DNA from: Methylobrevis pamukkalensis
GTDB taxonomy: Bacteria; Pseudomonadota; Alphaproteobacteria; Rhizobiales; Pleomorphomonadaceae
Length of the DNA stretch: 64,000 nt
Direction: 5' to 3'
Assembly (NCBI RefSeq): GCF_001720135.1
Contig: NZ_MCRJ01000001.1
Coordinates: 62,001 to 126,000 of the forward strand
The translations under genes and the position numbers were made by a program. A model generated the notes under the pieces. That model had not been told where the DNA came from. It searched no databases and saw only the letters and a list, made by a program, of their open reading frames with translations. Positions 1 through 64,000 of this stretch are shown piece by piece; the stretch's first letter is position 1, and each line of letters starts with the position of its first letter.

Positions 1-821
1 GCGTCCGGATCGGCCTCCATGCGGCGGGCCAGCTCGACGATCGTGCCGCCTTCCATCAGGCTGTCGGCGTCGAGGACGAGCAGATGGTCGTAGGCGGCGC
101 CCCAGCGGCGGCAGAAGTCGGCGACGTTGCCGGCCTTGCGCCCGGTGTTGTGGCGGCGGCGGCGGTAGAACAGCCGGAGCCGGCCGCCGAGCCGCGCGCG
201 GGCGAGCGCCAGCGCGGTCTCCTCTTCCAGCGCGATCTCCGGATCGGTGGTATCGGCGATCACGAACCAGTCGAAGGCGTCGCCGTGGCCGAGCGCCTCG
301 ACCGACCGGATCATCGCCTCCAGCCCGCCGAACACCCGGTCAGGCTGTTCGTTGTAGGTCGGCATCAGCACGGCGGTGCGCCGGGTGAGTGGGCCGGTCG
401 CCGCGGGCTTGCGGGTGAAGCGCCGGCGCAGGATCGCGCAGAAGCCGGCAATCGAACTGGTCATCGCCACGGCGATCCAGACGAAGGTCAGTGCGAACAG
501 GCCGAGCACGACCTGTTCCACCGGCGTCAGGTCGCCGATGGCGAGAACGAGATACATCTCGTAGATCGCAAAGGCCGTGAGCGCGAGCGCCGAGCCGAGC
601 ACGGCGATGCGCCGGAAGGCGGAGGATCGGGCCGCGGGTGACACCAGCTTGCGGCGGGTGGACGGGTCGAAGCGGTCGAGCCGCTGCGGCGGCATCGCGC
701 CGGCAACCTCCGGCGGCATGCCCGGCGGGAACGCCTTCGCGTCGTCGATACGGGCGGCGGCATCCGGCTGCGGGCCCGCCTCCGTCTGGAGGTGCGCGCC
801 GCGGGCCGTCACGACGTCCAT
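1..821 (-). CDS. mdoH: Glucan glucosyltransferase MdoH/OpgH, N-terminal part (runs off the window)
   Basis: Inner-membrane glycosyltransferase that makes the beta-1,2-glucan backbone of osmoregulated periplasmic glucans from UDP-glucose. About 273 N-terminal residues are present. They show a Pro-rich cytoplasmic leader, two hydrophobic segments (about residues 70-130), then the GT2 start with MPTYNEQPDRVFGGLEAM and the metal-binding region LLVLDADSLM near the window edge. The ATG overlaps the end of opgG by 13 bases, the usual opgG-opgH coupling. The rest of the GT domain and the C-terminal helices lie outside the window. The family call is firm; only the 3' part is unseen. Confidence 0.9.
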   Translation of the reverse strand, partial: MDVVTARGAHLQTEAGPQPDAAARIDDAKAFPPGMPPEVAGAMPPQRLDRFDPSTRRKLVSPAARSSAFRRIAVLGSALALTAFAIYEMYLVLAIGDLTPVEQVVLGLFALTFVWIAVAMTSSIAGFCAILRRRFTRKPAATGPLTRRTAVLMPTYNEQPDRVFGGLEAMIRSVEALGHGDAFDWFVIADTTDPEIALEEETALALARARLGGRLRLFYRRRRHNTGRKAGNVADFCRRWGAAYDHLLVLDADSLMEGGTIVELARRMEADPD

Positions 822-2422
822 CGGAACACCCAGGTTTCAGCCGGCGGCCCCTGCTCGAAGGTGAGCAGCGCGCGCAGTTCGATCAGGGCCTCGCCGGCGG
901 GGTCGAGCTGGAACGACAGGCGGATGCCGCCGGTGATCGCGTTCTCCCGCACCACCACGTTGCGCACCGCGCCCTTGTAGGAGTTCACCGTCGCCTTCGC
1001 CTCGCCGAGCGCGGCCCGGTCGACGCCGGGGGCGAAGGCATAGTCGATGACAAACAGGCGGATGTCGGTGTCGCCGAAGCCGAGCGCCCGGCCGGACATG
1101 GTCGAGGCCACCGTCGCCGATCCGAGCGCCGCGGCCGGGTCGCCGCCCCAGGCCATCCGGTAGGAGAAGCTGTATTCGGAGCCGGCCGGAATCTTCTCGC
1201 GCGGGGCCCAGTAGGCGACGATGTTGTCGTGGACTTCCGAATCGGTCGGGATCTCGATCAGCGTGACAGCGCCGGTGCCCCAGTCGCCGAGCGGCTCGAC
1301 CCACAGGCTCGGCCGCCGCTCGTAGGCGGCTTCGAGATCCTCGTAGGACTTGAAGTCGCGATCGCGCTGGATCAGGCCGAATCCGCGGGGGGCGGTGTCG
1401 ACGAAGGCGCTGATCTGCAGTTCCTGCGGATTGGCCAGCGGCCGCCACAGCCGTTCGCCGCGACCCGTCACCATCAGCAGCCCGTCGGAATCGTGCACCT
1501 TGGGCCTGAAATCGTCGATGTCGCGCCGGTCGTTGCTGGAGAAGAAGAACATGCTGGTCCCGGGCGCCAGGCCGACCTTGACGAGGTCGACGCGCGGGAA
1601 CAGCTGGGCTTCGACATCGATCTGCGTCGGCATGCCCGGCCGCAGGGTGAAGCGGTAGGCGCCGGTGGTCGACGGGCTGTCGAGCAGGGCATGGACGACG
1701 ATGGTGTCGGCGGCCTCGGACGGGGTCTCCACCCAGAAGGCGCGGAAGGCCGGGAATTCCTCGCCCTCGGGATCGGCGGTCTTGATCGCGAGGCCGCGCG
1801 CCGAGAGGCCGTAGACCTCGCCCTTGCCGAGCGAGCGGAAGTAGCTGGCGCCCTGGAAGACCGCGATCTCGTCGTAATAGTCGGGACTGTTGATCGGCCC
1901 GTGGATGCGGATGCCGGAAAAGCCGATGTCTTCCTTGGGGATCGGACCCGGAATCAGCGGCCCGGCCGTGAACAGCTCCGGATCGTAGGCCAGGTGGGTC
2001 GCCTGTCCGTCGGCGACGAGGGCCACCTCGACCGGCTGGTTGTAGTAGAGGCCGCGATGGAACAGCTGCAGCTGGAACGGCAGCTTGCGGTCGTACCAGA
2101 CCGAGCGTTCGGGCCGGAAGCGGATGTCACGATACTGGTCGTAGGAAAGGTTCTGCAGCACCTCCGGCAGGCTGTCGTCGGGCGCCACATAGGCGCTGGC
2201 GGCGAGCTTGCGCGCGATCTCCGCGACGGTGGAGCGGCGGAAGGGCCCGTTGACGGCAAATTGCGCCTGGGTGGCCGCCTGCTGCTGGGCGAAGGCCAGC
2301 GATGGCAGGCCGGCACCGGCGGCCACCGTGACGGTGCCGATCGCTGCAAGGCTTTTCGACAGCATCTGCCGGCGGGTGAGCGCGGTGTCGTCGGTGGTCG
2401 TGGGCTCGTTCGTCAGATCCAA
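809..2422 (-). CDS. opgG: Periplasmic glucan biosynthesis protein OpgG/OpgD, Tat-exported
   Basis: Periplasmic protein needed for assembly or branching of osmoregulated periplasmic glucans; it works with the downstream glucosyltransferase. I chose a TTG start because GGAG lies 8 bases before it and because it leaves a short n-region before a twin-arginine signal (TRRQMLSKSLAAIG, then SLAFAQQ as the likely cleavage area). In-frame ATGs exist upstream at 2479 and 2509 but would bury the signal. The mature part is a full MdoG fold of about 500 residues, including FSGIRIHGPINSPDYYDE and the C-terminal immunoglobulin-like region. A Tat signal is the rule for OpgD and unusual for OpgG, so the paralogue name is uncertain. 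Confidence 0.88.
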   Translation of the reverse strand: MDLTNEPTTTDDTALTRRQMLSKSLAAIGTVTVAAGAGLPSLAFAQQQAATQAQFAVNGPFRRSTVAEIARKLAASAYVAPDDSLPEVLQNLSYDQYRDIRFRPERSVWYDRKLPFQLQLFHRGLYYNQPVEVALVADGQATHLAYDPELFTAGPLIPGPIPKEDIGFSGIRIHGPINSPDYYDEIAVFQGASYFRSLGKGEVYGLSARGLAIKTADPEGEEFPAFRAFWVETPSEAADTIVVHALLDSPSTTGAYRFTLRPGMPTQIDVEAQLFPRVDLVKVGLAPGTSMFFFSSNDRRDIDDFRPKVHDSDGLLMVTGRGERLWRPLANPQELQISAFVDTAPRGFGLIQRDRDFKSYEDLEAAYERRPSLWVEPLGDWGTGAVTLIEIPTDSEVHDNIVAYWAPREKIPAGSEYSFSYRMAWGGDPAAALGSATVASTMSGRALGFGDTDIRLFVIDYAFAPGVDRAALGEAKATVNSYKGAVRNVVVRENAITGGIRLSFQLDPAGEALIELRALLTFEQGPPAETWVFRWTS

Positions 2423-2701
2423 GGTCAAGGCTCCGCAAGGGATGTCGCTCGGGATTCGCGCACGGCTCCGTCGGGCCATGCGTCCGGCATCGGGAAACCG
2501 CCGCGACACGCCGAATGATGCGTGCTGCGGCGGCTTTCCGATGCCGGATTACGTCTCACCCTCTCCGATGTCGCCAAGAGATAGCGGCTGATCGGGGTCT
2601 TTCATAGTGGGTGGATGCGGGGGCCGGAAAAGATGCTCCGGCCTGAACGCATGACGGACGAAATCGTTCCGGCGGCACGATGCCGCCGCTTCGGCGAAGG
2701 G

Positions 2702-3328
2702 TCATGGCAGCTCCTCCATGACGGTGACGCCGGCACCTTTCAGCGCGGCGACCGCGGCCTCCAGCGAGCCGGACAGATCGATGGCGCGACAGGCCGGCAT
2801 CAGGATCGACGCGGAAAACCCGCAGCGGACTGCGTCCATTGCCGACCAGGCGACGCAGAAGTCGGTGGCAAGGCCGGCGAAGGCCAGCTCCGTCAGTCCC
2901 CGCTCGCGCAGATAGCCGGCAAGCCCGGTCGGCGTCGACCGGTCGTTCTCGAAGAAGGCCGAATAGGAATCGATCGTCGGCCGGAATCCCTTGCGGATGA
3001 CGAGATCCACCGGCGTCAGGTCGAGCCCGGGATGGAAGTCGGCGCCCGGGGTCCCGGCGATGCAGTGGTCCGGCCACAGCGTCTGGCTGCCGTAGCCGAG
3101 TTCGATCACGGAGAAGGGCGCAGCATCCGCGTGCGAGGAGGCAAAGGACAGGTGGCCGGCCGGATGCCAGTCCTGGGTGGCGACCACATGGGCAAAGCGC
3201 GCCGACAGCCCGTTGATCAGGCCGACCACCTCGTCGCCGCGGTCGACGGCCAGCGCCCCGCCGGGGCAGAAGTCGATCTGCACGTCGACGATGATGAGGG
3301 TCCCGCGCTCGGTCAGGTCAGTCCGCAT
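2702..3328 (-). CDS. pncA: Nicotinamidase / isochorismatase-fold hydrolase
   Basis: Hydrolyses nicotinamide to nicotinate and ammonia in NAD salvage; cytoplasmic. The 208 residues match the family length. The catalytic triad is visible: Asp15 in IIVDVQIDF, Lys in the VIRKGF segment, and Cys in GLATDFCV. The metal-binding TQDWHPAGH motif is also present, and FCPGG after the first Asp is typical of PncA. It is transcribed alone, with about 280 bases to the upstream end of opgG and 450 bases to the sugar operon. The other candidate is a general isochorismatase-like amidase, but the motif set favours PncA. Confidence 0.88.
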   Translation of the reverse strand: MRTDLTERGTLIIVDVQIDFCPGGALAVDRGDEVVGLINGLSARFAHVVATQDWHPAGHLSFASSHADAAPFSVIELGYGSQTLWPDHCIAGTPGADFHPGLDLTPVDLVIRKGFRPTIDSYSAFFENDRSTPTGLAGYLRERGLTELAFAGLATDFCVAWSAMDAVRCGFSASILMPACRAIDLSGSLEAAVAALKGAGVTVMEELP

Positions 3329-3775
3329 GTCGGCTCCCGGATCGGATCGGCGCAGTGCGCCGCGGCGGACCGTCGGTCAAACGCGCCGCACCGTCTCCTG
3401 CATCTGACACCAACATATTGTTTTCCATGCGTTCAACCAGTCGCAAAATCACGCTGCAGTGCAAATTCGCTGCGGGGTGGCGCGCGTCGCCAAGGGGCGT
3501 GTCCGCGGCAGAGGCTGTGCCGTGCCGCGCGGAACGATCCGCGCGCGGTGCATGGAGCAGGAGCTTGGCCGGCAAACCCGGCCGTTGTGGGGCGGGGCGT
3601 GCGCCGCCGGGGTACGGGCCGGTCGCGCCGGTCTCTCCACGCGCGACATTCAGTTTCGCCCGCCTGGGCGCAAGCGGTGCGGACGCGCCTGGCGGCACGG
3701 CTGCGGCGCAAGAAAAGGCCCCGGATGCGGGACGCGCATCCGGGGCCGCGGGGTTGCGGTCGATCGGGTTCCGGT
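3329..3775. other. Non-coding stretch between pncA and the sugar-binding protein gene
   Basis: No reading frame here has a family resemblance. The left end should hold the pncA promoter. The right end holds the sugar operon terminator (listed separately). I see nothing else that can be supported. Confidence 0.5.
3711..3747 (-). terminator. Rho-independent terminator of the sugar ABC operon
   Basis: Perfect 13-bp stem (3717-3729 with 3735-3747), 5-base loop, followed in the minus direction by TTTTCT. It lies just after the stop of the substrate-binding protein gene, so it closes the ROK/ABC operon. Confidence 0.85.
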
Positions 3776-4714
3776 TCAGCGCGCGGCTGCCCAGCCCTTG
3801 TATTCGTTGACGTTGTCGCGGGTGACGAGGGTCGAGGGCATCAGCGTCACAGGCTCGGCCGGCTTCTCGCCGTTGATCAGCTTGGCGCCGATCTCGGTGG
3901 CGAGCTGGGCCATGGCATAGGGATCCTGGCTGGCCGAGGCGTGGATCATCGGCGAGTTCGGGTCCTTGAGGGCGGCCTCGATGTCGGGGGCGCCGTCGAC
4001 CGTGGTGATGATGATGTTGTTGCGGCCGGCCTGCTTGGCGGCGAGGTCGGTGCCGATCGCCTGCGGGTCGTTGATCGTGAACACCGCATCGATCTGCTCG
4101 AAGCGGGTCAGGTGGCCCTGCATCACGTTCATGCCGCCGTCGCGCGAGCCCTTGCCGTCTTGGTCGGCGGAGAGGATCTCGATGCCGGCGTTGGCCTCGA
4201 GCACCTTCTTGCAGCCGTCGACGCGGTCGATCACGGCCGAGACCTGCGGGCCGTTCTGGATCACGACCTTGCCCTTGCCGCCGAGCTTGTCGACGATGTA
4301 CTGGCAGGCGATCTCGCCGGCCTGCACGTTGTTGGTCGTCACGGTGGCGTCGGCGCCGTCGGCGGCGGTGTCGACCGCGACCACCGGGATGCCGGCCGCC
4401 TGGGCACGGGCGATCGCCGGGCCGACGGCCTTCGGATCGGCCGGGTTCAGGAGGATCAGGTCGACGCCGGCGGCGATGAAGTTGTCGATCTGGGTGAACT
4501 GCTTGTTGAGGTCGTAGTCGTAGCCGAGCGCGGTGACCTCGACGTTCGGATTGATCTCCTTGGCCTTGTCGGTGGCGCCCTGGGCCAGCGCGACGAAGAA
4601 GGGGTTGCCCATCGAGCCGAGCGAGATGCCGATGCGGGTGAGATCCTTGGCGCCGGCGGCGCCCGTCAGGGCGAGGGTGGCGGCGGTGGCGAGCAGCAGG
4701 GTCCTGGCGTTCAT
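3776..4714 (-). CDS. Sugar ABC transporter substrate-binding protein (RbsB family)
   Basis: Periplasmic binding protein of a ribose/xylose/inositol-type uptake system. Signal peptide at residues 1-22 (MNARTLLLATAATLALTGAAGA), then a type I periplasmic-binding fold. RbsB-like landmarks are GSMGNPFFVALAQG, NPADPKAVGPAI, VVAVDTAADGADATVTTNN and VFTINDPQAIG. The 312 residues fit the family. It is the last gene of the operon, with a good AGGAGG ribosome site and a terminator right after it. The 120-base gap to the permease is longer than elsewhere in the operon and could allow separate expression control. The ligand cannot be read from the sequence. Confidence 0.88.
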   Translation of the reverse strand: MNARTLLLATAATLALTGAAGAKDLTRIGISLGSMGNPFFVALAQGATDKAKEINPNVEVTALGYDYDLNKQFTQIDNFIAAGVDLILLNPADPKAVGPAIARAQAAGIPVVAVDTAADGADATVTTNNVQAGEIACQYIVDKLGGKGKVVIQNGPQVSAVIDRVDGCKKVLEANAGIEILSADQDGKGSRDGGMNVMQGHLTRFEQIDAVFTINDPQAIGTDLAAKQAGRNNIIITTVDGAPDIEAALKDPNSPMIHASASQDPYAMAQLATEIGAKLINGEKPAEPVTLMPSTLVTRDNVNEYKGWAAAR

Positions 4715-4837
4715 GCGTCTTTCCTCCTGGTGGGTTCCGCCGGTTGTGACGAGTTCTTTCCGGCGGTCTTGGTTCCTCGTGCCGGCGCGTCCGGGTCTGT
4801 CGGGATGCGCCGGTCGGGAATTCGGGGTGGGGCGGGG

Positions 4838-5854
4838 TCAGGTCCTGGCCGAGCCCTTGGAGCGGTAGCGGTCGAGGGCGACGGCGCCGATGATGACGAG
4901 GCCCTTGATGATGTACTGCCAGATGTCCGAGACACCGACGAGCACGAGGCCGTTGGTCAGCACCGCGATGATCAGCGCGCCGACGAGCGTGCCCCAGATC
5001 GATCCGATGCCGCCGACGAAGGACGTGCCGCCGAGGATCACCGCGGCGATGGCGTCGAGTTCGTAGGACTGGCCGAGCTGGGTGCCGTTGGCGGCAAACA
5101 GGCGCGCCGAGCTCATCACGCCGCCGAGGCCGGCCATCAGGCCGGAGAAGCCGTAGGCGAACAGCAGCACGGCCCAGACCTTGATGCCCGACAGGCGCGC
5201 CGCGCTCTCGTTGCCGCCGACCGCGTAGATGTGGACGCCGAGCACGGTGCGCCGCAGGATCAGCCAGGTGACGACGATGGTCGCAAAGGCGATGATCACC
5301 AGCCACGGGATGCCGAACAGGGTGCCGTTGCCGATGAAGGCGAAGGGCAGGGACGAGTTGAAGACCGTGGTGTCGCCGCCGAGCAGCCGGGCGACGCCGC
5401 GCACGGCGGTGAGCGAGCCGAGCGTCACGATGAACGGCGGCAGGCGGATGAAGGCGATCAGCACGCCGTTGGCGAGGCCGAACAGCAGGCCGATGCCGAG
5501 CGCAAGCGGAATGCCGAGCATGCCGGCATCGGGAATGAGCGAGCCCATCACCGCCACCATGGCGGCGGCCGCCAGGATCGAGCCGACCGACAGGTCGATG
5601 CCGCCGGTCAGGATCACCACGGTCATGCCGGCGGCGAGCACGGTGTTGATCGAGGCCTGCTGCGCGACGATCGACAGGTTCTGCGTCGACATGAAGCGGC
5701 CGGACATCAGCTGGAAGCCGATGGCGAGCAGGATCAGCACGGGCAGCATGCCGACGGTGCGGATCAGGCCCTGGACCCGCATCTTGCGGTTGGCGGCGGC
5801 CCGCTCGGCGTTCTTGTCCGGCAAGGCCCCGGCGGCGGTGGTCTCTTCAGCCAT
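4838..5854 (-). CDS. Sugar ABC transporter permease (RbsC family)
   Basis: Inner-membrane permease subunit of the ribose-type importer. It has 338 residues and about ten hydrophobic segments. It carries the BPD_transp_2 signatures GGIDLSVGSILA and the EAA-like loop around LDAIAAVILGGTSFVGGIGS. The N-terminal cytoplasmic tail is rich in Ala, Glu and Lys, as is common in RbsC homologues. It lies 27 bases after the ATPase gene and before the binding protein gene, the standard ATPase-permease-binding protein order. Confidence 0.9.
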   Translation of the reverse strand: MAEETTAAGALPDKNAERAAANRKMRVQGLIRTVGMLPVLILLAIGFQLMSGRFMSTQNLSIVAQQASINTVLAAGMTVVILTGGIDLSVGSILAAAAMVAVMGSLIPDAGMLGIPLALGIGLLFGLANGVLIAFIRLPPFIVTLGSLTAVRGVARLLGGDTTVFNSSLPFAFIGNGTLFGIPWLVIIAFATIVVTWLILRRTVLGVHIYAVGGNESAARLSGIKVWAVLLFAYGFSGLMAGLGGVMSSARLFAANGTQLGQSYELDAIAAVILGGTSFVGGIGSIWGTLVGALIIAVLTNGLVLVGVSDIWQYIIKGLVIIGAVALDRYRSKGSART

Positions 5855-5881
5855 CGGTCTTGTCCTTTCGAGGCGGTTCGG

Positions 5882-7458
5882 TCAGTGGACGGACACGGCG
5901 GCAGGCGCGGTTCCGGCGCCGGTCGCGAGCGCGATGATGCTCTCCTGGGTGGCGGGGGTGCCGCTGGCACCGCCGACCTCGCCGGCGAGCGCGCCTTCGC
6001 GCATCACCAGCACGCGGTCGGCGACGCCGACCACTTCGGGCAGTTCGGAGGAGATCACGATCACCCCGACGCCGGATTTCGCCAGTTCGTCGATGATCCG
6101 GTAGATCTCGGACTTGGCGCCGATGTCGACGCCGCGGGTCGGTTCGTCGAGGATCAGCACCTTCGGCTTCGTCTCCAGCAGGCGCGACAGCAGCACCTTC
6201 TGCTGGTTGCCGCCCGACAGCGCGCCGACGTTGACCGCGGGGCTGGCGACGCGGATCGACAGCGCCTTGATGGCGTCGGCCGCCCGCGACCGGGCCCTTC
6301 CGCGGTCGAGGAAGCCGAAGCGGCGGGCGTCGCGGCCGATCACGCCGAGGTTGACGTTGTCGGCGACCGACATGTCGAGGAACAGGCCCTGGCCCTTGCG
6401 GTCCTCGGTGAGATAGACGAGGCCGGCCTCGATCGCGTCGAGCGGCTGCTTCGGGTCGATCCGCCGGCCGTCGAGGGTGATCGTGCCCGAGGCGCGGCGG
6501 TCGGCGCCGTAGATCAGGCGGGCGAGCTCGGTGCGGCCCGAGCCGACGAGGCCGGCGATGCCGAGCACCTCGCCCTCGTGAAGCTGGAACGAGCAGGGCC
6601 GGACGCGGCCGCCGTCGGAGACATTCTCGACCTCGAGGATCACCGGCCCGCGGCTGCCGTGGGCGTCGTGGTCCTTCTTGTAGAAGCCGGACAGATCGCG
6701 GCCGACCATCATGCGCACCAGGCGTCGGCGGAGAGCTGCTCGCGGTCGAGGGTGCCGACATAGCTGCCGTCGCGCAGCACCGAGCAGCGGTCCGAAAGTT
6801 CGTAGACCTCGGCCATGCGGTGCGAGATGTAGATGACGGCGAGGCCGTCGGCGCGCAGCTGGCGGATCAGCGCGAACAGCTTGTCGGTCTCGCGCGAGGA
6901 CAGGGTGGTGGTCGGCTCGTCCATCACCAGGATGCGGGCGTTGGCGTGGATCGCCCGGGCGATCTCGACCAGCTGGCGCTCGGCGATCGACAGGCTCTCG
7001 ACGATGGTGCCCGGGCCGAAGCTGGCGCCGAGCCGCTCCAGCACGTCGCCGCAGCCGGCCTTCATGGTTGCCCGGTCGACCTGGCCGGCCTTCTTCGGCT
7101 CGCGGCCGAGATAGATGTTCTCGGCCACCGTCAGGTTCGGCGAGAGCGACAGCTCCTGGTAGATCACCGCGACGCCGAGGCGCTTGGCCGCCATCGGGCC
7201 GTCGATCACGACCGGGGTGCCGTCGATGCGGATCTCGCCGCCCGGATCGGCGATGTAGGCGCCGGAGAGGATCTTCATCAGCGTCGACTTGCCGGCGCCG
7301 TTCTCGCCCATCAGGGCATGGACCTCGCCGGGGTAGACGGTGAGGCTGACGTCCGACAGCGCGCGCACGCCGGGGAAGGTCTTGGAGATGGCCTCCATTT
7401 CGAGGACGGGCTTGTGAACCGGCTGGAGGACCGGTCGCTGCTCACTCGGCTGCTGCAT
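5882..7458 (-). CDS. Sugar ABC transporter ATP-binding protein (RbsA family), split by an apparent frameshift
   Basis: Tandem-ATPase subunit of the importer. The first half (from the ATG at 7458, which overlaps the ROK stop by 17 bases) has Walker [22 protein letters not shown] and Walker B ILVMDEPT. It ends abnormally as [11 protein letters not shown]. The second half, in another frame, resumes with [14 protein letters not shown] and has a degenerate Walker A (GLVGSGRTE), signature LSGGNQQK and Walker [11 protein letters not shown]. One extra base near 6718 (GCC-TGG to GCC-CTG-G) restores the usual family sequence [10 protein letters not shown]. The repaired length is about 525 residues, normal for RbsA. 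I treat this as one gene with a probable sequence error. Confidence 0.85.
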
Positions 7459-8710
7459 GGTCTCGTGCCTCCCGGATGGCCGCGCCCGCGCTGGTGAGAA
7501 TCGAGGACCGCGGCGAGAAGTTGAAGAAGAGCGGCAGGGTCGCCGCGCCGAGGGCGCCGGCATCGGCGCCGAAGCTGCCCGAGCGCAGCACCGGCGGCCG
7601 CATGCTCTCGGGGGTCGCCTCCGCAAGCCGCGCGTCGAGGCGCACGATCAGGCGGCGGACGAGGCCGTGGTCGACGCCGGCGTCGATCACCACCGTCTGG
7701 ATGTCGAGCAGGGCGACCGAGGACAGCACCGCGGCGGCGAGCGCGTCGGCGCAGTCGTCGAGCCATTCGTCGATGGCGCCCGCCGCGCGGTCCTCGCGCA
7801 GCACGCCCGACAGCGCCGACACGCTGGTGACGTCATGGCCATGCCAGCGCAGATGGCGCTTCAGGGCGGTGAGCGAGGCGCGGGTGAGCAGCACGTCGAA
7901 GGGCTTGTCGGGGCGGGGCGCGGAGGCAAGGCCGGAGGCGGCCACCGGCATCATCGCGAAGTCGCCGGCATTGCCGTTGACCCCGTGCACGCAATCGCCG
8001 GACTTGACGATGCCGCCGCCGACGGCGCCGCCGACGAAGAGATAGATGAAGTCGTCGATCTCGCGGCCGCAGCCGTAGAAGAGTTCGGCGATCGCGGCGG
8101 CGTTGCCGTCGTTCTCGGCAAACACCGGCAGGCCGCAGGCCCGCGACAGGGCGGCGGCAAAATCGACGTCCTGCCAGAGGCGGAAGGAGCTCGGCGGCAG
8201 TTCCAGTTCGCGCAGCCAGCTTGCGAGATGAAACGGCTGGGCGAGGCCGACGCCGGTGAGGCGGGTCTGTTCGGCGGGACTGAGTTCGGCGCGCAGCGAG
8301 GCGATGTCGGCGGCCAGGATTTCCAGCATCTCGTCGGGCGGCGGCAGCAGGCTGTCGTGGCTGCGCCGTGACTGGACACGGCCGGCGAGATCGACCCGGA
8401 CCACCTCGGTGGCGACGCGGTCGAGGCGGACGCCGATGGCAAAGGCCCCGGCCGGATCGAGTTCGTAGATGCTGGCGGGCTGGCCGCGCTGGCCTTCGCG
8501 CTTCTTGCCGAGTTCGCGAACGAGGCCGAGGGTCTCCAGTTCGCGGATGATCTCGCCGATGGCGTTGCTGGTCAGGCCGGCGGCCTGGGCAAGGTCGGAC
8601 TTCGAGGCCTCGCCGAGACGGCGCAGCGCCCGCAGCACGATCCGTTCGTTGAACTGTCGGACCTGGGCCGAATTGGTGCCCTGCCCGGTGCGGGTTGCGC
8701 GAGGCGTCAC
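7442..8710 (-). CDS. ROK-family transcriptional repressor of the sugar operon
   Basis: Sugar-sensing repressor: N-terminal winged helix-turn-helix ([23 protein letters not shown]) followed by a ROK sugar-kinase-like domain ([16 protein letters not shown], then [13 protein letters not shown], and GGAVGGGIV). The Cys-rich zinc motif of typical ROK kinases is not evident. The GTG at 8710 (GTGACGCCT) places the protein start a few residues before the conserved [16 protein letters not shown], as in XylR/NagC-type proteins; another GTG at 8794 would add 28 low-complexity residues. Its 3' end overlaps the ATPase start, so repressor and transporter are co-transcribed, which suggests autoregulated control by the imported sugar. 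Confidence 0.85.
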
Positions 8711-9035
8711 GGCTTGTTTCCCCACCCTGTGCGTGGCCGATGCCGACGGCGCATCCGTTGACCGGACATCCTCCGTTCGCCGGCAATGCTGCACGCATCG
8801 CAGGCAGGCGTGACCACAATCTCGCCATCTGTATGAGCGAGTTATTATTAATTCACGGTGAAATAATAAAACGGCCCGACCGGTGCGTCAAGCGTCGCGC
8901 CCGGAAAATCCCGCCGAAATCGTCGCTGCGTTGCGGCGAAAGGCCGGGTGTGCCGAGGCAAGTGCTTGACGCGGCGACGTGTTCACACTCCTGCAGGAGC
9001 GTGTTGATTCCGTGACGACGGACAGGGCCGCGGCG
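8711..9035. other. Upstream region of the ROK/sugar operon
   Basis: Holds an AT-rich block at 8835-8870 that stands out in otherwise GC-rich DNA, with a dyad listed separately. No supported gene lies between the ROK start and the small zinc-ribbon gene, apart from the possible 28-codon upstream extension of the ROK frame. Confidence 0.5.
8842..8869. promoter_or_regulatory. AT-rich dyad, candidate ROK operator
   Basis: Imperfect inverted repeat TTATTATTAATTCAC / GTGAAATAATAA about 50-130 bases upstream of the ROK starts. The family is known to bind AT-rich dyads such as the Mlc/NagC sites. I infer autoregulation of the ROK-ABC operon from position and shape only. Confidence 0.5.
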
Positions 9036-9263
9036 TCAGCCGGCTTCGGCGGGCCAGAAGCCGGTGCGGGCGTCGCGGTCGATCGCGCGGGCTTCGACCT
9101 CGCGGGAGCGACAGCGGGTGCAGGTCATGCCTGCGGCGAGGTCGGCGATGACGGCGGCCTCGGGGAAGGGGCCGCGCAGGTAGCGCTGGCGGCCGCAACT
9201 GGTGCAGTAGATCGCAAGCCGCATGCGGCGGGCATTGAGCTCGGAAATGGTCAGCGGGGTCAA
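9036..9263 (-). CDS. Small zinc-ribbon-like protein, function unknown
   Basis: A 62-75-residue protein with two CxxC knuckles (CTSCGR and CTRCRS) 30 residues apart, the spacing of a small zinc ribbon. The longest frame starts with TTG at 9263; an ATG at 9224 (MRLAIYCTSC) would give 62 residues. Neither has a clear ribosome site. It lies next to and antisense-free from tRNA-Ser, with no operon partner. I do not recognise a named family. A role in nucleic-acid or metal binding is only a guess from the fold. Confidence 0.55.
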   Translation of the reverse strand: MTPLTISELNARRMRLAIYCTSCGRQRYLRGPFPEAAVIADLAAGMTCTRCRSREVEARAIDRDARTGFWPAEAG

Positions 9264-9414
9264 TTCGGGTCAACCAGGGCGCCGGACAGCGGTGCTTCGG
9301 GTCGGCGCGGGCATCGCGTCTGGCGGATGCGTCTGGCCGTCGAAGCCGCCTCCGCTCGTTCGGAGCGGCGCTTGCAATACGAGGTGTGGGCGAGGTGTGT
9401 CGCGAAAAACCAAG

Positions 9415-9504
9415 TGGCGGAGAGGGAGGGATTTGAACCCCCGATGCCCTTGCGAGCATGCCGCATTTCGAGTGCGGTGCATTCAACCACTCTGCCACCT
9501 CTCC
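9415..9504 (-). tRNA. tRNA-Ser (anticodon CGA)
   Basis: A complete class II cloverleaf: acceptor GGAGAGG/CCTCTCC, anticodon stem CCGCA/TGCGG around loop CTCGAAA (anticodon CGA, reads UCG), a long variable arm (CATGCTCGCAAGGGCATC), T arm with GGTTCAAATCC, and an encoded CCA end. Confidence 0.97.
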
Positions 9505-9956
9505 GCAAAAAGGGGTGCTTCGGTAACGGTCGAAAGCGGCGCGGAACATACAAACGGAATTCCCGGGGCGCAAGGGCGGAGGGCGATTTTTCATGCATGG
9601 CATGCATCCCGATTCCGGCGATCTCTTCGTTGACGCGCGCGGGCCCCGCATGTAAAAGGCTCCGATCGCATGAAATGGCGGGAAACCGCCCGTGCGCCGC
9701 CGTCCGAGGCCCCGCAACACCAACGGGACATCGCCCGCGCCCCAGCTCCCGACCGGGAGCGATGTGGACGCGACGGTGTCTTTTGTCGTTGCCGGCATGT
9801 GCATAAGCCCATGCCCCCCAAGTTCGCCCGAGGCCATGTGCCGCCGGGCGGCGCCGCAGGACGCGAACCCGTAGCCGGGGTCCGGCCGCCCGAGGGCGGA
9901 CGACCCGGTGCCAAGAATGGCGCCGAAAGCGCCGAACAAGAAGGATGAAGCACGAG
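9505..9956. other. Non-coding leader between tRNA-Ser and rplU
   Basis: No supported gene. It should contain both the tRNA-Ser promoter (leftward) and the rplU promoter and leader (rightward). A near-palindrome around 9592-9608 (ATGCATGGCATGCAT) is visible but I cannot assign it. I cannot identify a defined ribosomal-protein leader structure by eye. Confidence 0.45.
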
Positions 9957-10271
9957 ATGTTCGCAGTCATCAAGACCGGCGGCAAGCAGTACAAGGTCGC
10001 CGCCAACGACGTTCTCGCCATCGAGAAGCTCGAGGGCGATGCCGGTGCGGCGATCACCTTCGGCGAGGTTCTCCTCGTCGGCGGCGAGGCCGGCACCACG
10101 CTCGGCAGCCCGACGATTGCCGGCGCCACCGTCACCGCCGAGGTCGTCGGCCAGACGCGCACCAAGAAGGTCATCTCCTTCAAGAAGCGCCGCCGCCAGA
10201 ACTCGAAGCGCAAGATCGGCCACCGCCAGCACCAGACCGTGGTGCGGATCACGGGCATCGTCGGCGTCTGA
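9957..10271 (+). CDS. rplU: 50S ribosomal protein L21
   Basis: Binds 23S rRNA in the large subunit. The sequence from [14 protein letters not shown] through [17 protein letters not shown] to the end is typical L21 (104 residues). The ATG four codons upstream (MKHEMF) sits directly against the AAGAAGG purine stretch, too close to be used, so the second ATG with about 12 bases of spacing is chosen. First gene of the rplU-rpmA pair. Confidence 0.97.
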
Positions 10272-10366
10272 TCGACGTTCGCGGGTTCAATCGGAATTTC
10301 CGCCGTCCGCGATGCGAGCGTAACGCTCCCCGGACCGGCGCAGCAGGAAACTGAAGGAGAAGCACG

Positions 10367-10642
10367 ATGGCACACAAAAAAGCGGGTGGCTCCTCGCGCA
10401 ACGGCCGCGATACGGCTGGTCGTCGCCTCGGCGTCAAGAAGTTCGGCGGCGAAGCCGTCATCCCGGGCAACATCATCCTGCGCCAGCGCGGCACGCAGTG
10501 GCATCCCGGCAAGAATGTCGGCCTCGGCCGCGACCACACCATCTTTTCGCTGATCGAAGGCAACGTGTCCTACGATTCCAAGTCGAACGGCAAGGTTGTG
10601 GTGTCGGTACTGCCGGCAGCCACGATGGAAGCAGCAGAGTAA
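10367..10642 (+). CDS. rpmA: 50S ribosomal protein L27
   Basis: Large-subunit protein whose N-terminus reaches the peptidyl-transferase centre. The start [16 protein letters not shown] is the uncleaved Gram-negative form, followed by [10 protein letters not shown] and [14 protein letters not shown]. It has 91 residues, a strong GAAGGAG ribosome site, and a terminator 75 bases after its stop, so the pair ends here. Confidence 0.98.
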
Positions 10643-10716
10643 CGCCGAATGGTCAAGTCGACCCTCCGGCGTCCCACGGACCCGGAGGATCGGCCAAGGT
10701 CACGGTCGAAAGATCC

Positions 10717-10752
10717 CGAGGGGAGGTGGGGCGCCGCCTCCCCTCGATTTTT
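10717..10752 (+). terminator. Rho-independent terminator after rpmA
   Basis: Perfect 10-bp stem CGAGGGGAGG/CCTCCCCTCG with a 10-base loop, followed by ATTTTT. It separates rplU-rpmA from the acetyltransferase gene. Confidence 0.9.
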
Positions 10753-10772
10753 CGCGACCGGAGACCAAGATC

Positions 10773-11461
10773 ATGACTGGAGACGAGGACGATAGTCCGG
10801 GCGCGCCCGGCCCATCCAGCCCAGCCGTCGCGCCGTTGCGCCCGGTGCTGGAAACCCGGCGGCTGGTGATCCGCGCGCCGACGCTCGCCGATGCCGCGGC
10901 GCTCGCCACGCTCGCCGACAACCCGAAGATCGCCCAGAACCTCACGCGCATGCCGCATCCCTACACGCTGGCGGACGCCGAGGACTACATCGCCGATGCC
11001 TGCCCGGCCGACGGTCTCAAGCACCTCGTCTACCGCAAGCAGGGCGACGACCTGCCCGAACTCGTCGGCGCGATCTCGCTCGATTTCCGGCGCGGGCCGG
11101 TGCCGGAACTCGGCTACTGGATGGGCGAAGCTTCTGGGACCGGGGCTATGCCACCGAGGCGGCGCATGCGGCGATCGACTTCGCCTTCGAGGTGCATCGC
11201 CACGCCCGCGTCAACGTCTCGTGCCGGGTGACCAACGGCGCCTCGCGGCGGGTGATCGAGAAGTGCGGCTTCCAGTTCACCGGCCAGGATCTCTCCCCGT
11301 CCGCCTACTTCCGGACCGTGGTGGCGATCGACCGCTTCTCGCTCGACCGGCGGACCTGGGAGAGCCTGCGGCGCTGGCAGCCGGTGCGGATCGGCGAGGA
11401 TCGGGACGGCGCGCCGCCGCCCGACCCCGAGCCAGGCGTGGGATTGCGCGCGGCCAGCTGA
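10773..11461 (+). CDS. GNAT N-acetyltransferase (RimJ/RimL type), apparent frameshift
   Basis: Acetyl-CoA-dependent acetyltransferase, probably acting on a protein N-terminus or small amine. The first part (LETRRLVIRAPTLADA, TRMPHPYTLADAEDYI, ELGYWMGE) is in one frame. The rest (DRGYATEAAHAAIDFAFEVH, VIEKCGFQFTG) is in the next. One missing base near 11131 (GAAGC-TTCTGG) would restore the conserved YWMGEAFWDRGYATEA motif that forms part of the acetyl-CoA site. The repaired length is about 229 residues. It is paired with a second GNAT gene, as in the rpmA-obgE interval of many Rhizobiales. Confidence 0.82.
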
Positions 11462-11603
11462 TCCGGCGCGTCGTCCTGCGGCGCGATGTCGTCTCTTCGC
11501 CCGCGGTCGCCGGGGGCACCTTGCGGGATCCAGGCCCCTCCCGACGTCACCGTCGGGTCCGCGGGCAGGGTCGCGCCGATCAGCCGTGAAAGGGCTGCCA
11601 CGC

Positions 11604-12158
11604 ATGCGGATGCCGACCCTCGCCACGCCGCGCCTCCGGCTCGACGCCACCGTGGACGCCGACGCGCCGGCGATCTCGGCGGCGCTGTCGGACCCGGCGG
11701 TCGCCGGCTGGCTGGCACGGGTGCCGTTTCCCTACGAACTGGCGCATGCGCGGATGTTCCTCGCCCATGCGGAGCGCTCGCGGCGCAGCGGCGAGGCCTA
11801 TGTCTTCGCGATCCGGCAGCGGGCCGGGACGGATTTTCTGGGTCTCGTCGGGCTGCAGGGCCTGCCGGGCAACGCCGAGGTCGGCTACTGGCTGGCGCAG
11901 GCGCACTGGGGCAACGGCTACGCCACGGAGGCCGTGCGCGAGGTGCTGGCCTTCGCCTTCGCCGATCTCGGCCTGAGGGTCGTGCGCTCGGGGGTGTTTC
12001 TCGGCAACGACGCCTCGATGCGGGTGCAGACCAAGCTCGGCTTCACCATCACCGGCCAGTCGCTGCGGGTGTGCGAGGCCAAGGGCGGCGCGCTGCCGCA
12101 TATCGACACGATCCTGTCGCGCGACGGGGTGGCGCAGGCGCCGCAGCCCGGCGCCTGA
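11604..12158 (+). CDS. GNAT N-acetyltransferase (RimJ/RimL type)
   Basis: Second acetyltransferase of the pair, intact. Landmarks are LATPRLRLDATVDADAPAIS, GLVGLQG, EVGYWLAQAHWGNGYATEAV (acetyl-CoA pyrophosphate loop) and TKLGFTITG. The ATG at 11604 has an AAAGGG ribosome site 9 bases upstream; an upstream GTG at 11586 has none. The substrate is unknown. It shares the YATEA and GFQFTG/GFTITG patterns with its neighbour, so the two may be old duplicates. Confidence 0.85.
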   Translation: MRMPTLATPRLRLDATVDADAPAISAALSDPAVAGWLARVPFPYELAHARMFLAHAERSRRSGEAYVFAIRQRAGTDFLGLVGLQGLPGNAEVGYWLAQAHWGNGYATEAVREVLAFAFADLGLRVVRSGVFLGNDASMRVQTKLGFTITGQSLRVCEAKGGALPHIDTILSRDGVAQAPQPGA

Positions 12159-12319
12159 ACAGGATCGAAGGCGGGTTCGCTCGGGCTTGCGAACACGTGC
12201 CAGCACGGCCGAATGTTGCACTTTCTGCGGCATTGGCCCATAGCTCACCCTGCCCGCGAGGGCGCCCTCCCGCCTGGCCACGACGGCCTTGAGCGGGACC
12301 GAAGATGTGACGAAATACC

Positions 12320-13363
12320 ATGAAGTTCCTCGATCAGGCCAAGGTCTACGTCCGGTCCGGCGACGGTGGCGGCGGCTCCGTCTCCTTCCGCCGTGAAAAG
12401 TTCATCGAGTTCGGCGGCCCCGACGGCGGCGACGGCGGGCGCGGCGGCGACGTGTGGATCGAATGCGTCGACGGCCTCAACACGCTGATCGACTATCGCT
12501 ACACCCAGCATTTCAAGGGCAAGACCGGCGGTCACGGCATGGGCAAGCAGCGCAACGGCGCCAAGGGTGCCGACGTGGTGCTGAAGGTGCCGGTCGGGAC
12601 CGAGATCCTCGAGGACGACCAGGAAACGCTGATCGCCGACATGGTCGAGGTCGGCCAGAAGGTGCGGCTGCTCGCCGGCGGCAACGGCGGCTTCGGCAAC
12701 CTCTATTTCAAGACCTCCACCAACCAGGCGCCGCGCCGGGCCAATCCGGGCCTGCCGGGCGAGGAAAAGTGGATCTGGCTGCGGCTGAAGCTGATCGCCG
12801 ATGCCGGCCTCGTCGGCCTGCCCAATGCCGGCAAGTCGACCTTCCTCGCCCGTACCACGGCGGCCAAGCCCAAGATCGCCGACTATCCCTTCACCACGCT
12901 GCATCCGAACCTCGGCGTCGTGCGGGTCTCGACCCGCGAGTTCGTGCTGGCCGACATTCCGGGCCTGATCGAGGGCGCCCATGAGGGTGTCGGCATCGGC
13001 GACCGCTTCCTCGGCCATATCGAGCGCTGCGGCGCGCTGCTGCATCTGGTCGACGCGACCCAGGACGACGTGGCCGAGGCCTATCGCGTGGTGCGCGGCG
13101 AGCTGGCCGCCTATGGCGCCGGTCTCGACGAGAAGCCCGAGATCGTGGCCCTGTCCAAGGTCGACGCAATCCCGGAGGAGGAGCGCACGGCCAAGGTCAA
13201 GGCGCTGAAGAAGGCGTCGGGCCGCCTGCCGCTGCAGCTTTCGGCCGCGACCGGCACCGGCGTCGAGCAGGCGCTACGGATGATCTGGCGGGCGATCGAG
13301 GAATCGCGCGCCGGCCCGGAAGACGTGTCCCCGGTGAGCGGCGAGGGGGAGTGGCGCCCGTGA
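12320..13363 (+). CDS. obgE: GTPase Obg/CgtA
   Basis: Ribosome-associated GTPase for 50S assembly and stress control. The Gly-rich Obg domain is at residues 1-158 ([15 protein letters not shown] and [20 protein letters not shown]). The GTPase domain follows, with G1 [10 protein letters not shown]2 around YPFTT, G3 DIPGLIEGA and G4 LSKVDA. The 347 residues match the alphaproteobacterial form. Its stop codon overlaps the proB start. Confidence 0.97.
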
Positions 13364-14522
13364 CCAGCGAGACGACAGCGGTGAGGGAAGAGGTCGCAAC
13401 GGCCGGCGTGCTGGCGCCCTATCGGCGCATCGTCGTCAAGATCGGCTCGGCGCTGCTGGTCGAGGGCCGCTCGGGCGTGCTGCGGCGCGCCTGGCTGGAG
13501 GCGCTCGTCGCGGACGTGGTCCGGCTGATTGCCGGCGGCGCCGACGTGCTGATCGTCTCCTCCGGCTCGATCGCGCTCGGGCGCGGCGTGCTCGGACTTC
13601 CCGGCGGCAAGCTGCGGCTGGAGGAAAGCCAGGCGGCGGCGTCCGTCGGCCAGATCGCGCTGGCGCGGATCTATTCGGAAATGCTCGGCGCCCACGGCCT
13701 CACCGCCGGCCAGATCCTGCTCACCCTGCGCGACACCGAGGAGCGCCGGCGCTATCTCAACGCCCGGGCCACCATCGGCACGCTGCTGGAACGCAAGGCC
13801 GTTCCGGTAATCAACGAGAACGACACGGTGGCCACCACCGAGATCCGCTACGGCGACAACGACCGGCTCGCCGCCCGGGTCGCGACCATGACCTCGGCCG
13901 ACCTGCTGATCCTGCTTTCCGACATCGACGGGCTCTACACGGCGCCGCCCAATGACGATCCCGCCGCCCGGCACATTCCGGTGGTCGAGCGGATCACGCC
14001 GGAGATCGAGGCGATGGCCGGGGCCGCGGGCTCCGAACTGTCGCGCGGCGGCATGAAGACCAAGATCGAGGCCGGCAAGATGGCGACCGGCGCCGGCACG
14101 GCGATGATCATCGCGTCGGGCAAGGTGCTGCATCCCTTGTCGGTGATCGACGCCGGCGGCACCTACACGCTGTTCAGGGCCGAGGCCAATCCCTCGACCG
14201 CGCGCAAGGCGTGGATCGGCGGGCATCTGGAGCCGAAGGGCTCGGTGGTGGTCGATGCCGGCGCGGTGCGCGCGCTCGCCTCCGGCAAGAGCCTGCTGCC
14301 GGCCGCGTCAGGCGCGTCGAGGGGCGGTTTGCCCGCGGCGACGCGGTGTCGATCCGCGACGAGGCCGGGCGCGAGCTCGGCCGCGGCCTGATCGCCTATG
14401 ACAGCGCCGACGCCGAACGGCTCACGGGCCGCAACAGCGGCGAGATCGAGATGATCCTCGGCTACGCCGGCCGGGCGGAGATGATCCACCGCGACGACCT
14501 CAGCCTCAAGGGCGAAGGCTGA
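13360..14522 (+). CDS. proB: Glutamate 5-kinase, apparent frameshift before the PUA domain
   Basis: First enzyme of proline synthesis (phosphorylates glutamate). The kinase domain has [44 protein letters not shown] and [10 protein letters not shown]. The C-terminal PUA domain ([18 protein letters not shown]) lies in a different frame. One base missing near 14305 (GCCGCGTC for GCCGGCGTC) joins them as [11 protein letters not shown]. The GTG start overlaps the obgE stop as GTGA, with GAGGGGGAG as ribosome site; an upstream GTG at 13351 is the other option. proA, which usually follows, is absent here. Confidence 0.9.
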
Positions 14523-14574
14523 CCCGGTCCGGAGCCGGATCGGTCCGACAGCCCGGTCCGAAGCCCGACGCGGA

Positions 14575-15227
14575 TCAGCGCCGGGCGGCGGCGCGGTCCG
14601 CGCGCCGGGGCCGGGCGGCATCATCAGCTTCCTGGCCAGAAAGATCGCGCCGATGGTCGCGACGCCGGCGACCCCGGCCATGATGGCGATCTGGGATTCT
14701 CCGGTGGGTCCGGCCGCCCCCGCGCCCTTGCCGATCAGCCAGCCCGGGGCGAGCATCACCGGCGCCCAGAGGGCGGCCGAGGCGATGTTGGCGATCTGGA
14801 AGCGGCGCTGGCTCATGGCCATCATGCCGGCCACCAGCGGCACGGTCGAGCGGATCGGTCCGAGGAAGCGGCCGAAGAACACGGCGGCAAAGCCGTAATT
14901 GCGGAAAAACAGGCGCGCCCGCGCCACTTGCCCGCGAAAGCGGTTCAGGGGTGGCCTGTAGACCACCTGCGGACCCATGTAGCGGCCGAGAAAATACGAA
15001 ACGACGTCGCCTGTGACCGCGCCGAGGATGGCGCAGGCAACCACCGGAACCGGCTCGACCACGCCGCCGCCGATCAGGCCGCCGACGAGGATCATGATCG
15101 CGGTGGCCGGGATCGCCAGACCGATCAGCACCAGCGATTCGCCGAAGGCAAGCAGACCGATGATCGGTCCGGCCCAGCCCTGGTTCTGCTGCACGAAGGC
15201 GCCGATCTCGGCGGTGAGGCTTTCCAT
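14575..15227 (-). CDS. DedA-family membrane protein, probable frameshift near the C-terminus
   Basis: Inner-membrane protein of the DedA/VTT family, implicated in undecaprenyl-phosphate or lipid recycling. Landmarks are GLAIPATAIMILVGGLIG, GAVTGDVVSYFLGRYMG and FFGRFLGPIRSTVPLVAGMMAM, with about five hydrophobic segments. As written, the frame runs on into antisense proB with low-complexity residues. Shifting one base near 14585 gives a stop after PPARR at 14577-14575, a normal length of about 217 residues, so I end it there. It converges with proB. Confidence 0.8.
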
Positions 15228-15360
15228 TCCGGCTCCTGAACTCTGCTGCCGCCCATCAACCGGGCGCGCTGCCGGTTGTTCCCCTGATGAGGGGCACGCG
15301 ACCTGCCGCGACGGATAGAGTGGGGCCGGGGAACGGCCGCATCAAGGCAACCGGATTGTT

Positions 15361-17168
15361 TCACTCGGCGGCGGCGATGTCCGCCTCGCCGGTGTCGTTC
15401 AGCGCCTGCGCCCGCACCAGCCGGCGATAGACGCCGGCGGTGGCCAGCAGGCTGGCGTGATCGCCGGTCTCGACGATCCGGCCGTCCTCGACCACGACGA
15501 TGCGGTCGGCATGGCGGATGGTGGCGAGGCGATGGGCGATCACCAGCGAGGTGCGCCCGCGCGCCAGCTCCTGCAGCGCGTCCTGGATCGCCCGCTCGGT
15601 CTCGGTGTCGAGCGCGGAGGTCGCCTCGTCGAGGATCAGGATCGGCGGGTTCTTCAGGAAGATCCGGGCGATGGCGACGCGCTGCTTCTGGCCGCCGGAC
15701 AGCTGCACGCCGCGCTCGCCGACGATGGAATCGAGCCCGTCCGGCAGTTCGGCGAGCAGTCCGCCGAGCCGGGCGCGGCGGGCGGCATCGAGGATCTCGG
15801 CTTCCGTTGCGTCCAGCCGGCCATAGGCGATGTTCTCGCGGATCGTGCCGGCAAACAGGAACACGTCCTGCTGGACGATGCCGATGCTCCGGCGCAGCGA
15901 GGCCAGCGTCAGGTCGCGGATGTCGCGGCCGTCGATGCGGATCGCGCCGGCATCGACGTCGTAGAAGCGCGGCACCAGCGAGAGCAGCGTGGTCTTGCCG
16001 GCGCCCGACGGGCCGACGAAGGCGATGGTCTCGCCGGCGCGGATCGAGAGATCGAGCCCCTTCAGCACCGGCCGGGCCGGATCGTAGCCGAAGCGCACGC
16101 CGTCGAAGACGATGTCGCCGGCAAGGCGCCCGGCCTCGGCCGCCTCGGGCCGGTCGGTCACGTCCGGCGCGGTGTCGAGCAGTTCGCGGTAGCGCCGGAA
16201 GCCGGCGATGCCCTTCGGATAGGTCTCGATCACCGCGGCGATCTTCTCCAGCGGCTGGTAGAAGACGTTGATCAGCAGCAGGAAGCCGACGAAGCCGCCG
16301 ACCGTGAGGCTGCCGGCCGAGACGAACCAGGCGCCGGTCAGCAGCACCAGCAGCTGGACGAGGCGCAGGCCGAGGAAATTGAGCGTCAGGCTGGTCGCCA
16401 TGATCCGGTAGGCGCCGAGCTTGGTCGCCATGTAGGCGCGGTTGTCGAGGGCGAACAGCGCGCGCTCGTGATCCTCGTTGGCAAAGGCGCGCACCACGCG
16501 GGCGCCGCCGACATTTTCCTCGATGCGCGCGTGAAGGCGCCGACCTGGCCGAACTGCGCCTGCCAGTTGGCGGTCATGTCCTTGCCGTAGCGCAGCACCA
16601 GCGCCAGCACCAGCGGCACGATCACGAGGGTGACGGCGGCGAGCGGCGCATGCACCCAGAACATCGCCGCCAGCGCGCCGACGAAGGTCATCACCGCGAT
16701 GAACAGGTCTTCCGGTCCGTGGTGGGCGACCTCGCCGATCTCCTCCAGATCCTTGGTGAGGCGGCCGATCAGGTGGCCGGTCTTCTGGCGATCGAAGAAA
16801 CGGAAGGAGAGCTTCTGCAGGTGGTCGAAGGCGCGGCGGCGCATCTCGGTCTCGATGCTGATGCCGAGCACGTGGCCCCAGTAGGTGACGACCGCCATCA
16901 GCCCGGCGTTGACCACGTAGATCGCGAACAGGCCGACGAGGGCGAGGATGATCAGCTTCCAGTCGCCACCGGGCAGAAGCCGGTCGACGAACACGGTCAC
17001 CGCCAGCGGAAAGCCGAGGTTGAGCAGACCCGAGAGGACGGCGCAGCCGAAATCGAGGAGGAACAGGCTGCGGTGGGGCCGGTAGTAGGAGATGAAGTCT
17101 TTCAGCAACGTCTGGGTCTTTCTGCGCGCGGCGGGCGTCGACGCGGGATCGTGCGGCTCCCTTATCAC
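15361..17168 (-). CDS. ABC transporter, exporter fold with fused ATPase, apparent frameshift
   Basis: Type IV (exporter-fold) half-transporter that should work as a dimer in the inner membrane. It has a six-helix ABC_membrane domain (DFISYYRPHRSLFLLDFG, ETEMRRRAFDHLQKLSFRFFD), then an ATPase with Walker A VGPSGAGKTT, signature LSGGQKQR and Walker B ILILDEATSALD. The frame changes near 16533 (a missing base in GGCCTTC-ACGCG); repair gives FTARIEENVGGARVVRAFANE-type sequence. The repaired length is about 600 residues, and the start is GTG. It lies 33 bases after the siderophore-interacting flavoprotein gene and is probably in the same operon, which suggests siderophore or iron transport rather than lipid export. 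Confidence 0.83.
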
Positions 17169-17201
17169 GGACGGGAGGGCGTGTCCGCGCTCCCTTCCGG
17201 A

Positions 17202-18266
17202 TCAGGCGTCCCAGAAGCCGGCGGACATGTAGCGGGCCACCGGCAGGCCGAGGTCTGCGCGGAGGTAGCCGCGCACCCTGCGGGCCGCGGCGGCCTCGGC
17301 GGCGAAGATCACGTAGATGTCCTCGGCTGGGCCGGCGATCGGCAGCGCCCGGAAGGCCGCTTCGAGCGCCGCCGAGGCGGGCGCCGGCGCGGGCCGGCGG
17401 TGAACCCAGCGGATCGTGGCATTGCCGGGGGCGGCAAGGACAAGTTCGTCGTCGGGGCCATCGCATTCGAGCAGGACCTCGGCGCGGGCCTCGGCCGGCA
17501 TCTCTTCCAGCATGCGGGCAATCATCGGCAGCGCGGTCTCGTCGCCGGCCAGCACATAGCGCCGCGCCGGCGGCACGTCGCGGCCGACCGGGCCGTAGAC
17601 CGCCAGCCGGTCGCCGGCGCGGGCGCGGCGGGCAAAGCCGGCGCCGGGGCAGTGGTCGTCCTCGCCGTGAAGCAGGAAATCGATCGCCAGCGTGCCGGCG
17701 GCCACGTCGATGCGGCGGATGGTGTAGACGCGGACCTGCGGCTGCTCTGCCTCCTGGGGCCAGATCATGCGGTCGGCATCGGTGATCACGGGTTCGCCGA
17801 CGTCGGCGCCGGGGGTGTGCGGCAGGAGCAGGCGCAGATGCACGCCGCCGCGGGCGAACACGGCAAGATCGTCGCCGGCCAGCGTCAGCCGGCGCATGTG
17901 CGGGGTGATGTCGGCAACGCCGGTGACGGTCAGCCGCCGGTAGCTGCGCTTCGGGGCGGCGGCGGTGAGGGCCGCGCCGGTCCAGTCGACCTTTCCCGCC
18001 GCCTCGCCGCCGAACTCGCGCAGATGCGAGACCACCATCTCGCGCACCGCGACCATGCTGGCGTCGTCGGCGGCGCGGGCGACGATCTCGAAGGTCTCGC
18101 GCCGCCAGGAGAAGTCGATGCGGACGTCCGCCGTCTCGGCCCGCGCGGTCGACCCGTCCCGGCGCAGGTCGATGTGCTCCTCCAGATGGGCGCACATCTT
18201 CTCGAACACGTCACCGGCCCCGGGAAAGGTGACGCGGCCGGTGGCGCTGAGGGCGAGATCGCTCAT
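17202..18266 (-). CDS. Siderophore-interacting flavoprotein with N-terminal DUF2218-like domain
   Basis: Cytoplasmic FAD-dependent ferric-siderophore reductase of the ViuB/SIP family. Residues 1-95 (FEKMCAHLEEHIDLRRDG, VRIDFSWRRETFEI) look like DUF2218. From about residue 110 the SIP part follows: RRLTVTGVADITPHMRRLTL, FAD-binding RVYTIRRIDV, LHGEDDHCPGAGFARRA, the NAD-site region YVLAGDETALPMIARMLEEM, and the end YMSAGFWDA. The role is to release iron by reducing Fe(III)-siderophore with NAD(P)H. It is upstream of, and close to, the ABC gene. An inverted repeat 40 bases before the ATG may be its iron operator. Confidence 0.87.
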   Translation of the reverse strand: MSDLALSATGRVTFPGAGDVFEKMCAHLEEHIDLRRDGSTARAETADVRIDFSWRRETFEIVARAADDASMVAVREMVVSHLREFGGEAAGKVDWTGAALTAAAPKRSYRRLTVTGVADITPHMRRLTLAGDDLAVFARGGVHLRLLLPHTPGADVGEPVITDADRMIWPQEAEQPQVRVYTIRRIDVAAGTLAIDFLLHGEDDHCPGAGFARRARAGDRLAVYGPVGRDVPPARRYVLAGDETALPMIARMLEEMPAEARAEVLLECDGPDDELVLAAPGNATIRWVHRRPAPAPASAALEAAFRALPIAGPAEDIYVIFAAEAAAARRVRGYLRADLGLPVARYMSAGFWDA

Positions 18267-18304
18267 GAAAGGGTCCGGTCAGGGGCGGCGCGGGGCCGCC
18301 GGTG

Positions 18305-18329
18305 AAACATGACTATTGGATGCATGTTT
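18305..18329. promoter_or_regulatory. Inverted repeat upstream of the SIP gene, candidate operator
   Basis: AAACATG and CATGTTT, 7 bp each and perfect, separated by 11 bases in an AT-richer patch. It sits about 40 bases before the SIP start and just after the MFS stop. It could bind an iron regulator, but it does not clearly match a Fur, Irr or RirA consensus. Confidence 0.4.
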
Positions 18330-18367
18330 ATGGGATCGTGCCGGGCGGATCAAGTCGCGGGTCTGTC

Positions 18368-19619
18368 TCAGGACGGGCAGACGCCCGCCGCCACGTCGTG
18401 CCCTGCTCCTCCGGTTTCCGTGCTCCCTTTCTTGCCACGCGGCGCCCGGCCGAGGAAGGCCAGGGCGAGGCCGGCCGCGGCAAGGCCCGCGCCGGCGACC
18501 GGGATCGCCCCGGAACCGAGGTCGAGGCCGATGACGGCGCTGCCGAGGGCGGCGCCCACCGCATTGCCGAGGTTGAAGGCGCGACGTTGATCGAGGAGGC
18601 AAGGCCCGGCGCCTCGGCGGCGGCCTGCATCACCCGCATCTGCACCGGCGGCACGATGGCGAAGGCGGCCGCCCCCCAGACGAGGAGGCCGATGATCGCG
18701 CCGGCCTCGGTGGTGAGCGCCAGCGGCAGGGCCAGCATGATCACGGCGAGGGCGGCGAGGAAGATCCGGGTCGCCCCGTCCAGCGACCAGTCGGCAAGCC
18801 GGCCGCCGAGACCGTTGCCGAGGGTGAAGCCGACGCCGATCAGCACCAGGGCGAGGGTGACGAAGCCGGCGCCGGCGCCGGTGAGATCGGCCAGCACCGG
18901 GGCGATGAAGGTGTAGAGCGTGAACATCGCGCCGGCGCCGGCCACCGTGGTCGCCATGGCGATCAGCACGGCGGGGCGTGCCAGGACCCGCAGCTCGCGC
19001 TTCAGATCCGGCATCTCGCCCGGCGTTCCCTTCGGCAGCGCGCGCCACAGGGCGGCGATCGCCAGCAGGCCGAGGCCGGCGGTGCCGGCGAAGGCCATGC
19101 GCCAGCCGACCTGCTGGCCGATCCAGGTGGCGGCCGGCACGCCGCCGACATTGGCGATGGTGAGGCCCATGAACATGGCGGCCACCGCGCTCGCCCGCCG
19201 CTCCGGCGGCACCACGCTCGCCGCGACGATCGACCCGAGGCCGAAGAAGGCGCCGTGGTTGAGGCTGGTGACGAGGCGGGCCGCCAGCAGCGTGCCGTAG
19301 TCCGGCGCGATGGCGGAGAGAAGGTTGCCGGCGGTGAAGATGCCCATCAGCAGCATCAGCGCGCTGCGGCGGCGCAGCCGGGCGAGCGCCAGCGTCATCA
19401 GCGGCGCGCCGATCATCACGCCGATCGCATAGGCGCTGACCAGCAGGCCGGCGGCCGGGAGCGACACGTCGACCCCCGCGGCGATGACGGGCAGCAGCCC
19501 CATCGGCGAGAATTCCGTGGTGCCGATGGCGAAGGCGCCGACCGCAAGGGCAAGCAGCGGCCAGTTGATCCGGGCGCGGGCGTGGCAGCCGGCCCGGAGG
19601 GAGAAACCGTCGTGGTCAT
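18368..19619 (-). CDS. MFS drug/metabolite exporter (DHA1 family), two apparent frameshifts
   Basis: Twelve-helix proton-driven exporter of the AraJ/YdhP/Bcr type. The ATG at 19619 starts MTTTVSPSGPAATPAP. A base is missing near 19580, after which RINWPLLALAVGAFAIGTTEFSPMG (typical helix 1) continues. A second base is missing near 18582 (SSINV, then AFNLGNAVGAALGSAVIG). Other landmarks are LVSAYAIGVMIGAP, LARLRRRSALMLLMG and SLNHGAFFGLGS. The repaired length is about 416 residues. The divergent LysR gene probably controls it. The substrate is unknown. Confidence 0.85.
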
Positions 19620-19812
19620 GGGGATGTCCTTGTCCCGCTCGCGGACATGCGGATCCGCCCCGGAAAGCAGGTCCGGTGCGGCGTCCGCCGTTGGTGGTGG
19701 ATGTTGTCCCGGCGCTGCCGGGTCTCGGTCCCAGAGATACGTGCGCAGAGCTCTCTTGATAATCCGGCCGAATCCCACATCATCCGTGAATTCGTTTCAT
19801 GGATCGGGGCGC

Positions 19813-20742
19813 ATGGACAACCGGGCGGGCGAGATGCAGGTGTTCCTGCGGGTGGTGGAGGCGGGCAGCTTCTCGGAGGCGGCGCGGCGGATGCGGATGA
19901 CGCCGTCGACCGTCAGCAAGCTGATCGCGCGCACGGAGGCCCGGCTCGGCGTGCGGCTGATCGAGCGCTCGACCCGGCGGCTGTCGCTGACGGCGGAGGG
20001 CCAGCTCTACTACGAGCGCAGCGAGGCGCTGCTCGGCGACCTGGAGGAGATCGAGCGCAGCGTGTCGCGCGGCGCCGCCCGCCCGGGCGGCACGGTGCGG
20101 GTCAACGCCTCGGTCGCCTTCGGCGTGATCGGCATCGAGCCGCTGCTGCCGGCCTTCTGGTTGGCCTATCCGGACATCGTCGTCGACCTGTCGCTGTCCG
20201 ACGAGATCGTCGACCTGTTCCTCGACCGCACGGATGTCGCCTTCCGCACCGGGCCGCTGGCGGATTCGGGGATGATGGCGCGCAAGATCGGCGTCGCGCA
20301 TCGCAAGATCGTCGCAGCCCCCGCCTATCTTGAGCGGCGCGGCGTGCCGCAGACGGTCGAGGACCTCAACCATCACGCCTGTCTCGGCTTCAACTTCCGC
20401 CGCTCGGCCCCGGTCTGGCCGCTGCGCCAGGGCAGCCGGACCGTCGACCGGGCCGTGACCGGGCCGCTGATCGCCAACAGCGGCGAGATCGTCCGACGCC
20501 TCGCCGTGGCCGGCGCCGGCCTTGCCCGGCTCGGCGACTATCATGCCCGGGACGACATCGCCGCCGGCCGGCTGGTCGAGGTGCTGGCGGATGTGGTGGA
20601 GCGCGACGAGGAGCCGATCCACGCGGTCTGCCGCTCCGGCCCCGGCCTGCCGCGCCGGGTGCGCGCCTTCCTCGACTTCATGGTCCCGCCGCTGCAGGCG
20701 CTGCTGGAAGGTCGTGATGCGGCCGCAGACATCACGGCGTGA
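19813..20742 (+). CDS. LysR-family transcriptional regulator
   Basis: DNA-binding regulator of 309 residues. The N-terminal HTH (residues 1-60: MQVFLRVVEAGSFSEAARRM, STVSKLIARTEARLGVRLIERSTRR) is followed by an effector domain (residues 90-300) with FRTGPLADSGMMARKIG. It is of the LysR subgroup often found divergent from MFS exporters. The roughly 190-base gap to the MFS gene should contain both promoters and its binding site. The effector is unknown. Confidence 0.9.
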   Translation: MDNRAGEMQVFLRVVEAGSFSEAARRMRMTPSTVSKLIARTEARLGVRLIERSTRRLSLTAEGQLYYERSEALLGDLEEIERSVSRGAARPGGTVRVNASVAFGVIGIEPLLPAFWLAYPDIVVDLSLSDEIVDLFLDRTDVAFRTGPLADSGMMARKIGVAHRKIVAAPAYLERRGVPQTVEDLNHHACLGFNFRRSAPVWPLRQGSRTVDRAVTGPLIANSGEIVRRLAVAGAGLARLGDYHARDDIAAGRLVEVLADVVERDEEPIHAVCRSGPGLPRRVRAFLDFMVPPLQALLEGRDAAADITA

Positions 20743-21205
20743 TCTCGGTGCCGTCACCGGCGGAGCTGCCGACATCAACTCTCCGGAGCGCGCGGCTTGC
20801 GTCATTGAGTTTGTATCCGCCCCTTCTAGAATGATCCCGACACCCGCCTCTCGCGCCCCTCGCTTCGGCATGGCGGCGATGGCAGAGGCGGCGGGATGCT
20901 TCTGCCGAGGCCTCGGGAAGAGGCCTCGGGAAGGGGTATGGGCAAGGCGTCTGGGGAAGGGGCTTGAAGATGGTCATCGAGCGCGGCCCCGGGGCCGCCG
21001 ACATGTCCGGTGCGCGCGGCGCGGTGCTCCGGATGTGCGATGGGCGCCTGTCCCTCGCCCGCCCGGGTCGGTCCCTTCGCCTGCGATCCCGTCCGCGCCG
21101 GACCGCCTGCGGCCCGCGCCGTCCCTTCGATCCGACCAGCGCAACGCGCGATGCCACTTGCCCCCGGAGATGATCGGCGCGCCGATCTCCCTGCGAGGAC
21201 CTGGG
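20743..21205. other. Non-coding region upstream of the ECF sigma gene
   Basis: No gene can be supported in this 460-base stretch. It holds one housekeeping-type promoter candidate (listed) and no GTAAC-N16-CGAA motif, so there is no visible sign that the sigma gene drives its own transcription. Confidence 0.5.
20805..20832 (+). promoter_or_regulatory. Candidate sigma-70 promoter for the ECF sigma operon
   Basis: TTGAGT, 16-base spacer, TAGAAT. It is the best -35/-10 pair in the gap, but it lies about 370 bases before the sigma start, so a long leader would be needed. Confidence 0.4.
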
Positions 21206-21772
21206 ATGGGTTTGATGACCAACGTGGAACGTGAAGAGGAATGGGACCGCTGGATGCGCGCCGCCATCGCGGGTGACAACCGGGCCTATCATCGGTTCCT
21301 GACCGCGCTCACGCCGCATCTGAGGACGATCGCGCGCCGGCGCTGCAGCCAGCTCGGCCTTCCGCCGAGCGAGGCGGAGGACGTCGTTCAGGAGGTCCTG
21401 CTGGCCATCCACCTCAAGCGGTCGAGCTGGGATCCCGCCCGCCCGCTCCGGCCCTGGATTTCCGCCATCGTCCGCAACAAGCTGGTCGACATCCTGCGGC
21501 GGCGGGGACGGCACATCGACGTTCCTCTCGAAGACGTCGTCGCCGTCCTCGAGAGCGAGGGTCGCGCCGACTCCACCGACCGCATCGATGTGGAACACAT
21601 TCTGTCGCGGCTGGGGGATCCGCAGCGCACGATCGTGCATTCCATTTCGATCGAAGGTACGAGTGTACGGGAAACGGCGGCCCGGTTGAAAATGACGGAA
21701 GTCGCAGTACGTGTATCCCTCCACCGCGCCCTGAAATCACTCGCGACCTTCTACCGGAGTGAGAACGCTTGA
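21206..21772 (+). CDS. ECF sigma factor, SigF-like, paired with NrsF
   Basis: Extracytoplasmic-function sigma factor of 188 residues. Region 2 is about residues 25-90 (RRCSQLGLPPSEAEDVVQEV, RPLRPWISAIVRNKLVDILRRR). Region 4 is about residues 125-180 (RTIVHSISIEGTSVRETAAR, VAVRVSLHRALKSL). A second ATG at 21215 is possible. Its TGA overlaps the start of the DUF1109 gene, the arrangement of Caulobacter sigF-nrsF. Known relatives respond to metals or oxidants that hit Cys residues of NrsF. Two divergent operons 4 kb away carry SigF-type promoter motifs and are the predicted targets. Confidence 0.88.
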   Translation: MGLMTNVEREEEWDRWMRAAIAGDNRAYHRFLTALTPHLRTIARRRCSQLGLPPSEAEDVVQEVLLAIHLKRSSWDPARPLRPWISAIVRNKLVDILRRRGRHIDVPLEDVVAVLESEGRADSTDRIDVEHILSRLGDPQRTIVHSISIEGTSVRETAARLKMTEVAVRVSLHRALKSLATFYRSENA

Positions 21773-22404
21773 AAACCGATGACCTGATCGCGCTGCTGGC
21801 CCAGGATGCACCGCTGACCGCGCGCCTCGGCGACAGGCTGCGGCTCGGCGTCCTTGCGGCGCTGCTGCTGGCCGGTCTGCTGTTCGGGGCCGCGATCGGC
21901 GTGCGTCCGGATCTCGGCGCGGCGATGGCGAGCGACCGCTTCCTCTTCAAGTTCGTCGTCACGATCGCGCTGACCGTCAGCGCGGGCATTCTCGTGTTCC
22001 GGATCGGGCGCCCGGGCGTGCCGCTGCGCGTCCCTGCCTGGTGGCTGCTGAGCCCGCTCGTGCTGGCTGTCGCAGCGGCCCTGGCCGAACTCCTCGCCGT
22101 GCCCTCCGACGCATGGGGCGCGCGGATGATCGGCGAGAATGCCAGCCACTGCCTGACCATGATCCCGCTGCTGTCGATCGTGCCGCTTGCCTGCCTTCTC
22201 CATGCGCTGCGCTACGGCGCCCCGGAGCGGCCGGGCCTTGCCGGGGCGGTGGCCGGCCTGTTCGCCTCGGGCATCGCGGCGACCCTCTATGCGTCGAGCT
22301 GCACCGACGACAGTCCGCTCTTCATCCTGCTCTGGTATCCGATGGCGATCGCCCTCGTGACGGTGGCGGGATGGCTTGCGGGCCGGCGCCTGCTGCAGTG
22401 GTGA
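21769..22404 (+). CDS. nrsF: NrsF-like (DUF1109) anti-sigma factor
   Basis: Six-helix inner-membrane protein of 211 residues that should hold the ECF sigma factor inactive. It starts with TTG overlapping the sigma stop (TTGA), so the two are translationally coupled. The N-terminal cytoplasmic segment is MKTDDLIALLAQDAPLTARLGDRL, typical of DUF1109. Cysteines sit in NASHCLTMIPLL, VPLACLL and ASSCTDDSP. The first and last resemble the paired periplasmic-side cysteines reported to sense metal in the Caulobacter protein. The next gene converges on it. Confidence 0.88.
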   Translation: MKTDDLIALLAQDAPLTARLGDRLRLGVLAALLLAGLLFGAAIGVRPDLGAAMASDRFLFKFVVTIALTVSAGILVFRIGRPGVPLRVPAWWLLSPLVLAVAAALAELLAVPSDAWGARMIGENASHCLTMIPLLSIVPLACLLHALRYGAPERPGLAGAVAGLFASGIAATLYASSCTDDSPLFILLWYPMAIALVTVAGWLAGRRLLQW

Positions 22405-22458
22405 GGAGCTGACGGGCGCGGCCCGCCTCCGGCGGCCGTGCCTCCGGCGAAGGGCCGG

Positions 22459-22872
22459 TCAGAGCGGCTTGACCACGGCAAGCCAGGCGATCGCGGCGAG
22501 ACTCCCGAGGATGACGGCGGGTGCGGTCCGCAGGACCGCCGGCGGGGGCAGGCCGTCCGCGAGACAGCGCGCGAGCGCCGCGCCCTGGGCTAGATGCAGC
22601 CCGGTCAGGAGCGTGGCCGGCCCGAGCTTCACCAGCAGCCACGGCGCGGTGTCCCATCCGCCGCCGAAGGCCATGGTGTAGCCGGCCATCCAGACGACGG
22701 CGAGGGCCGGTGTCGTGACCAGCCCGTCCCATGCACGAAGGCCGACGAGGAAGCGCCGGAGCCGGTCGTCCACGGGCGCCTCGGCAAGGCGCAGGGTGAG
22801 GGCAACAGCCAGCATGCCGCCGACCGCCGTCACCACCACGAAGACGTGCAGGGCCTTGATGTAGACGTACAC
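22459..22872 (-). CDS. CopD/HemJ-like four-helix membrane protein
   Basis: Inner-membrane protein of 137 residues with four hydrophobic segments. The start YIKALHVFVVVTAVGGMLAVALTLRL resembles the first helix of HemJ and CopD proteins, including the conserved His that binds heme in HemJ. It is last in the seven-gene redox operon, 14 bases after the preceding gene. It could be a heme-binding electron carrier or a protoporphyrinogen-oxidase relative; the company of a ferric-reductase/Rieske protein favours an electron-transfer role. I infer this from context. Confidence 0.65.
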   Translation of the reverse strand: MYVYIKALHVFVVVTAVGGMLAVALTLRLAEAPVDDRLRRFLVGLRAWDGLVTTPALAVVWMAGYTMAFGGGWDTAPWLLVKLGPATLLTGLHLAQGAALARCLADGLPPPAVLRTAPAVILGSLAAIAWLAVVKPL

Positions 22873-22886
22873 GCTCGTCCCCGCCC

Positions 22887-23096
22887 TCAGCGCATCAGGC
22901 GCGACAGCAGCGCATGGATCGCCGACAGCAGCACGAACACATAGGCGGCGAAGGCGAGGTAGCGCAGATCCCGGAAGGGCGTCGGATCAAGCAGCCCGAG
23001 GCCGTGGCGCCACGACAGGACGATGGCGAGGGCCGCTGCCGCGGCGACGGCAAGGCCGAGGAGATGGCGGCCGCGCCGCGGGTGGGGGTGGCTCAT
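22887..23096 (-). CDS. Small membrane protein (69 residues) of the redox operon
   Basis: Two hydrophobic segments (LLGLAVAAAAALAIVLSW and YLAFAAYVFVLLSAIHALL) after a His/Arg-rich start MSHPHPRRGRH. The ATG overlaps the upstream TGA as ATGA, so translation is coupled. No family recognised. His61 in the second segment could bind heme or a metal, but this is conjecture. It is likely a structural subunit of the neighbouring membrane redox complex. Confidence 0.6.
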   Translation of the reverse strand: MSHPHPRRGRHLLGLAVAAAAALAIVLSWRHGLGLLDPTPFRDLRYLAFAAYVFVLLSAIHALLSRLMR

Positions 23097-23862
23097 GACC
23101 GTTCCTCGCCGGCAAGGCCCGAGACCCTGAAGATCAGGAGGTCGTCGCGGCGTTCGACGGTTCCCTCCAGAACGACCGGAACGCCGGTCCTGTCCAGCAG
23201 GGCCGCGGGCATGGGGCCGCCATCCTCGGACGCCAGCAGGAAGAAGAGGTGTCCGGCCACCGGTGCGGTCGAGGCGAACACCGGTGGTACGCCGCCGGAG
23301 ATGCACAGGTTGGCGCAGGCCTTGTGGGCAAGGCCGGTGCCCGGCTTCATGGCGCCGGCAAGGCATTTCCCGTCGCAGATCTCGCCCGTGAGGCGCCACC
23401 TGCCCAGCGGTTCGGCGGCCGGCGGGGGCGGCGGGGCGGCCGGCGCCTCGGCCGCCCTCAGGTCGTTGCGGCCGCCGCCCACCAGCAGCATGTCGAGATC
23501 GCCGCGCCTGACGAAGATGCCGCCGGCCTCGACGGCGGTGCCGGCGAGCGGCTGCGCCCGGTCCGCCACGCCGAACTTTCCCGAGCCTGCAAGCATGATC
23601 GCCCGTGCCGGCGCGTCGCCCGCCGCGGGCACCCGGAGGATCGGATAGGGCCGCGTTTCGAGGATGCCGGTGAGCCGTCCGCCGCGCAACTCGTCCACAT
23701 AGCGCCCGGCGCGGGGCTGTCCGTGCCGGCGGACAGCAGCAGCGACGCGCAGGCAAGGCTCGCCAGGAAGAAGGCGGCGAAGGCGAAGGCCACGGCCCGC
23801 ACGTCCGGCGGCACCTTCCGGAAATAGCCGACGAAGAATCCGCGGTCGGCGGGCTTGAGCAT
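23093..23862 (-). CDS. Membrane-anchored protein with CxxxC/HxxCxxxC domain, apparent frameshift
   Basis: N-terminal membrane anchor (FAFAAFFLASLACASLLL), then an extracytoplasmic part of about 200 residues. Near the C-terminus is a dense motif LTGEICDGKCLAGAMKPGTG followed by AHKACANLCISGGVPP. It has four Cys and one His in CxxxC and HxxCxxxC spacing, plausibly a metal or cofactor site. A base is missing in the GGGG run near 23715; repair joins DSPRAGRYVDEL. The ATG overlaps the stop of the Rieske fusion gene as TGATG. I have the impression that such motifs occur beside Rieske or ferric-reductase-like genes in other genomes. Function unknown. Confidence 0.65.
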
Positions 23863-24938
23863 CACGCGGTTCCTTGCCTTGCGGGCGCGGCCGGGATCGG
23901 CAGCGGCTCGAGGCGCGTGCCGAGGGGCAGGGGATCGGGGTCGACCAGCACCGTCGTTCCCGCAAGCCGCACCCGATACTTGCGGATGCGCTCGCGGAAG
24001 GGCGGCGGCGAACAGCCGTCCTCCAGCCGGTACTGGTAGCCGTGCCAGGGGCAGGTCACCAGGCCGCGCACGACCTTGCCCTCGCCGATCGGGCCGTTCT
24101 GATGGGAGCAGACGTTGGAAAAGGCCGAGAGCGCGCCGTTCGACCGGAAGACGGCGATGCGCTCGCCGCCCGGACCGGCGCCGAGGATCGCCCGGCCCTC
24201 GGCGATTTCGGCGACATCACCGACGACGATCCACCCGTCGTCCGGATCGACCGGCGAGCCCTCCGCATCGGCCACGCGCTCGCGGCGTCCCGTGACCAGA
24301 TGCAGCGTGCACAGCAGCGCGAGGCCGCCGAGCGTCAGAAGGGCGAGCGTCATGTCGCGGCGGCTGGCCAGCGCCCCCAGCGCCACATGCAGCACCACGG
24401 CCGCATAGGCGGCATAGATGCTCATGTGGATGCCCTTCCACAGCGGGGGAGACAGGAAGGAGAGCCAGAAGTCGTGGCTGGTGACGGCGAGGATGCCGAG
24501 AATCAGCAGTGCGAGGATGCCGAAGATCTCGAAGGGAAAGCCGGCGATGCTGCCGAAGCTGGTGTTGCTGGTGAACAGCGCGGTCATCTGCGGCGTCGGG
24601 CTGTAGGCGAAATACCACGCCAGCACGTAGGCGGCGTGGGTGGCCGCCACCACCGCCGTGATCACGCCGAAGTGCCGGCGGTTGTAGAGCAGCGGCATGA
24701 AGCGTGTGTCGAGCCTGGCCAGCGGGCCGATGGCGAGCACGAAGGTCAGCAGCAGCAGGGCCAGCGATCCGAAGGCCCGCATGCGCCGGATCGGCGGGTC
24801 GACCTCCTGCAGGGCCGTCGAGATCTGCGGCCCGACGTTCAGGTAGAGCAGGATGTAGAGGACAATGCCCGCGAGCAGGACCGCGTCGTAGATCAGCTTC
24901 GTCCGGTTCCAGATGACGGGCTTGTAGGAAACGCTCAT
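23862..24938 (-). CDS. Ferric-reductase-like transmembrane domain fused to a Rieske [2Fe-2S] domain
   Basis: Inner-membrane redox protein of 358 residues. Residues 15-215 form about six helices of the ferric-reductase/MsrQ type. Candidate heme-b ligands are His89 and His101 (RRHFGVITAVVAATH) and His171 and His184 (GIHMSIYAAYAAVVLH). Residues 232-340 are a Rieske domain with CSH (Cys277, His279) and CPWHG (Cys296, His299). The flavin/NADPH domain of eukaryotic-type reductases is absent, so electrons would pass between heme and the iron-sulfur cluster. It is the core of the seven-gene operon. A bifunctional oxygenase-type role is less likely because no catalytic domain follows. Confidence 0.87.
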   Translation of the reverse strand: MSVSYKPVIWNRTKLIYDAVLLAGIVLYILLYLNVGPQISTALQEVDPPIRRMRAFGSLALLLLTFVLAIGPLARLDTRFMPLLYNRRHFGVITAVVAATHAAYVLAWYFAYSPTPQMTALFTSNTSFGSIAGFPFEIFGILALLILGILAVTSHDFWLSFLSPPLWKGIHMSIYAAYAAVVLHVALGALASRRDMTLALLTLGGLALLCTLHLVTGRRERVADAEGSPVDPDDGWIVVGDVAEIAEGRAILGAGPGGERIAVFRSNGALSAFSNVCSHQNGPIGEGKVVRGLVTCPWHGYQYRLEDGCSPPPFRERIRKYRVRLAGTTVLVDPDPLPLGTRLEPLPIPAAPARQGTA

Positions 24939-25096
24939 GGCTGCCCTTCCGCCGCCGGCGCCGCATCGAGCCGCACGGCGGGTGCGTCGGGCGCGGGTTT
25001 CGGCAGGGTGGTGAAGATGATCGCCACCGCGAGCGGCAGGACGACGGCAAGACCGGTCCAGATGGCGGCGTGGGCCCGGCGGTGGCGGCGCTGCAT
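24935..25096 (-). CDS. Single-span membrane protein (53 residues) of the redox operon
   Basis: A short protein with a basic start (MQRRHRRAHAAIW), one helix (TGLAVVLPLAVAIIFTTLP), and an Ala/Pro-rich acidic tail. Its TGA overlaps the ATG of the ferric-reductase/Rieske gene (ATGA). Size and topology suit a small subunit or assembly factor of a membrane cytochrome complex. No family recognised. Confidence 0.6.
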   Translation of the reverse strand: MQRRHRRAHAAIWTGLAVVLPLAVAIIFTTLPKPAPDAPAVRLDAAPAAEGQP

Positions 25097-25098
25097 GC

Positions 25099-25314
25099 CT
25101 AGCGCTCCTCTCTCGACCGCACGACCCAGCGCCAGAGGACGAGGGGCCACAGCAGGACGATCCCGGCGACCAGCAGGGGGCGGACGGCATAGGCGTCCTC
25201 GGCGCCCGGATCGAGGCGATCGAAGCCGTAGAGCAGGAAGGCGCCTGCCACGCACAGCCCGGCGAGGCCCCACAGCATCAGGGCGGCCGAGACCGGATCG
25301 GACGCGTCGGGCAT
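25099..25314 (-). CDS. Two-span membrane protein (71 residues) of the redox operon
   Basis: Two hydrophobic segments (ALMLWGLAGLCVAGAFLLYG and PLLVAGIVLLWPLVLWRWVV) joined by an acidic loop DRLDPGAEDAYAVR, with a basic end. It lies 10 bases after the dehydrogenase gene and 2 bases before the 53-residue protein gene. Tight packing and shared topology argue for a real gene. No family recognised. Confidence 0.6.
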   Translation of the reverse strand: MPDASDPVSAALMLWGLAGLCVAGAFLLYGFDRLDPGAEDAYAVRPLLVAGIVLLWPLVLWRWVVRSREER

Positions 25315-25324
25315 GGGTCCTCCG

Positions 25325-26029
25325 TCAGACGAGGCCTGTGGCCGGGATCGCGGCGCCGGTGACGACGCCCGCGCCGGGCGAGACGAGGAAGCCGATCAGG
25401 CGCGCGATGGCCTGCGGGGGGATCCAGCTGTCGGCCTTTGCGTTCGGCATGGCCGCGCGATTGACCGGGGTGTCGATCGTGCCCGGCAGGATGCAGTTGG
25501 CAGTGATGCGCCGCGCGCGGTTCTCGGCGGCGATCGCCTCGGTGAGCCGGAGGACTGCCCCTTTCGAGGCGGCGTAGGCGGCCTGGTTGGCCGTCGCCTT
25601 CAGGCCCGGGGCGGCGGCGATGTGGACGATGCGCCCGTATCCCGCGGCCTGCATCGGCTTGAGGACGGCGGCGCTGATCGCATAGGCCGACCGGGCGTTC
25701 AGCCGGATCATCCGGTCGAAGCCGTCGAGACCGTCCTCCTCGACCGGGCCGGTCTGAAAGCCGCCCACGGTGTTGACGAGAGCGTCCAGCCGGCCAAATT
25801 CCTCAAGGCATCTCTCCACGGCGAGGCGGCACGACGCCGCGTCGGTCAGATCGATGCCGGCGAGCTTGAGACAGGCCTGATCGGCCGGCAGCTCTGCCTG
25901 CAGCGCATCGAGCGGGGCCATCTCCCGCTCCACGCAGGCGAGACGGGCACCCGCGGCTGCCAGTTCCGCAACGACGGCACGGCCCAGATTGCCGCCCGCC
26001 CCGGTCACCATCACCACCTGTGGCTCCAT
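25325..26029 (-). CDS. Short-chain dehydrogenase/reductase lacking the usual catalytic Ser
   Basis: Classical SDR fold of 234 residues: nucleotide site VTGAGGNLGRAVV, then LVNTVGGFQTGP, and the YAASKG active-site Tyr and Lys. The residue normally a catalytic Ser (in the SS of the NISS strand) is Ala here: RIVHIAAAPGLKATANQAAY. The Asn of the tetrad (LNARSAY) is present. It may therefore be a weak or altered oxidoreductase. It is first in the redox operon, 54 bases after the predicted SigF-type -10 element. Confidence 0.85.
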   Translation of the reverse strand: MEPQVVMVTGAGGNLGRAVVAELAAAGARLACVEREMAPLDALQAELPADQACLKLAGIDLTDAASCRLAVERCLEEFGRLDALVNTVGGFQTGPVEEDGLDGFDRMIRLNARSAYAISAAVLKPMQAAGYGRIVHIAAAPGLKATANQAAYAASKGAVLRLTEAIAAENRARRITANCILPGTIDTPVNRAAMPNAKADSWIPPQAIARLIGFLVSPGAGVVTGAAIPATGLV

Positions 26030-26082
26030 TGCGGCCCCCTCCGTCCGATTGAAGCAGCCCCGCAGCGGAGGCTCGTCATGTA

Positions 26083-26108
26083 TTCGGGCCCGGGTGGACG
26101 AATGTTAC
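26083..26108 (-). promoter_or_regulatory. SigF-type ECF promoter for the leftward redox operon
   Basis: On the minus strand GTAACA (26108-26103), exactly 16 bases, then CGAA (26086-26083). This fits the GTAACC-N16-CGAA motif I recall for Caulobacter SigF-dependent genes, with one difference in the -35 box. It sits about 55 bases before the SDR start. Confidence 0.75.
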
Positions 26109-26185
26109 AGCCTCCCGAAAATTTCCGGGCGGGTCCCGCCTGAGGGCCGGACATGCTGCGTCTGCGAAAAAAATGGCGCCGCGAT

Positions 26186-26211
26186 GTAACGAAACACGCC
26201 CCGCCGGCGAA
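26186..26211 (+). promoter_or_regulatory. SigF-type ECF promoter for the rightward TPR/ThDP operon
   Basis: GTAACG, exactly 16 bases, then CGAA, facing right. It has the same architecture as the leftward copy 78 bases away. I saw no third copy in the window. Predicted transcript start is near 26218, giving a leader of about 90 bases. Confidence 0.75.
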
Positions 26212-26309
26212 TTGATCTTTGTCGGGCCTCTCCCGGCAACGGAACGCCATGGGGCGTGTCGGGCGCTCCCCTCCCGGCGCGCGTGCGGCGCTCTTTCTCA
26301 AGGAGCGAG

Positions 26310-27641
26310 ATGATGACACGCGACGTCTATGGCCTGTCGGCGAGCGCCAGCAACGCGGAGGCGACCCGCGCCTTCGAGCATGCCGTCCATGGCGTTGCGG
26401 CTCATCTGCCCACCACCGGCGTTTCGCTGCAGGCCGCCCTGTCGGCGGACCCCGACCATGTGCCGGCGCTTGCGCTGAAGGGTTTCGCGAACCTGATCCT
26501 TGCAAAATCCGAACTGGTGGAGACGGCCGCCGCGGCCTTGTCATCCGCCCGCGGGGCGCTGGCGCGCAAGGACGGGGGAACGGCCGACGAACGCATCCTC
26601 GTCCAGTCGCTAGAGGCAGCCCTCGCCGGGCATTTCGGACGGGCCGCAGAAATCCTCGACCAGGGATTTGCCGACAGGCCGACGACCTTCCTTCCCTTCA
26701 AGCTGTCGCATGCGCTCCGCTTCATGGTGGGGGACGCGGCGGGCATGCTGGTGGCGAGCGAGCGGGCGGTCGCGGCGATCGACAGCAGTCATGCCGCGGC
26801 CGGCTACCTGCTCGGATGCCATGCCTTCGCCCTCGAGGAACATGGCCGGTATCGGGAGGCCATGGAGGTCGGACAACGGGCCGTGACGCTCGCACCCGAC
26901 GATTCCTGGGGGCTGCACGCAGTCTCGCATGTCCACGAGATGCGCGGGGACACCAGCGCCGGCATCGACTGGCTGGAGAACAGCCGCAAGGCATGGTCGC
27001 GCTGCAACAACTTCTCGTTCCACATGGCCTGGCACCTCGGGCTCCTGCATCTGGAGCGTGGCGACCACGAGCGTGTGCTGCAGATCTACGACGACGAGGT
27101 CCGCCCGCAGCAGACCGACGACTTCCGCGACATGGCCAATGCGATTTCCCTGCTGTGGCGGCTGGAGCAGTCGGGCCTTCATGTCGGCGACCGGTGGACG
27201 GACATTGCCGAGATCGCCTCCCGGCGTCGCAAGGACACGGCGCTGGTCTTTGCCGTCCTGCACAACCTCGCGGCCCTCGTCGCGGTCGGCGACTGGACCG
27301 GTGTCGCCGATCTCGTCGAGGCGCTGGAGACCAGGGCGACCGGCACGGACGACCAGGCCCGCATCGCCGCCGAGATCGGCGTCCCGATGGCGCGGGTGCT
27401 GGCCGGGCTCGGCGCGCCGGCCGACCGGCAGATGCTCGACCGGATGGTGGCGAACCTGCCGAAGGTCGGCGGCAGCAATGCCCAGCGGGATTTCTTCGTT
27501 CTCGCCCTCGCCAAGGCGGTGGGCAACGTCGGCGACACCGTGGGTGTCAGCCGCATTCGCAGCGTCCGCCAGCGGCTGAAGGCCGAGGACCGTCTGTTCC
27601 AGTCCATCCAGCGGGCGGACGGCCTCAGCCTTTCGGCCTGA
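26310..27641 (+). CDS. TPR protein, TTC38-like
   Basis: Soluble helical-repeat protein of 443 residues with no signal peptide. Repeats are visible from about residue 50 to 350: ALALKGFANLILAKSEL, AGYLLGCHAFALEEHGRY, SWGLHAVSHVHEMRGDTSAG, FHMAWHLGLLHLERGDHERV. The conserved HAVSHVHEMRG and W-x-FHMAWHL patterns resemble tetratricopeptide-repeat protein 38 homologues. AAGGAG lies 4 bases before the first ATG and 7 before the second (26313); either may be used. First gene of the rightward operon under the predicted ECF promoter. The exact role is unknown. Confidence 0.8.
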   Translation: MMTRDVYGLSASASNAEATRAFEHAVHGVAAHLPTTGVSLQAALSADPDHVPALALKGFANLILAKSELVETAAAALSSARGALARKDGGTADERILVQSLEAALAGHFGRAAEILDQGFADRPTTFLPFKLSHALRFMVGDAAGMLVASERAVAAIDSSHAAAGYLLGCHAFALEEHGRYREAMEVGQRAVTLAPDDSWGLHAVSHVHEMRGDTSAGIDWLENSRKAWSRCNNFSFHMAWHLGLLHLERGDHERVLQIYDDEVRPQQTDDFRDMANAISLLWRLEQSGLHVGDRWTDIAEIASRRRKDTALVFAVLHNLAALVAVGDWTGVADLVEALETRATGTDDQARIAAEIGVPMARVLAGLGAPADRQMLDRMVANLPKVGGSNAQRDFFVLALAKAVGNVGDTVGVSRIRSVRQRLKAEDRLFQSIQRADGLSLSA

Positions 27642-27687
27642 TCCGTCCTCCCGGTCGCGTGCCCCTCCATTCCGAAGGTCTGAACGA

Positions 27688-28173
27688 ATGTCCATGAGCG
27701 ATGTGCCGAAACAACAGGTGTTTCCGATGCTCCGGCCAGGTCTGGCCAGCATCATCCTTGCGGCCGGCCTTGCCGCCGACATCGCGTGGGAGGTCTGGGC
27801 CCGCCTGATCACGCCGCTGCTGGTCGGCGGCCCGCTTCAGCCGGCCGCCCTCGTCCAGTCGGTCTTCGGCCTCAACAACCTCCTCCTCGCCGAAGCCATC
27901 CATGCGGTGGTGGGGATCGTGTTCTACCCGATCGGCTACCTGTTCATCGCCCGTCCGCTGCAGCGGCTCATCGTGCCCGGCCTGCCGTGGCTGCTGACCG
28001 GCATCGGCTTCGGGACCGGGCTCTGGGTGTTCGCGCTCTACGTCATGGCCCATCTTTTCGCGGGGCTGCCGGCCTTCCTCGGCTTTATTCCGTTGACCTG
28101 GGCGTCGCTGGTCGGACACATCCTGTTCGGCGTCGTCGTCGCCTTTGTCGTTCGCCGGATGGAGCGCGCGTAA
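27688..28173 (+). CDS. Four-helix membrane protein of the ECF-controlled operon
   Basis: 161 residues with four hydrophobic segments: PGLASIILAAGLAADIAWEV, AIHAVVGIVFYPIGYLFIA, WLLTGIGFGTGLWVFALYVM, and WASLVGHILFGVVVAFVV. His residues lie in the second, third-end (MAHLF) and fourth helices, which could bind heme, though this is only suggestive. It sits 46 bases after the TPR gene and 66 before the ThDP enzyme. No named family recognised with confidence. Confidence 0.7.
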   Translation: MSMSDVPKQQVFPMLRPGLASIILAAGLAADIAWEVWARLITPLLVGGPLQPAALVQSVFGLNNLLLAEAIHAVVGIVFYPIGYLFIARPLQRLIVPGLPWLLTGIGFGTGLWVFALYVMAHLFAGLPAFLGFIPLTWASLVGHILFGVVVAFVVRRMERA

Positions 28174-28239
28174 GCGCCGGCCGACCGAGCAAGGCGCGCG
28201 CCGCGCGCAGGCCGTCCCGTGTCCCGAGAAGCCGGTTTC

Positions 28240-29877
28240 ATGAGTCATCCCGATCCGCAGCAGCCCATGACCCGGGTCGCCGACACCGTCGCGCGCACCC
28301 TTCACAGCCACGGCGTCCGCCATGCCTTCGGCATGCCGGGCGGCGAGGTCGTGACCCTCATCGATGCCCTGCAGGCGGCCGGCATCGCTTTCCATCTGGC
28401 GCGCCACGAGACGGCGGCGGCGATCATGGCTGCTGGCGCCAGCACCCTGACGCGCCAGCCGGAGCTTCTGGTCACCACCGTCGGTCCGGGGCTGGCCAAT
28501 GCGGTCAACGGCATCGCCGATGCCTCCCAGGAGCGGGTGCCGCTCCTCGTTTTGTCCGGCATCGTCGATCGCGGAACGCGGGCGCGCTACACCCATCAGG
28601 TGATCGACCACGCCCAGATGCTGCGACCGCTGGTCAAGGCGTCCTTCGAGATCGAGCCGGAGAGTGCGGCCGCGACCGTGGCGCGCGCCATCGCGCTGGC
28701 GACGGCCGACCCGATGGGGCCGGTGCATCTCGACTTGTCACCGGCCATCGCCGCGGCGCGGGCGCCAGCCGCGTTGCCGGTCAGTCCGCCGGTCCTTGTC
28801 CGGACGGAGATCGCCCCCGGGGACCGCGCGGTGAGGGTGCTGGCCGGACGGATCGCGGCGGCGCGGCGACCGCTGGTCATCGCCGGGCTCGAGGCGGCAC
28901 GCGGCGGCGCCGGACCTGCGCTGCAACGTCTTGCCGAAGCCATCGGCGCGCCGGTCCTCTCCACCTACAAGGCCAAGGGCATCCTGCCGGAGACCCATCC
29001 GCTCGCCCTCGGCGGCGCGGGCCTGTCCCCGCTTGCCGACCGGGTCCTTCTCGATCTGGTCGGCCGCGCCGATCTCGTCCTGATGGTCGGATACGATCCG
29101 ATCGAGATGCGGATCGGATGGATGGACGCCGGGGGCGCGCCGGAGAGGACGGTGGAAATCGGCCGGTGGCTGCCCGACCATGCCATGCACCACGCAGGCA
29201 CCCGGGTCGTGGCGGATCCGGCGATGCTGCTGGAGGCTCTGGCCGGGGAGGTCGCGCCGGCGCCCGGCTGGACCGGCGGCGAGCCGGCCGCCGCGAAGGC
29301 GGCCCTGCGCGCCATCTTCGAGACGCCGGCGGGCGTCGGGCCTCATGCCCTGATCGACGTTCTCAACGATGTGGCGGGCGATGACGCGATCGTCACGGTC
29401 GACAGCGGCGCGCACCGCATCCTGCTGTCGCAGAAATGGGTGGCGCGACGCCCCATGTCGCTGCTGCAGTCGGCCGGCTTCTGCACGATGAACGCCGCCC
29501 TGCCGCTCGCGATCGGCGCGAAGGTCGCCGACCCGGCGCGGCGCGTCTTCGCCGTGATGGGAGACGGCGGCCTGGAGATGGGGATCGGCGAGCTTGCGAC
29601 GGTCCGCGATCTCGGGCTGCGACTGACCATCGTCGTGTTCAAGGACCGGAGCCTGGCGCTGATCGCCCTCAAGCAGGCGTCGGCCGGACTTGCGTCCGCG
29701 GGCGTCACGCTCGGCGACACGGACTTTGCCGCCGTGGCACGCGGGTTTGGCGGCCATGGCGCAAATGTGGAGACGGCGGATGACTTCCGTGACGAACTGG
29801 AGGCCGCAGGACAGCGCGGAGGCTTCACGCTCATCAGTTGCACCTTCGACAAGCGGGCCTATGACGGCGCATTCTAG
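28240..29877 (+). CDS. Thiamine-diphosphate-dependent enzyme, acetolactate-synthase-like
   Basis: 545-residue ThDP enzyme with the three domains of the acetolactate synthase/benzoylformate decarboxylase family. The N-terminal part has VRHAFGMPGGEVVTLIDAL, the cofactor-activating Glu in RHETAAA, and VGPGLANAVNG. The central domain is ALS-like. The C-terminal part has the ThDP motif start GDGGLEMG. The usual Asn-Asn at the end of that motif is replaced (VVFKDRSLALI), so activity may differ. An upstream GTG (28219) is possible, but the ATG is preferred. No small regulatory subunit gene is nearby, which argues against branched-chain amino acid synthesis. Substrate unknown. Confidence 0.82.
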   Translation: MSHPDPQQPMTRVADTVARTLHSHGVRHAFGMPGGEVVTLIDALQAAGIAFHLARHETAAAIMAAGASTLTRQPELLVTTVGPGLANAVNGIADASQERVPLLVLSGIVDRGTRARYTHQVIDHAQMLRPLVKASFEIEPESAAATVARAIALATADPMGPVHLDLSPAIAAARAPAALPVSPPVLVRTEIAPGDRAVRVLAGRIAAARRPLVIAGLEAARGGAGPALQRLAEAIGAPVLSTYKAKGILPETHPLALGGAGLSPLADRVLLDLVGRADLVLMVGYDPIEMRIGWMDAGGAPERTVEIGRWLPDHAMHHAGTRVVADPAMLLEALAGEVAPAPGWTGGEPAAAKAALRAIFETPAGVGPHALIDVLNDVAGDDAIVTVDSGAHRILLSQKWVARRPMSLLQSAGFCTMNAALPLAIGAKVADPARRVFAVMGDGGLEMGIGELATVRDLGLRLTIVVFKDRSLALIALKQASAGLASAGVTLGDTDFAAVARGFGGHGANVETADDFRDELEAAGQRGGFTLISCTFDKRAYDGAF

Positions 29878-31036
29878 CCCGGTCGAGGCACCGGCCGGGC
29901 CCACGGGAGGAACCAGCGTGGAGACCGCGAAGCCGGCGCGGGTGAAGCGGCCGCGCGATCCGCGGCTCGATTTCTTCCGCGGTGTCGGGATGGTCATCAT
30001 CCTTCTCGCGCATATCCCGGGCAACAGCTGGACGCTGTGGATTCCCGCAAGGTTCGGCTTTTCCGACGCGACAGAGATGTTCGTCTTCCTGTCCGGAATG
30101 GCGTCGGCCATTGCCTTCGGAACCACGTTCGACCGGCACGGCACGGTGGCGCTCGTCGCCCGGGTTGCGCATCGCATCTGGCAGATCTACTGGGCGCATG
30201 TCGCGATCTTCGTCACCATCACGGCGATCATGGTGACCGCCGGAACGCGGTATGACGGGGTGTCCTACGTCGCCAGCCTGAACCTCATGCCCTTCATCAA
30301 GGATCCCGGCCATCTGCTGGCGGCGCTGCTGGCGCTTGTGTATGTGCCGAACTATTTCGACATCCTGCCGATGTACATCGTCATCCTCGCGCTGATGCCG
30401 GTGATGCTGCTGGCCGAGCGGCTGCATCGGGGGGCATCTTTCGCGCTGATGATCCTGCTCTGGCTGGCAAGCCAGGTCGGGCTCACCGCGCTGCCCGCCG
30501 AGCCCTGGTCTGACCGGCCATGGTTCTTCAATCCCTTCGGCTGGCAGTTGCTGTTCTTCACCGGCTTCTTCCTCATGCGCGGCAGCCTGCCCGTGCCGCG
30601 CCCCAACCCGCTGCTGATGCTGCTTTCGGTCGTCCTCGTCCTCGCCTCGGTGCCTTTCGCCTGGGGCCCCTTTCACCAGATCCATCCGTTTTTCGGGGCG
30701 GCTGCCGCCGACATCGGCTGGCTGACCCAGAAGACCGATTTCGGGCTGCTGCGGTTCGTCCATTTCCTGGCACTCGGCTACATCGCCGCCAACGTCGTCG
30801 GCGAGCGCGGATCGCGGCTGCGCGGACGCGTCGTGGAGGTGATGAAGGTGGTGGGCCAGCAGTCCCTCGCCGTGTTCATGACCGGCATGGTGGTCGCCCA
30901 GATCATCGGCATCGGCCTCGATCTCGCGGGCCGCTCCGCTCTCGACGAGGTGATCGGCAACCTCTTCGGCATCGGCGTGCTGATCGCCGTCGCCTATCTG
31001 GTGCGCTGGTTCAAGGCCTCGCCCTGGAAGGCGTGA
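29861..31036 (+). CDS. OpgC-type membrane acyltransferase
   Basis: Polytopic membrane protein of 391 residues with about ten helices, matching OpgC (glucan succinyl/acyl transferase). The start RDPRLDFFRGVGMVIILLAHIPGNSW and FSDATEMFVFLSGMASAIAFG are OpgC hallmarks. It overlaps the ThDP gene by 17 bases, so the two are coupled. OpgC proteins add succinyl groups to periplasmic glucans; opgG and mdoH are about 28 kb away. Its place in an ECF stress operon suggests stress-induced decoration of glucan or another envelope sugar, an inference from context. Confidence 0.85.
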   Translation: MTAHSSPVEAPAGPTGGTSVETAKPARVKRPRDPRLDFFRGVGMVIILLAHIPGNSWTLWIPARFGFSDATEMFVFLSGMASAIAFGTTFDRHGTVALVARVAHRIWQIYWAHVAIFVTITAIMVTAGTRYDGVSYVASLNLMPFIKDPGHLLAALLALVYVPNYFDILPMYIVILALMPVMLLAERLHRGASFALMILLWLASQVGLTALPAEPWSDRPWFFNPFGWQLLFFTGFFLMRGSLPVPRPNPLLMLLSVVLVLASVPFAWGPFHQIHPFFGAAAADIGWLTQKTDFGLLRFVHFLALGYIAANVVGERGSRLRGRVVEVMKVVGQQSLAVFMTGMVVAQIIGIGLDLAGRSALDEVIGNLFGIGVLIAVAYLVRWFKASPWKA

Positions 31037-31088
31037 TCCGCGGGCGCCGAAAGGGGTTGGGCCGCCTGCGCTGCCGCGGGATGCGGAG

Positions 31089-31898
31089 TCACCTCGGGAA
31101 CCCGACCGCCGACAGCCCGGCGTCGACGTCGCCGGACCTGACGACATGGCCGCCGTCATGGATGCACAGAAGGCTGGCGCCGCGCACGCAGCCGGGCGCC
31201 TCGTCGCAGGCGAGGCCGTCCAGCGTGGCGGTGCGCGGCTGCTCGATGTCGCAGCGCGCCTGCTCGCGCAGGATCGCGATGCTCCTGAAGGTGTCGCCCT
31301 GGTGCAGGCGGGAGCCGATGGCCCGGCCGGACAGCGGGAAGGTCCGGTCGGCGGTGCCGTGGAAATGGACCATGGGCGGCAGGTTCCGGGTGCAGTCGCC
31401 GGCCTGCGGGAGGGGGTTCCAGAAGACGCCGGAGAAGGTGACGAGACCGGCGACCTTGTCGCCCTGCAGGCAGGCCGTGTACCACGCCATCGACGCCCCG
31501 ATCGAAAAGCCTCCGATCACCGTGCTGGGCCCGGTGATCCCGAAGCGGGTCTCAAGGTCGGTGAGGACATCGGCGACGAACGCCTGGTCGTCGCGGCCCT
31601 GCTGCGGGTTGCCCGGAAACGACCAGCGCCCGGCGAGGCCGTCGACGGCGACGAAGGCGAGATGGTGGGCCAGCGTGGTGTCGACGAGGCCCCGCTGCCC
31701 GATCTGCAGGGCGGCGGAGCTCTTGTAGCCGTGAAAGAAGACGTAGGCGCCGCGGACGTCGCCGTCGGCCGGCAGTTCGATGCGATAGTCGCCGCCCCGG
31801 ATCGAGCAGACCGTCCCGCCGCCGCAGTCGGCGGCGAGGGTGGCGGTGCAGGCGGCGATGCCGAGGAGGACGCCCGCTGCAAGTGACCGGACCAACAT
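31089..31898 (-). CDS. Secreted alpha/beta hydrolase, PHB-depolymerase-like (LpqC type)
   Basis: Signal peptide MLVRSLAAGVLLGIAACTATLA, then a hydrolase fold of about 245 residues: oxyanion region VFFHGYKSSAA, nucleophile Ser in GGFSIGASMAW, PPMVHFHGTADRTFPL, and catalytic-type His in HDGGHVV. Four or more Cys suggest disulfides in the periplasm. Relatives include poly(3-hydroxybutyrate) depolymerases and feruloyl esterases. No substrate-binding or lipid-binding domain is visible, so it may act on short esters. It converges with the OpgC-type gene. Confidence 0.78.
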   Translation of the reverse strand: MLVRSLAAGVLLGIAACTATLAADCGGGTVCSIRGGDYRIELPADGDVRGAYVFFHGYKSSAALQIGQRGLVDTTLAHHLAFVAVDGLAGRWSFPGNPQQGRDDQAFVADVLTDLETRFGITGPSTVIGGFSIGASMAWYTACLQGDKVAGLVTFSGVFWNPLPQAGDCTRNLPPMVHFHGTADRTFPLSGRAIGSRLHQGDTFRSIAILREQARCDIEQPRTATLDGLACDEAPGCVRGASLLCIHDGGHVVRSGDVDAGLSAVGFPR

Positions 31899-32002
31899 CG
31901 ATGGAGACCTCGCCGTGAACGTGGCCGCAACTGCCGACGACAGTCCTAGGGGCATGGCGCCGCCTCGGCAATTTGCCGGACCATCACACTTGCGAGAGCG
32001 TC

Positions 32003-32152
32003 GCCCTGGTGGATCTCTTTCCGGACTGGCCGGACGAGACCTTTCCGCTCTACGCCATTCATCCGTCCCGGCGCCATCCGGCGGCCAAGGTCCGCGCCTT
32101 TCTTGATTTCTGCACGGCGCCGGGAAAGCTGGCGGCGCGGAAGGCGCCATGA
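32003..32152 (+). pseudogene. Remnant of a LysR regulator C-terminus
   Basis: The frame reads ALVDLFPDWPDETFPLYAIH, then PSRRHPAAKVRAFLDFCTA, and ends at a TGA. This is the typical last 50 residues of a LysR effector domain. No HTH or earlier effector sequence is present upstream; instead the region meets the upstream end of the hydrolase gene. It is a leftover of a deleted or rearranged regulator gene, in the gap before tRNA-Leu. Not expressed as a functional protein as far as can be seen. Confidence 0.8.
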
Positions 32153-32261
32153 CCGGCGGATCGATGAAGCCGAACAGCACACGCCATCTGGAAATCCTGC
32201 GGCAGGTGCTGTATCACCGCCCGGCTCTCCCGGCGTCGTCTGCGCCGGGGTTCGGCACCGT

Positions 32262-32346
32262 GCGGGTGTGGTGGAACTGGTAGACGCGCCGGACTCAAAA
32301 TCCGGTTCCGCAAGGAGTGTCGGTTCGATTCCGACCACCCGCACCA
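32262..32346 (+). tRNA. tRNA-Leu (anticodon CAA)
   Basis: Class II cloverleaf: acceptor GCGGGTG/CACCCGC, anticodon stem CCGGA/TCCGG around loop CTCAAAA (anticodon CAA, reads UUG), variable arm, T arm GGTTCGATTCC, and encoded CCA. Confidence 0.97.
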
Positions 32347-32497
32347 CTGTCTCTCTTCCGGACGCCTGTTTTCCCGCCGGCGTCCTACGGCAAAGCGGCC
32401 TTGCCCAAGACGCGTGGCGGCATCTGCGCGGGAGCGCACCGCTGCCGCCGTCGGCACGCTGCGGGCAGCCTGGCCACCGCCCCGACACGGCCCGGGA

Positions 32498-35400
32498 TCA
32501 GTAGTCCCATTCCATGCCGATGCCGACGCGCGAGCCGTCCGATCCGGCACTGCCCTGCACCTTCACGTTGTCGGTGATGTCGATGTCGACCTTCACCCGC
32601 GACGAGCCGGCCTCCGTGCCCTGCTCGACGCCGACATAGACGTTGTCGGTGATGTATTTGCCGACCTCGAGCTGGGCGCCGCTCTCGTTGGGCTCGACGC
32701 CGAGCCGGTCGAGGCCGAGCTTCTCGCGGATGCCGTCGATGACGCCGGGGCCGCTGCCGGTGAGGCCGGCGAGCTGGGCGACCGCCTGGGCGAGCTGGAT
32801 CGCCTCGGCCGCCGACAGCTCCTGGGAGGCGCGGTTGAACAGCAGCCGCGAGATCACCTCGTCCTGCGGCAGCTCCGGCGAGGAGGTGAAGGTGATCTGC
32901 GGCTGGGCCGCCGGGCCGGTGACGTTGACGGTGGCGGTGACGTCGCCGGCGGTGGTGGAGGCGGCAAGGTCGAGCACCGGCACGAGGCCGTCCTGGAAGG
33001 TGACGTTGCCGCGGCTGAACTCGAGCCGCTGGGTGAGGATCGTCAGCGTGCCGCGGACAAGCTCGATGCCGCCGAGGATCTGCGGCGCCGCGGTGGTGCC
33101 GCGCACCTGCAGGCTGCCGCCGAACTGGGCGTCGATGCCCTGGCCCTTCACGAAGATACGCGCGGCCTTCACGGTCAGGTCCAGCGGCGCGGCAAAGCCG
33201 GGTCCGGCGGGGGCGGCCGGCTCGCCCGGGGGCCGGCGCGGATCGGGCGGCGGCAGCCGTGCGGCGAGCGCGCGCGGCGGGTTCTTGTGGATGACGTCGA
33301 TGGTGGAGACCGAGAGCGGCAGCCGGTCGGGAATGGTCACGTCGACGCGGCCGAGCGTGATGGTGCCGCCGATGGTCGGCGCCGTGGTGGCCCGGCCCGC
33401 AACCGTGATGTCGAGGTCGGCGGTGGTGTCGAGCACGCCCTGCTGGCGCACGCGCACGTCGCGGCCGGTGACCTTGAGATTGACCGGCAGGCCGCCGGCC
33501 ACATCGCCCTCGACGTCGCCGGAGAGCGAGATCGTGCCGCCGCCGACCACGTTGCCATCGATGCTGCCGAAGCTGGCGTTGCGGCCGGCAAGCCGGATCG
33601 TGCCGGCAAGATCGCGCACGTCGACGCCGGAGGTGATGTCGGCGACGCGCCCGTTCGACAGCGCGATGGTGCCGGTGTAGCCGGGGGTCGCCAGCGGACC
33701 GGTCACCCGGCCGGCCAGCGTGGTGCGGCCGGTGACGACCAGCGAGGGATTGGCGATGAACGGGCGCAGCAGCGCCAGATCGACCGTGCCGTTGAGGCCG
33801 AGATCGAGATTGCCGGCGCCGGCCGGTACGCTGCCGTCGAGGCGCAGGTTGATCGTCTCGCCGCCGCGCAGGGTGCCGTTCAAGCCGGCGCGGGTGCGTC
33901 GAACCGGCCGTTGACGGCAAGGGCGAGCGCCGGCAGGTCGCGGGCGGCGGCGAGCGTGATGCCGCTCGCCGAGGCGTCGTAGGTCACCTCCGGCTTGGCC
34001 GGGGTGCCCGAGACGGTGGCGGTGGCGGTGAGCGTGCCGGCGACGCCGGCGTCGGGCGCGACGAGGTCGAGGATCTGGAAGCCGACATTGCGGGTTGCCA
34101 CGCGCAGGTCCAGCCGTTCGGCCACGGTGCCGGCGACGGTCAGCGAGCCGCCGGCGGCATCGACCGCAAGATCGACGGTGGTGCGTCCGCCGTCGACCGT
34201 CACGGTCGCGGGCCGGGGCAGGGTTGCGACCGCGCGGCCGCGCCGGGCCGACAGCGCGTCGAGGCGCAGGCGGGTCGTCTCGGCAAGCGCCACCTCGCCG
34301 CGGCCGTCGAGGGCGATCTCGTTGACGACGCCCTTGAGGGTGAAGCCGAGCGCCGTCAGCGGACCCGTCGTGGTGAGCGTCACGTCGCGGGCGGCAACGC
34401 CCGAGGTGGAGGCGCGGGCCAGTGTCAGCCGGGCGTCGAGCGCCGGCGCGGTCATCGGCTCGCGGATCTTGGCGGTGAGCGCCAGCGTGCCGACCGCCGC
34501 GCCGGCGGCCGAAAGGTTGGGGCTGGTGACATTCACATTCGCGACGGGCACGCCGCCCTCGGCGCCGAGCGAGACCGTGGCCGTCAGCGTGCCGCTGGCG
34601 CCGTTGACGCCGCCGAGCGCAGCAAGGGGCCCGAGATCGCGGACGTTGACGTCGAGATTGCCGGCGAGCGCGCCGTCGGCGGCGGCCTGCAGCGCGCCGG
34701 ACAGGGTGGCGCTGGCGAGCGCGCCGCGCAGGATCTTCAGGGAGAGGGCGCCGTCCTCGCCGCGGGCGATTTCGGCATCGACGTCGATCGGGGCGCCGTC
34801 GAGGGCGCCGGCAAGGCGCACCGTGCCCGACACCGCGCCGGCCGCGGTCGGCGTCACGTCGAGATCGGCGGTGAAGGGCGAGAGCACGCGGCCTTCGAGC
34901 CGGACATTCTCGGTCGTCACCCGGCCCGAGACGCGCGGCGCCGTGAGCGGTCCCTCGATCCGCAGCCCGGCGTTGGTGCTGCCGGCCAGCGTCGGGGCAA
35001 GACGCGAAAGATCGGAGAGAGCGAGGGTGACGTCGAGGGCGGCCCCGTCGGCCGCCGCGCCGCCATCGGCGTCGAGCCGGATCGCGGCGCCATCGAGCAC
35101 GAGATTGTCGGCACCGATCCGCAGCTGGCTGCCGATGCCTTCGGCGACCACGGTGCCGGACAGGCGCGGCGCGGCGCCGAGCAGGCCGTCGGCGACGGCG
35201 ATGCCGGTGGAGAGGCCGTCGCCGGCGCCGTCCAGCCGGGCCTCGATGCGGCTGCCGTCGAGCGAGCCGGAGAGGTCGGCGGAAAGGTCGAGCTTGCCGC
35301 CGGCGCTTCGATGCCGCCGAGGCCAGCCACCGGGCCGAGATCGGCGACAAGCGCCCGCAGGGTCGCGGTGAAGGTGCTCGCTTCCGGGTCGGTCGCGGCC

Positions 35401-36838
35401 GTCGCCTCGATCCGGCCGGTGGGCAGGGTGACCACCGCTTCGTCGAGGGTGAGGGCGCCGGTGTCGGCGGCCGAGCCGCGGGCGGCGACCTCGACCGCGC
35501 CGAGCGCGCGGCCGTCGGCCAGGGTCACCGAAGGCGCGGTGATGGTGGCATCGAAGGCGGTGCCGGCGGTGCTGACGAGGCCGCCCGCGCTGCGCCGGAC
35601 CGTGGCGGCAAGGGTCGCGGAGGGCACCGAGATGCCCGAGGCGATCAGGCTGCCGGCCGTGGCGTCCAGCACGACCTGCGGTTCGGCGATGGTGCCGGTG
35701 ACGGTGGTGGTGGCGGAGACGTCGCCGAAGATCTGGATGTCCGGCGGGGCAAGGCCGGCAAGGCCGGCCGGCGTGACGCGCAGATCCGCCTTCGCGGTCA
35801 CGGTCTGGCCGTCGGCGCCGAGCGTGCCGGTGGCGTCGACGGAGAGGTTCTCGCCCGAGACGGTCAGGGCGTCGAGCGCGCGGCGCCGTCGTCGCCGTAG
35901 ATCGCGGTGGCGGCCACCTGTACCGTGCCGGCCAGCAGGGGCCGGATGTTGGCCGGCAGGGCTTCGGCCACGGCCGCGTCGAGGTTGGCGGCAAGGCGGT
36001 AGCCGGGCGCGTTGTCGCCGAGCCGGGTGATGGTTGCCTCGCCGCCGATGCGGGCAAGGTCGGCGCCGGCGCGGGTTGCGGCGGCATCGATCCGGCCGGT
36101 CCAGTCGCCGATCGGGCCCTCGCCCTGCACGGCGATGGCAATGTCGGTGTCGGCGGGCAGGCCGGCCAGCGGCTGCAGCGTGCCGCCCGGCGGCTCGCGG
36201 GCGTCGAGATCGACGGTGAGGCGCCCGCTCTCCGGCACATAGGCAAGGACGAGGCGCACATGGGCCTCGGCCTCGGCAAGGCGGGTGAGGTCGAGGCTGA
36301 GGTTGACGCCGCGGGTGGCGGCATCGGCCGGCACCAGCGCGGCGCCGGCGAAGGTCAGCCGTTCCTCCTGGCCGAGCACCGGCTGGCCGAGACGCACGAG
36401 GCCGACGTCGACGGCCTTGAGGTCAAGACCGATCGGCAGCGACAGCGAGGTGGTGGAGGTGGTTTCCGGCGCGGGTTCGGCGGAGGGGGCCGGCAGGCGG
36501 GCGACGTCGACGGTGCCGACGCCCAGGCGTTCGACGGCCAGCGTGCCCGAGAAGATCGAGGACGGGCTCCAGGCGAGACCGATGCGGTCGATGTCCAGCC
36601 ACACGCCCTCGGCGTCGGCCACCGTGACGCCGGTGATCTCCAGATCGTCCAGCGGACCGGAGACCGAGGCGATCCGCACGGGCACGCCCGCAAGATCGGA
36701 GCCGAAGGCGGCAAGCGCGGGCCAGGTCGCGCGGCCGGGGCCCGTGAAGATCAGGACCGATGCGGCAATGATCACGAGAAGCACGAGCGCCAGCACGGTG
36801 GCGAGAAAGATGCGCGCAAGCCGCAGAATGATGGTCAA
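32498..36838 (-). CDS. tamB: TamB, translocation and assembly module inner-membrane component, three apparent frameshifts
   Basis: Long periplasm-spanning beta-rich protein anchored by one N-terminal helix (FLATVLALVLLVIIAASVLIF). It moves lipids or outer-membrane proteins with TamA. Repaired length is about 1447 residues, normal for TamB. Repeating beta sequence fills the middle. The C-terminal DUF490 domain is clear: GLVPVLDLAASTTAGDVTATV, LPQDEVISRLLFNRASQELS, and the end GSRVGIGMEWDY. Frames change near 35880, 35305 and 33885, each fixed by one added base in a G/C run. The TTG start overlaps the tamA stop (TTGA), so tamA and tamB are coupled. Confidence 0.88.
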
Positions 36839-38766
36839 AAGGACTGTCCCAGACTGATGTAGAGCGCGAACGCATCGTCGCCCTCATCAGGATTGAGCGG
36901 CACCGCCACGTCGGCGCGAAGCGGGCCGATGGGTGTATAATAGCGCAGTCCGATGCCGGCGCCGACCTTGATGTCCTCGGAAAAGTCCGGGAACTCTTTC
37001 GCGAAGGAACTGCCCGCGTCGATGAAGGGCACGATGCCGATGGTGTCGGTCACCTTGGCGCGCAGTTCGACCGAGGTTTCGAGGAAGCTGCGGCCGCCGA
37101 TGATCTCGCCGTCGGCGGTCTTGGGGCTGGCGCTCTGGAAGGCGTAGCCGCGGATCGAGCCGCCGCCGCCGGCAAAGAAGCGGCGGTTGGCCGGCACGTC
37201 CGCGAGCGAGGGGCCGAAGATGCCGCCGGCGGAGACGCGGCCGGCGAGGATGAAGCGCGCGTCGTCATCGATCTTCTGGTAGGCGGACAGGCTCGCCTCG
37301 CCGATCAGCATGAAGCCGGTGTCGCCGATCTGGCCGGCGGCCGGCTCGAACTTCGCCGTGGCGCGGATGCCGGTGGCCGGGTCCAGCTTGTTGTCGGTGG
37401 TGTCATAGGCGACCGTCAGCGGCACGCTGGCGAACAGATACTCGTTGGTGCCGAACACGTCGTCGATGGTCGAGGCCTCGACGGCAAGCGAGCCGGACAC
37501 CGAAAGCTGGTCGGTGATCTTGCGTTCGAGGCCGACGCTCGCCTCGGCACCGGTGCGGATGTAGGCGTCGGTGGATTCGCGCAGGATCTTGGCGCTGGCG
37601 ATCAGGTCGTCGCGTGCGGTCAGCACGGCGGGCTTGGAGAAGGTCGCACCCAGCAGATAGGTGAAATCCTCCGGGTCGGCGGCCTCGATGCCCGAGACCT
37701 CGGCGTCGATCCGCAGCTTCTCGGCACCGCCGAACAGGTTGCGATGGCCCCAGTAGCCGGAGACCAGCGCGCCGGTGTCGGTGCCATAGGCGACGTTGAA
37801 GCCGATGTAGCGCGGCTTGCGCTCCTCCAGCTCGACCACCACCGGGATCGTTCCGTCGGGGCCGATCGCCTCGCCGGGGCGCACACGGACCGAGGAGAAG
37901 ACGCCGAGGGCATTGAGCTCTTTCGAATAGTCGTCGAGCGCCTTGGGCGAATAGCGCTGGCCGGCCGCGAAGGGCGCCTTCTTCAGGATCAGGCCGGTGT
38001 CGACGTTCTCGGCGCCGGACACCCGGATCTCGCCGAGGTCGGCAACGCCGCCCGGGGCCACCAGATAGGTGACCTCGACGGTGTCGTCGGCATGTTCGGC
38101 GACGACGTCGCGCGAGACGACGGCGGCGAGCGGATGGCCGCGCTGCTTGAGCAGGGCGACGATCCGGCTCTCGCCGGCGATGATGTCGCCGGAATTGGCG
38201 GGCGCGCCGATGGTGAGCCCGGTGGTGCCGACCTCGACCGGCACGGGCTCGTCGCCGACGCCGACGATGTTGATTTCCGAGAAGCGGAACACCGGGCCGG
38301 GCGTGACGGTGATCGTCGCCGTCAGCGTTCCGCCGGCGGCGGCCGCGCGCTCGATGATCGCGCCGGCATTCTCGTCGAGCACGGAGGTTCCGGCGATGGT
38401 GACGTCGACGAGGGCGCCGTAGCGGGCAGTGCCATAGAGCACGGCGACGAGGCGGTCCTTGTCGACGAGGGCGCGGCGGAACACGTCGTCGGGATTCTCG
38501 ATCTCGTCCTCGGCAACGTCGTAGAGCTGGGACGCGGTCTCGATCTCCGCGCGGATCGCCTCGTCGCCGCCCTCGACGACGATCTCGACGGCGAGAACGG
38601 CCGGTGTGGCCGGCGCCGCCTCGGCGGTGGCCTGCTGGGCATGGGCGGGGGCGATCAGACCCGGCGCCGCGGCGGCGAAAAGCCCGGCCGACATCGCCAG
38701 CGCACGGCAGGCGCGCAAGGGAAGCTGCGGGGGTCGTCGTCCGGATCGTCTGTCGTCGCTACGCAT
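36835..38766 (-). CDS. tamA: TamA, outer-membrane Omp85-family component
   Basis: Outer-membrane beta-barrel of 643 residues. Signal peptide at residues 1-44 (ending PGLIAPAHAQQ), then POTRA-like repeats (about residues 55-300, e.g. VFRFSEINIVGVG and ADLGEIRVSGAENVDTG), then a 16-strand barrel with the conserved FFAGGGGSIRGYAFQ motif (the RGF/Y lid motif of Omp85 proteins). It ends in GQSF with terminal Phe, as outer-membrane proteins do. Intact, unlike its partner. The upstream gap is shared with a divergent histidine kinase gene and contains a CtrA-type site. Confidence 0.93.
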   Translation of the reverse strand: MRSDDRRSGRRPPQLPLRACRALAMSAGLFAAAAPGLIAPAHAQQATAEAAPATPAVLAVEIVVEGGDEAIRAEIETASQLYDVAEDEIENPDDVFRRALVDKDRLVAVLYGTARYGALVDVTIAGTSVLDENAGAIIERAAAAGGTLTATITVTPGPVFRFSEINIVGVGDEPVPVEVGTTGLTIGAPANSGDIIAGESRIVALLKQRGHPLAAVVSRDVVAEHADDTVEVTYLVAPGGVADLGEIRVSGAENVDTGLILKKAPFAAGQRYSPKALDDYSKELNALGVFSSVRVRPGEAIGPDGTIPVVVELEERKPRYIGFNVAYGTDTGALVSGYWGHRNLFGGAEKLRIDAEVSGIEAADPEDFTYLLGATFSKPAVLTARDDLIASAKILRESTDAYIRTGAEASVGLERKITDQLSVSGSLAVEASTIDDVFGTNEYLFASVPLTVAYDTTDNKLDPATGIRATAKFEPAAGQIGDTGFMLIGEASLSAYQKIDDDARFILAGRVSAGGIFGPSLADVPANRRFFAGGGGSIRGYAFQSASPKTADGEIIGGRSFLETSVELRAKVTDTIGIVPFIDAGSSFAKEFPDFSEDIKVGAGIGLRYYTPIGPLRADVAVPLNPDEGDDAFALYISLGQSF

Positions 38767-38939
38767 TACGCTGTCGCCGGCCTCTGTTCCTGTGCCCGCG
38801 GACCGGGCCGGTGCCAGCCGCGCCCTGAACCGGCAGCGGCTTTGCCGGACGTCGTCCAGGCCTCGGTCCGCCGTGGCCACGACCCGCCGGTTGCCCCGCG
38901 AGCCTGGATCGGTCCTCTGAACACCTTGGCCTCCCTGCC

Positions 38940-38954
38940 TTAAACGCACCTTAA
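38940..38954. promoter_or_regulatory. CtrA-type site TTAA-N7-TTAA between tamA and the histidine kinase gene
   Basis: TTAA, seven bases (ACGCACC), TTAA, in DNA where TTAA is rare. This is the spacing of the alphaproteobacterial cell-cycle regulator CtrA. It lies 70 bases before the kinase start and 174 before tamA. The flanking bases fit the extended TTAACCAT half-site less well than the site at 46454. Confidence 0.55.
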
Positions 38955-39023
38955 CGATACCGGTTCACGATTGCGAGATATCTCCGATGCGTGGCACGCG
39001 CGTGCCGATGAAGTGTGGATACG

Positions 39024-40250
39024 ATGCATCAGGACACGAGCAACGAGCCCGACGCCGCGGCCATGGCCGGGCACGAGATCCGCGGCCCCCTCGGCGTGGT
39101 GGCGGCGCTGGCCGACCTGCTTGCGACCCGCTGCGGCCCGGACGGGGAGGCGGCCCGGCTGACCGACCTGATCCGGCTTGCGACCTCGCAGGCGCTGGCC
39201 GTCGCCGACGATCTGGTCGATCGGGGCAGCGTCGGCGCCGGCGCCGGGCTGCGGGTCGTCCCCGGGCCGTTCGATCCGGCGGTGCTGGCCGCCGATCTCG
39301 TCCGCCTCTATGCGCCGCTCGCCAGCGGCGGCGCGGCGCGGGTGACCGCCGACGTCGATCCGGACGTTCCGGCCGCGGTAATCTCCGACGAGCGCCGCAT
39401 CCGCCAGATCCTCACGGGGTTCATCGGCAATGCCTTCAAGCACGCGCCGGGCAGCCCGATCCGGCTGATGGTGTCGATGCGCGGCGACCGGGTCTGTTTC
39501 GAGGTCTGCGACGACGGCCCGGGGCCCGGCGCCGCCGCGTCCTTCACCGCCTTCCGCGCCCCCGCCGCCGGACGCCCGCCGGTGCATGGCGCCGGCCTCG
39601 GCCTGTTCATCGCCGACCGGGTGGCGCGGGCGATCGGCGGCGCCATCGTGATTCTGGCCGGCCGCTCCGGCGGCACGGTCGCCCGTCTCGAGATCGGTCC
39701 GATGCCGCAGGAGACCGTCGCCGATCCGTCGCTGCAGGATCGTGAGCCCGTTGATGCCGGAGCGCGGCCGCAGGTCGTCGAGGCCCTGCCGGCGCGCCCT
39801 GCGCCGCCCGTTCCTGGCCGACCCGTGATTGGGCTTCCCCAGGGTATTCCGCCGTCCGAGCGGCCCTTCTACGGGCGGACCGCGCTGGTGGTGGACGACA
39901 GCCAGATCTCGATCGTGCTGATGACGACGCTGTTGCGCGACTTCGGCTTCGCCGTCGCCGTCGCACGGTCGTCGGCCGAGACCGAGGCGGCGGTGGCGCT
40001 GCGCCGCCCGGACGTGGTGCTGACCGACTGGACGCTCGCCGGCGAGACCGGCGCCGACGTGGTGCGCCGCCTCGACGAGGCCTTCGGGCGCGAACGGCCG
40101 CCGGTGGTCTGCGTGACCGGCCAGGAGCGGATGCCGGCCGAGCGTCTGTTCTCCGGCCTGCTGCGCAAGCCGTTTGCGCCGCACGAGGTGTTCGACCTGC
40201 TGGCCGGCGTGCTTGGTCACCGGCTCGGCCTGGCACCGAGCGCGGGCTGA
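39024..40250 (+). CDS. Soluble hybrid histidine kinase with C-terminal receiver
   Basis: 408-residue protein without membrane segment or sensor domain. The H-box is at the very N-terminus (AGHEIRGPLGVVAALADLL, His17). The kinase part shows the N-box GFIGNAFKHAPG and G-boxes DDGPGPG and GAGLGLFIADRVARA. A Pro-rich linker (about residues 230-285) leads to a receiver domain: ALVVDDSQ, VVLTDWTLAGETG with the phospho-acceptor Asp, and LLRKPF. The missing sensor implies input by protein contact. An upstream CtrA-type site suggests cell-cycle control. Confidence 0.85.
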   Translation: MHQDTSNEPDAAAMAGHEIRGPLGVVAALADLLATRCGPDGEAARLTDLIRLATSQALAVADDLVDRGSVGAGAGLRVVPGPFDPAVLAADLVRLYAPLASGGAARVTADVDPDVPAAVISDERRIRQILTGFIGNAFKHAPGSPIRLMVSMRGDRVCFEVCDDGPGPGAAASFTAFRAPAAGRPPVHGAGLGLFIADRVARAIGGAIVILAGRSGGTVARLEIGPMPQETVADPSLQDREPVDAGARPQVVEALPARPAPPVPGRPVIGLPQGIPPSERPFYGRTALVVDDSQISIVLMTTLLRDFGFAVAVARSSAETEAAVALRRPDVVLTDWTLAGETGADVVRRLDEAFGRERPPVVCVTGQERMPAERLFSGLLRKPFAPHEVFDLLAGVLGHRLGLAPSAG

Positions 40251-40286
40251 GCGAGGACTGCCGCCGCGCAGCCGGGTTGCCGTCCG

Positions 40287-41336
40287 TCAGCGGCCGGCGT
40301 CGAAGCTCACCGTCACCCGGCCGTTGGCGAGCGCGACGACCACGCCCTCGCGGCGGAAGATCCCGCGGATCGTCTCGGTGAAGCCGACATTGACCTGCCG
40401 GTCGGGATGGCCGGTTTCCATGCGCCGGATCGTCGAGACCGACACGCCGCTCGCGGCGGCGAGGTCCGCGATCGACCAGCCGAGGGCGGCGCGCGCCGCG
40501 CGGAGCTGGCCGGGCGTGAGGCCCTGCTCGGCGGTCGCGGCGGAGGCGGTTTCCCTGCCGCCGGCCTCCTTGCCCCCTGTCTCCGGAACCGGGAGGCAGA
40601 TGCCGACGAGTTCCACCATCTGGCCGTCGCGATTGAGCACCGGCGTCGCCGTCGCCTCGAAGCGGCGGTAGGCGCCATCCTGGCAGCGGATCCGGTAGCG
40701 CATCGTGAAGCCGGTCCGCTGTTCCAGCGCGCCGAGCCAGGTCTGCCGGGTCGCGACCAGGTCCTCCGGATGAACCACGTCGAGCCAGCCGTTGCGCTGG
40801 ACATCGGCAAGGCCCTGGCCGGTGAGCTCGCTCCAGCCATGGAGATCGGTGACGATGCCGGCCGGGTCGGCCACCCAGATCACGCCGCCGAGTCGGGCCG
40901 AAAGGCTGGCATTGCGCAGGCTGGTCCGCTTGAGGGCGTCGGTCATCGCCCGTTCCGTGGTGATGTCGAAGACGACCCCGGCGGCCTGGCGGACCTCGCC
41001 GTCGCCGTCGACGAGCACGTCCCCGTAGCCGCGCAGCCAGCGCATCGTTCCGTCGGGCCGGATGATCCGCAGTTCGCGGTCGAAGATCGTGCCGCTGTCC
41101 CGGATCATCGTCGTCGTGTCGAGATCGAGACGATCGTCCGGATGCAGCAGCCGCTGGTACAGTTCGAGCGAGGCCGGAGTGGCCGGATCGACGCCGAAGA
41201 TGCGGTAAAGCCCGGGCGACCATTCCACCGCCCCGGTTGGAACATCCCAGACCCAGGTACCGACCTTGCCACGCATTTCGATGCTTCGCAGAAGTTCGTA
41301 TGATGACCATCGGGTCATTCTCTTCCTGTTCGGCAT
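40287..41336 (-). CDS. PAS-PAS protein with C-terminal Cro/CI-type HTH
   Basis: 349-residue regulator. First PAS/PAC domain at about residues 20-135 (GTWVWDVPTGAVEWSPGLYR, FDRELRIIRPDGTMRWLRG). Second PAS at about residues 145-250 (LGGVIWVADPAGIVTDLHGW, RYRIRCQDGAYRRFEATATP). The last 80 residues are an HTH_3 domain (LTPGQLRAARAALGWSIADL, SGVSVSTIRRMETG). PAS sensors joined directly to a Cro-type HTH are uncommon. It converges with the hybrid kinase gene, 36 bases apart. The signal sensed is unknown. Confidence 0.83.
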   Translation of the reverse strand: MPNRKRMTRWSSYELLRSIEMRGKVGTWVWDVPTGAVEWSPGLYRIFGVDPATPASLELYQRLLHPDDRLDLDTTTMIRDSGTIFDRELRIIRPDGTMRWLRGYGDVLVDGDGEVRQAAGVVFDITTERAMTDALKRTSLRNASLSARLGGVIWVADPAGIVTDLHGWSELTGQGLADVQRNGWLDVVHPEDLVATRQTWLGALEQRTGFTMRYRIRCQDGAYRRFEATATPVLNRDGQMVELVGICLPVPETGGKEAGGRETASAATAEQGLTPGQLRAARAALGWSIADLAAASGVSVSTIRRMETGHPDRQVNVGFTETIRGIFRREGVVVALANGRVTVSFDAGR

Positions 41337-41580
41337 GTCATCCTACTCGTTGTGAGGTCGTCGCGGTCGAATCCCGGTCGGGAACTCTTGATCTGGAGCA
41401 GAATGTGCTCCGGATCAATCGCTCCCTCTCTCGATCCACGCCCTCGTGAGCACTTTCGTCTCCAGACAGCGCCGTCCGGTCCAGTCTTTCGTTCAAACAT
41501 CCTCAAGTGTGAGTGGCGTATTTTCATCAAACGCCCACCACGGCGAGGACCGCAGGACAGACAAGTAGACGGAGGATCGG

Positions 41581-43060
41581 ATGTCCTTTTTCCGCAGCAG
41601 CGAGACGGACGCGCTCATGAGGGGCCTCGACAGGTCCTATGCGATGATCGAGTTCGATCCGACGGGAAAGATCCTGGCCGCCAATGCCAATTTTCTGACG
41701 CCCTCGGCTATTCGCTGGACGAGATTCGCGGGCGCCACCACTCATTGTTCGTGACGCCGGAAGACCGCGACAGTGCCGTCTACAGGGAATTCTGGAAGAA
41801 GCTGGAGCGCGGCGAGGTGCATGTCGGCGCGTTCAAGCGCATCACGAAGGATGGACGCCATGTCTGGATCGAGGCCACCTACAACCCGGTGTTCGGGCGT
41901 GGGGGCCGCACGATCAAGGTGGTGAAACTTGCCACGGACATCACGCAGCGCAAGCTGGCCGCGCTCGAGTCGGCGGGCCAGATCGCGGCGATCAACCGGG
42001 CCCAGGCCGTCATCCATTTCACGCTCGACGGCACCGTCACCGAGGCCAACCAGAATTTCCTCGACGCGCTCGGCTACCGGATCGAGGAGATCCGCGGCCA
42101 GCACCACCGCATGTTCATGGAGCCGGGCGAACGTGACAGCGCGGAATACCGGCGCTTCTGGGACGATCTGCGTCGCGGCGAGTTCCAGTCGGCCGAATGC
42201 AAGCGGATCGGCAAGGGCGGGCGCGAGGTCTGGATCCAGGCCACCTACAATCCGATCCTCGATGACGCCGGCCGGCCGCTGAAGGTCGTCAAGTTCGCCA
42301 CCGACATCACCGCGCAGGTCGAGGACCGCCGGCGCCGTCATCGCCTGCAGGGCGTCATGATCGACGAACTCGCCGAGGTCGCCAAGGCGATCTCCGAAAC
42401 CAGCCGGCAGGCGACCGATGCCGCCACCGCCTCGGCGGAGACGTCGTCGAACGTGCAGGCGGTCGCCTCGGGGGCCGAGGAACTCGTCGCGTCGGTCGAG
42501 GAGATCAGCCGCCAGGTGGGCCAGGCGCTCGTGATTTCCACCGGCGCGGTGCGGCAGGCGCAGGACACCACCGGCGTCGTGGCCAGCCTTGCCAGCGCGG
42601 CGCAGAAGATCGGCGACGTGGTGGCGCTGATCAACTCGATCGCGGCCCAGACCAACCTGCTGGCGCTCAACGCCACCATCGAGGCGGCGCGCGCGGCGAG
42701 GCCGGCAAGGGCTTCGCGGTGGTTGCCAGCGAGGTGAAGAGCCTCGCCTCGCAGACGTCGAAGGCGACCGAGGAGATCCGCGCCCAGATCGGCGCGGTGC
42801 AGACGACCACGGATGAGGCGGTCGGTGCGATCGAGTCGATCGCGATGACCATCTCGCAGATCAACGACATCTCGGCGAGCATCGCCGCCTCGGTCGAGGA
42901 ACAGTCGGCCGTGACCCGCGACATGTCGTCGAACATGCACACCGCCGCCCACGGGGTCGACGTGGTGACCCGCAACATGGGCACGATCGCGGACTCGACC
43001 GGGCAGGTCGACGCGGCGACGCGCCGGGTGCGCGAGGCGTCGATGGCGCTGGTCGCCTGA
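41581..43060 (+). CDS. Cytoplasmic PAS-PAS methyl-accepting chemotaxis protein, two apparent frameshifts
   Basis: Soluble chemoreceptor, repaired length about 493 residues, with no transmembrane segment. Two closely similar PAS domains ([20 protein letters not shown] and [20 protein letters not shown]) precede a signalling domain with the hairpin tip [20 protein letters not shown] and [20 protein letters not shown]. Bases are missing near 41697 ([11 protein letters not shown]) and near 42699 (AARAGEAGKG). It resembles BdlA/Aer2-like receptors with tandem PAS domains that bind heme or flavin. No che genes are nearby. Confidence 0.87.
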
Positions 43061-43091
43061 CCGGCGTCGTCCCGGCCCGCGCCGCAGGACG

Positions 43092-43128
43092 AAAAGGGAC
43101 CCGGAGGACGTCGCCTCCGGGTCCTTTT
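43092..43128. terminator. Bidirectional terminator between the chemoreceptor gene and phaB
   Basis: AAAAGG(G)ACCCGGAGG pairs with CCTCCGGGTCCTTTT: a 15-bp stem with one bulged G and a 6-base loop. It has a T run on each strand, between two convergent genes. Confidence 0.88.
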
Positions 43129-43151
43129 CGTTTCAAGCCGTGGGTCCGCCT

Positions 43152-43877
43152 TCAGCCGTTGGCGATATACTGGCCGCCGTTGATCGTCAGCACCGCGCCG
43201 GTCATGAAGCCGGCCGCCGGGGAGGCGAGGTAGACGGTGAGGGCGGCGATTTCCTCGGCCTTGCCGAGGCGGCCGACCGGGATGCCCTTGATGATGCCCT
43301 TCAGCACCTCCTCGGGCACCGCCGCCACCATGTCGGTGTCGATGTAGCCGGGGCAGATGCAGTTGACGGTGATGCCCTTGAAGGCGCTTTCCTGGGCCAG
43401 CGCCTTGGTGAAGCCGATCACGCCGGCCTTGGCGGCCGAATAGTTGGTCTGGCCCATCTGGCCCTTCTGGCCGTTGATCGACGAGATGTTGACGATCCGG
43501 CCGAAGCTGCGGGCGCGCATGCCCTCGATCACGGGCTTGGTCATCGTGAACATGGAATCGAGGTTGGTGGAGATTACCGCCTTCCACGCGTCGAAGGACA
43601 GCTTGTGGAACATGGCGTCGCGGGTGATGCCGGCGTTGTTGACGAGGATGTCGACCGGGCCGAGCTCCGCCTCGACCTTGGCAAGACCGGTGGCGCAGGC
43701 CTCGGCGTCGGCCACGTCCCACTGGTAGACGGCGATGCCGGTCTCGGCCCTGAAGGCCTCGGCCTTTTCCACGTTGCCGGCAAAGGTGGCGGCCACGGTG
43801 TGGCCGGCGTCCCTGAGGCCGATCGAGATGGCCGCGCCGATGCCGCGCGTGCCGCCGGTGACGACTGCAATGCCCAT
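43152..43877 (-). CDS. phaB: Acetoacetyl-CoA reductase
   Basis: NADPH-dependent SDR that makes (R)-3-hydroxybutyryl-CoA for polyhydroxybutyrate. 241 residues: VTGGTRGIGAAISIGL, LVNNAGITRDAMFHKLSFDA, the catalytic Ser in VNISSINGQKGQMGQTNYS, and YSAAKAG. The SINGQKGQ(M/F)GQTNYSAAKAG stretch is diagnostic of PhaB. It lies downstream of phaA, separated by 150 bases that contain a very strong hairpin. No phaC synthase gene is in the window. Confidence 0.96.
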   Translation of the reverse strand: MGIAVVTGGTRGIGAAISIGLRDAGHTVAATFAGNVEKAEAFRAETGIAVYQWDVADAEACATGLAKVEAELGPVDILVNNAGITRDAMFHKLSFDAWKAVISTNLDSMFTMTKPVIEGMRARSFGRIVNISSINGQKGQMGQTNYSAAKAGVIGFTKALAQESAFKGITVNCICPGYIDTDMVAAVPEEVLKGIIKGIPVGRLGKAEEIAALTVYLASPAAGFMTGAVLTINGGQYIANG

Positions 43878-43962
43878 GATTCTCTCCCTGTTCTGGATGC
43901 CGCAGCGCCCCCCGGCGCGCGGTTGCCGTCTTCTTCTTATCTGCCCGGCGGCGCGGGGCGCC

Positions 43963-44004
43963 GCGACCTGTCGTCCCGAAGGCGATGGCGGGACGACAGG
44001 TCGC
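43963..44004. repeat. Strong hairpin between phaA and phaB
   Basis: A perfect 16-bp inverted repeat (GCGACCTGTCGTCCCG / CGGGACGACAGGTCGC) with a 10-base loop. There is no T run after it in the phaA-to-phaB direction, so it is not a standard terminator. It could protect the 3' end of phaA mRNA or lower read-through into phaB. Confidence 0.75.
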
Positions 44005-44028
44005 GGGCTGCGGGACGTGTCAGGCGCC

Positions 44029-45199
<1,171 letters not shown>

Positions 45200-45615
45200 G
45201 GTGCTCTCCCGGTCTGGCGGTGTGCCTCGCCCGCCCGTCTCTTGGTTCCGCCCGCAGCCGGCGGTGCACCGCCCATGCGGGACCGATGCCTGACCAGCAC
45301 TAGAGAAGTTTCGCGCGGGCTCTGTCAACCGCGGGAAGGGTGGCATTTCGTCGTGACGCGACCTGCGGTCGCGCCCCTGCGGACGCTCCTTTGCCCCTCG
45401 GGCCGCGTGCACCGCAGATGGCCCGTGCTGCAGGGCGAAAACCTGTGGTCGCGGCTGCGAAAACCGCCTAGTCTTCCGATGTGTGGGACGGCTCCGGCCG
45501 TCCGCGCCGTGTCGGGGAGGACCTTCGGCGCACGGCAGCGGACGGTCACACGGCGCGACAAGCGCCGGGCACCGGGTATGCGGTCCGCGCGTGGTCTGGG
45601 AGGACGACGATCTCA
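45200..45615. other. Divergent control region between phaA and phaR
   Basis: No gene is supported in these 416 bases. It must contain the phaA and phaR promoters. TGCACCGCA at 45408-45416 (TGC-N3-GCA) resembles the TGC/GCA dyad described for PhaR sites, and a CTGCAG lies 15 bases on. This is a weak match and I cannot confirm it. Confidence 0.4.
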
Positions 45616-46197
45616 ATGGCAAAGAACGACACACCAACCATCATCAAGAAATACGCGAACCGGCGTCTCTACAACACCGGCACCAGCACCTACGTGACCC
45701 TCGAGGATCTGGCCCAGATGGTGAAGGGCGGCGAGGACTTCATCGTGCACGATGCGAAGTCCGGCGAGGAGATCACCCGCTCGGTGCTCACCCAGATCAT
45801 CTTCGAACAGGAAGGCAAGGGGCAGAACCTGCTGCCGGTCACTTTCCTGCGGCAGTTGATCCGCTTTTACGGCGACAGCATGCAGACGCTCGTGCCGGGA
45901 TACCTGGAGCAGTCGATCGCCTCGCTGACCCGCGAGCAGGAGAAGTTCCGCCAGACGATGACCCACACCTTCGGCGGCACGGGCCTCGAGGCGATGGAAG
46001 AGCAGGTGCGGCGCAACGCCGAGATGTTCGAGAAGGCCATGCGGATGTTCATCCCCTTCGCCGCCGGCGAGACGGGCGAGGGCGCCCCGAAGCCGGCCGA
46101 GGCGCCCGAAGCGCGCAGCGCCGACATCGACGGTCTCAAGGAGCAGATCGAGGCCATGCAGCGCCGGCTGGACAAGCTCGGCGCCGAAAAGGCCTGA
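45616..46197 (+). CDS. phaR: Polyhydroxyalkanoate synthesis repressor PhaR
   Basis: DNA- and PHB-binding regulator of 193 residues. The N-terminal PHB/PHA_accum_DNA-binding domain is TIIKKYANRRLYNTGTSTYV and TLEDLAQMVKGGEDFIVHDA. Next is the accumulation domain with QNLLPVTFLRQLIRFYGDSM. The tail is Ala/Glu-rich with a coiled-coil end (IDGLKEQIEAMQRRLDKLG). It represses phasin and PHB genes until granules form. Divergent from phaA. Confidence 0.96.
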   Translation: MAKNDTPTIIKKYANRRLYNTGTSTYVTLEDLAQMVKGGEDFIVHDAKSGEEITRSVLTQIIFEQEGKGQNLLPVTFLRQLIRFYGDSMQTLVPGYLEQSIASLTREQEKFRQTMTHTFGGTGLEAMEEQVRRNAEMFEKAMRMFIPFAAGETGEGAPKPAEAPEARSADIDGLKEQIEAMQRRLDKLGAEKA

Positions 46198-46586
46198 GGG
46201 GTCCGGCGAGGGACTCGCGAGGGCTGGCGGAGGGTGGCGGCTTCGGCGCGCCGCACCTGCCGGTCCTCGGTCCGGCTGCGTCTACAGGTCGCCAAATCTC
46301 CGGCTCGCGGGCCTTCTCCGCGCCTTGCAGCGCTGGGGGGCGGCGCTCGATCCCCCCTTTCTTCAAATTCCGACGGTCGCCAACCCGGCATTGTCATGTC
46401 CGGGACCGATCCGCCCTGTCCGGCGTTGAAAGGTTAATGCGAAGGGCGTAGCATTAACCATTCGTTAAGACCTGCGTCGTTTCGCGGTGGCACAGCCAGG
46501 CGAGGGCCTCTGCGGCCCGCGACTTGCTGAGTCTCGGGCAAGGGGCAGGGCGCGGCGCGCTTGTGTCCCGGAACGGGACGACGAGG
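46198..46586. other. Non-coding region between phaR and the 126-residue gene
   Basis: No gene is supported. The right half is AT-rich for this genome and holds a CtrA-type site within a larger dyad (listed separately). The left half shows nothing I can assign. Confidence 0.5.
46432..46468 (+). promoter_or_regulatory. CtrA-type site inside a larger dyad
   Basis: Perfect TTAA-N7-TTAA (46454-46468, TTAACCATTCGTTAA), including the full TTAACCAT half-site of CtrA. It overlaps a perfect 9-bp inverted repeat GGTTAATGC/GCATTAACC (46432-46440 and 46451-46459, 10-base spacer). It lies 119 bases upstream of the small gene that follows. Confidence 0.75.
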
Positions 46587-46967
46587 ATGCGGATCTTGGA
46601 CATCGGCCGAACCATCGACAGGACAGGCACCGCGCGGGTCTCCCCGCGCCGGGTGGCGTCCGCGTCGGCGGGCAGCGGCGCCGACCGGGACGAGCGCCAC
46701 GAGCCCCGGGGCGAGGCCATGTCGGAGGGGCGGGACATCGTCCTGCTCGAGCCGGTGTCGCCGCGCGAGAGCAGCGGCCATTACCGCGCCGGCGCCCCGT
46801 TCATCGCCCAGCTGATCGCCAACCGCGAGACCACGCCGGCCGGCGGCGAACGTCGCGCGAGCCGGGCCAACGGCGCCGTCGCGCCGCGCGCCAATGAAGC
46901 CTATGGCCGGGCCGGCCGGCTTTCCACGGCCATCGAGCCCGGCTTCCTGCTCGCCCGCAGCTGCTGA
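46587..46967 (+). CDS. Small conserved protein of unknown function under a CtrA-type site
   Basis: 126 residues, no signal peptide or membrane segment, rich in Arg, Ala and Ser. The one ordered-looking patch is SGHYRAGAPFIAQLIANRET (about residues 64-83), a pattern I have seen in small Rhizobiales proteins of unknown role. The ATG is preceded by GACGAGG. The rest looks disordered. The CtrA-type site upstream suggests cell-cycle or motility-linked expression. I cannot assign a function. Confidence 0.65.
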   Translation: MRILDIGRTIDRTGTARVSPRRVASASAGSGADRDERHEPRGEAMSEGRDIVLLEPVSPRESSGHYRAGAPFIAQLIANRETTPAGGERRASRANGAVAPRANEAYGRAGRLSTAIEPGFLLARSC

Positions 46968-47012
46968 GCGGACCGTTTCTCCCGGACCAGTCTCCCTGAT
47001 CGAGGCCCGCGC

Positions 47013-47432
47013 TCAGCGGTCGTCGGCGCCGAAGCTGACGTCGCGGCGGGCGCCGGCGATCGAGATCGAGAATCCGGCGACGACGTCGATGAAGGCGATC
47101 ACCGTCAGGATCACGAACACCGAGTGGGCGGCGGCGGCGATGGTGAGAAATTCCGCCAGATACATCACGAACACCAGCATCGACATCAGGTGGTCGGCGA
47201 GCGCGCCGGTGCCGAACCGCGTCGCCTTCAGGATCTCGACGAACAGGCAGACGATGCCGGCAACGATCATCATGTCGCCCGAGGTCGGCGTGAACCGCGC
47301 CCCCGACAGCATCTCGATGGTGAACAGCGGCACCAGCCAGGGATCGCCGCCGCCGGCCTGGCCGGCCAGATCGAAGGCGAACAGGTTGAAGACGACCAGC
47401 GGGATCAGCGTCAGCGGAATGTTGGCGATCAT
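47013..47432 (-). CDS. Conserved membrane protein, function unknown
   Basis: 139 residues with four hydrophobic segments (IPLTLIPLVVFNLFAFDLAG, MMIVAGIVCLFVEILKA, HLMSMLVFVMYLAEFLTIAA, VFVILTVIAFIDVVAGFSIS). The positively charged loop KATRFG lies between two of them. It stands alone between the 126-residue gene (convergent) and rpmF. I know it only as a hypothetical membrane protein of Rhizobiales type. Confidence 0.75.
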   Translation of the reverse strand: MIANIPLTLIPLVVFNLFAFDLAGQAGGGDPWLVPLFTIEMLSGARFTPTSGDMMIVAGIVCLFVEILKATRFGTGALADHLMSMLVFVMYLAEFLTIAAAAHSVFVILTVIAFIDVVAGFSISIAGARRDVSFGADDR

Positions 47433-47532
47433 GTCGGCGCCTCGGCGGGGGCTGGAGCATCGGTCCGAAACGGGGGTTGCGGTTTTCGGAAAAGCCGATG
47501 CTCTGGAGGGGAGCGCGGGCGGATCTTCCATG

Positions 47533-47560
47533 AAAAAAGGCCGACCTGATGGCCGACCTT
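47533..47560 (-). terminator. Rho-independent terminator after rpmF
   Basis: On the minus strand a 10-bp stem with two G-U pairs and an ATCA loop, followed by TTTT. It lies 40 bases after the rpmF stop. It looks like a direct repeat of GGCCGACCT when read on the plus strand. Confidence 0.75.
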
Positions 47561-47599
47561 CCTTCGTTCAGTCCTGCGCGGGGCCGGAAGGGATACGCC

Positions 47600-47785
47600 T
47601 CAGACGGCGTCCTTCGGCTCCAGGATCTGGCGGCCGCGGTACATGCCGGTCTTCAGATCGACATGATGCGGACGGCGCAGTTCACCCGAGGTCTTGTCCT
47701 CGACGTAGGTCGGAGCCTTCAGCGCGTCCGCAGAGCGGCGCATGCCACGCTTCGAAGGCGAGGTCTTCCTTTTCGGCACTGCCAT
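47600..47785 (-). CDS. rpmF: 50S ribosomal protein L32
   Basis: 61 residues, [20 protein letters not shown] at the start, as in alphaproteobacterial L32. The zinc-binding Cys of some L32 proteins are absent, which is the normal Cys-free form. A terminator follows it. A TATAAG -10 candidate and a 12-bp palindrome lie upstream. Confidence 0.97.
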
Positions 47786-47853
47786 CGGTCAAAACTCCAT
47801 CGTCTGTCCAACGCCCGAACCTTGATCGTCACGGGCGGACGTTGCAGGCGCAT

Positions 47854-47877
47854 ATTCACGTGAATGGGCCGGCTTAT
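47854..47877 (-). promoter_or_regulatory. Candidate rpmF promoter -10 with adjacent palindrome
   Basis: On the minus strand TATAAG (47877-47872) followed seven bases later by the perfect palindrome ATTCACGTGAAT (47865-47854). The -35 is not clear. The palindrome could be an operator or part of the leader. Confidence 0.35.
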
Positions 47878-47955
47878 ACAGTCCCCGGCCGGTTTTGGCC
47901 AGAGCGATCTTGAGAAAATCCCGCCGAATGCCGGCAGAAACGCCGAGCCGGCGGC

Positions 47956-48687
47956 TCAGCTCTCGAAGACGCAGGCGACATAGGCGCCCGACTGGCGCTC
48001 GCGCCGCTCGATCACGCGGGCGATCGAGCGCTGGCCGCGGCCGGGCTTGGCCGGGTTGCGCAGGAACGGATTCGGCAGCGCCGAGACCAGCAGCGCGGCC
48101 TCCTTGCGGCTGAGCTTGGCGGCCGGCTTGTCGAAATAGTGCCGGGCCGCCGCCTCGGCGCCGTAGATGCCGGCGCCCCATTCCGCGGTGTTGAGATAGA
48201 TCTCGATCATCCGCCGCTTGCTCCAGACGAGGTCGGCGTAGAGCGCCAGCGGGATCTCCAGCCCCTTGCGCACATAGGAGCGCGAGGACCAGAGGAAGAG
48301 GTTCTTGACGGTCTGCATCGGGATCGTGCTGGCCCCGCGCGCCGGACCGCTGTCGCCGGCGCCGTCGAGCACCAGCGTGAGCGCGTCCCAGTCGACGCCG
48401 CCGTGCTCGCAGAAGCGGCCGTCCTCGCTCATGATCACGGCGCGCACGAGATAGGGGGAGATCTCGTCGAAGCCACCCAGTCACGCTCGTAGCCACCGGC
48501 CAGCACGAGGTCGCGCAGCATCAGGGTGGAGGCCGGCGGCGGCACGACCGCGTAGACCGGCACCAGCGCCGCAACGACCACGACCGCGAGCAGCAGCAGC
48601 CTGGCCGCGCCGAAGACGATCCTGAGCAGGAGCGGGCGCGCGCCGGGCGGGCGCCGGGGCGGACGTCGGAGGGATCGGTGGCGTCAT
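47956..48687 (-). CDS. mtgA: Monofunctional biosynthetic peptidoglycan transglycosylase MtgA, apparent frameshift(s)
   Basis: GT51 glycan-strand polymerase anchored in the inner membrane. The N-terminal helix is RLLLLAVVVVAALVPVYAVV. The catalytic core has the Glu motif VIMSEDGRFCEHGGVDWDAL, GASTIPMQTVKNLFLW, and RMIEIYLNTAEWG. A base is missing near 48472 (repair gives ERDWVGFDEISPYLVRAVI). The region before the helix also changes frame, so the exact start is uncertain; I use the ATG at 48687. It sits after rpmF in the order usual for Rhizobiales. Confidence 0.85.
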
Positions 48688-49077
48688 CCACGCGGCGTGC
48701 CTCGGCATGGGGTCCCCGGACAGTGTGGCGGCCCGTCGGCCAGGCTCGGGCAACCATAGCAACAGGGCTCGCGGATACGAAGCCACTTTCCCATGGGTGC
48801 GGTTCGCCGGGGCGTGGAGGCAGGGCCTGCCGGTGCAGGATGGCGCGCAAAAAAAGCACCCCGACCGGAGGTCCGGACGGGGCGCAAGTCTGGGAGGGTG
48901 CCGTCCGGGCCCGCGCAAGAGAACCCGTCCGGCGGAGATCGGATGTCCGGGGGAGATGGACATCCGGGACAGAAGGGCAGAGGCGAGGTGCCGCTGCCCT
49001 TCCGAGGCGGGAGCCATCGGCGCCGATCCAGGGGGCTTCGTCGTCCCCGTGGATGGCGCCGGCGGCGAAGTCGCCGA
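48688..49077. other. Non-coding region between the antiporter gene and mtgA
   Basis: Contains one terminator (listed). No gene and no promoter element that I can support. Confidence 0.5.
48849..48885 (-). terminator. Rho-independent terminator downstream of the antiporter gene
   Basis: On the minus strand CCCCGTCCGGA pairs with TCCGGTCGGGG (one central mismatch, tiny loop), followed by GTGC and a run of seven T. It lies about 190 bases after the antiporter stop. Confidence 0.8.
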
Positions 49078-50373
49078 TCAGGCGTGGGCGGCCTTGGAGT
49101 TGTAGACCACGCCGTTGCTCTCGTGATGCCTGACCAGCATCGGACGGAGCACCGTGATGGCGAGGACCGCCGCGAGGATGTCCATGCAGGCCACGGTGTA
49201 GAGCACCGAGTTCCAGGTGCCGGTGGCTTCCATCAGGATGTTGCCCATCGGGACGAGGAGCGCGGCGATACCCTTGGCGCAGTAGAGGACGCCGTAGATC
49301 TTGCCGATGTGGGCGCTGCCGAAGGTGTCGGCGGCCGTGGCGGAGAAGAGGCTGTAGACCTCGCCCCAGGCCAGGAACACGACGCCCGAGAGGATGATGA
49401 ACGCCCAGGGGTTGCTGCCGAAGTAGCCGAGCGCGACGATGCCGAGGCCTTCGAGCGAGAAGGCGATGAACATGGTCTTTTCACGGCCGATATGGTCGGA
49501 CACCCAGCCGAACAGCGGACGCGAGATGCCGTTCAGGATGCGGTCGAGCATGAGGGCGAAGGGCAGGGCGGCCATGGCGAAGAAGTAGAGGTTGACCTCG
49601 AACTCCTTGACGCCGAGGTCTTCGGCGATGACGCCGAGCTGGGCGACGGCCATCAGACCACCGGTCACGGTGCAGGTGAACATGACCAGCATGACCCAGA
49701 ACACCTTGGTCTGGAGGGCTTCCCCCAGGGTGTAGTCGCGGCGGCTCTGGATGACGGTCGAGGAGAAGGACACTTCACCCTTGCGCGGGCCCTTGAGGCC
49801 GATGGCGGCGATCAGGATCACGGCGCCCTGGAGCAGGCCGAACCAGAAGAAGGCCGTCTGGTAGCCGCTGGCGGCGATCACGGACGCGATCGGGATGATG
49901 GTGAGCGCGGTGCCCGAGCCGTAGCCGGCGGCGGTGATGCCGACCGCGAGACCGCGGCGATCCGGGAACCACTTCAGGGCGTTGTTGATGCAGGTCGAGT
50001 AGACGCAGCCGACGCCGATGCCACCGATGATCGAGGCGACGTAGAAGCCGGTCAGCGAACCGGCGTAGCTGTCGAGCACCCACGAACCGCCGGTCATCAG
50101 GCCGCCGAACATGACGACGTTGCGGGGGCCGTAACGGTCGATGAAGTAGCCGACGACGGGCGAGGCCCAGGTCTGAACGACGACGAAGATGGTGAAGGCG
50201 ACCTGGATCGAGGCGCGGGTCCAGCCGTGGACGGCCTGGATCTCGGGCACGAACAGGGTCCAGGAGTACTGGATGTTGGCGGCGGCGACCATGCAGATCA
50301 CACCGACGACGAGTTGCATCCAGCGGTTGGCCGACGGGGCTACCGCCGGCGCTGCAGACATCTGAGCAGACAT
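49078..50373 (-). CDS. Oxalate/formate-type MFS antiporter (OFA family)
   Basis: Twelve-helix MFS carrier of 431 residues in the OxlT group. Family landmarks are YSWTLFVPEIQAVHGWTRAS, GIGVGCVYSTCINNALKWFP and DRRGLAVGITAAGYGSG. Residues matching the OxlT substrate-binding Arg and Lys are seen in NGISRPLFGW (Arg285) and AKGIAALLVP (Lys367). It should exchange a dicarboxylate for a monocarboxylate. No oxalate-degrading genes (frc, oxc) are in the window, so the true substrate is open. A sigma-54 promoter lies upstream, and the dctD-like gene beyond it. Confidence 0.88.
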   Translation of the reverse strand: MSAQMSAAPAVAPSANRWMQLVVGVICMVAAANIQYSWTLFVPEIQAVHGWTRASIQVAFTIFVVVQTWASPVVGYFIDRYGPRNVVMFGGLMTGGSWVLDSYAGSLTGFYVASIIGGIGVGCVYSTCINNALKWFPDRRGLAVGITAAGYGSGTALTIIPIASVIAASGYQTAFFWFGLLQGAVILIAAIGLKGPRKGEVSFSSTVIQSRRDYTLGEALQTKVFWVMLVMFTCTVTGGLMAVAQLGVIAEDLGVKEFEVNLYFFAMAALPFALMLDRILNGISRPLFGWVSDHIGREKTMFIAFSLEGLGIVALGYFGSNPWAFIILSGVVFLAWGEVYSLFSATAADTFGSAHIGKIYGVLYCAKGIAALLVPMGNILMEATGTWNSVLYTVACMDILAAVLAITVLRPMLVRHHESNGVVYNSKAAHA

Positions 50374-50495
50374 TGAGCGTTTCCTTATTTCAAAACTTCG
50401 GCTTCTCGTGGGCTTGGTGTCTTGAGACTTGAATCGATTGATATGCGAGGTCGGCGGGCTCTCCCGTAGCTGTTCCGAGCTGTGGACCCTTGATG

Positions 50496-50510
50496 GCAAG
50501 CTGCGTGCCA
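50496..50510 (-). promoter_or_regulatory. Sigma-54 promoter of the antiporter gene
   Basis: TGGCAC (50510-50505), five bases, TTGC (50499-50496) on the minus strand: a perfect -24/-12 element. The predicted start is near 50485, about 110 bases before the antiporter ATG. Confidence 0.88.
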
Positions 50511-50613
50511 AGCGGCGAGCGGGCGCAAATTTTTGAGCAAACTATTGATCGGAAAGCAGAAAATAATTCCGTCATCCGAATGTCCGGAGAAAGCCACAAT
50601 CCGGCTCGGCGGA

Positions 50614-50648
50614 ATCACGCCGATCGGCGAAGGTCCGCTCGGCGTGAT
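50614..50648. promoter_or_regulatory. Inverted repeat, candidate enhancer (UAS) for the DctD-like activator
   Basis: ATCACGCCGA and TCGGCGTGAT, 10 bp each and perfect, 15-base spacer, centred about 145 bases upstream of the predicted sigma-54 transcript start. That is the usual distance for an enhancer-binding protein. The left arm also overlaps a 12-bp palindrome CGCCGATCGGCG. Confidence 0.6.
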
Positions 50649-50912
50649 CTTGCCGAAGGGCGCGAGGCGCCCTGACGGCGGTCCCGGCGTCGTCGCCCCA
50701 TGCGTCATGCATCACTCGCATGTCGTGTGTCCAAGCCATGCGATGGGGCCATGCGAAGGCGCGCGAGGTGTCCCTGCAGCAAGGCAACCTGGGGCGGGCG
50801 GCAGCTCAGGGGCGCGGGGACGGCCGGACCGGGCGGGGGACGACCGGGCGTCGGCAAGGGCACCGGAAGCTGCGCCCGGCATGGGTGCCGCCGCCAGCCC
50901 CGAGAGCGCGGC

Positions 50913-52292
50913 TCAGCGGCCGGCGTTCTCGCCGGCGGCGAAGGCGGCGCGGTCGATGCCGAGGCGGGCCATCTTCTCGTTGAGGGTGCGGCGCGGCACG
51001 TCGAGCCGCTCCATCACCGCGGCGATGTTGCCGCCGGATTCGGCGAGGGCCTGCTCGATGATCCGCCGCTCGGCCTCTTCCAGTTCGCGGGCGAGCGACA
51101 GGCGCCGGCTGGCGGGTGAGGCGGGGGTGGCGAGCCTCGGTTCCAGCGCCTCGCCGAAGCCGAGAGCGTAGCGCTCGGCGGCGTTGCGCAGTTCTCGGAT
51201 GTTGCCGGGCCAGGAATGGGCGCGCAGGGCCGAGAGTGTCGCGGCCCGCAGCGGGCGGGGTTCGCGGCCGTGGCGTTCGGCGCTGGAGGCGGCAAAATGC
51301 TCGAACAGGAGGACGATGTCCTCCGCCCGCTCGCGCAGCGGCGGGATGTGCAGTTCGACGACGCAGAGCCGGTAGTAGAGGTCGGCGCGGAAGCGGCCGT
51401 CCTCGCTGGCGACGCGCAGGTCGACCTTGCTGGCCGCGATGGTGCGGGTGTCGGCCTGGATCGTCTGGTTGGAGCCGAGGCGCTCGATGGTGCGGTCCTG
51501 CAGGGCGCGCAGCAGCTTGGCCTGCACGGCGGCCGGCATGCTCTCGATCTCGTCGAGGAACAGGGTGCCGCGGTGGGCATGCTCGAACTTGCCGATGCGG
51601 CGGGCGACGGCGCTGGTGAACGCGCCGGCCTCGTGGCCGAACAACTCGCTCTCGACCATGGTCTCGGGGATCGCCGCGCAGTTGATGGCGACGAACTGCT
51701 GGCGGGCGCGGCGGCCGAAATCGTGGATGCAGCGGGCAACGAGGTCCTTGCCGGCGCCGGTCTCGCCGTAGAGCACCACGGCGGCGTCGCTGGCGGCGAC
51801 CTCGGCGACGGCGGCGCGCAGCGACCGGGCCGCCTGCGAGGTGCCGATGATCCGCGATTCCAGCGAATCCTCGGCCACGGCCCGGCGCAGCATGCGGTTG
51901 TCGAGGGTCAGGCGGCGCTTCTCGCAGGCGCGGCGGACGATGTCGGTGAAGCGCTCCGGCGAAAACGGCTTTTCCACGAAGTCGTAGGCACCGATGTGCA
52001 TCGCCTCGACGGCGGTCGACACGTCGCCGTGGCCGGTCATCACCACCACCGGAAAGTCGGGATCGATCGCCAGCGTGCGGCGCAGCAGCTCCATGCCGTC
52101 CATGCCGCCGAGGCGCAGGTCGGTGACGAGAATGCCCGGATGGTCGTGGCGGATCGCGGCCAGCGCCGGCTCGGCGGCGGGAAAGGCCTCCACCGTGTGG
52201 CCGGCGATCTGCAGCCACTGCTCCACGGCCTGGCGCATCGGCGCTTCGTCGTCGACCAGCAGGATCGGGACGTTTTCCTTCAGGTCAGGCAT
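50913..52292 (-). CDS. DctD-like sigma-54 response regulator
   Basis: NtrC-family activator of 459 residues. Receiver at 1-125 with Asp14/Asp15, phospho-acceptor Asp58 (LVTDLRLGG) and Lys in FVEKPF. AAA+ domain at about 145-380: Walker A GETGAGKD, Walker [13 protein letters not shown]. The sigma-54 contact loop reads GAFTSA instead of GAFTGA. C-terminal Fis-type HTH ([20 protein letters not shown]). It overlaps the sensor gene by 8 bases. It should act on the sigma-54 promoter of the antiporter gene just downstream. Confidence 0.9.
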
Positions 52293-54132
52293 GGGCGAGC
52301 GTCTCCGCCCGGGTGGGCCGCCGGACATGGCGGGGCAGCACGATCACCATTTCGGCGCCGCCCCCGGCAAGGTTGGCGGCGGTGAGCCTGCCGCCGAAGC
52401 TTTCGATGATGCCGTGGGAGATCGACAGGCCGAGGCCGAGGCCGACCCCGCTCGGCTTGGTGGTGAAGAAGGGCTCGAACAGGCGGTCGAGGACGTCCTC
52501 GGCGATGCCGGCGCCGTTGTCGACAATGCGCAGCACGGCCTCCTCGCCGCGGGCCGCGGCCTCGATCCGGATGCGCGGGTCCGGGGCGCCGGACAGCGCA
52601 TCCATGGCATTCTGGAGCAGGTTGAGGATGACCTGCTCGAGCAGCACGGGGGTCGCGATCACTTCGGCGTCGGCATCGATCCGGCTCTCGATGGCGATGC
52701 CGGCGCTGCGCGCCTGCGGCCCGACGAGGATCAGCACGCGATCGACCGCGTCGCGCAGGTGCAGCGGCACGGCCGGGTCGCCCTGGCCCTTGCGGGCAAA
52801 CCGTTTCAGGTTGCTGGTGATCCGCGCCATCCGCTCGGTCAGCCCGGCGATCTCGTCGAGATTGGCGCGCACGGCCGTGCGGTCGCCGCGGGTGTCGAGG
52901 ATCCGGGCGCTGGCGGTGAAGGTGGCAATGGCCGTGAGCGGCTGGTTGATCTCGTGGGCGAGCGCGGCCGACATCTGGCCGAGCGCCGCCATCTTGCCGG
53001 CCTGCAGCAGTTCGCCCTGGATCTGGCGCAACTGGGCTTCCATGCGGCGCTGCTCGGTGAACTCGGCATGCAGCGTCTTGTTGGCCTCGCGCAGCTCGCG
53101 GGTGCGCAGCTCCACCGCCCATTGCAGCCGGGCCTGGGCCCGGCGCGAAATCGACAGCGCCCGCTGACGCTGGCCGACGTAGAGCGCCAGCATCACGGCG
53201 AGCGCGGCCAGGGTGCCGCCGATGATCGCGCCGTCGCGCTCGGTGGTCTGCAGCGGACCGACGTCGGTCAGGCGGCGCACGGTCCAGCCATGCTCGAACA
53301 GGCGGGTGTGCTGGACGAGATAGGTGCTTGTGCCGCCGGGTTCGCGGATGCGGACCATCCGGTCCGGCTCGGTGTCGTCGAGGGTGACGATGTCGAGCGG
53401 ATCGAGCCGCTGGTCGACATAGCGGTCGGAATAGACGATCTCGGCCTTGAGCGGCGAGGTCAGCGGCGCCAGCGTCTTGTAGCGCCAGGCCGGCGTGCCG
53501 GTCAGAAGGACCACGCCGTTCTCGTCGGTGACGATGATCTTCTCGCCCACCGCCTCCCAGCTGGCCTCGAGGTCCGAGAAGTCGATCTTGACGACGGTCA
53601 GGCCGATCACGTTGCCGCCGTCGGTCTCGCGCACCGCCTCGGCGAGGAAATAGCTGGTGCGGCCGGTGGCCGGGTCGATGCCGAAGAAGGCGGCGCTGCC
53701 CTGGCTGATGGCGGTGAGGAAATAGGGCCGCGAGAGGTGGCTGGTGCCCAGCACCGAGGTCGCCGAGGTGTTGTCGCTGGCCGAGATCACCATGCCGTTG
53801 CGCGCGACCACGTAGATGGCCGCGGTGTTGGCCTCGGTGCCGATCATCGCCAGCTTGCGGTGCAGCGGATAGCTGCCGGGCCGCGGCGGCGTGGCCTTCA
53901 GCACGTCCTTGACGTCGGGGTCGAGGGCGATGATGCGGTGGATGTGATCCTGGCGGCCGATCTCGTTCTGGATCTGCGAGGCGGCGAAGGCAAGCCGGTG
54001 CGCGCCGGCATCGCGGAAGGCGGCGAGCTCGTCGTCGCGCCACACCGTCTTGAACACGAAGGCGCAGGCCGCGATGAGAACCACCGAGGCGACAGCGAAC
54101 ACGATCCTTTCGAGCGGCTTTTTGAGGCTCAT
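52285..54132 (-). CDS. DctB-like sensor histidine kinase
   Basis: Membrane sensor of 615 residues. Helix 1 (IVFAVASVVLIAACAFVFKT), a periplasmic double-PAS (dCache) sensing domain of about 260 residues (with SAAFFGIDPATGRTSYFLAE), helix 2 (GAIIGGTLAALAVMLALYVG), then a coiled-coil linker. H-box ALAHEINQPLTAIATFTASA and a complete ATPase (LLQNAMDAL, DNGAGI, GLGLGLSISHGI). It matches DctB in layout, the C4-dicarboxylate sensor of rhizobia, but the partner here is an OxlT-type antiporter, not DctA or TRAP. Likely senses a dicarboxylate such as oxalate. Confidence 0.88.
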   Translation of the reverse strand: MSLKKPLERIVFAVASVVLIAACAFVFKTVWRDDELAAFRDAGAHRLAFAASQIQNEIGRQDHIHRIIALDPDVKDVLKATPPRPGSYPLHRKLAMIGTEANTAAIYVVARNGMVISASDNTSATSVLGTSHLSRPYFLTAISQGSAAFFGIDPATGRTSYFLAEAVRETDGGNVIGLTVVKIDFSDLEASWEAVGEKIIVTDENGVVLLTGTPAWRYKTLAPLTSPLKAEIVYSDRYVDQRLDPLDIVTLDDTEPDRMVRIREPGGTSTYLVQHTRLFEHGWTVRRLTDVGPLQTTERDGAIIGGTLAALAVMLALYVGQRQRALSISRRAQARLQWAVELRTRELREANKTLHAEFTEQRRMEAQLRQIQGELLQAGKMAALGQMSAALAHEINQPLTAIATFTASARILDTRGDRTAVRANLDEIAGLTERMARITSNLKRFARKGQGDPAVPLHLRDAVDRVLILVGPQARSAGIAIESRIDADAEVIATPVLLEQVILNLLQNAMDALSGAPDPRIRIEAAARGEEAVLRIVDNGAGIAEDVLDRLFEPFFTTKPSGVGLGLGLSISHGIIESFGGRLTAANLAGGGAEMVIVLPRHVRRPTRAETLAHA

Positions 54133-54389
54133 TTCGGCCTGGCCGTTTCCATCCCTGTAACAACCTTATGGTATATTGTGTGCCAGCAAATGTCCTCCGG
54201 CATTTTTGGTCCGGCCGAAGCCGGGCTGCGGCGGCGAATGCGCCTGCCCCATCTGCGGCCGACAGAGTCCGCCTCGTCGCCCGCCACGTCAAGCTCCCCC
54301 CCTCCGGACGGCCCGTTCGCGCCCTGCTCTGTCAGTCGTGGACGACGCCTGCGCCGTCCGCTATGGAGGCGGCGTCAGGGGACACGCCA

Positions 54390-55325
54390 TGGATCGCCGC
54401 GCCTTCGAACTTCGCCTTGCCGAGACTGCGCCCTCGTGGACGCGCGCCTTGCGGCGCTGCTTGATGAGGCGCCGCAGGAGGGCGAGATCCTGCGCCCCGC
54501 GCGCCTGCTGGACGCGATGCGCCACGCGGTGCTCGGCGGGGGCAAGCGGCTGCGCCCCTTCCTCACCATCGAGACCGCCCGGCTGTTCGGCCGCGACATC
54601 GACGACGGGGCCGGCGACCTCCTGCTGGCCGCCGCGGCGACCGAATGCGTCCACTGCTATTCGCTGGTCCATGACGACCTGCCGGCGATGGACGACGACG
54701 ACATCCGGCGCGGCCGCCCCACCGTCCACAAGGCCTTCGACGAGGCGACCGCGATTCTGGCCGGCGATGCCCTGCTCACGCTCGCCTTCGATCTCCTTGC
54801 GCGGCCGGAGGCCGATCCCGACCCCGCCCTGCGGCTCGATCTGGTACGCGGCCTCGCGCGCGCGGCCGGGCTTGGCGGCATGGTCGGCGGGCAGATGCTG
54901 GATCTTGCCGCCGAGGGTCGGTTCCAGCCGCTCCGCCGGCCGCTGGACGCGGCGGAGATCCGCCGCTTGCAGGCGATGAAGACCGGGGCGCTGCTGCGCC
55001 ACGCGGTCGAGGCCGGCGCCCGGCTCGGCCGGGCCGGCACCGCGGATCTCGCCCGGCTGGTGCGCTTCGGCGAGATCGTCGGCCTCGCCTTCCAGCTGGC
55101 CGACGACCTGCTCGACGTGACGGCGGACGCGGCCACCCTCGGCAAGGCGACGGCCAAGGCGCCGGGCGCGGCAAGGGCACGCTCGTCGGCCTTCACGGCG
55201 TCGAAGCTGCGCGGACGATGCTCGGCGATCTGGTCGGCGAGGCCGAGGGTCTGCTTTCGGGCTTCGGTGCGCGCGGCGCGGTGCTGGCGGAGACCGCCCG
55301 CTTCGTCGCGGCCCGCGACCGCTGA
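54390..55325 (+). CDS. ispA: Farnesyl/geranyl diphosphate synthase, two apparent frameshifts
   Basis: Short-chain prenyl diphosphate synthase. First Asp-rich motif DDLPAMDDDDIRRGRPTVHK and second motif FQLADDLLDVT are visible, with GGGKRLRPFL for diphosphate binding. The start MDRRAFELRLAETA is in one frame and LVDARLAALLDEAP in the next (base missing near 54431). Another base is missing near 55160 (repair gives AGRGKGTLVGLHG). Repaired length is about 312 residues. In many Rhizobiales it lies next to mtgA; here the antiporter/two-component block stands between them. Confidence 0.9.
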
Positions 55326-55401
55326 CGAGGCGCGCCGGCGGGGCACCTCGATCGCCCCTGGCGGACAGGCTTCGAGAGGTCGACCCTGTCCGCGGCCGGT
55401 C

Positions 55402-56657
55402 TCACTCCGCCGCGTCGCGCGAGCTGCCGCCCGGGCCCCAGCGCTTCTCGATATAGCCGAGCACCAGCTCGCGGAACTCCTCGGCGATCGCCGGGCCGCG
55501 CAGGGTCATCGCCTTCTCGCCGTCGATGTAGACCGGGGCGGCCGGGGTCTCGCCGGTGCCGGGCAGGGAGATGCCGATGTCGGCGTGCTTCGATTCCCCC
55601 GGGCCGTTGACGATGCAGCCCATCACCGCGACCTTCAGCGCCTCGACGCCCGGATAGCGGCTGCGCCAGGCGGGCATTTCCTCGCGGATCTGGTCCTGGA
55701 TGCGGCTGGCGAGTTCCTGGAACACGGTGGAGGTGGTGCGTCCGCAGCCGGGGCAGGCGGCCACCACCGGCACGAAGGCGCGAAAGCCCATCACCTGCAG
55801 AAGCTCCTGCGCCACCTGCACCTCGCGGGTGCGGTCGCCGCCGGGCTCGGGGGTGAGCGAGACGCGGATCGTGTCGCCGATGCCCTGCTGGAGCAGGATG
55901 CCCATGGCCGCGGAGGAAGAGACGATGCCTTTCGTACCCATGCCGGCCTCGGTGAGGCCGAGATGGAGCGCGTGGTCGGAGCGGCGGGCGAGCTCCCCGT
56001 AGACGGCGATCAGGTCCTGCACCTGGCTGACCTTGGCCGAGAGGATGATCTTCTCGCGCGGCAGGCCGATCTCCTCGGCGCGGGTGGCCGAGAAGATCGC
56101 CGACTGCACGATCGCCTCGCGCATGACCTGTGCGGCGGTGAGCGGAAAGCCGGCCGCCTTGTTCTCGTCCATCAGCCGCGTCAGCAGCTCCTGATCGAGC
56201 GAGCCCCAGTTGACGCCGATGCGCACGGGCCTGTCGTGGCGGATCGCGATCTCGATGATCTCGCCGAACTGGGTGTCGCGCTTGGCCTTGAAGCCGACGT
56301 TGCCGGGGTTGATCCGGTATTTCGCCAGCGCCTCGGCGCAGGCGGATGGTCCTTCAGCAGCTTGTGGCCGATGTAGTGGAAGTCGCCGATCAGCGGCACG
56401 AACACGCCGATCCGCTCCAGCCGCTCGCGGATGCGCGGCACGGCGGCCGCGGCCTCGGCGCGGTCGACGGTGATGCGCACGAGTTCGGAGCCGGCCTTGG
56501 CGAGGTCCGCGACCTGGCGCACGGTGGCGTCGATGTCGGCCGTGTCGGTGTTGGTCATCGACTGGACGACCACCGGGGCCGAACCGCCGACGGTCACACC
56601 GCCGACATCGACGGACACCGTGCGGCGACGTGGCTTGAGGCTGAGCGGGTCGGTCAT
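55402..56657 (-). CDS. ispG: 4-hydroxy-3-methylbut-2-enyl diphosphate synthase, apparent frameshift
   Basis: Iron-sulfur enzyme of the MEP isoprenoid pathway. N-terminal TIM barrel: [29 protein letters not shown] and [14 protein letters not shown]-terminal cluster domain has the Cys ligands in [15 protein letters not shown] and [13 protein letters not shown] base is missing near 56343 ([20 protein letters not shown] after repair). Repaired length is about 418 residues. An upstream ATG at 56678 would add seven residues. It lies 31 bases after zur. Confidence 0.92.
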
Positions 56658-56688
56658 GCGAAGCGGCTCCGGCGGCATTCGGGAAAAC

Positions 56689-57222
56689 TCATTCGGCGGC
56701 GTCGGCGTCGTGATCGAGGCCATGCGCAAGGGCGGCACCTTTCGCCCGGCAGGCGGCGCACAGGCCGCGCAGCTCCAGCACCGCCGACTTCACCTCGAAG
56801 CCGGAGGCGCGGGCAACGCCGTCGATGCGGGTGAGGAGATCGGTCGCCTCGGCCTCGACCGCGACGCCGCAATCCTCGCACAGCAGGAAGATCGCGCCGT
56901 TGCCATGGGCCTCATGCTCGTGCGAGCAGACGACGAAGGCGTTGCGGCTCTCGATGCGGTGGACGAAGCCGTTGGCGATCAGGAAATCGAGGGCGCGGTA
57001 GACCGAGACCGGGCTCGGGCGCTTGTCGGTCGCGGCGATGCGGTCGATCAGCTCGTAGGCGGTCATCGGCACGTGATCGTGGAGCAGGGCGGCCAGCACC
57101 GTGCGCCTCGGCGCCGTCATGCGCAGGCCGAGCCGCGCGCAGGCGCTCTCCACCCGGTCGAGGGCCGTCTTGCGGCACTGGCCGTGATCATGGTCGTGAT
57201 CGTGGTGGTGATGCGGGTGCAC
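56689..57222 (-). CDS. zur: Zinc uptake regulator Zur (Fur family) with His-rich N-terminus
   Basis: Zinc-sensing repressor of 177 residues. The N-terminus is a run of His and Asp ([14 protein letters not shown]) that could bind zinc. The winged helix is [16 protein letters not shown] and [20 protein letters not shown]. The dimer/metal domain has [20 protein letters not shown] and LRGLCAACR, the two CxxC pairs typical of Fur-family structural zinc. It shares an operon direction with ispG. The His-rich tail is longer than usual. Confidence 0.9.
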
Positions 57223-57510
57223 GGGATGGGTCCAATCTGCCGTTCGCCCTCATATAGCGCCGCAGCTTGCGGCGAAAGTCGCGGCAGCCTGCAGGCCCGA
57301 GAGAATGTGCCAGATCGGTCGAAAGTCCGGTCGAGAGAATGTGAAGCATCGCCTCTGGATCAATTGCGGTGGCACGCGCACTTATTGCGGTGCACACTTC
57401 ATCGATCCCCTCCACGGACATTTCCGCATCCGGGCCCTTCAGCCGCCCTTGCCCCTGATCCGCGCGCCACCGGTTTTCGCAGACACGACTGATTTTCAAG
57501 GAGAATGACC

Positions 57511-58307
57511 ATGTCCAGCACGTCCGCCTTCAAGGGCAGGTCCGCCGTCGTCACCGGCTCCACCTCCGGCATCGGCCTTGCCGTCGCCACAGCCTTCGCG
57601 AAGGCCGGCGCCGACGTGATGCTCAACGGCTTCGGCGATCCCGCCGAGATCGAGACGACCCGCGCCGCGCTGGCCGCCGAGACCGGGGTCAGGGTGCTCT
57701 ATTCCGGCGCCGACATGGCGAAGCCGCCGAGATCACCGCGATGATCGCGGAGGCGCACGCCGCCTTCGGCCGGCTCGACATCCTCGTCAACAATGCCGGC
57801 ATCCAGTTCGTCTCGCCGATCGAGGACTTCCCGCCGGAAAAGTGGGACGCGATCCTCGCCATCAACCTGTCGTCGGCCTTCCACGCGATCCGCGCCGTGG
57901 TGCCGATCATGAAGGCGCAGAAATCGGGGCGGATCATCAACACGGCCTCGGCCCACGCTCTCGTCGCCTCGCCCTACAAGGCGGCCTATGTGGCGGCCAA
58001 GCACGGCATCGCCGGCCTGACCAAGACCGTGGCGCTGGAACTTGCCACCTCCGGCATCACGGTCAACGCGATCGCGCCCGGCTATGTCTGGACGCCGCTG
58101 GTCGAAAAGCAGATCCCGGACACGGCGAAGACCCGCGGCATCACCGAGGAGGAGGTCAAGCGCGACGTGCTGCTTGCCGCCCAGCCGACCAAGGAATTCG
58201 TCACCGTCGAGGAGATCGCCGACCTCGCGCTCTATCTCGCCGGCGAGAGCGCGCGCTCGATCACCGGCACGATCGTGTCGATCGACGGCGGATGGGTGGC
58301 ACAATGA
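57511..58307 (+). CDS. bdhA: D-3-hydroxybutyrate dehydrogenase, apparent frameshift
   Basis: NAD-dependent SDR that oxidises 3-hydroxybutyrate to acetoacetate during PHB breakdown. VTGSTSGIGLAVATAFAKAG, NNAGIQFVSPIEDFPPEKWD, catalytic IINTASAHALVASPYKAAYV, and QPTKEFVTVEEIADLALYLA are typical of BdhA. A base is missing near 57722 (GADMAKAAEITAMI after repair). The second ATG is used because AAGGAG sits 8 bases before it. Repaired length is about 265 residues. Patatin and SDR genes follow closely. Confidence 0.92.
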
Positions 58308-58323
58308 CCCGGCGGACACCGCG

Positions 58324-59376
58324 ATGACCGCGAAGAACCACAGCGGTCCGGCCGGCGGCACCGGTCGCAAGATCGTCAATCTCGCGCTCCAGGGCGGCGG
58401 CGCCCACGGCGCCTTCACCTGGGGCGTGCTCGACCGCCTGCTCGAGGACGACCGGCTCGACTTCGAGGCGATCTCGGGCACCAGCGCCGGGGCGATGAAC
58501 GCGGTGGTGCTGGCCGCCGGCCTCGACACCGGCGGGGTGGACGGCGCGCGGATGGCGCTGGAGACCTTCTGGCGCAGCGTCAGCACCGAGGGCCGGATCT
58601 CCGGGCCGCGCACCTCGCTGATCGAGGTGTGGATGTCGGCGTGGCGAATGCCCTTCGACCGGCCGCGCTTTCCGCTGTTCGACCTCGTCAGCCGGGTCGC
58701 GAGTCCCTACGATCTCAATCCGCTCAACCTCAATCCGCTGCGCGACCTTCTCGCCGAGCAGATCGATTTCGAGCGCGTGCGCAACTGCGACAAGATCAAG
58801 CTCTACATCTCGGCAACGAGCGTCGAGACCGGCAAGATCAAGGTGTTCCGCAACAAGGACCTGTCGGCCGACGCGGTGATGGCCTCGGCCTGCCTGCCGT
58901 TTCTGTTCCACGCGGTCGAGATCGACGGCGAACACTACTGGGACGGCGGCTACATGGGCAATCCGGCGCTGTTTCCCTTCTTCGGCGAGAGCGGCAGCGG
59001 CGACATCGTGCTGGTGCAGATCAATCCGCTGGAGCGGCAGGAGGTGCCGCGCGACGCGCAGGGCATCATCGAGCGCGTCAACGAGATCACCTTCAACGCC
59101 TCGCTGCTGCGCGAACTGCGCGCCATCGACTTCGTCAACCGCCTGATCGACGAGGGCCGGCTCGACACGGCGCATTACCAGCGCAACCGCGTCCACCGCA
59201 TCGCCGGGGCGGACGAACTGGCCGCCTTCGGTTCCAGCACCAAGATGAACACGTCCTACGCCTTCTTCGAGGAACTGATGACGATCGGCCGGCAGGCCGC
59301 CGGTCGCTTCCTCGACGCCCATTTCGACGCGATCGGCGAGAAGGGCACCCTCGACCTCCGGCACGTCTTCATGTGA
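58324..59376 (+). CDS. Patatin-like phospholipase/esterase
   Basis: Serine hydrolase of 350 residues with a Ser-Asp dyad: oxyanion LQGGGAHGAFTWGVLD, nucleophile Ser54 in GTSAG, and Asp in YWDGGYMGNP. No signal peptide, so cytoplasmic. It starts 17 bases after the bdhA stop and is probably co-transcribed. Because bdhA uses the monomer of PHB, this protein is a candidate intracellular PHB depolymerase or 3-hydroxybutyrate-oligomer hydrolase; a lipid acyl hydrolase is the standard alternative. Confidence 0.87.
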   Translation: MTAKNHSGPAGGTGRKIVNLALQGGGAHGAFTWGVLDRLLEDDRLDFEAISGTSAGAMNAVVLAAGLDTGGVDGARMALETFWRSVSTEGRISGPRTSLIEVWMSAWRMPFDRPRFPLFDLVSRVASPYDLNPLNLNPLRDLLAEQIDFERVRNCDKIKLYISATSVETGKIKVFRNKDLSADAVMASACLPFLFHAVEIDGEHYWDGGYMGNPALFPFFGESGSGDIVLVQINPLERQEVPRDAQGIIERVNEITFNASLLRELRAIDFVNRLIDEGRLDTAHYQRNRVHRIAGADELAAFGSSTKMNTSYAFFEELMTIGRQAAGRFLDAHFDAIGEKGTLDLRHVFM

Positions 59377-59410
59377 TGAAGGGCCTCTCGCAAACGGAGA
59401 CAGGCACCGC

Positions 59411-60268
59411 ATGAGCGGATCGACAGAACAGCGCGTCATCCTGATCACCGGCGCCTCCTCGGGCATCGGCCTTGCGGCGGCACAAACCATGGCGCAGCGC
59501 GGCTGGCGGGTGTTCGCGACCGCGCGCAAGCCGGAGGATCTCGCGATGCTCGGCGCCATCGAGGGCGTGACGGCGGTCTATCTCGACTATGCCGAGCCCG
59601 CCTCGATCGCCGCCTGCGCCGACAAGGTGCTGGCCGCCACCGGCGGGCGGATCGACGCGCTGTTCAACAACGGCGCCTACGGCCAGCCCGGTGCGGTGGA
59701 AGACCTGCGGCCGGACGTGCTGCGGGCGCAGTTCGAGGTCAACGTCTTCGGCTGGCATGATCTCACCTGCCGGCTGATCCCGGCGATGCGGGCGCGCCGC
59801 TTCGGGCGGATCGTGCAGTGCTCGTCGATCCTCGGCTTCATCGCGCTGAAATATCGCGGCGCCTACATCGCCTCCAAACATGCGGTCGAGGGGCTGACCG
59901 ACACCCTGCGGCTGGAGGTGAAGGGCGCCGGCATCGATGTCTCCTCGATCCGGCCCGGCCCGATCGCGACGCGCTTCGTCGAGACCAGCATGCGGATGTT
60001 CCACGCCAACATCGACATCGACGGCTCGCGCCACGCAAAGACCTACCGCGACCGGCTGGCGCGCATGGGCCGCGGCGGCGCGGCGCGCTTCAAGCTGGGG
60101 CCGGAGGCGGTGGTGGCAAAGCTGATCCACGCGGTGGAGAGTGACCGGCCGAAACCCTATTATGCCGTGACGACGCCGACGGTGGTGATGGGCCTGCTGA
60201 AGCGGCTGCTGCCGTCCGGCCTGTTCGTCTCGGTCTGCCGCAAGGTCTCCAACAAGGAGGAAGGCTAG
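59411..60268 (+). CDS. Short-chain dehydrogenase/reductase
   Basis: Classical SDR of 285 residues: ITGASSGIGLAAAQTMAQRG, NNGAYGQPGAVEDL, catalytic Ser in VQCSSILGFIAL and YIASKHAVEG. The long C-terminus (PKPYYAVTTPTVVMGLLKRL) resembles retinol-dehydrogenase-like or YbbO-like SDRs acting on lipophilic substrates. It is third in the bdhA-patatin cluster, with a 34-base gap. The substrate is unknown; an acyl or hydroxy-acid derived from PHB or lipids would fit. Confidence 0.85.
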   Translation: MSGSTEQRVILITGASSGIGLAAAQTMAQRGWRVFATARKPEDLAMLGAIEGVTAVYLDYAEPASIAACADKVLAATGGRIDALFNNGAYGQPGAVEDLRPDVLRAQFEVNVFGWHDLTCRLIPAMRARRFGRIVQCSSILGFIALKYRGAYIASKHAVEGLTDTLRLEVKGAGIDVSSIRPGPIATRFVETSMRMFHANIDIDGSRHAKTYRDRLARMGRGGAARFKLGPEAVVAKLIHAVESDRPKPYYAVTTPTVVMGLLKRLLPSGLFVSVCRKVSNKEEG

Positions 60269-60375
60269 CGGCGGCAGAGGGGGCACACAGGGGGGCCGGG
60301 GTCGCCATCATTGCTGCGGGTTGACCGCATAGGGAATAAGTCGATGAAGCGCGGCGTTTATCTCCCGCGCGGTGC

Positions 60376-60403
60376 TTCACAGACGTGACACAGAGGCTAT
60401 ACA
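60376..60403 (+). promoter_or_regulatory. Candidate sigma-70 promoter for the HNH gene
   Basis: TTCACA, 16-base spacer, TATACA, with an AT-rich run after it. It lies about 55 bases before the GTG start. Confidence 0.45.
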
Positions 60404-60460
60404 TTATGCGGACGGTATCTCGCGGGGTGACCTGCGAGACTCGGTAGAGAGGAGCGATAG

Positions 60461-61018
60461 GTGACGATCGCAGTCTCGCCGGACGGTCATCCGGCCCTGG
60501 TACTGAATGCCGACTATCGGCCCCTGAGCTACTATCCGCTGTCGCTCTGGTCGTGGCAGGATGCGGTGAAAGCCGTTTTCCTCGACAGGGTCAACATTGT
60601 CTCCGAATACGACACGGTCGTGCGGAGCCCGAACTTCGAATTCCGCCTGCCGTCGGTGGTCTGCCTCAAGACCTTCGTGCATCCGTCGCGGCATCCGGCC
60701 TTCACACGATTCAACGTGTTCCTGCGCGATCGCTTCCAGTGCCAGTATTGCGGCGCCCGCGACGAGCTGACCTTCGACCACCTGATCCCGCGCTCGCGCG
60801 GCGGCCAGACCACGTGGGAGAATGTCATCACCGCCTGCTCGCCCTGCAATCTGAAGAAGGCGAACAAGTCGCTGCGGGAATCCGGCCTGCATCTCGACCG
60901 GCTGCCCTTCTCGCCGAGCGTGCAGGACCTGCACAACAACGGCCGGCAGTTTCCGCCGAACTATCTCCACGACAGCTGGCTCGACTTTCTCTACTGGGAC
61001 ACCGAACTCGACCCGTGA
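60461..61018 (+). CDS. HNH endonuclease family protein
   Basis: 185 residues. N-terminal part ALVLNADYRPLSYYPLSLWS and the C-terminal HNH domain: FQCQYCGARDELTFDHLIPR and NVITACSPCNLKKANKSL, with the two CxxC zinc pairs and the DH catalytic pair. It starts with GTG behind a GAGAGGAG ribosome site. This is a widely conserved stand-alone form, not linked to phage or restriction genes here. Its cellular role is not established. Confidence 0.9.
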   Translation: MTIAVSPDGHPALVLNADYRPLSYYPLSLWSWQDAVKAVFLDRVNIVSEYDTVVRSPNFEFRLPSVVCLKTFVHPSRHPAFTRFNVFLRDRFQCQYCGARDELTFDHLIPRSRGGQTTWENVITACSPCNLKKANKSLRESGLHLDRLPFSPSVQDLHNNGRQFPPNYLHDSWLDFLYWDTELDP

Positions 61019-61108
61019 GGGTGGCCTGGATCGGAGAGCGTCGTCGCTTGCGAGCGCTGCTTTTGCGCTGGCGTGCCGACCGGGTCGAACGATCCGGCCG
61101 GCGCAGGC

Positions 61109-62035
61109 TCAGAGCCGGTCGAGCAGGACGCGCTTCTTGTCCTGGAATTCGTCCTCGGTCAGGATGCCCTTGTCGCGCAGGCCGGCGAGGCGTTCGAGTG
61201 CATCGAAGATGTCGGCATGGGACGCGCCGCTGCGCGGCTGTTCGGCGGGGGCTCTCGTAGGGACCGGTTCGGCGGACGAAGCCTCGGGCATCGGATCGCG
61301 CATGACGATGGAATCGGCGACCGCGAGAGTTGCCGCGGGCGTCGCCTCTTGCGGGGGTTCCTCGACCTCGTCCCATGCCTCGGTTGTGGCCGGGGGCGCC
61401 TCTTCGGCGTGAGCCGGCGCGGCCGGCGTCTGATCCTGCGTCACGCGCTGCAGATCGCTGGCCCGCACGGTGCCATACTGGCTCTGGAAGTTGAGATCCC
61501 AGGACGAGCCCTGCTGCTGCGACACACCGCCGATCGCATGGTCGCCGGTGTCGTAGATCGTCACCGTGCCGCGGGCGTCGATCGCCAGCCGCCGGCTGCC
61601 GGGGAAGACCGCATAGCGCATGCCGTTCTGGCTGCCGCTCGACGAGGGCGAGCCGAGATCGTCCGGCCACCAGGTGTCGAAGCCGCCGAAGCTGGCAAAG
61701 CCACCGCTCTGACCACCCATGCTGCCGCCCGTGTTCGTGGACGAGGAGCGCTCGACAGCGATCTCGCCATTGGACACCGCGGCGCCAAGCTCGTCGGCAA
61801 AGCCCGCAACACGCCATTTCAGCTGGTTGTTGAACATGTCGCCGATCATCAGCATGCCGCCGGCCGACCACTGGCCCATGCCGCCGAATTCGGGATGGCC
61901 GAACTGGGCCATGCGTCCGCCGCCGGCGAGCATCGCCCGCAGCATGTCGGCGGCGGCCTCGGCGGAAAAGCCGTGGCGGGCGGCAATGTCGGCAAGGCGG
62001 CTTGCGCCGGCCTCGGTCAATCCGGGAGAGGTCAT
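61109..62035 (-). CDS. SHOCT-domain protein, function unknown
   Basis: 308 residues, no signal or membrane segment. The first 180 residues are Gly/Ser-rich with RMAQFGHPEFGGMGQWSAGG, KWRVAGFADELGAAVSNG and RRLAIDARGTVTIYDTGDH, which suggests binding to a surface or polymer. An acidic, Pro-rich linker follows. The last 35 residues are a short C-terminal (SHOCT) domain: ALERLAGLRDKGILTEDEFQ. The domain usually helps oligomerisation. No partner genes are evident; EamA is divergent. Confidence 0.82.
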   Translation of the reverse strand: MTSPGLTEAGASRLADIAARHGFSAEAAADMLRAMLAGGGRMAQFGHPEFGGMGQWSAGGMLMIGDMFNNQLKWRVAGFADELGAAVSNGEIAVERSSSTNTGGSMGGQSGGFASFGGFDTWWPDDLGSPSSSGSQNGMRYAVFPGSRRLAIDARGTVTIYDTGDHAIGGVSQQQGSSWDLNFQSQYGTVRASDLQRVTQDQTPAAPAHAEEAPPATTEAWDEVEEPPQEATPAATLAVADSIVMRDPMPEASSAEPVPTRAPAEQPRSGASHADIFDALERLAGLRDKGILTEDEFQDKKRVLLDRL

Positions 62036-62211
62036 CGTTCCGTGTCCTTGGACGGGTGGAAGGGCGCCGCGGCGCCGTCTGTCACGACCTCTGACGCATT
62101 GCAGCGAAGAATGATAGAGCAAACGCAGACGAACCGTCGATGTTCGCGCCGCCGGATCTGCGGCGGGTTCCGGGCGGTTTTCCCCTGATTGTGCGCCCCG
62201 GAGTTTCCTCT

Positions 62212-63168
62212 ATGCATGCGGACCGCAGACGCCGCGCCACCCTCGTCGGCCTCACCGCCGTGCTGATGTGGTCGCTGCTCGGGCTCTTTGCCGCCGGCTC
62301 TGGCGCCGTGCCGCCGTTCCTGCTCAATGCGCTGTGCTTCGGCCTGTCGGGGCTCGGTGCCTGCCTGTGGCTGGCGGTCTCTGGCCGGGGCTTTTCCGCG
62401 CTGCGCCAGCCGGCGAAGGTGTGGGTGCTGGGCGTGGTCGGCCTGTTCGGCTTCCACGCGCTCTATTTCACCGCGATCCGCAATGCGCCGCCGGTGGAAG
62501 CCAATCTCATCAACTATCTCTGGCCGCTGCTGATCGTGCTGTTTTCCGGCCTGCTGCCGGGGGAGCGGCTGCGCTGGCACCATCTGGCCGGCGTTGCCGT
62601 CGGCTTCATCGGTGCGGCGCTGCTGATCACCCGGGGCGGCGGTCTCGCGCTCTCGGGAGAGCACGCCTTCGGCTACGGCGCGGCGATCGCCTCCGCGCTG
62701 ACCTGGTCGTCCTATTCAGTGCTGTCACGGCGCCTGCCGCAGGTGCCGAGCGAAGCGGTCGCGGGCTTCTGTCTGGCCACCGGCGTCCTCAGCCTTGCCT
62801 GCCATCTGGCGCTGGAGACGACGGTGCTGCCCGAGGGCGTGTTCCAGTGGTCGATGGTGCTGGCGCTTGCGGTCTTTCCCGTCGGGCTTGCCTTCTTCGT
62901 CTGGGACCACGGTGTGAAACACGGCGACATCCAGGTGCTCGGCGCCTCGGCCTATGCGGCGCCGGTGCTGTCCACGCTGGTGCTGATTCTTGCCGGCTAC
63001 GGCGCGTTTTCTGTGGAGGTGGCCGCCGCCTGCGCCTTCGTCACCGGCGGCGCGCTGCTGGCCTCGAAGGATCTGCTGTTCGGGGGCAAGGCAGGGCCGG
63101 CCGGCGATGGTCAGCCCGGCGCGGACGGCTCCCAGCCGTCCGGCGCCATCTCGAAGCCGGAGAACTGA
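62212..63168 (+). CDS. EamA/DMT-family exporter (YddG-like)
   Basis: Ten-helix drug/metabolite transporter of 318 residues with two EamA repeats. It carries GFHALYFTAIRNAPPVEANL and INYLWPLLIVLFSGLLPGE, a pattern common to YddG-type aromatic amino acid exporters. In the second repeat GDIQVLGASAYAAPVLSTLV is visible. Its end overlaps the convergent cupin gene by 58 bases. The substrate is not certain. Confidence 0.88.
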   Translation: MHADRRRRATLVGLTAVLMWSLLGLFAAGSGAVPPFLLNALCFGLSGLGACLWLAVSGRGFSALRQPAKVWVLGVVGLFGFHALYFTAIRNAPPVEANLINYLWPLLIVLFSGLLPGERLRWHHLAGVAVGFIGAALLITRGGGLALSGEHAFGYGAAIASALTWSSYSVLSRRLPQVPSEAVAGFCLATGVLSLACHLALETTVLPEGVFQWSMVLALAVFPVGLAFFVWDHGVKHGDIQVLGASAYAAPVLSTLVLILAGYGAFSVEVAAACAFVTGGALLASKDLLFGGKAGPAGDGQPGADGSQPSGAISKPEN

Positions 63169-63605
63169 AAGCCGGGCGCGACGGTGCAGCTCACAAGCGT
63201 CCAGGCGCCGAGGCTTTCGGCGGCCTGCCACATGCCCGCGGGGACCACTGCCTGCGGCCGCTCGCCAGCGCCAAGATCCGGACCGAGCACGATCTCGTCC
63301 GGCGGACCGTCCCCGTCGGCAAGCCGCAGCCGCAGCGGCGCGCCGGCATGAAAATGCCAGACCTCCGCCGCGTCGACCCGATGCCAGTGCGAGCGCTCGC
63401 CGGCGGCCAGCAGATAGTAGATGGCGGTGGAGCGCGCCCGTCCGTCCGGACCGGGCGCGTCCTCGAAGGTCTGGCGGTAGGCGCCGCCCTCGGGATGGGG
63501 CAGGAGGCCGAGCAGGCGCACGACATCCTCGGCCATCATGCCGGCGTGGGCCTCGACGGACGCGGCCGGGGTCTCGTCCGATGTGCCGATCCCGCTGTCC
63601 GCCAT
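63111..63605 (-). CDS. Cupin protein, DUF985 family
   Basis: 164 residues. The cupin_5 pattern is clear: LLGLLPHPEGGAYRQTFEDA, STAIYYLLAAGERSHWHRVD, EVWHFHAGAPLRLRL, VVPAGMWQAAE and VSCTVAPGFQFSGFEMA. The His residues of SHWHRVD and WHFHAG could hold a metal. The function of the family is not settled (sugar epimerase-like fold). It starts just after gloB and overlaps the convergent EamA gene at its 3' end. Confidence 0.9.
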   Translation of the reverse strand: MADSGIGTSDETPAASVEAHAGMMAEDVVRLLGLLPHPEGGAYRQTFEDAPGPDGRARSTAIYYLLAAGERSHWHRVDAAEVWHFHAGAPLRLRLADGDGPPDEIVLGPDLGAGERPQAVVPAGMWQAAESLGAWTLVSCTVAPGFQFSGFEMAPDGWEPSAPG

Positions 63606-63607
63606 GC

Positions 63608-64000
63608 TCAGAAGCTGTCCTTGCGGCGGCGCAGTTCGGTGAAGACCTCCAGTTCCGACCGCCCGGCCATGCCGAGCCGCTCGGCGATCGCCGGATCGTC
63701 GGCGCGCAGGAAGGGATTGGTCTCGAGTTCCTCGCCGATCGTGGACGGGATCGTCGGCTCGCCCTTCATGTGCTGGGTCATGACCTTGCGCACCCGGTTC
63801 TCCAGCGCCTTGTTGGCCGGGTCGATGGTGACGGCGAAGCGGGCGTGGAGAGGGTGTATTCGTGGCCGCAGAAGACGCGGGTCTCGGGCGGCAGGGCGGC
63901 GAGCTTCTTCAGCGACGTCATCATGATCTCGGGCGTGCCCTCGAAGATGCGGCCGCAGCCGAGCGCGAACAGCGAATCGGCCGTGAACACCACGCCCATG
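63608..64000 (-). CDS. gloB: Hydroxyacylglutathione hydrolase (glyoxalase II), C-terminal part, apparent frameshift
   Basis: Metallo-beta-lactamase-fold enzyme that hydrolyses S-lactoylglutathione. Only the C-terminal 130 residues are in the window: [20 protein letters not shown], then [20 protein letters not shown] with the metal-binding His, then [17 protein letters not shown] base is missing near 63851 between TLS and NARF. The glutathione-binding C-terminal domain is complete. The N-terminus lies past the window edge. Confidence 0.9.

Follow-up and report, generated by a model that had tools for sequence, protein, structure and literature searches.

Several described systems resemble the locus reported here. 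Caulobacter crescentus SigF/NrsF is a sigma factor paired with a DUF1109 protein that has cysteines 50 residues apart (C131/C181), and its targets, two operons with DUF2282, DUF692 and DUF2063 genes (one of them also with DoxX) and a YedY-type gene, are preceded by GTAACC-N16-CGAA, a motif with 5' RACE and reporter support (PMC3511200). EcfF/OsrA of Bradyrhizobium japonicum has an NrsF-type anti-sigma factor (C129/C179), a GTAAC(g/a) −35 box, a response to H2O2 and a small, oxidoreductase-rich regulon, and the group consensus is given there as tGTAACc-N16-CGAA (PMC3420878). BcrS/AbcS of Brucella melitensis is an ECF16 sigma and anti-sigma pair (cysteines again C129/C179) with a mapped TGTAAC/GCGAAA promoter and a redox target operon that encodes an MsrQ-type haem membrane protein; the group consensus is written (T/C)GTAAC-N17-CGAA (PMC8315932). 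For the ECF16 factor RpoE7 of Sinorhizobium meliloti, predicted ECF16-like motifs precede both the operon of the factor itself and a single target operon (PMC6180224). Cysteine sensing and sigma release were demonstrated in such pairs of other species.

The original prediction placed a SigF-like gene and an NrsF/DUF1109 partner close together in the window (the whole stretch analysed, 64,000 nucleotides of Methylobrevis pamukkalensis), and both were found (Table 1). The sigma factor has 188 residues and consists of regions 2 and 4 only; it scored 262.6 bits against NCBIfam NF009165 (cut-off 198), the ECF16 label being assigned independently of the published ECF group models. Homologues 68% and 73% identical to it adjoin NrsF in another genome, G396. 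The adjacent gene product was recognised as an NrsF/DUF1109 anti-sigma factor by PF06532, and no other NrsF match occurs in the genome (86% complete); with the stricter NCBIfam NrsF equivalog it reached 97.8 bits, below the cut-off of 300. It contains two conserved cysteines, C128 and C178, 50 residues apart. All 14 aligned proteins have C128 and 11 of them have C178, which is absent from L123, L124 and L125; their equivalence to Caulobacter C131/C181 is drawn from position and the 50-residue distance, the Caulobacter protein lying outside the alignment.

Table 1. Features of the locus (window positions, except where a locus of a relative is named).
Feature	Position	Strand	Evidence
ECF sigma factor gene, SigF-like, ECF16 type	21206..21772	plus	Pfam Sigma70_r2 5.5e-12, Sigma70_r4_2 1.1e-7
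nrsF anti-sigma gene, DUF1109/PF06532	21769..22404	plus	PF06532 4.9e-54, 183.7 bits
Left gene 7, small membrane protein, weakly UPF0093-like	22459..22872	minus	PF03653 5.7e-7, below cut-off
Left gene 6, small membrane protein	22887..23096	minus	ORF; homologue at same place in L103
Left gene 5, membrane-anchored, four-cysteine motif, frameshifted	23093..23862	minus	Alignment of relatives
Left gene 4, ferric-reductase-like haem membrane domain fused to Rieske [2Fe-2S] domain	23862..24938	minus	PF01794 3.2e-12, PF00355 2e-14
Left gene 3, small membrane protein	24935..25096	minus	ORF; in some relatives, homologues next to gene 4
Left gene 2, small membrane protein	25099..25314	minus	ORF; homologues beside gene 4 in 14/15 other loci
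Left gene 1, short-chain dehydrogenase/reductase (SDR)	25325..26029	minus	PF00106 4.5e-44
Predicted ECF16-type promoter, left operon	26083..26108 (read 26108-26083)	minus	GTAACA-N16-CGAA
Predicted ECF16-type promoter, right operon	26186..26211	plus	GTAACG-N16-CGAA
Right gene 1, TPR protein, 443 aa	26310..27641	plus	Weak TPR matches
Right gene 2, conserved membrane protein	27688..28173	plus	No Pfam match
Right gene 3, ThDP enzyme, acetolactate-synthase-like superfamily	28219..29877	plus	PF02775, PF02776, PF00205
Right gene 4, OpgC-like acyltransferase	29861..31036	plus	PF10129 3.8e-99; family role periplasmic glucan succinylation
Alternative TPR-operon head (ECF sigma + 83-aa zinc-finger)	L149:8823-10004; L167:8991-10004		

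The two putative target operons diverge from an intergenic gap that measures exactly 280 bases, as had been claimed (26030-26309, between the SDR start codon at 26029 and the TPR start codon at 26310). Two outward-facing GTAAC(A/G)-N16-CGAA elements had been proposed to lie within it, and their positions and strands were confirmed; these two matches compare with 0.04 expected in shuffled sequences. Both sites have the GTAAC-N17-CGAA arrangement of target promoters in ECF16/NrsF systems, and the resemblance to the Caulobacter SigF motif holds against its published form (PMC3511200). The count of seven left and four right target genes was also correct, except that the assembly has a frameshift near 23713 within left gene 5, either an assembly error or a real loss; the homologue of this gene is one open frame in 19 relatives.

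To follow the promoter beyond this genome, 80 relatives of the TPR gene were used, the best of 240 from named genomes; 13 of the 80 have NrsF within the fetched locus (up to 10 kb either side of the TPR gene). When GTAAC and CG(A/T)A were required to be 16-18 bases apart in the 450 bases before the TPR gene, the motif was present in 27 of 50 NrsF-bearing genomes and in 0 of 29 NrsF-free genomes (Fisher test, 1.8e-7). One of the 29, L200, had no usable upstream sequence, which makes 0 of 28 the fairer figure; L160, whose upstream sequence was short, is not among the 50. The NrsF-free set includes incomplete metagenome bins, and such p-values overstate the case because genomes share ancestry. 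Among TPR relatives with at least 57% identity, the motif was found in 19 of 25 NrsF-bearing and 0 of 10 NrsF-free genomes. Anagram, wrong-spacing, complement and coding-region controls all scored 0 and the reversed pattern 1, and in a scan of spacings from 10 to 26 a spacing of N17 after GTAAC produced 24 matches, with at most two at every other spacing. An earlier, overlapping sample of 58 loci had the CGA(A/T) form in 8, against 0.43 expected. The exact motif was absent upstream of the TPR relative in 23 of the 50 NrsF-bearing genomes, and three of these, the Inquilinus-type L163, L164 and L216, have GTAATA-N16-CGAA. Together with the alignment of gaps and the promoter types described below, these comparisons support the prediction that both gap sites act as promoters.

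In Rhizobium laguerreae FB206, a 100-kb stretch (G712:C32:1-100000, L282-L286) holds the module, five NrsF genes and 23 ECF16-type motifs; in the anagram control the mean was 1.55 over all 60 words, GTAAC included, and the next best word gave 5. Gene borders in this stretch are rough, as genes were called by a simple script. Two glyoxalase-family genes and a second, short TPR-like gene each have a motif 61-71 bases upstream, and two sigma genes have one at 5-14 bases. Another motif lies about 1 kb before the start of an MsrA gene, and DsbD, a DsbA-like gene, pirin and insertion-sequence genes are found in the vicinity. The gene set resembles the known EcfF regulon, a likeness that favours an oxidant-damage theme. 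Over whole genomes, TGTAAC-N17-CG(A/T)A outnumbered the reversed pattern in the same strain (32 vs 11) but not in Rhizobium G396 (14 vs 23) or G683 (15 vs 20); the counts were 2 vs 21 and 0 vs 5 in two NrsF-free genomes.

One could envisage that the gap sites are real ECF promoters but are used by another ECF sigma factor of the genome, with the SigF-like protein serving other genes. The window sigma gene itself has no such motif upstream, up to one mismatch (an autoregulatory promoter is common in these systems, not defining), and the relatives' sigma genes beside NrsF have GTAAC...CG(A/T)A upstream in 10 of 12 cases, 8 at N17 and 2 at N16. Furthermore, other ECF factors may use GTAAC-like −35 boxes, and a different ECF sigma heads the operon in some NrsF-free Rhizobiales. 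We refer to the ECF16-type motif as type A and to GTAACG-N15-nGTCT as type B. Type B is present at both operons in six Rhizobiales loci whose genomes have no NrsF match (L148-L151, L154 and L155, three of them recorded as Rhizobium or Rhizobiaceae), and in all six a different ECF sigma gene precedes the TPR gene. An 83-residue zinc-finger protein follows this other sigma in the two heads read over their full length, L149 and S. meliloti 4H41 (L167), with scores of 22.1 and 18.5 bits against zf-HC2 (cut-off 22.2). The GTAACG box of L149 overlaps the stop codon of the sigma gene. In contrast, the N16 spacing with CG(A/T)A tracks the presence of NrsF and differs from type B, the window NrsF is the sole match noted above, and sigF-nrsF adjoins the TPR gene in G245, G159 and several named loci. 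In G245 nothing separates sigF, nrsF, the motif and the TPR gene, and the same holds for G159, with a spacing one base longer. We therefore regard control of the sites by another sigma factor as improbable.

The second alternative, that only one operon is a sigma target and the other site is inherited DNA devoid of function, was judged even less probable. Many relatives carry the motif at the right operon only, because the left operon lies elsewhere or was not found in the locus. However, eight Rhizobium loci share the divergent layout, and all eight have outward motifs on both sides, with a −10 box of CGAA or CGTA. An unguided alignment of nine gaps (these eight and the window), made with the motif ignored, had invariant columns at 16 of 18 box positions, 3 of 34 spacer positions and 18 of 198 others, so that both sites keep their boxes while the spacers diverge. 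Also against a single target are the six type-B loci, where the operons are separated, their promoters standing about 10 kb from each other, and both have the other promoter.

The pairing of promoter types was tabulated for 20 loci, 19 of them with an SDR of at least 40% identity. In these 19, which all have the TPR gene as well, 8 had type A at both operons, 6 had type B at both and none was mixed; of the remaining five, L147 had type B on the TPR side only, L194 had both types on the TPR side only, and three had neither. L194 (a Pseudoxanthobacter bin, G120) is colinear and has both promoter types in the 450 bases that precede its TPR gene, so that it may represent an intermediate or be under double control. 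In that genome one motif is followed by eight of the eleven genes in colinear order, in two groups about 1 kb apart. In a tree of TPR proteins, ten of eleven type-B rows formed one clade and type B needed two changes; the eleventh row, same-family G010, was hand-labelled from its zinc-finger head and a GTAACG...CGTC site. Since the type-B rows form one clade apart from G010, the 8-vs-6 contrast amounts to about one event, and the difference between type A and type B probably reflects a single switch.

Within the genome itself (4,380,693 bases in 348 contigs, 86% complete), the proposed motif scan gave a divided answer. The strict form, TGTAACNN{14,16}CGAAT (TGTAAC...CGAAT), had two matches, both in the gap, and its reversed control had none; GTAAC-N17-CG(A/T)A had four, two of them at the gap, against 14 for the reversed pattern, and GTAAC-N16..18-CGAA had 10 against 16. 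In the window, the anagram count was 2 for GTAAC and at least 2 for each of the other five of the six best words listed, one of which gave 4. Thus the claim that such a pair is unlikely by chance stands for the strict form, which is unique and paired, but not for the loose motif, which is not improbable in the genome or the window. Given that the looser forms are not rare, a single genome cannot settle the matter, and the evidential weight lies in pairing, placement and conservation in relatives: single-genome counts are weak evidence and the comparison is strong. Although the loose-motif counts here would by themselves leave room for chance matches in GC-rich DNA, the nine-gap alignment, the strict spacing and the NrsF association in relatives make that explanation negligible. 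Two further genome sites are not claimed as targets: C74:10862, at the end of one open frame and, by eye, upstream of an M23-peptidase-like gene, and C154:7224, which overlaps a possible start codon.

The anatomy of the locus, the conservation of the promoters and their co-occurrence with NrsF were observed directly, and matching promoters are kept in relatives and differ alike where the sigma factor differs, which argues that one stress-sensing sigma switches both operons. We consider it highly probable that a sigma factor held by NrsF and freed by an oxidant-type signal co-activates the two operons through the outward promoters. NrsF would hold the sigma factor at the membrane until an oxidant-type signal, probably perceived through C128 and C178, releases it, and the freed sigma would guide RNA polymerase to both promoters, so that the operons come on together. 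By analogy with the characterised pairs, we infer cysteine sensing, sigma release and an oxidant or metal inducer.

The left operon would then supply an inner-membrane electron-transfer unit (the ferric-reductase-like/Rieske protein, the cysteine protein and small membrane proteins) together with the SDR oxidoreductase, and the right operon the TPR protein, a membrane protein, the ThDP enzyme and an OpgC-type envelope acyltransferase; these enzymatic roles are deduced from domains. Left gene 4 matched MsrQ weakly (30.1 bits, cut-off 130). Cysteines C163, C167, C183 and C187 of the left gene 5 product (L172 numbering) are invariant in 15 aligned relatives. The predicted structure of the L172 protein had a mean pLDDT of 72.9 (55.8-58.3 for the other four models) and matched PDB entries weakly, many of them OB-fold proteins and none at E 0.001 or better; no function was drawn from it. 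Homologues of left gene 7 were found in 7 of the 80 relative loci (L140, L142, L144, L145, L166, L172 and L173). On the right, the TPR protein, which we take to be TTC38-like, matched by profile only two engineered TPR proteins in the PDB; homologues of right gene 2, 67-81% identical, lie downstream of close TPR relatives, and the top NCBIfam score of right gene 3 fell under that model's cut-off.

Just beyond the right operon is an alpha/beta hydrolase gene (Abhydrolase_2, 31089-31994, minus strand) with no motif upstream; a similar gene in the R. laguerreae stretch (81665-82474, minus strand) has motifs beside it and none upstream. A tRNA-Leu (caa) at 32262-32346, about 1.2 kb beyond the right operon, is a possible insertion site of the module.

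The window TPR protein groups in the tree with those of a Phyllobacterium and the eight Rhizobium loci of divergent layout (97/83), apart from same-family G010 and Methylobrevis albus, a placement suggestive of module transfer. Between 15 and 37 kb the GC content was 0.65-0.76, with no clear foreign segment. We are inclined, with reserve, to view the two operons as a single portable stress module, with selection acting on their common control by an ECF sigma; when a lineage exchanged the ECF16/NrsF head for another ECF sigma with a zinc-finger protein, both promoters would have changed type together. Two operons whose promoters change in concert on sigma exchange make a natural example for the study of regulon rewiring. 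A conserved operon pair would also be added to the ECF16 oxidant/metal stress regulons, giving these genes a testable physiological setting. In agreement with the claim that the regulon is undescribed as a unit, we found no description of it in the literature covered, which included few subscription papers and no bioRxiv preprints.

The known systems differ from this locus in their targets. In EcfF promoters, N14-15-(c/t)CG(t/a) places 15-16 bases before CG, the same as in the window or one shorter, but the targets are genes for peptide methionine sulfoxide reductases and DsbD-like and thioredoxin-like proteins, and the sigma factor is autoregulated (PMC3420878). The BcrS target is bcrXQP, for a methionine-rich peptide, MsrQ and MsrP (PMC8315932), whereas left gene 4 of the window carries a Rieske domain. 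The RpoE7 target is SMb20527-SMb20530, with orthologues in the Caulobacter CC3254-CC3257 operon (PMC6180224); in S. meliloti 4H41, which has no NrsF match, the TPR operon lies behind another ECF sigma gene and a zinc-finger gene. A Caulobacter-type target operon with DUF692 was sought through PF05114, which had no match in the 86%-complete genome. Unlike the Caulobacter SigF regulon, the window has TPR/ThDP/OpgC and SDR/Rieske operons as its putative targets, and the system seems to be an ECF16-type regulon whose target operons are new.

Follow-up and report, generated by a model that had tools for sequence, protein, structure and literature searches.

A four-gene operon in the window (the whole analysed stretch of 64 kb) combines a ThDP-dependent enzyme with an OpgC-type membrane acyltransferase, a pairing that probably provides a dedicated, non-succinyl acyl supply for the decoration of osmoregulated periplasmic glucans (OPGs). 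The fuller reading, of a module under sigma-F control that both produces its own acyl group and transfers it to the OPGs, appears about evenly balanced, and the assignment of this group as 3-sulfinopropionyl or a similar sulfinate, which we infer from the genes found beside relatives of the ThDP enzyme, is tentative.

The operon is a plus-strand run of genes for a TPR protein, a four-helix membrane protein, the ThDP enzyme and the PF10129 acyltransferase (Table 1). The coordinates, with a 17-bp overlap of the ThDP and OpgC reading frames, agree with the preliminary description of four same-strand genes that follow an ECF-type promoter, with an overlap between the third and the fourth. Two features went beyond that description: a convergent esterase-like gene, and the opgGH genes on the operon's own contig, 24 kb away in the host genome.

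Table 1. Features of the operon and its surroundings, in positions of the window
Feature	Position	Strand	Remarks
OpgH glucosyltransferase, truncated by window start	1-821	-	
OpgG (MdoG), periplasmic glucan biosynthesis, ~24 kb from operon	809-2428	-	PF04349, E 9e-191
ECF sigma factor	21215-21772	+	
NrsF (DUF1109) anti-sigma factor	21769-22404	+	PF06532, E 4.9e-54
Membrane protein, ferric-reductase/MsrQ-like part and Rieske domain	23862-24938	-	conserved with SDR
SDR oxidoreductase, first gene of divergent operon	25325-26029	-	Pfam; several Rhizobium loci
Matching sigma-F-type promoter GTAACA-N16-CGAA, divergent SDR/Rieske operon	26083-26108	-	
Sigma-F (ECF16)-type promoter GTAACG-N16-CGAA, TPR-4TM-ThDP-OpgC operon	26186-26211	+	~100 bp before TPR start
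TPR-type solenoid protein, 443 aa	26310-27641	+	all-helical model; Pfam TPR_14 sub-threshold
Four-helix membrane protein, 161 aa	27688-28173	+	no known family; conserved in module
ThDP-dependent enzyme, AlsS/PRK08322 branch	28240-29877 (alternative GTG start 28219)	+	three TPP domains
OpgC-type membrane acyltransferase, 391 aa	29861-31036	+	PF10129
Secreted alpha/beta-hydrolase, PHB-depolymerase/esterase type, convergent	31089-31898	-	recurrent module neighbour

The acyltransferase matched PF10129 (OpgC_C) over its full length (residues 32-385, E 3.8e-99), in line with its earlier prediction as a membrane acyltransferase of the glucan-succinylating type. Characterised OpgC proteins transfer succinyl to OPGs (PMC4726272, PMC9558356), and the opgGIH-opgC operon of Rhodobacter sphaeroides is the known precedent, cited in these two sources. 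In the main set of ThDP relatives OpgC was located nearby in 75 of 95 loci; the pairs in which both proteins were well matched (n = 74) were all encoded on the same strand, 36 of them directly adjacent, while the gene order of the module was reshuffled between lineages. Among 150 genomes of the order, the OpgC subfamily occurred together with the ThDP enzyme in 25 and with the TPR protein in 26 (p 2e-19), the ThDP enzyme alone in 16, and OpgC without it in seven, which constitutes counter-evidence (Fisher p 7e-12 for OpgC-ThDP co-occurrence, kinship ignored). The opgG/opgH genes directly adjoin this OpgC subfamily in Rhodobacteraceae and in several families of the order, with the run ThDP - class III CoA-transferase - TPR - OpgC - OpgG - OpgH in Rhodobacteraceae. 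The preliminary description had proposed that the ThDP enzyme is coupled to OpgC and had named a lack of co-occurrence elsewhere as its refutation; the linkage was instead found across relatives, conserved far beyond chance and including opgG and opgH in the Rhodobacteraceae runs. As with the OpgC proteins of R. sphaeroides and Dickeya dadantii, a membrane acyltransferase is tied to OPG backbone genes, but here it is accompanied by a dedicated ThDP enzyme and CoA-transferase, a TPR protein and a membrane protein; no acyl-supply enzyme partner of OpgC was described in the literature searched.

For the TPR protein, Pfam and NCBIfam gave no specific family, TPR_14 remaining sub-threshold (E 1.8e-4), although the structure model shows an all-helical solenoid with high confidence (pLDDT 91.5); the sequence of the protein may be related to the TTC38-like TPR family. 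A homologue was present in 22 of the first 34 OpgC loci (window counted in). The protein has about 65 invariant residues, including the motifs HAVxHV (203-208), NNxxxHxxWH (233-242), DDxRD (270-274) and GGSxAQRD (387-394), and the many invariant His, Asp, Asn and Trp residues suggest that it may be more than a scaffold. A role as an enzyme was considered and dropped, Foldseek with the model having yielded only generic TPR solenoids at low TM scores. The four-helix membrane protein had no family match in Pfam or NCBIfam. In relatives the esterase-like gene is part of the module; an annotated PHB depolymerase family esterase adjoins ThDP-OpgC on a Bosea plasmid.

Three TPP domains (Pfam, E 3e-20 to 1.5e-30), together with a predicted catalytic Glu57 and the putative metal ligands Asp442 (GDG) and Asp469, all three invariant, place the ThDP protein in the ThDP-dependent decarboxylase/synthase superfamily. 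The nearest named families were the AlsS/PRK08322 acetolactate synthases, albeit with a score of 312.7 below the cut-off of 509. With these FAD-independent enzymes it has in common the fold, the catalytic Glu, the THQ and GYDPIE motifs, an Asp as the second metal-site residue and the lack of a linked regulatory subunit; AlsS-type enzymes work without such a subunit, and the earlier observation that no gene for one adjoins the ThDP gene was confirmed. In contrast to them, it has other gene neighbours and invariant Arg291, Arg393 and Trp294, the two arginines being present in 115 of 115 relatives at positions occupied by Asp and Ala in AlsS (4rjj). It has also lost the Asn preceding the metal-binding Asp: its cofactor motif ends in Lys468-Asp469, where AlsS-type relatives have Asn-Asp. 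The preliminary description was therefore right that the Asn-Asn end is replaced, but not in treating this as special to the present enzyme, since the Asp was kept in all 115 relatives and the position before it varies (V/Q/A) across the whole subfamily. The replacement is consequently a family trait, and the interpretation as a special or dead enzyme was rejected. So were a biosynthetic acetohydroxyacid synthase minus its subunit, on family scores, and an oxalyl-CoA decarboxylase/formyl-CoA transferase pair, which was weighed because the linked CoA-transferase is of class III, but the closest families are AlsS-type and not oxalyl-CoA decarboxylase.

This class III CoA-transferase accompanies the ThDP enzyme in most of the relatives' loci, and because a dedicated enzyme of this kind goes with ThDP-OpgC, the unusual acyl group suggested earlier is still the best reading of the gene content. 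As a point against this, neither the host genome (86% complete) nor the region within ~10 kb of the module in the two nearest relatives yielded a CoA-transferase closely similar to the OPG type; the unlinked homologues, 52-55% identical, are not diagnostic because one of them adjoins a distant ThDP paralogue. On contig C138 the host genome encodes a further pair, separate from the operon, of a CoA-transferase and a ThDP paralogue.

The sulfur connection comes from the loci without OpgC. In 20 of them, which are most of the non-OpgC ThDP loci with enough flank, the ThDP enzyme lies beside a 3-sulfinopropionyl-CoA desulfinase. All seven desulfinases scored (L128, L133, L163, L177, L192, L204 and L211) passed the NCBIfam NF042439 equivalog cut-off of 600 with 649-678, against 213-228 for the glutaryl-CoA dehydrogenase model (cut-off 470), and the best PDB match was 5af7/5ahs with 526 bits vs 276 for the next. 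Arg84 was found in 19 of 19 readable sequences and Gln246 in 20 of 20, with Gly replacing the dehydrogenase Glu; the roles of these residues are those of the Advenella enzyme. The CoA-transferases of these loci belong to class III, with no specific family model reached. The CoA-transferases of L128, L132, L163, L164 and L171 were 63-73% identical to a CoA-transferase from a Rhodobacteraceae OPG locus. The OPG and desulfinase contexts interleave in both the ThDP and the CoA-transferase trees, and nearly all of 39 compared ThDP positions were alike in 75 OPG, 20 desulfinase and 20 other sequences. An aspartate-type transaminase accompanies the ThDP enzyme in L163, L171 and L182, joined by a succinate-semialdehyde-type dehydrogenase in L163 and L182; the order on Cupriavidus necator pBB1 is CoAT-desulfinase ... 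AspAT-like-ThDP-SSADH-like.

The combination of a class III CoA-transferase with a ThDP-type enzyme resembles 3-sulfinopropionate (3SP) catabolism by Act and AcdA/Acd in Variovorax and Advenella. Two genes in or near the act/acdA cluster of V. paradoxus TBEA6, one of them ilvX ('acetolactate synthase') and the other coding for a semialdehyde dehydrogenase, rise on 3SP (PMC6370202). Against this stands that deletion of ilvX, which encodes a putative orthologue of the ThDP enzyme, left growth on thiodipropionate unchanged (PMC6370202). Unlike the catabolic loci, the OPG loci contain OpgC and no desulfinase, so that the acyl-CoA would go onto the glucan instead of being degraded.

Conservation shows that the ThDP enzyme, OpgC, the TPR protein and, in most relatives, the class III CoA-transferase form one functional unit, in many bacteria together with opgGH. 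The ThDP enzyme would convert a 2-oxo acid whose far end is acidic into a semialdehyde by decarboxylation, and Arg291 and Arg393, which the AlsS-type relatives lack, are candidates for binding that end. Its substrate may be a longer 2-oxo acid of this kind, with pyruvate and oxaloacetate less likely; the desulfinase, SSADH-like and aspartate-transaminase-like neighbours favour 2-oxo-4-sulfinobutanoate, 2-oxoglutarate being the conventional alternative. A dehydrogenase encoded outside the operon would oxidise the semialdehyde to the acid; among the conserved members of the OPG-type loci no aldehyde dehydrogenase was seen, which counts against the scheme. The CoA-transferase with succinyl-CoA would then form the CoA ester, and OpgC, judging from its family, would pass the acyl group through the membrane and attach it to OPG glucose. 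The leading candidate for the acid is 3SP, a succinate analogue containing sulfur, or a closely related compound, because the ThDP/CoA-transferase pair adjoins the desulfinase elsewhere.

Ordinary succinylation, with citric-acid-cycle succinyl-CoA as the donor for OpgC and the ThDP enzyme acting only as a 2-oxoglutarate decarboxylase that aids succinate formation under stress, is unlikely, although succinyl is the group that every characterised OpgC protein transfers to OPGs (PMC4726272, PMC9558356) and L163 and L182 have SSADH-like genes next to the ThDP enzyme. A central metabolite such as succinyl-CoA does not require a ThDP enzyme of its own, the linked CoA-transferase would serve no purpose if succinyl were the group transferred, and the link of this pair to the desulfinase would be left unexplained. 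Another dicarboxylic group such as glutaryl, with a 2-oxoadipate decarboxylase and a succinyl-CoA:glutarate type CoA-transferase, appears less probable still: the nearest NCBIfam model is indeed succinate--glutarate CoA-transferase, and succinate--hydroxymethylglutarate CoA-transferase structures (9br6/9br7) were among the best PDB matches, but the scores of 427-477 bits fall far under the cut-off of 750, and the acyl-CoA dehydrogenase homologue is, by the scores above, the desulfinase and not glutaryl-CoA dehydrogenase.

A similarly low probability was given to the acylation of another envelope sugar (lipopolysaccharide, capsule or other glycan) instead of OPGs. The presence of several PF10129 paralogues per genome would allow it, as would the distance of opgGH from the operon here and the lack of opgGH next to the module in the examined Rhizobiaceae loci, and the direct adjacency of opgG/opgH to this OpgC subfamily in other families argues against it. 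The least probable is an acetolactate-synthase-like carboligase, whose hydroxy-oxo acid product or a derivative would be the decorating group or an unrelated metabolite; the nearest named families and the common catalytic Glu and motifs agree with such an activity, but the low score (313 vs 509), the subfamily-specific arginines in place of the AlsS Asp and Ala, and the transaminase and semialdehyde dehydrogenase neighbours do not.

The motif GTAAC-N17-CGAA had only two matches in the 64 kb against 0.06 expected, both in the divergent promoter region. The operon site agrees at 9 of 10 positions, with N16, with the Caulobacter sigma-F consensus GTAACC-N16-CGAA, as given in PMC3511200. GTAACG-N16-CGTA was found ~90-103 bp upstream of the TPR gene in five Rhizobiaceae relatives, a sixth having a variant with a 17-bp spacer, and the motif was absent upstream of the module in part of the relatives; a search for a sigma-70 promoter of the operon found none. 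The SDR gene adjoins the module in several Rhizobium loci as well, with the MsrQ-like/Rieske protein conserved beside it. The motif matches and the sigma/NrsF gene pair in the window support the earlier proposal of stress-linked ECF-type control, with a sigma factor of the ECF16/NrsF kind as the predicted regulator. The sulfite-responsive RpoE1/RpoE4 of S. meliloti were dropped as a model, as they belong to ECF26 with other promoter motifs. The arrangement resembles the sigma-F/NrsF regulons of Caulobacter (SigF) and Brucella (BcrS/AbcS), and the MsrQ-like protein of the divergent operon recalls the Msr genes that ECF16 regulons commonly include (PMC8315932); in contrast, glucan decoration genes are not among the targets described in the available parts of PMC3511200 and PMC8315932.

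A rather doubtful generalisation is that in many alphaproteobacteria the ThDP enzyme and the CoA-transferase derive 3-sulfinopropionyl groups from a sulfur amino acid for attachment to the periplasmic glucans, in some lineages under an ECF16 sigma factor of the kind responding to oxidants such as hypochlorous acid; the easily oxidised sulfinates would supply the periplasm with fixed negative charge and with a sacrificial sink for oxidants. The current view of OPG acyl substituents is that an acyltransferase acting alone makes them from a central metabolite. If the proposal is true, a conserved pair dedicated to the acyl donor would imply choice and regulation of the substituent, and envelope chemistry would gain a new type, a sulfinate ester on a periplasmic sugar. 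There would be a testable role for an enzyme whose annotation reads acetolactate synthase or 'thiamine pyrophosphate-binding protein', with plasmid copies in Rhizobium and Sinorhizobium among its members, and glucan decoration would be joined to sulfur metabolism and oxidant stress.

The preliminary description of four genes in this order on one strand, the last two overlapping, was confirmed: the gaps between the genes were short, and those of the ThDP enzyme and the OpgC-type acyltransferase had 17 bases in common. The four-helix membrane protein was without any family match, and the AlphaFold model of the TPR protein was a confident helical solenoid. About 65 residues were invariant in the TPR protein and its homologues (alignments A3 and A5), among them His, Asn, Asp and Trp in clusters, a pattern unusual for a plain TPR scaffold; the protein may be an enzyme. 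A second PF10129 paralogue of the window genome (G000:C64:2285-3288, minus strand) matched as two adjacent pieces, possibly through a frameshift or assembly error.

Genes of the operon in the window
Feature	Position	Strand	Remark
TPR protein	26310-27641	+	TPR call sub-threshold in Pfam
Four-helix membrane protein, 161 residues	27688-28173	+	
ThDP enzyme	28240-29877	+	three TPP domains (Pfam)
OpgC-type acyltransferase	29861-31036	+	PF10129, E 3.8e-99 (Pfam)

A search of the order with OpgC as query delimited a subfamily at about 39–61% identity, standing apart from other PF10129 paralogues near 30%. In the approximately 20 kb read around 33 subfamily loci and the window, a TPR homologue was present at 22 of the 34 (window counted), and genes of the ThDP enzyme, the four-helix protein and a secreted esterase recurred in varying order. 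OpgH, the glucosyltransferase for glucans, was likewise a recurrent neighbour, as were a class III CoA-transferase and YeeE/DUF302 genes of sulfur transport. Scanning named genomes with the ThDP alignment gave 80 loci, among which the Rhodobacteraceae run was [DUF302]-ThDP-CoA-transferase-TPR-OpgC-OpgG-OpgH and the Rhizobiaceae run TPR-4TM-(esterase)-ThDP-OpgC-CoA-transferase (4TM, four-helix protein), with which a Rhizobium plasmid annotation concurred. The proposed ThDP-OpgC coupling held when genomes were compared: of the 32 that carry the OpgC subfamily, 25 also had the ThDP gene, versus 16 of the 118 that do not (raw counts, uncorrected for relatedness). In the window genome, the opgGH genes of osmoregulated periplasmic glucan (OPG) synthesis lay 24 kb from the module on the same contig. 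The TPR protein at L199, and distant homologues at L194, L196 and L211, were paired with the ThDP enzyme in the absence of OpgC, so the tie of the TPR protein to the ThDP step is no weaker than its tie to OpgC. Many Rhodobacteraceae (L129, L134, L135, L142 and others, e.g. L142:9571) had a DUF302 gene immediately 5' of the ThDP gene, and in other families a YeeE/YedE sulfur transporter was close by; both would accord with a link to sulfur.

The claimed ECF-type promoter was likewise substantiated. The published Caulobacter sigma-F site is GTAACC-N16-CGAA (PMC3511200); GTAAC-N17-CGAA had exactly two matches in the 64-kb window against 0.06 expected, both in opposite orientations within the 280 bp separating the TPR gene from a divergent SDR gene. 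The window also encodes an ECF sigma factor with an NrsF anti-sigma factor, a pair typical of this ECF16 group (PMC8315932). Five Rhizobiaceae relatives had GTAACG-N16-CGTA about 90–103 bp ahead of the TPR gene, a sixth had this site with a 17-bp spacer, and the more distant L120 had the perfect consensus. Over all loci, enrichment of the exact motif was no more than moderate (26 found versus 9.5 expected in a rough shuffle), so sigma-F-type control, as judged from motifs, is not universal among relatives. The divergent operon (22459-26029, minus strand), using the same promoter region, contains SDR, a small membrane protein, an MsrQ-like/Rieske fusion (an unusual electron-transfer protein) and further membrane proteins; its SDR and Rieske genes were kept beside the module in Rhizobium.

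The Asn-Asn end of the ThDP cofactor motif had been read correctly as replaced, and is Lys-Asp here, but the replacement is not special, since the first position varies family-wide: the Asp was invariant in 115 relatives, preceded by V, Q, A or, in the window enzyme, K. AlsS-type relatives have Asn-Asp there, and AlsS lacks Arg291 and Arg393, present in the relatives of the ThDP enzyme. The catalytic Glu57 was invariant, and the enzyme should be active.

Outside OPG loci, the majority of ThDP orthologues with sufficient flank were adjoined by an acyl-CoA dehydrogenase homologue, with overlapping genes in several; at L137, L156, L167, L170 and L207 neither this homologue nor OpgC was beside the ThDP gene. 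The seven homologues tested reached 649–678 with the 3-sulfinopropanoyl-CoA desulfinase model, whose cut-off is 600, and stayed far under the cut-off of all dehydrogenase models. The best PDB match, 5af7/5ahs (file label acyl-CoA dehydrogenase), nearly doubled the next score and is presumably the Advenella desulfinase. R84 and Q246, which we take to be the desulfinase signature, were found in all 20 desulfinase-context loci where readable, with Gly replacing the dehydrogenase Glu. The window genome had no close desulfinase (best match 32%). L163 and L182 (Cupriavidus necator plasmid pBB1) had additional aspartate-transaminase-like and SSADH-like genes, so that the set would spell a route from amino acid through 2-oxo acid, semialdehyde (ThDP), acid and CoA ester to desulfination. 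In Variovorax paradoxus TBEA6 the "putative acetolactate synthase" IlvX, a candidate orthologue of the ThDP enzyme, and a semialdehyde dehydrogenase share a locus-tag stretch with act and acdA; both go up on 3-sulfinopropionate, and ilvX deletion left growth on thiodipropionate unaffected (PMC6370202). The ThDP gene and surroundings were nearly identical at L167 (titled Kibdelosporangium aridum) and L170 (Rhodococcus rhodnii), different actinobacterial genera, which suggests contamination, mislabelling of one assembly or very recent transfer. At L137:14749-20002, three apparently identical 1440-bp tandem genes with 1907-bp spacing (protein MSMERQQGGGYQLDLFDEALMKALRPEAPG...) could be copies of a repeated mobile gene or could stem from misassembly.

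The two contexts have the enzymes in common. In ThDP and CoA-transferase trees, desulfinase-context proteins fell inside or between OPG-context groups (some deeper nodes weakly supported), implying several context switches. The CoA-transferases of five desulfinase loci were 63–73% identical to one from a Rhodobacteraceae OPG locus, and in a comparison of 39 positions of the ThDP enzyme, which covered Arg291 and Arg393, nearly all were the same in both contexts. Most simply, the ThDP enzyme and CoA-transferase would supply one particular acyl-CoA, which catabolic operons would degrade and OPG operons would pass to OpgC; conservation, context and residue patterns are what was observed, and from them we infer the chemistry of each step. 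The acyl group is probably not succinyl itself, because its supply would need a succinyl-CoA-using CoA-transferase. We favour 3-sulfinopropionate, because desulfinase, SSADH-like, aspartate-transaminase-like and sulfur-transport genes adjoin; isosteric with succinate, it would fit the succinyl-transferring OpgC fold. No aldehyde oxidation gene was conserved in OPG loci. The OPG-type CoA-transferase was not found in the window genome (86% complete), and relatives of this genome had unlinked homologues not assignable to that type; SucCD, for which activation of 3-sulfinopropionate has been reported in Advenella (PMC6370202, PMC5373536), could be a stand-in.

OPG decoration by OpgC is already known, and a dedicated acyl-supply pair linked to OpgC was not found in the open-access papers searched. 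The result would be considerably more unexpected if the substituent proved to be a sulfinate controlled by a sigma factor that responds to oxidants.
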